This document shows positions 1 to 25,141 of a DNA stretch of 25,141 nt, piece after piece. The stretch is from a virus: positions 1 to 25,141 of IMG/VR virus record IMGVR_UViG_3300046167_000207; one strand, given 5' to 3'. The notes beneath the pieces were generated by a model that was given only the letters and a program-made list of their open reading frames with translations, had not been told where the DNA came from and ran no database searches. Each line of letters begins with the position of its first letter. The first letter of the stretch is position 1. A program made the translations under genes and the position numbers.

Positions 1-2
1 GA

Positions 3-527
3 CCCAAGCAATGTATGCAGTGGTTTCAAGAATGTTCTAGACTTATCTCAGAGCAACAGCGAGCGATGAGTTGGATAAGTCCGAGTGGTTTCCCAGTGCA
101 TCAAGAGTATCACAAGTTACACGAGAAAAAGATAAGCACTTGGATTGGTGGCACAGCTACACACGTAACCTTCTACGATACCAAGGATGAAATCTCCTCA
201 AGGAAACAATCCAATGGTGTCAGTCCTAACTTTGTTCATGCCCTTGATGGCGCAGCGTTACACAAGACAGTCATTAGGTGTAACCAACAAGAAGACATCT
301 ATGATTTCAGTATGGTGCATGACAGCTATGGCACGCACTCAACGAACTGTGACAAGATGAGTAAGGTTATACGAAATGTCTTCTATGAGATGTTTAGTGT
401 TGACCTTCTGCAAGATTGGAAACATCAATTAGAAGAACACAACACCGACATAACATTCCCAAATCCACCTGAATATGGAAACGCTGACCTCACACAACTA
501 AAGGATAGCGAATACTTTTTCAGCTAA
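3..527 (+). CDS. 1: T7-like single-subunit RNA polymerase, C-terminal part (5' end outside window)
   Basis: This is the last ~174 residues of a phage DNA-directed RNA polymerase, which transcribes the phage middle and late genes. The frame is open from the left edge; the ATG at 15 is internal and not the true start. Visible family landmarks are the 'SWISPSGFPVHQEY' stretch (T7 'HWVTPDGFPVWQEY'), 'GVSPNFVHALDG' (T7 'GIAPNFVHSQDG'), and 'MVHDSYGTH' at nt 312-338, which holds the His-Asp pair equivalent to T7 His811-Asp812 in the palm active site. The protein ends in 'SEYFFS', comparable to the aromatic 'foot' of T7 (ending FAFA), which is needed for catalysis. The upstream palm and fingers residues lie outside the window. 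Only a 12-nt gap separates it from the methyltransferase gene. Confidence 0.97.
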   Translation, partial: PKQCMQWFQECSRLISEQQRAMSWISPSGFPVHQEYHKLHEKKISTWIGGTATHVTFYDTKDEISSRKQSNGVSPNFVHALDGAALHKTVIRCNQQEDIYDFSMVHDSYGTHSTNCDKMSKVIRNVFYEMFSVDLLQDWKHQLEEHNTDITFPNPPEYGNADLTQLKDSEYFFS

Positions 528-539
528 TAACACACAGAT

Positions 540-1616
540 ATGCAAAATGATAATAATACCAAACAACCTATACTCAACCATCTATCCCTCTGCACAGGAT
601 ACGAAGGTATTGGTCAAGGACTCAGAAGAGTTCTGCCAACTCTGCGAGAAATCGCTTACTCGGAAATCGAAGACTACGCTATCGCCAACTTGGTTGCGAA
701 GATTGAAGAAGGGAGACTACATCCAGCTCCTATTTTCACGAACCTTAAAACCCTCCCATTCAGAGAGTTTCTTGGAAAAGTATCTATCCTCAGTGGAGGA
801 TTCCCATGTCAGCCCTTTAGTCAAGCTGGTCTCAGAAAAGCAACCGATGACCCAAGACACCTCTATCCCTTCATCGCAGAAGGAATCTCACAATGCAAAC
901 CAGCTTTCGTTTTTCTCGAAAATGTACAAGGAATTATCTCAGCCAAAACCCACGAAGGAGAATCTGTACTCCACTATGTCTGCCGAGACTTGGAAAGCAG
1001 AGGTTACAAAGTGTCGTGGGGAATATTCTCAGCGGAAGAACTCGGCTTTCCTCACCAAAGAAAAAGGGTCTTTATCTTGGGGAACTCCAACCGAACAAAT
1101 GAGCAGAGCATCGCAGTTCGACCGAGGCAAACACAATCTAGGGGAACAAGTTCAAGGGATGAACAATACAATGAACTTTCCAACACCGAGCGTAGCGGGA
1201 TGCGTGGAGGGAGGCGTGGCGAAGAATGTGAAGATAACTCCAACGGGATTCAAAGCAACGAGGGAGAACGGAACAACTTACGGGGCGAAGTTAAGGGATG
1301 CAGTTTTGAAGAATTGGTCAACGCCAACTGCGAGGGATTTCAAGGACAGTCCAAACGACAAAACTGGTTTAGCCATGACGCTTGGGAGACAAGTGAATGG
1401 GTGGAAACCCAAATCCCAGCAAGACCAAACGAACCTCAACACGAATGGGAATACCCAAGAGTCATTACTCAGGGGATACCTCAATCCAAATTGGGTGGAG
1501 AGTCTGATGGGTTTAGACATAGGGTTGACCGACTTAGGTTACTCGGAAATGGAGTCGTGCCACAAGTAGCAGCCAAAGCATTTAAAACTTTATTGCAAAA
1601 GAATCTAACAACATAG
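540..1616 (+). CDS. DNA (cytosine-5) methyltransferase
   Basis: A 358-aa C5-cytosine methyltransferase that would transfer a methyl group from S-adenosylmethionine to cytosine in phage DNA, most simply as protection against host restriction. Motifs appear in canonical order: motif I 'LSLCTGYEGIGQG' (residues 15-27), motif IV 'GGFPCQPFS' with catalytic Cys90, motif VI 'ENV' at 127-129, motif VIII 'QRKRVFI' from Gln173, and motif X 'LGNGVVPQVA' near residue 336. Residues ~185-290, the target-recognition region, are unusually rich in N, E, R, G, Q and S. No strong ribosome binding site precedes the ATG at 540. A second long frame (547-1569) overlaps nearly the whole gene. The target sequence cannot be inferred. 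It sits between the RNA polymerase and ssDNA-binding genes, where T7 has other early genes. Confidence 0.94.
   Translation: MQNDNNTKQPILNHLSLCTGYEGIGQGLRRVLPTLREIAYSEIEDYAIANLVAKIEEGRLHPAPIFTNLKTLPFREFLGKVSILSGGFPCQPFSQAGLRKATDDPRHLYPFIAEGISQCKPAFVFLENVQGIISAKTHEGESVLHYVCRDLESRGYKVSWGIFSAEELGFPHQRKRVFILGNSNRTNEQSIAVRPRQTQSRGTSSRDEQYNELSNTERSGMRGGRRGEECEDNSNGIQSNEGERNNLRGEVKGCSFEELVNANCEGFQGQSKRQNWFSHDAWETSEWVETQIPARPNEPQHEWEYPRVITQGIPQSKLGGESDGFRHRVDRLRLLGNGVVPQVAAKAFKTLLQKNLTT
547..1569 (+). CDS. Overlapping-frame ORF inside the methyltransferase gene (candidate second product)
   Basis: A 340-aa frame starting at an ATG seven bases after the methyltransferase start and running open for 1 kb in the +1 register. 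From about residue 85 onward it contains segments I recognise from phage and prophage proteins found next to or overlapping dcm-type genes: 'SSVEDSHVSP', 'FSKMYKEL...YSTMSAETWKAEVT', 'WSTPTARDFKD', and 'LNPNWVESLMGL' near the C-terminus. That recurrence may mean a real protein, or only that databases hold out-of-frame translations of conserved methyltransferase genes. No independent ribosome binding site is visible before 547. The methyltransferase frame is certain; this one is a candidate. If real, its function is unknown. Confidence 0.4.
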   Translation: MIIIPNNLYSTIYPSAQDTKVLVKDSEEFCQLCEKSLTRKSKTTLSPTWLRRLKKGDYIQLLFSRTLKPSHSESFLEKYLSSVEDSHVSPLVKLVSEKQPMTQDTSIPSSQKESHNANQLSFFSKMYKELSQPKPTKENLYSTMSAETWKAEVTKCRGEYSQRKNSAFLTKEKGSLSWGTPTEQMSRASQFDRGKHNLGEQVQGMNNTMNFPTPSVAGCVEGGVAKNVKITPTGFKATRENGTTYGAKLRDAVLKNWSTPTARDFKDSPNDKTGLAMTLGRQVNGWKPKSQQDQTNLNTNGNTQESLLRGYLNPNWVESLMGLDIGLTDLGYSEMESCHK

Positions 1617-1636
1617 AAAGGAACGCAAATAATATT

Positions 1637-2233
1637 ATGGCAAATACAATAACAACACCACAGGGTAAAGCAGTTTACCCACGTATCGATACACCAGACA
1701 CAAAGTTCAACGAAGACGGCTTGTACTCTTGCAAGCTTCACGTAAGTGAGGATGACTTCAGAGCCTTTGAGTTGGGCATCGATAAATTATATGACGCAGC
1801 GTATGACGCTGAGTGCAAAGCTCATGGTAAGAAGCTGAAGAAGTCAGCAAACAAACCAGTAAGGATTACTCCTGATGGGGACTATGAGATTTTTGCCAAG
1901 CAGGTAGCTCAAAGACAGACTAAAACAAAGGGACTCATTGAGTTCAATGTTGTTTGCTTTGATAGCCAAGGAAGCAAAATAGCCACACCAAAAGTAGGTA
2001 GTGGTTCTGAACTTAAACTTGCTGTTGAGCCAAACTTCTGGTTCATTCCAAGTCAAGGGTTCGGATACACACTACGTCTCAAGGCAGTTCAAATTCTTGA
2101 ATTGATTGAGTATGGAGGTGGGTCTTCCGACAGCTTCGGTTTCGGTAAAAGTGATGGGGGATATACAGGTGAGTCCTTCAACGAAACATTTACGGAAACA
2201 AATGAGACGACATCGGAAGCAGCGCCGTTCTAA
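1637..2233 (+). CDS. 2.5: Single-stranded DNA-binding protein, T7 gp2.5-like
   Basis: A 198-aa ssDNA-binding protein of the T7 gp2.5 type, which coats single strands at the fork and contacts the polymerase and helicase through its acidic tail. The N-terminal half carries the 'YPRIDTPDTKFNEDGLYSCKL' region typical of the family, followed by the OB-fold core. The last ~45 residues are Gly/Ser/Thr/Glu-rich and acidic and end in 'EAAPF'; a terminal aromatic residue is the known hallmark of gp2.5, where it docks onto gp5 and gp4. A weak AAAGGA ribosome binding site lies at about 1616-1622. The 3' end overlaps the start chosen for the endonuclease gene by 32 nt. Confidence 0.95.
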   Translation: MANTITTPQGKAVYPRIDTPDTKFNEDGLYSCKLHVSEDDFRAFELGIDKLYDAAYDAECKAHGKKLKKSANKPVRITPDGDYEIFAKQVAQRQTKTKGLIEFNVVCFDSQGSKIATPKVGSGSELKLAVEPNFWFIPSQGFGYTLRLKAVQILELIEYGGGSSDSFGFGKSDGGYTGESFNETFTETNETTSEAAPF

Positions 2234-2585
2234 ATCTCCCTATCGTTCAGGTTTCGAGGAGAAGGTAGCTGGCGCACTTAAAGATGCGAAGGTTGCTTTC
2301 TCCTACGAAACTCTGAGGTTGGAGTATTACAGAACGAGCCACTACAAACCTGATTTTATTTTACCTAACGGAGTTATTCTTGAAGTTAAAGGTTATTTTC
2401 TACCCAGCGATAGGACTAAACACAAGCTCGTTAAAGAGTGCCATCCAGAGTTGGACATCAGGTTTGTATTTCAGAACGCATACAACACTCTTAGTAAAAA
2501 GAGTAAAACAACATACGCACAATGGTGTGACACTCATGGATTCATGTGGTGTCACAAAGAAATACCAAACACATGGATGATTTAA
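2202..2585 (+). CDS. 3: Endonuclease I (Holliday junction resolvase), T7 gp3-like
   Basis: A 127-aa junction-resolving nuclease of the T7 endonuclease I family (T7: 149 aa), which cleaves branched DNA and helps break down host DNA and debranch replicating phage DNA. From the ATG at 2202, the catalytic residues line up as Glu19 in 'RSGFEEKV', Asp51 in 'KPDFILPNG', and Glu61/Lys63 in 'LEVKG'. 'HPELDIRFVF' matches T7 'HPELDIRIVF'. The frame is open back to an ATG at 2106, but that would add 32 residues deep inside the ssDNA-binding gene with no counterpart in T7, so 2202 is preferred. The 3' end overlaps the primase-helicase start by 13 nt. Confidence 0.94.
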   Translation: MRRHRKQRRSKSPYRSGFEEKVAGALKDAKVAFSYETLRLEYYRTSHYKPDFILPNGVILEVKGYFLPSDRTKHKLVKECHPELDIRFVFQNAYNTLSKKSKTTYAQWCDTHGFMWCHKEIPNTWMI

Positions 2586-4156
2586 CAGCACTAAAAACAC
2601 ACCAACCTTGCCCAGACTGTGGCAGCAGTGACGCACTTACATTAAACACCAACGGAACAACTAAATGTTATTCGTGTGGTGACTTCACTACCACCAATGA
2701 CGCTGTTGTTGGAGAGGTAGCAGAAAATTTCGTTAAGGGTAAAATCATGCCACTTCCCAAGAGAGGTATTCATGAAGAGACCTGTAAGAAATACAACTAT
2801 AGAATAGGAGAGGTTAATGGACAGACCGTCCACATCGCCAACTATTGTGACTTAAATAAAAAAGTCGTTGCCCAAAAATATCGTTACGCTGATAAGACAT
2901 TCAAGTGTAACGGTTCTCCTACTCACTTCTTCGGACAGCACCTATTCCCCAATGGTGGTAAACGATTAGTAGTCACCGAGGGTGAGATAGATTGTCTTAC
3001 AGTTAGTCAGGTTCAGAATAACACTTGGGAAGTGGTTTCTCTTAGCTCTGGAGTGCAGAGTGCAAAGTCATTATTCAAACGTCAGCTTGAATGGTTGAAT
3101 AAGTTTGAAGAGATTGTGCTTATGTTTGACTCCGATGAGGTGGGCAAGCAAGGCATGGAAGATGTAGCTCACATCATACCAGCAGGTAAGTGTAAGATTG
3201 CTAACCTACCCATGAAGGATGCTAACGAATTGTTGTTAGCCGAGCAGCCCAAAGAAATACTCAAGGCTATATGGAACGCCAAGGTGTGGGGACTAGATGC
3301 AATCGTAGGTGGCGATGAGTTATACGAAAGACTTACATCACCTAAGAACTTTGAGTCTATCCCCTATCCATTTGAGGGATTGAACAAGGTCACTCGTGGT
3401 ATCCGCACAGGAGAGATAATTACTTTCTGTGCTGGTAGTGGCATAGGTAAGTCACAGATATGTAAAGAGGTAGCTTACAATATACTGACCACCACTGATA
3501 AGAAGATTGGATACATCGCACTTGAAGAAAGTGTTGAGAGAACTGGCAATGGTATCATTGGTTTACATCTCAATAAATTACTACACTTAGATAACTTCGA
3601 TGCTAACGAGGAATACAAAGCAGCATACGAAGCTACCGTGGGTAATGGTAGATTCTTTTTATATGACCACTGGGGTTCTCTGGAAGGAGACAAGCTTGTC
3701 GGTCACATAAGATACATGGCTAAGTCATTAGATGTTGAGTACATAGTTCTCGACCACATCTCAATCGTTATCTCAGGTAGCTCTGAAGGTGACGAACGTC
3801 GGATGATAGACAACCTAATGACAAAGCTTCGTGCCTTGGTCGAAGAGTGCAAGATGGGTGTCATACTTGTCAGTCACTTGAAGCGACCAGAAGGTAGAGG
3901 ACATGAAGATGGTGCAACGACATCCGTAGCACAACTCCGTGGGTCGGCAGGTATCGCACAACTAAGCGATATGGTTATTGGTTTAGAACGAAATCAACAA
4001 GACGCAGAGAGTAAACATCTCACATCAGTAAGAGTCCTGAAGAATAGATTCAGTGGTGATACTGGTGTTGCTTGCAACTTACGGTGGCAGGTAGAGACAG
4101 GACGATTGACGGAGGAAAAATTAACAGAGGGAGACGCAGGTGAAAATTATTTTTAA
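2573..4156 (+). CDS. 4: DNA primase-helicase, T7 gp4-like
   Basis: A 527-aa bifunctional primase-helicase that makes RNA primers and unwinds DNA at the fork. In order it shows a zinc-binding domain with Cys13/Cys16 and Cys32/Cys35 (so it corresponds to T7's full-length 4A), a TOPRIM primase core with 'EGEID' at 136-140 and 'DSDEVG' from 186, then a RecA-type hexameric helicase with Walker A 'GSGIGKS' (Lys293), Walker B-like 'VLDHIS' (Asp394) and the downstream 'QLRGSAGIAQLSD' motif. The tail is acidic and ends in Phe, as in T7 gp4, where it contacts the polymerase. An in-frame GTG at 2546 would add nine residues; the ATG at 2573 places the zinc motif as in T7. Three bases separate it from the next gene. 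Confidence 0.96.
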   Translation: MDDLTALKTHQPCPDCGSSDALTLNTNGTTKCYSCGDFTTTNDAVVGEVAENFVKGKIMPLPKRGIHEETCKKYNYRIGEVNGQTVHIANYCDLNKKVVAQKYRYADKTFKCNGSPTHFFGQHLFPNGGKRLVVTEGEIDCLTVSQVQNNTWEVVSLSSGVQSAKSLFKRQLEWLNKFEEIVLMFDSDEVGKQGMEDVAHIIPAGKCKIANLPMKDANELLLAEQPKEILKAIWNAKVWGLDAIVGGDELYERLTSPKNFESIPYPFEGLNKVTRGIRTGEIITFCAGSGIGKSQICKEVAYNILTTTDKKIGYIALEESVERTGNGIIGLHLNKLLHLDNFDANEEYKAAYEATVGNGRFFLYDHWGSLEGDKLVGHIRYMAKSLDVEYIVLDHISIVISGSSEGDERRMIDNLMTKLRALVEECKMGVILVSHLKRPEGRGHEDGATTSVAQLRGSAGIAQLSDMVIGLERNQQDAESKHLTSVRVLKNRFSGDTGVACNLRWQVETGRLTEEKLTEGDAGENYF

Positions 4157-4159
4157 ATT

Positions 4160-4513
4160 ATGGAATATTGTTCAAACTTTAGATACGACCTCAAGGTGGG
4201 GCAAGTTGCTGAGAAGCAAGTGGCTGACCTTTTACAAGGCAAGAAAGTCGAAGTCAAACGCGACCTTAAAGCAAAAACTACTGGCAACTTATATATCGAA
4301 TATGAATCACGGGGGAAGCCGTCTGGTATCTCTCGCTCCGAAGCAGACTACTGGTGCTTTGTTTTCGAGAATCTTTTCATCTTTATTGAGACTAACAAAC
4401 TCAAGGAGATGATTGAACCAATGAAGGGAAGCACTATGGATAAGCGAGGTGGAGACAAGAACTCTAGCAAGGGCATCCTCTTACCACTAGAACGATTAAC
4501 GGAATTGAAATGA
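4160..4513 (+). CDS. Small nuclease-like phage protein (possible PD-(D/E)XK fold)
   Basis: A 117-aa protein of a type I associate with uncharacterised podovirus genes. The central stretch has an 'EVK' triad at residues 31-33 ('VEVKRDLKAKTTGN'), followed by 'IEYESRGKPSGIS' and 'EADYW'. A conserved Glu18 upstream of an E-x-K followed by small and aromatic residues is compatible with a PD-(D/E)XK nuclease active site, but the usual first acidic residue is not clearly identifiable, so nuclease activity is an inference. It begins three bases after the primase-helicase stop and ends by an ATGA overlap with the DNA polymerase start, so it is translationally coupled to the replisome genes. Residues after ~90 are charged and perhaps disordered. 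Confidence 0.8.
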   Translation: MEYCSNFRYDLKVGQVAEKQVADLLQGKKVEVKRDLKAKTTGNLYIEYESRGKPSGISRSEADYWCFVFENLFIFIETNKLKEMIEPMKGSTMDKRGGDKNSSKGILLPLERLTELK

Positions 4514-6309
4514 ACACACTTACATTTGATATAGAAACAAACGGAATTAAAAACTGGGCAACACTCAGTGACCTAGACACACTACATTGCTTATCCATCT
4601 ACGAGTCATACACTCAAGAGATGAGCAGCTACAGCACAGTAGCAGGTAACATTGAAGAAGGACTTGAGAAGTTAAGTAATGCTGAGACTATTGTAGGACA
4701 CAACGTCATAGGCTTTGATGTCCCTGCCCTACGGAAGTTATATGGGTTCACTCACGACAACGTGATAGATACCTTAGTGTTAGCTCGGTGCATCTTCCCA
4801 GATGTACGCAACGATGACTTCAAGCGCACAGACTTTGACACTAAGCTAGTAGGCTCACACTCACTCAAGGCTTGGGGAACTCGACTAGGTATCCTGAAGG
4901 ATAACTATGGTGAGACAGCGGACTGGTCACAGTGGACACAAGAGATGCAAGATTACTGCGAGCAAGATGTTCGTGTGACTTCTGCTTTGTATCTATGGTT
5001 AAAGTGCAGACATCCATCGGAACAAATGATAGAGCTTGAGCATAAGTTTGCTACCCAAATGCGTATCCAAGAATACAACGGCTTTCCTTTTGATAATAGA
5101 AAAGCGGTTGAGCTTATGGAGAGGCTGATGCTTGAGAGGTGTGAGATAGAGTCCGACCTACAAAAAGCTTTCCCTCCGATTGTTGAAGAAACAAAAAGTT
5201 TCCAATGGGAGAACCGAAACGGTGATGTCTTTCCTACAAAGAAAGCTATGATTGAGGTAGGCTACAAAGCTAACGATTGTATTAGAGGCGACCGCAAAAC
5301 TAAATCCATTCCATTCAACCCCAACAGTCGTGACCAAATATCTGCTAGGTTAATGGAGCAAGGATGGAAGCCTGCTGCCTTTGATGGTAAGCGCCCTGCT
5401 ATAAACGAAGGCGTTCTAAAGGAGATTAACACTGCGGAGTCTCTCAAGCTCTTACAGTTCTTGACCATCTCCAAAAGACTTGGACAACTCATGGAGGGTA
5501 ACCAAGCTTGGATTAAGTTAGAGCGTGATGGCAAGATACATGGAGGCATCAATACTAATGGTGCTATCAGTGGTCGATGCACTCATCAAAACCCTAACGT
5601 AGCTCAAGTGCCATCCGTCCGTAGTCCCTATGGTGGTGAGTGTAGAGAACTATTCACTGCACCAGAGGGTAAAGTATTAGTAGGATGTGATGCTAGTGGA
5701 TTAGAACTACGATGCCTTGCCCACTATCTATACCCTTGGGATGATGGCAAGTATGCTAAGACTATCCTTGAAGGTGACATCCATACTGCTAATCAAAAAG
5801 CAGCAGGACTAGAGACAAGAGACCAAGCCAAGACTTTCATCTATGCCACACTCTATGGTGCAGGTGATGCTAAGATTGGTTCCATTGTTGGTGGTAGTTC
5901 TAAAGAAGGCAAGCGCCTCAAGGGTAACTTCAAGAAGAACCTACCAGCATACAGCAAGTTAGTAACAGCAGTAGAAGCTAAGGTCACATCAGTCGGTTCA
6001 CTCACAGGTCTCGACGGACGTAAGCTCCCCTGTCGTTCAGCGCACTCTGCACTCAACCTACTGTTGCAGTCAGCAGGTGCAGTCATAATGAAACAAGCCC
6101 TAGTGAACTTTGTAGCAGAAGCTCCAGCGTTCTATCTGATGCACGCCAATGTTCACGACGAGGTGCAGTTTAGTTGTGACGAGAAGGATGCTCCTCTTCT
6201 TGGGGACTTATTCGTTAAAGCAATTACACAAGCAGGCGATGACTTGAACTTCAAGTGTCCTCTTGATGGTGAATATAAAGTAGGAAACAACTGGAAGGAT
6301 ACACACTAA
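4510..6309 (+). CDS. 5: DNA polymerase, family A, T7 gp5-like
   Basis: A 599-aa replicative family A polymerase with proofreading. The exonuclease domain shows ExoI 'FDIET' (Asp7, Glu9), ExoII 'GHNVIGFD' and ExoIII 'YCEQDV'. The polymerase domain has motif A 'DASGLELR' (Asp394), motif B 'RDQAKTFIYATLYGAG' (Arg437, Lys441, Tyr445) and motif C 'HDEVQ' (His549, Asp550). Tyr445 occupies the position of E. coli Pol I Phe762 and T7 Tyr526, the T7-type residue. It is about 100 residues shorter than T7 gp5 (704 aa), so the thioredoxin-binding insertion in the thumb may be reduced or absent; that is an inference from length. The start overlaps the upstream stop (ATGA) and the stop overlaps the next ATG (TAATG). 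Confidence 0.97.
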   Translation: MNTLTFDIETNGIKNWATLSDLDTLHCLSIYESYTQEMSSYSTVAGNIEEGLEKLSNAETIVGHNVIGFDVPALRKLYGFTHDNVIDTLVLARCIFPDVRNDDFKRTDFDTKLVGSHSLKAWGTRLGILKDNYGETADWSQWTQEMQDYCEQDVRVTSALYLWLKCRHPSEQMIELEHKFATQMRIQEYNGFPFDNRKAVELMERLMLERCEIESDLQKAFPPIVEETKSFQWENRNGDVFPTKKAMIEVGYKANDCIRGDRKTKSIPFNPNSRDQISARLMEQGWKPAAFDGKRPAINEGVLKEINTAESLKLLQFLTISKRLGQLMEGNQAWIKLERDGKIHGGINTNGAISGRCTHQNPNVAQVPSVRSPYGGECRELFTAPEGKVLVGCDASGLELRCLAHYLYPWDDGKYAKTILEGDIHTANQKAAGLETRDQAKTFIYATLYGAGDAKIGSIVGGSSKEGKRLKGNFKKNLPAYSKLVTAVEAKVTSVGSLTGLDGRKLPCRSAHSALNLLLQSAGAVIMKQALVNFVAEAPAFYLMHANVHDEVQFSCDEKDAPLLGDLFVKAITQAGDDLNFKCPLDGEYKVGNNWKDTH

Positions 6310-6461
6310 TGGCTAAAGAACACTTAGTAAAAGAATCTATTGTGCTAGGTCTAGATGTTAAGATTGATGAACTTAAACAAACTCTCAGTAGTCTAGAGCT
6401 AGAACGTATTCACTTACGCAAACTTATAACCAAACTAGAAACATTCAAAAAAGAAATATGA
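6309..6461 (+). CDS. 50-aa coiled-coil-like small protein between polymerase and exonuclease
   Basis: A short ORF of 50 residues beginning MAKEHLVKES and ending ETFKKEI. It starts at a TAATG overlap with the polymerase stop and ends in an ATGA overlap with the exonuclease start, exactly filling the gap between two certain genes. That coupling is the main evidence that it is real. Leucine, isoleucine and charged residues spaced at heptad-like intervals (around VKIDELKQTLSSLELERIH) suggest one amphipathic helix or coiled coil, perhaps a small partner of a replication protein. No family is recognised and no catalytic motif is visible. Confidence 0.7.
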   Translation: MAKEHLVKESIVLGLDVKIDELKQTLSSLELERIHLRKLITKLETFKKEI

Positions 6462-7195
6462 GCGGTAAAACAATAATGATAGATGGCGATATGATTATAT
6501 ATCGTGCAGCGTTTTCATCAGAGGTGGAAACTAAATGGGATGACAATATCTGGACACTTCATTCATCGGAAGCAGAAGCCACTGCAAAGGTGGACGAACT
6601 CGTTGAGACTATCATGAAGAGGTTGAAAGCTACTGACTACATTACGTGCATTAGTAGTAAGACAAACTTCCGTCATGACATCTATCCAGACTACAAGGCT
6701 AACCGTTCAGCTAAACGTAAGCCGTTGTGTATCAAGGCATTAACTGAGTATATGTATGACTACCATAACGGGTTGATTGTAGATAACTTAGAAGCTGATG
6801 ACCTCATCGGTGTTCTCTGCACAAGGAACCCCAAGGATACCATAGCGGTTAGCGGTGACAAGGACTTCGGCACACTCCCCATCACTTGGTATAACCACCT
6901 TAAGGACGAGGTTACTACTACAGGAGTTAGAAAAGCTAAACGCTTTCACCTCATCCAGACACTTACGGGTGACGCTATTGATGGATACAAAGGTCTCAAG
7001 GGTGTCGGCATTAAGACCGCAGAAAAGATACTAGATAAGAATGGCGCTACGTGGAAGACCGTTGTTGCTGAGTATAAGAAGCATGACCTCACAGAAGATG
7101 ATGCCCTACGCACAGCACGACTAGCATACATCCTACAGAAACAACATTATAACTTAGAAACTAAGAAGATAAAACTATGGACACCAAGAAAGTAA
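6458..7195 (+). CDS. 6: 5'-3' exonuclease, T7 gp6-like (FEN family)
   Basis: A 245-aa 5' nuclease of the FEN/Pol I 5'-exonuclease family (T7 gp6 is 300 aa), which removes primers and degrades host DNA for nucleotide recycling. Metal-binding acidic motifs are visible in order: 'IDGDMIIYRAAF' (Asp9, Asp11), 'RHDIYPDYKANR', 'LEADDLIG', and 'VSGDKDFGTL'. They are followed by the helix-hairpin-helix DNA-binding segment 'GDAIDGYKGLKGVGIKTAEK'. The start is coupled to the 50-aa ORF by an ATGA overlap, and the last 19 nt overlap the following gene. Confidence 0.95.
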   Translation: MSGKTIMIDGDMIIYRAAFSSEVETKWDDNIWTLHSSEAEATAKVDELVETIMKRLKATDYITCISSKTNFRHDIYPDYKANRSAKRKPLCIKALTEYMYDYHNGLIVDNLEADDLIGVLCTRNPKDTIAVSGDKDFGTLPITWYNHLKDEVTTTGVRKAKRFHLIQTLTGDAIDGYKGLKGVGIKTAEKILDKNGATWKTVVAEYKKHDLTEDDALRTARLAYILQKQHYNLETKKIKLWTPRK

Positions 7196-7572
7196 CATTA
7201 CCTGACAGCGGTAAACGCTCAGAGTTTGACACAGGTGCAGTTCGTGATGCGATGGAGGGAAAAGGTATGCCATCATTGCTACCGATAGCTGCACTTCGCG
7301 CTGCTTCTAAACGCTTTGAAGATGGCGCTAATAAGTATGGTCGTGATAACTGGACTAAAGGTATTCCGCTAAGTAGATACATAGATAGTTTGTATAGACA
7401 TCTATGGCAGTTCATTGAAGGGGATGAGAGTGAAGACCACGCAGGTGCTATCGTTTGGAACGCTATGTGTCTTGTTCAAACCGAGGAGTGGATTAAGAAT
7501 GGCAAGTTACCTAAGTCGTTAGATGACATAAGGAAGAGGGAATATGAAGAATCGAACCAAGAAGAAAGGTAA
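7177..7572 (+). CDS. dATP/dGTP diphosphohydrolase-like protein (DUF5664 / MazZ-type)
   Basis: A 131-aa protein matching my recollection of the phage dATP/dGTP diphosphohydrolase N-terminal family (DUF5664): 'FDTGAVRDAMEGKGMPSLLPI', then 'KRFEDGANKYGRDNW', 'GIPLSRYIDSLYRHLWQF', and 'EGDESEDHAGAIVWNAM'. The acidic cluster at residues 81-88 ending in Glu86-Asp87-His88 is the likely metal/pyrophosphate site, as in the all-alpha MazG-like NTP pyrophosphohydrolases. It would convert dATP or dGTP to the monophosphate, shifting dNTP pools next to the replication genes. The last ~25 residues are highly charged. The start is inside the exonuclease 3' end (19-nt overlap). The substrate cannot be deduced from sequence. 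Confidence 0.82.
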   Translation: MDTKKVTLPDSGKRSEFDTGAVRDAMEGKGMPSLLPIAALRAASKRFEDGANKYGRDNWTKGIPLSRYIDSLYRHLWQFIEGDESEDHAGAIVWNAMCLVQTEEWIKNGKLPKSLDDIRKREYEESNQEER

Positions 7573-7574
7573 TT

Positions 7575-7763
7575 ATGGCTGACTCATTTCCCCCAATACA
7601 TCCACAATTACTCAAAGCTTTGGTCGAAAACTTCCCTCAAAAAGATTTTGATACGAGTAAGTCATTAAGAGATATGGACTTTCATAATGGACAACGCTCA
7701 GTCATTAACTTCCTTACCCATCAATTCGATATTCAAAACGAAAATATCCTAACGAAAGAATAA
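7575..7763 (+). CDS. Small hypothetical protein
   Basis: A 62-aa acidic protein beginning MADSFPPIHPQLLKALVENF, preceded by a good AAAGG ribosome binding site in 'gaagaaaggtaattatg' and starting two bases after the upstream stop. Composition and spacing fit a real small phage gene. The N-terminal 'PPIHPQLLKALVENFPQ' segment resembles short proteins seen at this position in related podoviruses, but I know no function. No membrane segment or catalytic motif is visible. Confidence 0.65.
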   Translation: MADSFPPIHPQLLKALVENFPQKDFDTSKSLRDMDFHNGQRSVINFLTHQFDIQNENILTKE

Positions 7764-7767
7764 TACC

Positions 7768-7971
7768 ATGTGTACGTCAGCGCCCAAAATCCCAGACCCA
7801 GTTCCACCGCCCGCACCTCCTCCCCCTCCCGTCAAGACAGCGAAGAAACTTGAAAACAAGACACTCAAGAAACGCGAAAGCTCCAAGAAGACAGGTGCAA
7901 GTAAATTAACTATACGGCGCTCTACAGTCAACACCGGCTTAAGTGGCACAGGTGCAAATATAGCTTACTAA
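7768..7971 (+). CDS. Small proline/lysine-rich protein, possibly gp6.7/gp7.3-like virion protein
   Basis: A 67-aa protein: 'MCTSAPKIPDP', a polyproline stretch at residues 11-21, a Lys/Glu-rich middle, and a C-terminal 'LTIRRSTVNTGLSGTGANI'. The combination of a disordered basic middle and a Ser/Gly-rich tail recalls T7 gp7.3 (tail 'SLSVARSSGGGINI'), which is encoded just before the portal and needed for tail assembly. Position and architecture support this; direct similarity is weak. The Pro-rich codons produce a pyrimidine-rich tract at ~7800-7831. The gene lies between the nucleotide-metabolism genes and the fibre-like gene. Confidence 0.65.
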   Translation: MCTSAPKIPDPVPPPAPPPPPVKTAKKLENKTLKKRESSKKTGASKLTIRRSTVNTGLSGTGANIAY

Positions 7972-7976
7972 TATAA

Positions 7977-8471
7977 ATGGCGGATAGAACCCTAACGGTA
8001 AACGGTCAACCTTTCACATTTAATCGTGATAGGTTTGCAGGTGTAAGAACTATGACGGTGACAGGTCAACCTCTTACAGACTCCACTACCTCAATCCAAG
8101 TAACCGTTGCAGGACACTCTGACCTTGATGGAGTATATACTACGAGTGGCGTGGGTACAGCGGCTATCTGGCTTCAACAAGGAGGTAATGGGCGAATTGA
8201 GTCTGGAGGATACAACTCAGAAGGGGATTACACAGACTGGTATTTTCGAGATGTTGCTGATAGTGACCCCTCGGTAACCTATTATGGAACACAGTCCGAT
8301 GACAGACCTTGGAAGCCTGCTAATACAGGCATCGTAACAATTACTCCTGTCCCAGAGACAGTCACAGTAGACCGCACAGCTTCCGTAATAGATTCAGACC
8401 GTAAGGGTGAGTCTCGTCCACTACTAAGTAAAGTAGTAGGAGGCGCGGCAGCAGGCTTACAGCCTACGTGA
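7977..8471 (+). CDS. LamG/fibre-like structural protein, N-terminal part (frame broken at ~8455)
   Basis: A 164-aa open frame that is the front part of a longer structural protein. Residues 1-150 are beta-rich, with repeats of the type 'TLTVNGQPFTFNRD' and 'TMTVTGQPLTD', then 'GVYTTSGVGTAAIWLQQGGNGRI' and 'WYFRDVADSDPSV'. At the end, 'VVGGAAAG' runs out of frame and hits TGA at 8469-8471. The +1 frame over the same bases reads 'AYSLRDLNDKAGNNKVVEVL', the continuation expected for phage 'GGAAAAYSLRDLN' proteins. The natural protein is therefore probably a ~555-aa fusion through 9645, made by +1 frameshifting or broken by one extra base. It is a likely surface or fibre component, by domain type and position before the portal. 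Confidence 0.8.
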   Translation: MADRTLTVNGQPFTFNRDRFAGVRTMTVTGQPLTDSTTSIQVTVAGHSDLDGVYTTSGVGTAAIWLQQGGNGRIESGGYNSEGDYTDWYFRDVADSDPSVTYYGTQSDDRPWKPANTGIVTITPVPETVTVDRTASVIDSDRKGESRPLLSKVVGGAAAGLQPT

Positions 8472-8472
8472 C
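8445..8472 (+). other. Reading-frame break (+1) within the fibre-like gene
   Basis: Around 'gcggcagcaggcttacagc' the coding frame moves from that of 7977 to the next frame. Dropping one G at about 8454-8455 restores a continuous protein, with 'GGAAA' followed by 'AYSLRDLND'. The upstream frame ends at TGA 8469-8471. No classic slippery site or stimulatory hairpin is obvious, so a sequencing/assembly indel or true mutation is as likely as programmed frameshifting. Confidence 0.75.
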
Positions 8473-8583
8473 CTCAATGACAAAGCAGGTAACAACAAGG
8501 TTGTTGAAGTATTACGTTCTAGCGACGATACGTCTAGGGATTTCTTAGCCAAGGAGGTATCCAACGGAACGCTAGAGGCTTGG

Positions 8584-9645
8584 GTGAATGAAGATTACGC
8601 TAAATACACCTCTGACTTTAGCTCTGGAGATGATAGCTGGGGTGCATTTGATGATGTTACTGAAACTGGTAATATTGATGGTATTGGAGGATTAGATGAC
8701 AACCTGCGATTAGCCATAGGTTCAGCTACTAGCAATCATAGGGCGTTTAGAAGTAACGTTCTTCCAGTAAACCAAAAATTTAATTTTTCAGCCAGAATAT
8801 TTATACCCTCAACTAACTCAGTTGTTGATAGTATTATAATAAGAGATGCTTCAAACAATGTTATTGTCGCAAGCACGACTCCTACGCAAGACCAATGGGT
8901 TACTGTAACGGCAAATAACGTAACTTTAACTAATGCACAGTTAAGAGTAAACCTTCAAGACGGAGGAGTTAATACCTTTGCTGGCAATGGCTCCGATGTA
9001 ATCTATTTAAGAGAGATAACAGTTACTCAGGTTACATCAGACGGCTTCGTATCCAAATGGTATGACCAGTCAGGTAACGAACGACACGCAGAACAAGGTG
9101 CATCTACTAATCAACCTAAGATTGTTGACAGTGGAGTGCTTACAAAAGATACAGACGGCAACCCTTATTTACAGTTTGATGGTAGTCAATACTTTAGAAT
9201 CTATAAAAACAATAGTCTTTCAGAGGGCTTGATACTGCCTGACATTCAAAATTCATTTTCGGTATGTGTATTTAGTCACACAACTTCCTCATCTAAGCTT
9301 ATTGCTCAATTAAACCGCTCTGGAGACAGATACTACATATATAATAGAAAAGTTATAATTGGAAATAATATAACAATCTTGGATAGTGCCTCTCAAAATA
9401 CAAAGCACGTGCGTAGTCTCAATGCCTCGGCTTCAGGCGTATTCAATAGTTATGTCGACTCGGTACTCATTGGCACTAACACTGACACTAACACTGCAAG
9501 TGGAGGTGATTCTAGTATCGGAGCCTCAGCTACTGGAGCCACTGGATTAGTGGGTAATATATACGAGCTTGTAGTTTACCGCACCGACCAGTCAGCCAAC
9601 CGTCTAGCTATCGAAGCTAACATTAACAATCAATACGACATCTAA
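8584..9645 (+). CDS. LamG/fibre-like structural protein, C-terminal part
   Basis: The back part of the protein that starts at 7977. Coding clearly begins upstream, at about 8458. The first start-like codon in this frame is the GTG at 8584, and the 353 residues contain no internal Met, which argues strongly for a frameshifted fusion and not an independent gene. Domains: 'FSSGDDSWGAFDDVTETGN' to 'YLREITVTQ' (residues ~11-147) looks like a beta-sandwich carbohydrate-binding module. 'DGFVSKWYDQSGNERHAEQ' follows, the WYDQSGN signature seen in LamG/arabinofuranosidase-like phage fibre proteins, then a second jelly-roll-like region ending 'ELVVYRTDQSANRLAIEANINNQYDI'. It is probably surface-exposed and involved in binding host glycans. 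This role is inferred. Confidence 0.8.
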   Translation: MNEDYAKYTSDFSSGDDSWGAFDDVTETGNIDGIGGLDDNLRLAIGSATSNHRAFRSNVLPVNQKFNFSARIFIPSTNSVVDSIIIRDASNNVIVASTTPTQDQWVTVTANNVTLTNAQLRVNLQDGGVNTFAGNGSDVIYLREITVTQVTSDGFVSKWYDQSGNERHAEQGASTNQPKIVDSGVLTKDTDGNPYLQFDGSQYFRIYKNNSLSEGLILPDIQNSFSVCVFSHTTSSSKLIAQLNRSGDRYYIYNRKVIIGNNITILDSASQNTKHVRSLNASASGVFNSYVDSVLIGTNTDTNTASGGDSSIGASATGATGLVGNIYELVVYRTDQSANRLAIEANINNQYDI

Positions 9646-9647
9646 TA

Positions 9648-9878
9648 ATGTATCTAATTTACGCAAGCGAAGAAGCCGCCCTAGAGCGTGCAGACGAAGA
9701 AGGTAAAGACCGTAACTACCCTTACTGGACTACTGGAGGAACAACACGTTGGGTGACTAGACCTTATCCTACGGCTGACGGTATGTGGGCTTTAGATGTT
9801 TCTGAGTATGACCTCGACGAGTCCGAAGAGTCCGCTACTGTTGATGCCTATTCACCCCTAGAAGTCGAAGAGGACTAA
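9648..9878 (+). CDS. Small acidic protein downstream of the fibre-like gene
   Basis: A 76-aa, strongly acidic protein ('MYLIYASEEAALERADEEGK' at the start, many Glu/Asp at the end). The middle 'TTRWVTRPYPTADGMWALDVSEYDL' resembles short proteins that follow fibre or LamG genes in other phages; I recall the pattern but not a function. It starts two bases after the fibre stop, which suggests co-translation and perhaps a chaperone or assembly role. No membrane segment is present. Confidence 0.7.
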   Translation: MYLIYASEEAALERADEEGKDRNYPYWTTGGTTRWVTRPYPTADGMWALDVSEYDLDESEESATVDAYSPLEVEED

Positions 9879-9885
9879 TATATTT

Positions 9886-11439
9886 ATGAGTAACAAATCT
9901 GCCGAAAGCTTATACACCTCCCTTGAAGGGAAGCGCTACCAATACCTAGACAGAGCCAGACAAGCATCTAAATTAACTTTACCTTATGTAATGCCTGATG
10001 AGGGCTTCGGTTCTCATTCACGGTTAGAGACACCCTTTCAGGGCGTTGGGGCAAGAGGAACTAACAACCTAGCATCAAAACTATTACTTGCACTCCTTCC
10101 CCCTAACGCCCCCTTTTTTAGATTAAACGTAGACAAGTATGCTTTGGCAGCCGAAGGTGCTGATGCAAGTGTATTGTCTGAAATCGAAGCAGGACTTCAA
10201 CAAGTAGAAGATTCTGTGATGGATGAGATTAGCCGTGAGACCTATCGCGTTGCTATTCATGAAGCACTTAAGCATCTTATCGTTGCTGGTAATGCTTTAG
10301 TATATATGCCTGATGATGGCGGTATGCGTGTGTTTCACCTAGACCGCTATTGTGTTGAGCGTGATGCTATGGGTAATACCCTATACATCTGCACCAAAGA
10401 AACCCTTTCCTATATGTCACTGTCCGATGAGTTGAAAGAACTCGTAGGTGTCCAAGGAGAAAGTGCTGACGAGGCTATCAATCTTTACACAGCAGTGTGC
10501 CGTAAGAGTGACCACTGGTTTGTCTACCAAGACATCAACGGTATTCGTATCCCATCCTCTGAAGGTAAATACAAACTAGATAAGAACCCATTCATCCCTC
10601 TTCGCTTTACTCGCGTTGATGGTGAAGACTACGGTCGCGGTTATGTAGAAGAATACCTCGGAGACTTACAGTCACTTGAGACCCTTACCCAAGCTATCGT
10701 TGAAGGTAGTGCAGCAGCAGCCAAGGTTCTATTCATGGTTAATCCTAATGGCACAACCAGAGCAAGGACACTAGCTGAGTCACCTAATGGTGCTATCACC
10801 CAAGGTAATGCTCAGGACGTATCGGTTCTACAACTTAATAAATTTAATGACTTCCGCGTTGCCCAAGAAACTATCAAAGAAATTAAAGATAGACTTGGAC
10901 ACGCCTTCTTACTTACTTCAGGAGTTGTTCGCCAAGCCGAACGCGTGACTGCCGAAGAAATAAGAATGTTAAGTATTGAACTAGAGTCTGCCCTTGGTGG
11001 TCTCTATTCTCTACTTAGTACAGAACTTCAGATGCCTATGGTCAACCGACTGTTGGTAGTAATGAAGAAAAAGAAATCGTTACCTGAACTACCTAAGAAC
11101 GTGGTGAACCCTGTTATCATTACAGGTGTTGAAGCACTAGGTCGTGGTAATGATTTACAGAAACTTGATTTGTTCCTAGCTGGGGCAGCTCAAGTTGTTG
11201 GCGCTGAAGCTGTCGCTCAGTTCGTTAATGTAAGTGAATACTTCAAACGTAGAGCAACCTCCCTAGGCATCAAGACTCAAGAGTTAATCAAGAGTCCTGA
11301 ACAGATGCAGCAGGAGGCACAGGAAGCCCAACAAGCAGCGATGATGCAAGCTGCTATACCTAATGGCGTAAATGCTATTAGTAGCCAGTTAAGCCAAGCT
11401 CAAGACGGAGCGAATATGAATCAACAAATAAGCGAGTAA
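9886..11439 (+). CDS. 8: Portal (head-tail connector) protein, T7 gp8-like
   Basis: A 517-aa portal protein (T7 gp8: 536 aa), forming the ring at the capsid vertex through which DNA is packaged and ejected. Family landmarks: 'YQYLDRARQASKLTLPYVMPDEG' near the N-terminus, 'GARGTNNLASKLLLALLPPNAPFF', the central 'GEDYGRGYVEEYLGDLQSLETL', and 'ERVTAEEIRMLSIELESALGG'. The C-terminal ~50 residues are Gln/Ala-rich. A GAGGA ribosome binding site lies just upstream in the end of the preceding gene. It is followed two bases later by the scaffold gene, as in T7. Confidence 0.97.
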   Translation: MSNKSAESLYTSLEGKRYQYLDRARQASKLTLPYVMPDEGFGSHSRLETPFQGVGARGTNNLASKLLLALLPPNAPFFRLNVDKYALAAEGADASVLSEIEAGLQQVEDSVMDEISRETYRVAIHEALKHLIVAGNALVYMPDDGGMRVFHLDRYCVERDAMGNTLYICTKETLSYMSLSDELKELVGVQGESADEAINLYTAVCRKSDHWFVYQDINGIRIPSSEGKYKLDKNPFIPLRFTRVDGEDYGRGYVEEYLGDLQSLETLTQAIVEGSAAAAKVLFMVNPNGTTRARTLAESPNGAITQGNAQDVSVLQLNKFNDFRVAQETIKEIKDRLGHAFLLTSGVVRQAERVTAEEIRMLSIELESALGGLYSLLSTELQMPMVNRLLVVMKKKKSLPELPKNVVNPVIITGVEALGRGNDLQKLDLFLAGAAQVVGAEAVAQFVNVSEYFKRRATSLGIKTQELIKSPEQMQQEAQEAQQAAMMQAAIPNGVNAISSQLSQAQDGANMNQQISE

Positions 11440-11441
11440 TA

Positions 11442-12236
11442 ATGGAAAGAGTTGTTATACAGGAACACAGTGAGGACGAAAATATCTCACTAGAGAAACA
11501 AGCGGCAATGCAAGACGAAGCCGCCAAAGCTAGAGGTCAATCTATTGTATCTGAATCTGAAAAGGTTGAAGAGACAGAGACCCCTATTGAAAGTGAGCGT
11601 CCTGAGTGGTTGCCTGAGAAGTTTGATACAGCAGAAGATATGGCTAAAGCCTATGCCGAAGCTGAGAAGAAACTATCAGAGCCAAAGGACACCAAGGAAA
11701 GTAAAGAAGCTAAACCTAAAGAAACTTCCGAACCTTCTAACGATGTCATCTCAAGTGCCACAGAAGAATTTTCTAATAGCGGAGAGCTATCTGACAAGAC
11801 CTATGAAAGTCTTGAACAAGCTGGTCTCTCCCGTGAAATGGTCAACGCATACATCGCTGGTCAACAGTCATTAGTAGACGCTCAGACTACAAGCATCCAC
11901 AACTCTGTGGGTGGTGAAGCTGAGTATGACGCTATGGCTAGATGGGCTGGTGAAAACTTAGCTGATGATGAGTTGGATGCTTTCAACACGATTGTCGAGA
12001 GTGGTACAACAAGCCAAGCAACTGTGGCAGTCAAAGGTTTATATGCTCAATACAGAGCGCTAGGTGGTGGAGAACCTTCCCTTGAAAAAGGCGGAACTTC
12101 TGCTGCTGACGCTGGAGTAAAACCTTATGGTTCCGCTGCTGAAGTTACAAGAGCTATGCGCGACCCTAAGTATGCTGAAGATGCAGGATACAGAAAACTA
12201 GTTGAACAGCGACTAGCAGTCACAACCGTATTATAA
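11442..12236 (+). CDS. 9: Capsid assembly (scaffolding) protein, T7 gp9-like
   Basis: A 264-aa scaffolding protein (T7 gp9: 307 aa) that guides procapsid assembly and leaves before DNA packaging. It is highly acidic in the first half (Glu/Lys/Ser-rich, residues 1-110), with the typical 'PEWLPEKFDTAEDMAKAYAEAEKKL' motif around residues 50-75. A helical middle follows ('GLSREMVNAYIAGQQ'), and the C-terminal 'YGSAAEVTRAMRDPKYAEDAGYRKLVEQRL' is the region that binds capsid protein in this family. Its position between portal and capsid agrees, although a three-gene cassette separates it from the capsid gene here. Confidence 0.95.
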   Translation: MERVVIQEHSEDENISLEKQAAMQDEAAKARGQSIVSESEKVEETETPIESERPEWLPEKFDTAEDMAKAYAEAEKKLSEPKDTKESKEAKPKETSEPSNDVISSATEEFSNSGELSDKTYESLEQAGLSREMVNAYIAGQQSLVDAQTTSIHNSVGGEAEYDAMARWAGENLADDELDAFNTIVESGTTSQATVAVKGLYAQYRALGGGEPSLEKGGTSAADAGVKPYGSAAEVTRAMRDPKYAEDAGYRKLVEQRLAVTTVL

Positions 12237-12238
12237 TT

Positions 12239-12637
12239 ATGACACCAGAACTAATAGCAATGCTCGGAGGAGGACTCAGTGGCTTCGTAATGAAGCTTAT
12301 TGGGACGCAGATGGAAAACCAAGCCCGTCAATTTGAGCGCATGATTACGACACAGCAGACAGCAGATGCCTCGGCTGATGCCGCTGCCAAACGTAATGGC
12401 GGTGTATTAGTTCGCAGATTCCTAGTGGTCTCCACTGTCTTTGCCATCGTTGTTGCCCCGTTCGTGTTCGCATGGACAGATGTGGGTGTCAGCGTTGCCA
12501 GAGAGACTGGAGGCTTTCTAGGGTTATTCAAAGGTGTCCAATGGGATACCGTACAAGGGTTCGTAATCCTCCCTGAAATCAGACAAACTGCCCTCGCCAT
12601 TGTAGGCTTCTACTTTGGTTCCTCTCAAATTAAATGA
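12239..12637 (+). CDS. Multi-TM membrane protein, holin-like candidate
   Basis: A 132-aa protein with an amphipathic N-terminus ('MLGGGLSGFVMKLIG'), a soluble helical stretch (residues ~22-57), and a clear membrane segment at ~58-79 ('FLVVSTVFAIVVAPFVFAW'). One or two further hydrophobic segments follow near 88-97 and 105-130, the last ending 'ALAIVGFYFGSSQIK'. The pattern '.VRRF.VV......' followed by a terminal 'FYFGSS' recalls three-TM proteins of marine phages that I associate loosely with holin-type families. Directly downstream are another TM protein and a secreted lysozyme-like enzyme, which supports a lysis role. No biochemical signature distinguishes a holin, so this is context-based. 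Confidence 0.6.
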   Translation: MTPELIAMLGGGLSGFVMKLIGTQMENQARQFERMITTQQTADASADAAAKRNGGVLVRRFLVVSTVFAIVVAPFVFAWTDVGVSVARETGGFLGLFKGVQWDTVQGFVILPEIRQTALAIVGFYFGSSQIK

Positions 12638-12789
12638 CAGAGATTCTTAATGTTGTATCATCCCTCACACCAGTCCTTATTGGTATCATTACGCTAATAA
12701 TTGTGTTGGCTCGGATGCACTACAACCTTGAAGCTCTCACCGAAAAAGTAAAAATTCTTTTTGACTTCCATAATAAAAAAAAGAAATAA
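12634..12789 (+). CDS. 51-aa single-TM protein of the lysis-like cassette
   Basis: A 51-residue ORF beginning MTEILNVVSS, coupled by an ATGA overlap to the preceding membrane protein and ending five bases before the lysozyme-like gene. One hydrophobic segment spans residues ~11-26 ('LTPVLIGIITLIIVLA'). It is followed by an amphipathic cytoplasmic-type tail ending in four lysines. Size, topology and placement suit a small holin, antiholin or pinholin-like partner, but nothing identifies it by family. Confidence 0.65.
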   Translation: MTEILNVVSSLTPVLIGIITLIIVLARMHYNLEALTEKVKILFDFHNKKKK

Positions 12790-12794
12790 GATGA

Positions 12795-13247
12795 ATGAAA
12801 TCCTATCTAATAGTATTATCTTTTCTTGCATCCCTAATCCCCCAATTAAAGGCAAATGAAAATTTGTCAATCTCCAGATTCGTGTCAAAAATCCCTATGT
12901 GGGAAGTGTATCCGAATAGTAAGCCTAACGTCATTGGCGACGGTGGTAAAGCTTTTGGTCACTATCAAATTACGAGTATTATGGTTAGGGACTACAATCG
13001 TATCAGCGGTCAAAGTCTTATCCATGAAGATTGTTTCGACCCTAAAATTTCTAAAGAAATCGCTTATACAGTTCTGTCGCACTATTCAAAGCACATTAAA
13101 AGGCAAGGAATAGAGCCTACTGTAAAGCATTGGTTGTTTATATGGAATGGTGGAGGTGGTGCTTGGAGACGAGTTCATCACCCTATCAGTGACAGTAAAC
13201 AATTACGACTGGAAGCCTATGCTCAACGAGCTATGACCTTCCTATAA
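12795..13247 (+). CDS. Secreted lysozyme/transglycosylase-like endolysin
   Basis: A 150-aa protein with an N-terminal signal peptide or signal anchor (hydrophobic residues 4-18, possible cleavage after 'QLKA'). A compact lysozyme-superfamily domain follows. 'PNVIGDGGKAFGHYQIT' (residues 44-60) is the GDGG-x-x-G-x-x-QI signature of SLT/lysozyme-like phage enzymes. Glu37 just upstream is the best candidate catalytic acid, and 'WNGGGGAWRR' near residue 117 is the matching later motif. It would cleave peptidoglycan after Sec export. T7's own lysozyme (gp3.5) is an unrelated amidase in the early-middle region, so this enzyme and its late position differ from T7. The start at 12795 is the only one giving the signal sequence. 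Confidence 0.82.
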   Translation: MKSYLIVLSFLASLIPQLKANENLSISRFVSKIPMWEVYPNSKPNVIGDGGKAFGHYQITSIMVRDYNRISGQSLIHEDCFDPKISKEIAYTVLSHYSKHIKRQGIEPTVKHWLFIWNGGGGAWRRVHHPISDSKQLRLEAYAQRAMTFL

Positions 13248-13367
13248 CTTTCGTTTAAGATTAGTAAGCACAATGCCCTCCGAGGAGGATAACATTTGGT
13301 AAGCAGATAATCGAAGACAAAAAACAATAAACTAAAACTAACCCCCTAATAAAAGAAAGAAAAAACT
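13248..13367 (+). promoter_or_regulatory. Non-coding leader upstream of the major capsid gene
   Basis: At 120 nt, this is the longest non-coding stretch in the window and precedes the most highly expressed gene. It contains CCTCCGAGGAGG (around 13277-13288), which can fold as a short CCTC/GAGG hairpin and includes a Shine-Dalgarno-like GGAGG far from the start codon. It also has two copies of GTAAGCA (13264 and 13299), and an A-rich, unstructured last ~50 nt ending 'agaaagaaaaaact' before the ATG. T7 has its strongest promoter (phi10) here, so a phage RNA polymerase promoter is expected, but I cannot identify its sequence. Confidence 0.45.
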
Positions 13368-14405
13368 ATGGCTAATGGTAATACATCCCCAAGTCGCAGT
13401 GGTCTTATTTCTGGTGGTTCTGACAATGATGCGTTGTTTCTCAAAGTCTTCTCAGGTGAAATCCTGACTGCTTTTGAACAGAACAATGTCATGAAGGACT
13501 TGCACTTGATGCGTACAATCACATCAGGTAAGTCTGCTCAGTTCCCAGTATCAGGAATTGCTTCTGCAAAATATCATACACCCGGAGTCAACATCGCTGA
13601 CTCTGGTAACTCAATGTTAAGCAGCATTGGAATGAACGAGCGTGTCATCACTATCGATGATGTTCTTGTATCGTCCACATTCATCGCTAACATTGATGAA
13701 CTCAAGAGTCACTACGACGTTCGTAGCATCTACGCTTCTGAACTTGGTAAGGCTCTAGCAAAACGCTTCGACATAGCAACAATGAAGACTCTCTTCGCTG
13801 CTGCTGGTACAGGCGCTTCTGCTCCACAAGCTGGCGGTAACACCGTCGCTGCTGCGGATACAACTACTTCTAGTGGTATCATCGACGCACTCTATGCGGC
13901 TGCTACTAAGCTTGACGAAGTAGACGCTCCAAGTGAAGGACGTTACGCTATCGTTACTCCTGCTCAATACTACAAGCTATTGACTGCTGATAATGTTGCT
14001 ATCAACAAGGACACCTCTGGTGGTTCTGCTGATGCTGCTAAAGGCACAATCGTTGAAGTTGCAGGTATCCAACTCAAGAAGAGCAGCAACTTCCTAGAAG
14101 TTATCGCTGAAGGCAACATCTCTGTTGACCAAAGCACTGCTGACAATGATGATGGTTCTGCTAACAACGACCCATTCGATGGTAATGGAGTAGGTTACAA
14201 TGGTGACTTCTCTGCGCTTAACAACAGTGGTGAACATGGTATCCTTGTTGGTACTAAGGAAGCTATTGGTACAGTTAAGCTTCTCGACCTCGCTACAGAG
14301 TCCGAGTACCAAATCGAACGCCAAGGTACACTATTCGTTGCTAAGTATGCAATGGGTCACGGTGTCCTTCGCCCTGAGTGTGCAGTGAAGATTCTTCCTG
14401 CTTAA
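13368..14405 (+). CDS. 10: Major capsid protein, T7 gp10-like
   Basis: A 345-aa capsid protein, the same length as T7 gp10A, with an HK97-type fold known for the family. Family landmarks: 'SGEILTAFEQNNVMKDLHLMRTI' near residue 30, 'GKSAQFPVSGIASAKYHTPG', 'ERVITIDDVLVSSTFIANIDELKSHYDVRS', 'YAIVTPAQYYKLL', and the C-terminal 'GTLFVAKYAMGHGVLRPECAV'. Residues ~255-290 are Asp/Asn/Gly-rich, probably a surface loop. Codons look more GC-rich than in neighbouring genes, compatible with high expression. It is followed directly by a strong terminator. Confidence 0.97.
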   Translation: MANGNTSPSRSGLISGGSDNDALFLKVFSGEILTAFEQNNVMKDLHLMRTITSGKSAQFPVSGIASAKYHTPGVNIADSGNSMLSSIGMNERVITIDDVLVSSTFIANIDELKSHYDVRSIYASELGKALAKRFDIATMKTLFAAAGTGASAPQAGGNTVAAADTTTSSGIIDALYAAATKLDEVDAPSEGRYAIVTPAQYYKLLTADNVAINKDTSGGSADAAKGTIVEVAGIQLKKSSNFLEVIAEGNISVDQSTADNDDGSANNDPFDGNGVGYNGDFSALNNSGEHGILVGTKEAIGTVKLLDLATESEYQIERQGTLFVAKYAMGHGVLRPECAVKILPA

Positions 14406-14420
14406 ACCCTCTTAAGTCAA

Positions 14421-14461
14421 AGCCCTCCTTGGTTAATCCCTTGGGGGGCTTTTTTTATTTT
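14421..14461 (+). terminator. Rho-independent terminator after the capsid gene (T-phi position)
   Basis: The stem AGCCCTCC (14421-14428) pairs with GGGGGGCT (14443-14450, one G-T wobble) and is followed by a T-rich tract through 14461 (nine T's from 14450-14456 and 14458-14461 interrupted by one A). The position matches T7's T-phi, which follows gene 10 and lowers transcription of the downstream tail genes. The T tract runs right up to the ATG of the next gene at 14462. Confidence 0.9.
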
Positions 14462-14701
14462 ATGAAACGAAAAGGCGTATCATTACGAAAAGAACATAAG
14501 TCTAAGAAAGGCGGTCTCACCAAGAAAGGTCGTGACTATTATAATAAGAAGACAGGTTCTAATCTTAAAGCACCACAGCCCAAAGGAGGCGCTAGAAAGC
14601 GTAGCTTCTGTGCAAGGATGTCAGGTGTTAAAGGAGCCATGAAAGACTCTAAGGGTCGCCCTACTCGTAAAGCTTTAGCCCTTAAACGATGGAAATGTTA
14701 A
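14462..14701 (+). CDS. Small basic protein, DUF6321-like
   Basis: A 79-aa very basic protein. The order 'GGLTKKGRDYYNKKTGSNLKAPQP', 'GGARKRSFCARMSGVKGAMKDSKGRPTRKALALKRWKC' is the pattern I recall for DUF6321 proteins of phages: Lys/Arg-rich, an invariant 'SFCARM', and a terminal Cys. Function is unknown; nucleic-acid binding is plausible from charge. The frame is open upstream to 14378, but those residues would be translated from the terminator and capsid 3' end, so the ATG at 14462 is the start. No ribosome binding site other than the G-run of the terminator stem is available, which is odd. Confidence 0.82.
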   Translation: MKRKGVSLRKEHKSKKGGLTKKGRDYYNKKTGSNLKAPQPKGGARKRSFCARMSGVKGAMKDSKGRPTRKALALKRWKC

Positions 14702-14704
14702 ATT

Positions 14705-14833
14705 ATGTCCCTATACGAAAATATTAATCGACGCAAGAAACTAGGTATCAGTCGCACCAAGAAGAAATCTACTATCTCCAAGAAGTCCTATGACAATATG
14801 AAGAAGGGTTTTCCTAAAAAGAAAGATAAATAA
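14705..14833 (+). CDS. 42-aa basic protein
   Basis: A 42-residue ORF starting MSLYENINRRKKLGISRTKK and ending 'NMKKGFPKKKDK', three bases after the preceding gene and two bases before tail tubular protein A. I recall near-identical 'SLYENINRRKKLGISR...STIS..SY.NMKKGF' mini-proteins at the same place in other podoviruses, so it is very likely a real conserved gene. It is strongly basic with no known function, and is perhaps a virion-associated or nucleic-acid-binding peptide paired with the upstream DUF6321-like protein. Confidence 0.75.
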   Translation: MSLYENINRRKKLGISRTKKKSTISKKSYDNMKKGFPKKKDK

Positions 14834-14835
14834 TA

Positions 14836-15426
14836 ATGGCTACATTAACCTCCCAACTAGAAGCAATAAACTCAATGCTAGGTCACATTGGTGAATCGCC
14901 TGTGAATAGCATTAGCAACACCGCGACAGTTCCCGTATCTGTTTCTGTTGCTGTCGCTGCACTTAATGAAGTGAGCAAAGATGTGCAATCAGAAGGGTGG
15001 CATTTTAATACTGAGACAGAAGTAAAATATACGCCTACCAATGGTTCTATTAATATACCTTCTGACGTTATACAGTTTGACCCTATAGACACATCATTAG
15101 ATATTGTTCAACGCGGGGCGACGCTGTTCGACCGTAAGAATAATACAACAACTTTTACAAAATCCATAATAGTAAATCAAATGCGTTTACTTGACTGGGA
15201 TAGCTTGCCAGAGGTAGCACGTAGATACATCACCCTCAAAGCATCAAGAGTATTCCAAGGACGCATCATTGGGTCTAGGGAACTAGAATCTTTGATTGCT
15301 CGTGATGAATACGTTGCCAGAGCTAACCTATTAGAAGCCGACGGCAGCACCTCAAATCGAACTATATTTGACAACTACGACGTAGCCTCCAGAATTGGCA
15401 CTAATCGAAACTACGACCTTACATAA
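14836..15426 (+). CDS. 11: Tail tubular protein A (gatekeeper), T7 gp11-like
   Basis: A 196-aa tail tube/adaptor protein, the same length as T7 gp11, forming the ring between portal and nozzle. Typical features: 'QLEAINSMLGHIGESPVNSI' at the N-terminus, 'LNEVSKDVQSEGWHFNTE', 'INIPSDVIQFDP', and the C-terminal 'RRYITLKASRVFQGRIIGSRELESLIARDEY'. Its last base overlaps the first base of the next gene (TAATG). Confidence 0.96.
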   Translation: MATLTSQLEAINSMLGHIGESPVNSISNTATVPVSVSVAVAALNEVSKDVQSEGWHFNTETEVKYTPTNGSINIPSDVIQFDPIDTSLDIVQRGATLFDRKNNTTTFTKSIIVNQMRLLDWDSLPEVARRYITLKASRVFQGRIIGSRELESLIARDEYVARANLLEADGSTSNRTIFDNYDVASRIGTNRNYDLT

Positions 15427-18400
15427 TGTCTTTAATTAACACTTCAGTCCCTAACCTTATACAAGGCGTATCGCAACAACCAGACGCAACGCGATTTGAT
15501 GGTCAATGTGAGGAGCAGGAAAACGCTCTCAGCTCTGTCGCTGATGGACTAAGAAAGCGTCCAGCCACTCAGCACATCGCTAAGTTGTTAGATACGGCTA
15601 TTAGTGAAAATAGTTTTATTCATTTCATTAATCGCGACGACGAAGAGAAGTATGTAGTTATTCATACTGGCGGGGCTATCGAAGCTTGGAACATTGTTTC
15701 AGGAGGTAAGTGCCTCATTAATGGCAGTGGTAGTCCTTTCACTCCTCCTGCTTATTTAGAAACCGAAAATCCAAAAGAAAGTCTTAAAGCACTCACGGTA
15801 GGAGATAACACGTTCATTGTTAATAATGAGGTCAGTGCTGCCCTATCGCAAACTAAGACACCAGCCCTTGAGAAGAAGGGTTTTGTTTATATTGCTCAAG
15901 GCGATTACAAAAAGAAGTATCAGGTTGATGTTGGAGGAAATATTTCAGGAGACACAGCAAGTACCCTAGCTACCTTTAGTGTGACTGTAGAAGATTTTTA
16001 TGCTGGAAGGGGGTATGAGAGGTTTCGTATCTCTGATGTAAGTAAAGTAAATGCAGGCGCAGGATACCCTGCTGGCACTCCAACTGATTTAAAGATAACT
16101 TTTAGTTGGGGTACACTAGGGGTAGCCAAAAAGACTTGGGATAAAATATATACCCAGCCAGAGGTAAGAGTAACTTTTGTTGATGATGGTACGGTAGATG
16201 CAAATGGAGTTTCAAACGGGACAAAAAAGGTAGACACAGTAACCGTTGTTAATCAAGGCTCGTTCGGACAGCACGTCACACAACGGTCTGGTGGAAGCTT
16301 TACGACTAGTTATGGCGCTCAGATAAATCTAACAGTCCAAGGGGATGCGGTTACTGGCACAGCTTCAAGCTTTTCAACTGTAAGTCTACTTAGTACTAAT
16401 TCTGAGCAGTCAGATACAACAAAAATTGCCAATTCGCTATTTGATGGCTCTTTCTCTTCAAAATTCACTAGCAGTCCATTAGTTTCCACAGGAGGAACAG
16501 GAAATATATTCACCACTGGCTCTGACGTTACTACCCCTCCACTTTCAGCGAGCCATAAGGGTAATACTATTATTATTGAACAGGTTGCAGCGGGAGGAGA
16601 TTTTAATTTAGTAACGGAAGATGGTCTTGCTGGTAATGGTATTAAGGCTGTTTACAAACGTATTGATGCACTTTCAGACCTTCCTATAAAAGCCCCTAAC
16701 AATTTCGTAGTAGAAATAGTAGGTGACGCTGATTTAGACCAAGATAATTATTGGGTAAAGTTTACCACTAATACAGGAGTAGACTTTGGAGAAGGAGCTT
16801 GGGAAGAAACAGTAGCTCCTGACGTGTCCGACGGATTAGACGCATCCACGCTTCCTATGACTATCCGAAGCACAAACCTCAATACACTTGAGATTGATAC
16901 GTTATCCTTTGGCAAGCGTAATGCGGGGGACGAAGATACAAACCCAAACCCTTCATTCGTAGGTAAGTCAATCAATGACATAGTATTCTTCAAAAATCGC
17001 TTAGGGTTCATTACCGATGAAACGGTTGTGTTCTCTGAGGCTGGTGAGTTCTTTAACTTTTTCAGAACGACTGTATCATCCTTATTAGACTCGGCTCCAA
17101 TCGACATTACTGTTAGTAGCACTAAGGTAACTAAGCTAAAGTCTGCCACCATCTTCCAAGAGAGCTTAATGCTGTTTGCGGATAATGTTCAGTTTGTGAT
17201 GAAGGGCGGAGACTTGTTTACGCCTAAGACCGTATCTGTGACACCAACAACTAACTTCAGTTTAGATGGTTCCGTTAGCCCTATACCCCTCGGTTCTTAT
17301 ATTTACTTCCCATTTAATCGTGGCAATTTCACAGGGCTTCGTGAGTTATCTTTAAGCGCTAATACCGAGACCTATGATGCGGTTGAAGTGACTGAACACG
17401 TGCCTTCTTATATTCCTAGTAATATCATAGCGATGGCGGGGACTACTTCTGAGGACGTTATAGCTCTATTGAGTGGTAACCAAAAAGAGTGTCTATATAT
17501 CTATAATTACTTTTGGAATAATAACCAGAAGGTTCTTAGCGCTTGGTCAAAGTTCAGCTTTACTGGTGAGATACGCGGAATGGAGTTTATAGACTCTGCT
17601 CTTTATATGATTATCGCTCATCACGGACAAACGCAGCTTTTAGCTATGCCTGTTGAGTCACGACCAACTGGTATTGTTAAAGGCGCATACGTTACGCCCA
17701 CGACCACAACTTCCACTACTTACACAAATAACCCAACCATAGTCGATGATACTACCTCAGGCGATGGCGATGAAGAACCCGATATTATTGGTTTAGACCC
17801 TGATGCTGAAGTAGGAGATACTACTGACGACACCCTTGCTGGAGATTCAAATAGTACGACTCATTATAAGTTATCTACTGATAAATCTACCGTAGTTGAA
17901 GGTAACTCGGTTACGATTACTTTAAATACTGAAACTCTACCTACGCCATTAGCTGACGGAACAACAGTTCCTTATACAATATCAGGGACGAACGTAATCC
18001 CAGCCGATTTAGGCTTAAACTTACTTACTGATTTTAATGGAGATTTTACCGTAACTAATAATACAGCTACCGTAACATTCGACATAGCCAGCGACCAAAA
18101 CATAAATGAAGGTGACGAGGTATTCACTCTTTCATTAGATAATGGTGAAAACAGTATATCAATAACTATTGTGAACGCTAACGGGTACACAGTTACCATT
18201 TTTGAGGACGAATGGAGCAGTGTATATTTCAATCCAACCACTTACCAGACTGTAGCGGTAGACTCGTATGGTAATATCGTAGGGCAAGCGCGACGGTATA
18301 TTTACATGAGTAAGTATCTTTTTAAGTCATTTTATGAGACCGCTTTCAGAGACGGAAAGTACATAAATGTTGTAAGAGCTGATAACCCTTTCTTAGATGC

Positions 18401-18932
18401 CTTCGATACCACAGAAATTTATGGAGTGGCGGGATACCCTCAAGGGTTTTTAAACCAGAGTGTTCGAAATGGCTCATTCACTGGATTTAATGCTGTGTAT
18501 TCTACGCAAAAATCTCTTGAAACAGTTAGTAGTTCTTCCTTCTCCAATACCCCAGTTGCTACACGTCTTTTAAGAAGCGCAGAGGTCTCCGTTAACATAG
18601 GACTGGGCGGTGTTGCCTCAATAGCTCACACTACTACGATAGAGTTTGATACATTACAAATAACAGGAACGTGGAGAATGTCTCTCAGAGGGCTGGTCGA
18701 TGGTGGAAACTATCAAACTTCATATTACGAGATTGACTCTACAACTACATCGTTAGTCCTTCCTCCTCCAGCTAACGCGTGTGACCGCATTCATTTTGAA
18801 TTAATAGGTGGTGTCGGGGGAGCCGCAGGATTAGGTAGTCTTAAAATTACAGGCATGAAAATTAAACTTACAAGACCGCTAACAGCCGCAGAAAGTGCTG
18901 CCCTCTATGGCGCAACTCCAGTTAATCCATAA
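15426..18932 (+). CDS. 12: Tail tubular protein B (nozzle), T7 gp12-like, with a large C-terminal insertion
   Basis: A 1168-aa nozzle protein, much longer than T7 gp12 (794 aa). Residues 1-~749 are a standard gp12 body: 'NTSVPNLIQGVSQQPDATRF' and 'QENALSSVADGLRKRPAT' at the N-terminus, 'SFVGKSINDIVFFKNRLGF', 'SEAGEFFNFFRTTV', 'VLSAWSKFSFTGEIRGMEF'. At about residue 750, where gp12 should continue into its C-terminal beta domain, the sequence enters a Thr/Asp/Gly-rich linker (~752-812). A Calx-beta-like domain follows (~814-917, 'STVVEGNSVTITLNT', 'NEGDEVFTLSLDNGE'), then ~250 residues of unrecognised beta-rich sequence ending 'LTAAESAALYGATPVNP'. The missing gp12 C-terminal domain is encoded by the next ORF. 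Confidence 0.93.
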   Translation: MSLINTSVPNLIQGVSQQPDATRFDGQCEEQENALSSVADGLRKRPATQHIAKLLDTAISENSFIHFINRDDEEKYVVIHTGGAIEAWNIVSGGKCLINGSGSPFTPPAYLETENPKESLKALTVGDNTFIVNNEVSAALSQTKTPALEKKGFVYIAQGDYKKKYQVDVGGNISGDTASTLATFSVTVEDFYAGRGYERFRISDVSKVNAGAGYPAGTPTDLKITFSWGTLGVAKKTWDKIYTQPEVRVTFVDDGTVDANGVSNGTKKVDTVTVVNQGSFGQHVTQRSGGSFTTSYGAQINLTVQGDAVTGTASSFSTVSLLSTNSEQSDTTKIANSLFDGSFSSKFTSSPLVSTGGTGNIFTTGSDVTTPPLSASHKGNTIIIEQVAAGGDFNLVTEDGLAGNGIKAVYKRIDALSDLPIKAPNNFVVEIVGDADLDQDNYWVKFTTNTGVDFGEGAWEETVAPDVSDGLDASTLPMTIRSTNLNTLEIDTLSFGKRNAGDEDTNPNPSFVGKSINDIVFFKNRLGFITDETVVFSEAGEFFNFFRTTVSSLLDSAPIDITVSSTKVTKLKSATIFQESLMLFADNVQFVMKGGDLFTPKTVSVTPTTNFSLDGSVSPIPLGSYIYFPFNRGNFTGLRELSLSANTETYDAVEVTEHVPSYIPSNIIAMAGTTSEDVIALLSGNQKECLYIYNYFWNNNQKVLSAWSKFSFTGEIRGMEFIDSALYMIIAHHGQTQLLAMPVESRPTGIVKGAYVTPTTTTSTTYTNNPTIVDDTTSGDGDEEPDIIGLDPDAEVGDTTDDTLAGDSNSTTHYKLSTDKSTVVEGNSVTITLNTETLPTPLADGTTVPYTISGTNVIPADLGLNLLTDFNGDFTVTNNTATVTFDIASDQNINEGDEVFTLSLDNGENSISITIVNANGYTVTIFEDEWSSVYFNPTTYQTVAVDSYGNIVGQARRYIYMSKYLFKSFYETAFRDGKYINVVRADNPFLDAFDTTEIYGVAGYPQGFLNQSVRNGSFTGFNAVYSTQKSLETVSSSSFSNTPVATRLLRSAEVSVNIGLGGVASIAHTTTIEFDTLQITGTWRMSLRGLVDGGNYQTSYYEIDSTTTSLVLPPPANACDRIHFELIGGVGGAAGLGSLKITGMKIKLTRPLTAAESAALYGATPVNP
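17865..18176 (+). other. Calx-beta / Ig-like domain inside the nozzle gene
   Basis: Residues ~814-917 of the nozzle protein read as a Calx-beta-type sandwich. A 'STVVEGNSVTITLNT' strand pair comes first, then 'GTTVPYTISG', 'GDFTVTNNTATVTFDIASD', and the acidic 'INEGDEVFTLSLDNGE' hallmark. Such domains are found as add-ons on phage structural proteins and are commonly thought to aid weak surface binding. It is preceded by a 60-residue Thr/Asp-rich linker. Confidence 0.7.
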
Positions 18933-18952
18933 CAGAAGGGTATTAAAATAGA

Positions 18953-19546
18953 ATGAGTATATCAAATAACGATGCTAATATTCACCTTGATATGGCAGCA
19001 TATGCCACAATAGCGCGTGGGCAAAATTATGTAACGCTTCCATACTTTCCTGAAAATGCAGAAGCTATAGAAGTTTATACAACGGATGGTTTAAAATTAA
19101 GTGTCGCAAGTGTGTCTGGTAATTCCGTGATACTCACTAGAGGTGTTGATAAAATAACCAACTTAGTTATTGGCTACCCCTATACAATGAAGTACACGTT
19201 CTCTGAACAACTCTTCAAAGCCAAAGCGGGTAACGGAAAGAGTCCAAGTAATGCTGCGAAGTTAATGATACGCAACGGTTCACTTTACTTCGCTGATACA
19301 GCTTATTTTAAGGTTAAGGTCACTCCTAAACATCGTGATACTCGTGAAAATGAATTTACCTCTGACATAATAGGGTCAACAGTCTTAGGAACTCTTAACT
19401 TAGAAACTGGGTTCTATCGGTTCCCTATCTTCACCAAAGCGCAGGACACTGTGATATGCCTTGAAAATGATAGCGCACTCCCAAGCACCTTCCAGAGCGC
19501 TGAGTTTGAATCCTTTGTTCACTCGCGTTCTAACCGCTATGGCTAA
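18953..19546 (+). CDS. Detached C-terminal domain of tail tubular protein B (gp12 C-terminus)
   Basis: A 197-aa protein equivalent to the last part of ordinary gp12 proteins. 'HLDMAAYATIARGQNYVTLPY' corresponds to the segment that normally follows the '..MPVES' body. 'GYPYTMKYTFSEQLFKAKAGNGKSPSNAAKL' and 'GTLNLETGFYRFPIFTKAQDT' match the end of gp12 (T7: 'GFGYDMVYEFSKFLIKQ', 'LNLGTGQYRFPVVG'). It starts at its own ATG 20 nt after the 1168-aa ORF, with AGAAGGG at 18934-18940 as a possible, rather distant ribosome binding site. An in-frame TAA at 18944 rules out simple extension upstream. It presumably assembles with the nozzle ring as a separate chain. Confidence 0.85.
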   Translation: MSISNNDANIHLDMAAYATIARGQNYVTLPYFPENAEAIEVYTTDGLKLSVASVSGNSVILTRGVDKITNLVIGYPYTMKYTFSEQLFKAKAGNGKSPSNAAKLMIRNGSLYFADTAYFKVKVTPKHRDTRENEFTSDIIGSTVLGTLNLETGFYRFPIFTKAQDTVICLENDSALPSTFQSAEFESFVHSRSNRYG

Positions 19547-20015
19547 CCTAGTATTTCAGCAAGGGACACATAAGTTAATAAAGGCAAAGAAAAGCCATAT
19601 TGACTATATCGTTCCCTTTATACGCAAAGAGGATAGACTTGAAGTTGCCTGTATGGGCAGCACTCCAGAGCAATCCTTGAATAGAGCTTTTGAAACTGAT
19701 GACGCTACCCTTACTATTGTTGATGGTGGTGATGTCCCTATTGCCATGCTTGGTGTTGGACAAGTCATTGATATGGCATATATTTGGATGTTAGGCACTG
19801 ATGCCGTCCGAGACGCATCCTACGACTTCCTTAAAGCATCCCGCAAAGTAACTCAGTCTTTAACTAAACCTTATGGTGCAACCTTTAACTTTGTTCATAA
19901 AGAAAATAAGACCGCCATCAAGTGGCTCAAGTTTTGTGGTGCAACCTTTACGAGAACCCTCTCCTTTAATAACCAACCCTTTTACGAATTTATCATAACT
20001 TACAGAAAGAAATAA
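19539..20015 (+). CDS. 13: Internal virion protein A, T7 gp13-like
   Basis: A 158-aa protein resembling T7 gp13 (138 aa). It has an N-terminal 'KKSHIDYIVPFIRKEDRLEV', a 'DDATLTIVDGGDVPIAMLGVG' hydrophobic core, 'YIWMLGTDAV', and a late 'WLKFCGATFTRTLSFNNQPFYEFII' strand pair (T7 'FLKTIGAVFHEEYTRDGQFQLF'). The overall pattern is GNAT-acetyltransferase-like, as often noted for this family, but catalysis is not implied. The ATG at 19539 overlaps the preceding stop by 8 nt; a longer frame from 19461 would add 26 residues with no family counterpart. Confidence 0.85.
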   Translation: MANLVFQQGTHKLIKAKKSHIDYIVPFIRKEDRLEVACMGSTPEQSLNRAFETDDATLTIVDGGDVPIAMLGVGQVIDMAYIWMLGTDAVRDASYDFLKASRKVTQSLTKPYGATFNFVHKENKTAIKWLKFCGATFTRTLSFNNQPFYEFIITYRKK

Positions 20016-20018
20016 TAT

Positions 20019-20594
20019 ATGTGTCCTCCAATCTTAATACCCCTCGGAACAGCCCTAACGGCAGGAGCAGCAACAGGAGGCGCAGCCGCAGCCGTCGGAG
20101 CGTCGGCACTTATGGGCGTAGCCTCAGCAGGTCTTCAGATAAGAGGACAGCAGATACAAGCTAAGACCCAAGCCAAAGTTCAAGAGAACGCTTCTACGGT
20201 TGAGAGACAGCGTTACCTCAATGAAGTCTCTTCGTTACGCACACAGCAAGGTCAAGAGCAAGTTGCTATGGCTCAGAAGTTACAAGCTAATAAGACACGA
20301 GCTAGAGAAGCCAGAGCGACCGCTAGAGTATCCGCTGGTGAAGCAGGTGTTGCAGGACTTAGCGTCAATGCACTTATGAACGACTTAACTCGTAAGGAAG
20401 CCATGTATAATAACTCGGTGAATACTCAAGCACAAATGTTAGACGTAAGACGTGAGCTTTCACTTAGAGATGCAGGACTAGGATTTACTAATAATATGTT
20501 ACGCATCAATCGCCCAATCGAAGAAGTAGACTACGCAGGTGCGTTAGTGAGTGGCGCACAGACTGGACTATCAACCTATGGAACACTTAAATAA
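20019..20594 (+). CDS. 14: Internal virion protein B, T7 gp14-like
   Basis: A 191-aa protein (T7 gp14: 196 aa) of the internal core that is ejected ahead of DNA; in T7 it goes to the host outer membrane. The N-terminus ('PILIPLGTALTAGAATGGAAAAVGASALMGVASAGLQIRGQ') is an Ala/Gly-rich hydrophobic stretch, probably membrane-active. A long charged helical region follows (residues ~45-110, Gln/Ala/Arg-rich), then 'GEAGVAGLSVNALMNDLTRKEAMYN', which is typical of gp14. It sits three bases after gp13 and two before gp15. Confidence 0.93.
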   Translation: MCPPILIPLGTALTAGAATGGAAAAVGASALMGVASAGLQIRGQQIQAKTQAKVQENASTVERQRYLNEVSSLRTQQGQEQVAMAQKLQANKTRAREARATARVSAGEAGVAGLSVNALMNDLTRKEAMYNNSVNTQAQMLDVRRELSLRDAGLGFTNNMLRINRPIEEVDYAGALVSGAQTGLSTYGTLK

Positions 20595-20596
20595 TA

Positions 20597-22918
20597 ATGG
20601 CAACTGATAATAGAGTACAAGTAAGCTACGACCCATCTGAGATTACCTTAGCGCCCACTGTTCAACAGACGAGAGGCAGTGGCACAGTGGTTCAACAAAT
20701 GTCAGACACAAACAAAGCGTTGACCTTCGCTAGGGCTTTGAATCAAGTTCCTCAAGTGCTTGGTGCTGCTAAGAATATAGGACAAAAACAAGCTGTAGAG
20801 GACTTCTCTCAGATGAGCGAGGCTGACAGAAAAGCCGCAATGGCAGACGACAAGAAGATTTCTAGGTGGCTAGGGTATGACAAAGCGTTCCAAGAAGAAC
20901 TTGTTAAAGACTACTTTGTTCGTAATAAAGATGATATAGGTCAACGATTTACAAACTTAGCGGGTAACCCAGCAGCATATGCTAGTGACGCAGAATTTGA
21001 CACAGCTATTACAGATGAGAAGCAAGCACTTATAGGTGAACTTCAAGAAAAGTTTGGTAATAACCCTAACCGTGTAATGGCTCTCAATGCCTTTGGTGAC
21101 AAAATAATGACTGAGGTTATTGGACAGACTACAGAGATGTACGAGACCAATAAGATTAACTATACCTTGGACATCAAAGGAGCGCACTTAGCAGACGAAA
21201 TAAAAGATGGAGCAGACCCAACAGTAGCCATCAAATCATACCTTGAGGAGATTAAGAGTCTTGATGGGGTTGATAATAAATTAGCCAAAGCAAACTTTGT
21301 TGTTCACACATCTGCTATTGGGACTGAACTTAAAAACAATGGGCAGTATGCAGAAGCCAAGAAAGTAATCCAAGCAGCACTTGATTATGAGTTCTACAAG
21401 GGCGCTAAGATTTCTGGCAAAGACCGACAAGACCTGTCTAATATCCTCGATGGTATTGAAAGAGGACAAGAGGCTGACACCGAACGTAAGACATCAAGCA
21501 TTGCTACTGAGGTCAGGCGAGCAAGTGAAAGCGTGAGCTATTCCCTACTGGGTAAAGAAGTAAAAGACGCATCCATGAATCAAATGAAGGATGTGTTTTC
21601 CTTAATAAGACCTAACGTAGACCTTGAAGGAGATAGCGTAAGCAAGTTCTTTGAAACACTTAAAAGCACAGAAGACCCACAAGCTCGTATTCGTTTATAT
21701 AACGATTTCTTATTAGAGCTAGGGCAAGGAAATATTGATGGTAAACCTGCATCAGACCTTTCAAGAGAAGTCTTCAACTTATCTGCGCAGAACTTACTTG
21801 AGACACAAATACAACTTAATAGTGTAACTCCTGAATCCATCAGTGGTCTTAGTGATAGTCAAGTAAACAATCTTACGGGATTAGCTTTCGATTACTTCTC
21901 GGCAAACCCCAAAGCGCTCCCTGAACAAATGCTTTTTACTTATGGGTTTGGAAAAGCAAAAGTTCCCGCACAATTACAAAAGATATATGATGAGGTTCAT
22001 GCGATTGATTATATTACCGAAGTGCCTGCTGTTCAAAGCCTTTCAGAATCGGATGTTACTAATCGACTTAAACTATCCTTTGGTGCAACAACAAAACTAA
22101 ACAGAACGCAAAAAGGATTTAAAGACCTAAACTTAACGGGTGAATCAGCTGCGCGTAGTAGTTCAATTTATGGTTTACTTGTTGCAGACATCCGAGAATT
22201 TGCTCGTAATGGTATTGTGAAACAAGATGGTAAAGACATCTCAATTATAGACGCTGACCCTGTGGTTCGTAATAAAGCCATCGGTGATTTTATAAACTCA
22301 CAAATGGATGAGTATGTAGAGATTGAAAATGAGTTGTTCAAAGGGCGTAATCTATTAATTGGGCTATATGATGAAGCTCCCCTTACTGGTTCGGTAGCAG
22401 ATTTAGTTACTGACGAGGATATACCATTCGTGCCTTTTGATGGTTCGGAGGATACTGTAAAAGGTTCTATTGAAGAAGCGATAGAAGAAACTGTTGACGA
22501 TACTGAATACGAGCATATTAAATATTCTAACGTAAAGAAGCTTGGTCAGGGTAAATATATACCTACACCGCAGACCCTTACAGATGCTTATGAAAGTCAC
22601 CGTAAAAATAGTGAGACGGATGAGCTAACGGCTACTATGCTTATTTATGGATACCGTCACGGGTTTGACCCCAAGGCTGCCGACGACCTTAAGAAGTCTA
22701 ACTTAGGCATCAATGAAGTAAGACTATTTAGGGACAGAGACGAGTTTGTGAATATCATAAACAACCAATGGTCTCCAGTATTATCAAAAGCTTCAAATGA
22801 CCCTGATAGTTTAACTGACGAAGAAAAAGAAACACTTAAGGTTTTAACATCTTTTGGTATTTCTAACGACACAACCCTCCAATACTTCGCTACAGTCCAA
22901 GCTGACTTCCTACAATAA
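20597..22918 (+). CDS. 15: Internal virion protein C, T7 gp15-like
   Basis: A 773-aa internal core protein (T7 gp15: 747 aa), expected to form the periplasmic part of the DNA ejection conduit together with gp16. It is largely helical. Family-like segments include 'TNKALTFARALNQVPQVLGAAKNIGQKQAVEDFSQMSEADRKA', 'QEELVKDYFVRNKDDIGQRFTNL', and 'KFGNNPNRVMALNAFGDKIM'. The region around residues 605-650 is acidic (Asp/Glu/Thr-rich). The stop overlaps the gp16 start by one base (TAATG). Confidence 0.92.
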   Translation: MATDNRVQVSYDPSEITLAPTVQQTRGSGTVVQQMSDTNKALTFARALNQVPQVLGAAKNIGQKQAVEDFSQMSEADRKAAMADDKKISRWLGYDKAFQEELVKDYFVRNKDDIGQRFTNLAGNPAAYASDAEFDTAITDEKQALIGELQEKFGNNPNRVMALNAFGDKIMTEVIGQTTEMYETNKINYTLDIKGAHLADEIKDGADPTVAIKSYLEEIKSLDGVDNKLAKANFVVHTSAIGTELKNNGQYAEAKKVIQAALDYEFYKGAKISGKDRQDLSNILDGIERGQEADTERKTSSIATEVRRASESVSYSLLGKEVKDASMNQMKDVFSLIRPNVDLEGDSVSKFFETLKSTEDPQARIRLYNDFLLELGQGNIDGKPASDLSREVFNLSAQNLLETQIQLNSVTPESISGLSDSQVNNLTGLAFDYFSANPKALPEQMLFTYGFGKAKVPAQLQKIYDEVHAIDYITEVPAVQSLSESDVTNRLKLSFGATTKLNRTQKGFKDLNLTGESAARSSSIYGLLVADIREFARNGIVKQDGKDISIIDADPVVRNKAIGDFINSQMDEYVEIENELFKGRNLLIGLYDEAPLTGSVADLVTDEDIPFVPFDGSEDTVKGSIEEAIEETVDDTEYEHIKYSNVKKLGQGKYIPTPQTLTDAYESHRKNSETDELTATMLIYGYRHGFDPKAADDLKKSNLGINEVRLFRDRDEFVNIINNQWSPVLSKASNDPDSLTDEEKETLKVLTSFGISNDTTLQYFATVQADFLQ

Positions 22919-23592
22919 TGAGTAAATTCGACGCAAATAGTTTGTTCCAAGACGACAATGACAGTCTTGATACAGTAAGTCCTCCGATTGAACCTAGCGT
23001 AAACATCGCAAGAGATGGGTTGCCTATTGAGGTGATGAATTACGTCAATGACTACAACCAGCAGAAGGAGCAAGAAGCTAACTATGTGGCTGGCTATGGT
23101 TTAGGTTTTACTGGGGAGATAGGCACAGGTCTAGCACTTAGCTACAAACTTAATAGCGCTGGAAGATACACTAACGCTGTTCGTAACGCTAAGTATATTT
23201 ATAATTCAATACGTGGTGTTCAAGCTGCTAATATTGCTACATCACCTAAAGCTGTCACTCCAGTTGGAGCAGCAGTGCAAGTTGCGGGCTTTGCGACAAC
23301 TGAAGCTGCCATATGGGCAACCAGTAACTTCTTTGGGCAAAGCATTCGTAAGGCATATGGTGTCCAAGACAAGATATATGCAGGTGAGTTAATCTCTACT
23401 GCTGTGTTTGGCTCTATTGCCCAACCTATTGAGAAGGGCATGGAAGGTTTTAAGATTGGCGAAAAGTTAATCAAAAGCACTAACTGGAAAATCAGTGACG
23501 GCTTGGTAGACCTTGGAGCTTGGAAAGCGCGAGAGGTTGTTATCAAGGGTGTCCCTAAGATGGTTAGCGGTGGCTACACTCGGTCTTGCTGA
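22918..23592 (+). CDS. 16: Internal virion protein D, T7 gp16-like, N-terminal part (frame broken at ~23570)
   Basis: A 224-aa open frame forming the start of the gp16-type core protein: an acidic N-terminus ('NSLFQDDNDSLD'), then Ala/Gly-rich hydrophobic segments ('AAVQVAGFATTEAAIWATSNFFGQ', 'ELISTAVFGSIAQPIEKGM') typical of membrane-interacting ejection proteins. No lytic transglycosylase motif, present at the T7 gp16 N-terminus, is visible. The frame ends in TGA at 23590, but the +1 frame carries straight on with 'TLGLAESALRQELAIQVFEDQ' and stays open to the window edge. The real product is therefore almost certainly longer. Confidence 0.83.
   Translation: MSKFDANSLFQDDNDSLDTVSPPIEPSVNIARDGLPIEVMNYVNDYNQQKEQEANYVAGYGLGFTGEIGTGLALSYKLNSAGRYTNAVRNAKYIYNSIRGVQAANIATSPKAVTPVGAAVQVAGFATTEAAIWATSNFFGQSIRKAYGVQDKIYAGELISTAVFGSIAQPIEKGMEGFKIGEKLIKSTNWKISDGLVDLGAWKAREVVIKGVPKMVSGGYTRSC
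23505..23592 (+). other. Reading-frame break (+1) within gp16-like gene
   Basis: The upstream frame (from 22918) and the downstream frame (open from 23510 to 25141) overlap here. Reading 'PKMVSGG' and then skipping one base around 23568-23573 gives a smooth continuation 'VATLGLAES'. The direction is the same as the break at ~8455. There is no evident slippery heptamer. Base error, mutation or programmed +1 frameshift are all possible. Confidence 0.7.
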
Positions 23593-25141
23593 GTCAGCAC
23601 TCCGTCAAGAGTTAGCCATCCAAGTATTTGAAGACCAAGAGTCACGCAATACATGGGACTACATTATCTCTACTGGTGCAGGTGCAGGTATCAACGGACT
23701 GTTTGGTATCTTCTCTAAGACAGGTGCATGGGGAAGAACCCAAGCAAACACCTTAAGCCAACGAGCAGTAGACCGAATGGACGAAGCCATTGAGCTTATT
23801 ACTGCTGATATAGATAAACTCAGCGCTGGACGAAGAGGAAGCAGGTCAACAACTGTTGTAAAACTAAAGCAGAAACTTAAGGAACACGAAGACGCTCGTG
23901 CAATACTCCAAGATAACGTAGAGCAGTTTAAGCAAGCCGATGAAATCAACACTAAGGTTGAAACTGAGCAACCCGCCCAGAAACCTTTAGACATTGATGA
24001 GAAGCCACCAAAGCCATTAGATGACGAGCCAGAGGTAGAGACTCCTATAGAAACTCCAGATGTAGAAGCCCCAGCGACACCTAAAGAAACCCCAGAGGCT
24101 CCCCCTACACCTAAAGACACCCCAGTTCCCACAAGCAAACTCGACCAAGAGATAGAGCAATGGGACAAGGATTGGAAAGAAGCCGTCGAAGGAGACGTAG
24201 GTTCTACTGTTGTTGAAAACATAATCATCCGAGCTAATAAGTTATTTGATAATGCTATCTTCAATGAGAACATAGCGTTACGCAAAATGGCAGGAGAGAC
24301 AATCGAACGGAAGACTTTAGTTGAATATCGTGAAGCAGTCGTAACTCAGATTAAACTTCTTAACAGTGTATTTGCACAACTTAACTCTATAGGCGGTCGT
24401 GCGGTAAGAGCCAATCGAACAGACCTTGAGCAAGTTGTTAATCGCAGTGTTGACTCTCAGAATACTGCACAGCTAAAAGAATCTCTTAATGCCCTTAAAA
24501 CACGCCTTGATGAAATACTTGGTGATGAAGCAGATGACTTCGTTCCAACAATCACAAAGATACTTGATGAAGATGATGTAACTCCTACTGGTAAGGGCGA
24601 AGGAATTGATAGTAGCGCTACAGCTAAAGTACAGGCTGCACTAGATAAACGTATAGCAAAACTTCAGAAACAACTTGATGACCTTGTTAATAATAAACCT
24701 AAAGAAGAGGGCAAAGGCAAAGGGTCAAGAACCGAAGACGCTCAAATAGCTGCACTTAAGAACAGCATAAAGAATGTAAAAAGATACATCGCAGAGAACG
24801 AGAAGATTATCAAACTGCAAAAAGAAGCAGATAGATTAGTTGAAGTATCCAAGCGTGATGCCCCTGATGAAATGCAAGGTGAACTCAAAGGGTCTAAGCG
24901 CAAACCAAAACCAGAAGAACCTAGCCCAGAAATCAAGAAGTTAAAGGGACAGATAGCAGCAGCTAAAAAATACTTTAGGGAACGCCTAAGAAACTTAGCT
25001 AAGACTGAACAGAAAGCTTTATTGAATCGCGACAGACTAGAACTATATAAAGCAATCCGTAACTATACTGACTCCGAGATAGCTCAAAATGCTACTAATA
25101 ATTGGATTAAAGGTATACGTGGAGCAAGACTTATTCGTAAG
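23570..25141 (+). CDS. 16: Internal virion protein D, T7 gp16-like, continuation (3' end outside window)
   Basis: 524 codons without a stop, running off the right edge, in the +1 frame relative to the gp16 N-terminal part. Its first start-like codon near the junction is GTG at 23570, and the first ATG comes only at 23779, so independent initiation is unlikely. After a Gly/Ala-rich segment ('YIISTGAGAGINGLFGIFSK') the protein becomes long, charged and helical. A Pro/Thr/Glu-rich linker (nt ~23995-24141, 'ETPEAPPTPKDTPVPTSK') lies between coiled-coil-like blocks, with further Lys/Glu-rich helices at 24640-25000. Length and position after gp15 fit gp16, the largest ejected core protein (T7: 1318 aa). 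Confidence 0.8.
   Translation, partial: MATLGLAESALRQELAIQVFEDQESRNTWDYIISTGAGAGINGLFGIFSKTGAWGRTQANTLSQRAVDRMDEAIELITADIDKLSAGRRGSRSTTVVKLKQKLKEHEDARAILQDNVEQFKQADEINTKVETEQPAQKPLDIDEKPPKPLDDEPEVETPIETPDVEAPATPKETPEAPPTPKDTPVPTSKLDQEIEQWDKDWKEAVEGDVGSTVVENIIIRANKLFDNAIFNENIALRKMAGETIERKTLVEYREAVVTQIKLLNSVFAQLNSIGGRAVRANRTDLEQVVNRSVDSQNTAQLKESLNALKTRLDEILGDEADDFVPTITKILDEDDVTPTGKGEGIDSSATAKVQAALDKRIAKLQKQLDDLVNNKPKEEGKGKGSRTEDAQIAALKNSIKNVKRYIAENEKIIKLQKEADRLVEVSKRDAPDEMQGELKGSKRKPKPEEPSPEIKKLKGQIAAAKKYFRERLRNLAKTEQKALLNRDRLELYKAIRNYTDSEIAQNATNNWIKGIRGARLIRK

Follow-up and report, generated by a model that had tools for sequence, protein, structure and literature searches.

The window analysed here is one strand of a 25,141-base virus contig, in which two open reading frames on the same strand share one kilobase of DNA. 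The longer frame, alpha, encodes the catalytic part of a C5 cytosine DNA methyltransferase; the second, beta, lies in the +1 register, starts 7 nt past the alpha start and covers 95% of alpha (Table 1). The end of a T7-like RNA polymerase gene flanks the locus on one side and an ssDNA-binding protein gene on the other, and beyond the latter follow endonuclease, primase/helicase, DNA polymerase and exonuclease genes, a gene order from which we conclude that the contig belongs to a T7-like phage. A preliminary description of this DNA had pointed to two overlapping frames open for more than 1 kb, and both are present as described; the recurring phage-protein segments that it recognised in the second frame are likewise real, as beta matches the phage protein family phrog_1008 and so do 124 of 125 beta homologues. 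Profile searches of Pfam and NCBIfam gave no match for beta, and a sequence search of the PDB returned insignificant fibritin matches only. The end of alpha, at motif X, is matched by the last part of the phrog_1008 profile as well, which first hinted that both frames may belong to one enzyme.

Alpha carries motif I, the PC of motif IV, the ENV of motif VI and the QRxR of motif VIII expected of a C5 methyltransferase (PF00145), and the downstream GN.V of motif X is supplied by RVDRLRLLGNGVVPQ. It had been thought that this frame contains all catalytic motifs up to and including LGNGVVPQ. The motifs named, LGNGVVPQ among them, are indeed in alpha, but motif IX is absent there, as it is from the alpha of every overlapping pair examined. 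An equivalent of motif IX lies in beta instead, and therefore we refer to a putative split C5 methyltransferase and not to a canonical single-chain enzyme. Across homologues beta ends in a near-invariant LNPxWVExLMGxPxGWT that follows 0-6 WxTP modules, and the core LNPxWVExLMGxP is found in most betas. This terminus resembles C5 motif IX, which reads LTPRECARLQGFPE in a canonical enzyme, and an hhalign comparison of beta with canonical methyltransferases placed its best position exactly on motif IX, at a P of 0.1-0.3 that is not significant alone. In the window copy a D and an L stand where more than 90% of homologues have P and W, and this copy could be a divergent one. AlphaFold prediction of beta alone (125 sequences) gave no confident fold, with a pLDDT of 60 and a pTM of 0.29, and no PDB match. 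Some close relatives gain or lose a whole WxTP module with both frames remaining open (L005:3001-4371, L006:2799-4262, L007:3001-4380), which suggests modular turnover of the recognition region. At six further loci (L139, L154, L156, L158, L160 and L161) beta continues past motif IX into additional sequence and more WxTP-like modules, and at L161 this extension holds a second NPRWVEVLMGLP.

Table 1. Features of the overlapping gene pair in the window, and the related loci at which the methyltransferase appears to lie in three pieces
Feature	Position	Strand	Description and basis
Alpha frame	540-1616	+	C5 cytosine DNA methyltransferase catalytic subunit, 358 aa, ATG start; PF00145 5.9e-35; phrog_363 1.8e-49
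Beta frame	547-1569	+	340 aa, ATG start, +1 relative to alpha; N-terminal overprinted region, WxTP modules, motif IX; phrog_1008 3.1e-14 (residues 67-329)
Tandem starts	540-549	+	Alpha ATG at 540, beta ATG at 547, 7 nt apart
Alpha motif I	582-614	+	LSLCTGYEGIG, SAM binding; sequence and alignment of alphas
Alpha motif IV	798-821	+	GFPCQPFS, catalytic Cys; sequence and alignment of alphas
Alpha motif VI	918-926	+	ENV; sequence and alignment of alphas
Beta conserved segment	991-1035	+	WKAEVTKCRGEYSQR, +1 over the alpha motif VII-VIII region, invariant W149; beta alignments
Alpha motif VIII	1053-1073	+	HQRKRVF; alignment; divergence switch just downstream
Beta WxTP-type modules	1078-1476	+	WGTPTEQ.., FPTPSVAG.., WSTPTARDFKD..; putative target-recognition region
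Beta motif IX equivalent	1480-1530	+	LNPNWVESLMGLDIGLT, near-invariant in 125 homologues
Alpha motif X	1521-1565	+	RVDRLRLLGNGVVPQ; alignment; overlaps the beta end
Apparent three-piece locus	L069:2955-4283
Apparent three-piece locus	L118:2980-4644
Apparent three-piece locus	L120:1870-3324
Apparent three-piece locus	L128:2956-4245

A first scan with beta returned eight loci, one of which (L001) is the window sequence save one base; all eight have both frames in the same register, and the diverged ones share about 37-45% beta identity. Profile scans provided 80 loci picked by beta and 80 picked by alpha only, and 80 more came from a second scan by alpha only, for which the catalytic domains of bacterial relatives served as query; in each case these are the best-scoring loci of the scan and not a random sample. 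Among the 160 best-scoring viral loci picked by alpha alone, every one has a beta homologue in the +1 frame (80/80 in each scan), and motif IX was recognisable in none of the 80 alphas of the second scan. At one locus of the first alpha-picked set, L148:2873-4030, a stop cuts the beta frame into two pieces, the sole such case in that set. Scanning bacterial genomes by the beta motif gave 66 loci, from Bacillota, Pseudomonadota, Desulfovibrio-type bacteria, Actinoplanes, Verrucomicrobia and others, and nearly all of these loci, picked as they were by beta, hold alpha with beta in +1. The exceptions are two loci with motif IX in the alpha frame (L203 and L233) and a few that run off the end of a contig or contain only part of alpha. 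Isolate phages that carry the pair infect Paenibacillus, Acinetobacter, Salmonella, Klebsiella, Stenotrophomonas, Lacticaseibacillus and Mycobacterium, and Microcystis phage Mel-JY01 is also a carrier; by DNA similarity to one Salmonella phage copy, a related gene is present in 4 of 5,426 complete E. coli genomes. Most records that we opened annotate one frame alone (Salmonella phage S9-5, Acinetobacter phage ABMM1 and others), and Tadhana and Firecracker have both. In uvDeep1-GF2-KM23-C739 (L010:1012-1955) the alpha N-terminus and the remaining alpha stand in different frames, probably through a frameshift, and the annotation of that record mixes the two frames.

Relatives in which the division of motifs differs bear on what beta is. 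At L203:1913-3169, from a Pelosinus MAG, one open reading frame contains motifs I-VIII, WPTP modules, LNPDWVECLMGFP and motif X; such a chain may never have been split, may have been re-fused, or may reflect a sequencing frameshift. A beta-like N-terminal reading frame is also seen there in the other frame, at 2055-2522. For this single chain AlphaFold gave a confident structure of the catalytic domain and of motif X alone, leaving residues 198-381 without one; two mixed alignments for this prediction were discarded, since MAFFT aligned alpha fragments with the beta modules. At L233 the alpha frame has LNPDWVEWLMGFP immediately followed by motif X, and the modules are read in the other frame. 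In other relatives (Firecracker gp6/gp5, L176, L177, L209, L229, L124 and L164) the beta frame itself carries motif X, after the modules, such that the Firecracker proteins divide the enzyme into I-VIII and modules plus IX and X. It is this position between motifs VIII and X, more than the profile match, that speaks for the beta C-terminus as a motif IX equivalent. At four loci (L069, L118, L120, L128) alpha ends immediately past motif VIII, and its linker is crowded with stops. Beta is unbroken at all four, and the alpha frame retains a short piece with motif X. This piece has an AGGAG-preceded ATG in L120 and L128, a GAGG-preceded ATG in L118 and no ATG in L069. The sub-clade thus appears to be split into three pieces (I-VIII, modules plus IX, and X), and as the four loci are mutually related, the three-piece state may represent one event. 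The preliminary description had proposed a search for stand-alone homologues of the second-frame protein and for copies encoded without an overlapping methyltransferase. No fully separate beta was found among these loci, although beta is partly separated from alpha in some and its C-terminal part occurs in one chain with alpha in others.

Because the +1 pairing holds in all loci picked by alpha, because the motifs of the two proteins are complementary, and because single-chain and partly split relatives exist, we consider it very probable that beta is a subunit of the same C5 methyltransferase as alpha, one that would contribute the target-recognition domain (TRD) and motif IX and would act in complex with alpha. 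The suggestion that the second frame might encode a specificity partner is borne out to the extent that beta carries motif IX and the stretch in which single-chain enzymes have their target-recognition domain.

Selection was assessed with a simplified form of published overlapping-gene tests, in which isolated substitutions in 26 non-overlapping pairs of homologues were classified by their effect in both frames. Calibration was by a flanking-gene control, for which 58 genes beside the pair at these loci were read in +1 as a fake beta. Over the whole overlap, dNN/dNS was 0.123 [0.099-0.152] and dSN/dSS 0.238 [0.189-0.297] for beta, and 0.139 and 0.269 respectively for alpha; the fake frame gave 0.79 [0.65-0.97] and 1.34 [1.08-1.67]. 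The constraint is unevenly shared along the overlap. Up to motif VIII the values were 0.065-0.075 for alpha and 0.27-0.31 for beta, with a beta dSN/dSS interval not bounded below 1 in the middle third of this N region; in the linker from VIII to X they were 0.10-0.16 for beta and 0.32-0.50 for alpha. The ratio of position 3 to position 1 changes is inverted within 20 codons of motif VIII, and the divergence pattern, dominated by alpha before the motif, is dominated by beta from just beyond it. Such a pattern marks two proteins, each of which prevails in one half of the overlap. The preliminary description had proposed to measure synonymous-site constraint in the methyltransferase frame and dN/dS in the second frame, and had named stops in the latter among close homologues and unreduced synonymous variation as what should count against dual coding. 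Synonymous variation is reduced, beta is conserved under its own purifying selection (0.12-0.24 in the 26 pairs), and no such stops were found save at one locus in 80 (L148). That the locus is genuinely dual-coding we regard as very likely.

How the two products are made bears on the most durable of the competing readings, programmed frameshifting, by which a single chain would shift from alpha to beta after motif VIII and return for motif X. Single-frame L203 joins the alpha N-part, the beta C-part and motif X in one protein, and the switch in constraint falls just after motif VIII, both as such a mechanism would have it. However, selection also acts (0.27-0.31) on the N-terminal half of beta, a part that would be absent from a frameshift product, most marine loci have a conserved beta ATG that is mostly preceded by a Shine-Dalgarno (SD) sequence, and motif X in alpha would demand a second shift. 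Of the 108 viral loci in which a beta start could be recognised, 14 have the 7-nt start spacing of the window type and 79 have overlapping ATGTG starts, with the beta ATG followed two bases on by an alpha GTG. In 72 of these 79 the GTG is the sole alpha start codon from 70 nt upstream on, and in 67 of the 79 an SD-like sequence precedes the beta ATG. The start arrangement, together with selection on the N-half of beta, favours separate initiation of the two chains over frameshifting, and we consider the latter improbable.

A second possibility is that beta is an independent accessory protein, anti-restriction or regulatory, which acts apart from catalysis. Beta does have its own start and its own selection, and the lack of a confident AlphaFold fold leaves some room for such a role. 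It would nonetheless have to be explained why beta lies in the +1 frame of alpha at every locus of both alpha-picked samples, why its C-terminus sits between motifs VIII and X in the single-chain L203 and is fused to motif X in others, and why alpha is without motif IX. We judge an independent role very unlikely, and for the anti-restriction protein raised in the preliminary description nothing was found in favour, beta being the part that is missing from the methyltransferase frame.

It was also suggested that the second frame might be an artefact of constraint, in that out-of-frame translations of dcm genes look conserved in their own right. Chance alone was considered in two ways. When alpha was recoded synonymously 20,000 times with the phage's own codon usage, the +1 frame held 14.7 stops on average, and its longest run, of 316 codons, fell short of the 342 observed. 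When alpha's own synonymous codons were shuffled, the +1 frame had a mean of 10.3 stops, a minimum of 2 and a longest run of 343 codons. A chance open reading frame was considered and rejected. Zero stop counts over regions that had been chosen for being open in both frames follow from that choice and were given no weight. The +1 frames of ten other phage genes hold 8-91 stops, with longest runs of 39-126 codons. For a control with dcm-type genes, a PF00145 search of 20 bacterial genomes that carry such a locus identified further methyltransferases, and those retrieved as loci were classified. All the alpha-type methyltransferases in this set have beta. The 19 others have no beta match; their +1 frames hold 7-40 stops and stay open for 28-161 codons at most. 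By a strict pattern, canonical motif IX is present in the methyltransferase frame of 7 of the 19, and the motif IX region is present in all 18 of them that were aligned. Conserved alpha residues do impose some similarity on the +1 frame, and selection is dominated by alpha up to motif VIII. Yet the explanation, whereby the methyltransferase protein and codon usage keep a second frame open and conserved-looking and databases hold mistranslated dcm genes, is scarcely credible given beta values of 0.12-0.24 against 0.79-1.34 in the fake frame, a beta that is the more constrained frame downstream of motif VIII, the closed +1 frames without beta similarity in other methyltransferases of the same genomes, and four loci at which beta is open where the alpha linker is full of stops.

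We therefore return to the split methyltransferase and propose the following account of it. Alpha would serve as the catalytic subunit, with motifs I-VIII and X, and beta as a second subunit supplying what alpha lacks, namely the WxTP modules, the probable site of target recognition, and motif IX. Both chains would be initiated in the same start region, at the two tandem ATG codons in the window and, in most relatives, at overlapping ATGTG starts that may share one Shine-Dalgarno sequence. Together the alpha and beta chains would form a single enzyme for the modification of phage (or host) DNA, with protection against host restriction as its probable purpose. Concerning origin, a frameshift past motif VIII may have split what was a single-chain gene. 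Each half would then have overprinted the other, beta growing back across the catalytic region and alpha growing forward across the TRD/IX region as far as motif X. Given the series of intermediate states, this route is on balance the probable one. A requirement of beta for activity, the DNA target and the direction of evolution are matters of inference.

More broadly, it seems reasonable to expect, if with some reserve, that a major C5 family of phages and bacteria is obligately dual-coded, marked by an ancient split after motif VIII, mutual overprinting, often ATGTG starts and a three-polypeptide sub-clade (L069, L118, L120, L128), and that it ranks among the most widespread overprinted pairs of prokaryotic viruses. 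If this is true, many phage and prophage proteins annotated as DNA cytosine methyltransferase are half an enzyme, with the other half unannotated wherever annotation permits only one of two strongly overlapping genes, and recoding the codons of the annotated gene for cloning would destroy its partner. The family would also offer an unusually well-populated system for the evolution of two proteins from the same DNA, as it includes single-chain, two-piece and apparent three-piece states, and modular recognition units that gain and lose copies yet leave both frames open.

Parts of this system are already on record. The alpha and beta matches, phrog_363 and phrog_1008, are both named 'DNA methyltransferase' and are kept as separate families, and their match lists do not state that the two are frames of one locus. 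Paenibacillus phage Tadhana gp54/gp55 is similar in that both overlapping frames are annotated as DNA methyltransferase, but its beta is shorter, with an annotated start 202 nt inside alpha, and we found no dual-coding analysis of this pair in the literature. Nor did full-text searches of a limited library find an open-access paper describing the generality of a dual-coded C5 family, and it may have been reported elsewhere. The ShiLan domain (PMC11855218), an HNH endonuclease encoded out of frame within a phage methylase gene, is likewise an alternative-frame protein in such a gene. It is, however, a homing insertion element with an HNH nuclease, and an insertion of this type was rejected for beta, which is no insertion and bears the missing methyltransferase motif. 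In the split C5 methyltransferase M.AquI, motif IX is on the second polypeptide (PMC3404938). Motif X of M.AquI is also on the small subunit, whereas here it stays in alpha; an AquI-like division is found among the relatives, in Firecracker gp6/gp5 and L177.

The closest known system, judged by sequence motifs alone, is M.EcoHK31I, which has the same division of motifs into an alpha with I-VIII and X and a beta with IX. Its beta gene is said to lie inside the alpha gene in another frame, as Lee, Kam and Shaw reportedly described in 1995, and the same nesting is found here (540-1616 and 547-1569), with both frames under selection. M.EcoHK31I recognises YGGCCR and is a naturally split, two-subunit C5 methyltransferase (PMC3439449), with a large subunit of motifs I-VIII and X and a small subunit that has motif IX only; its predicted TRD was assigned to the large subunit (PMC3404938). 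The present pair differs in that beta spans 95% of alpha, shares its start region (7 nt) and holds variable WxTP modules. It differs also in its carriers, which are marine T7-like phages and many others, and in a pairing that is near-universal in the family samples.
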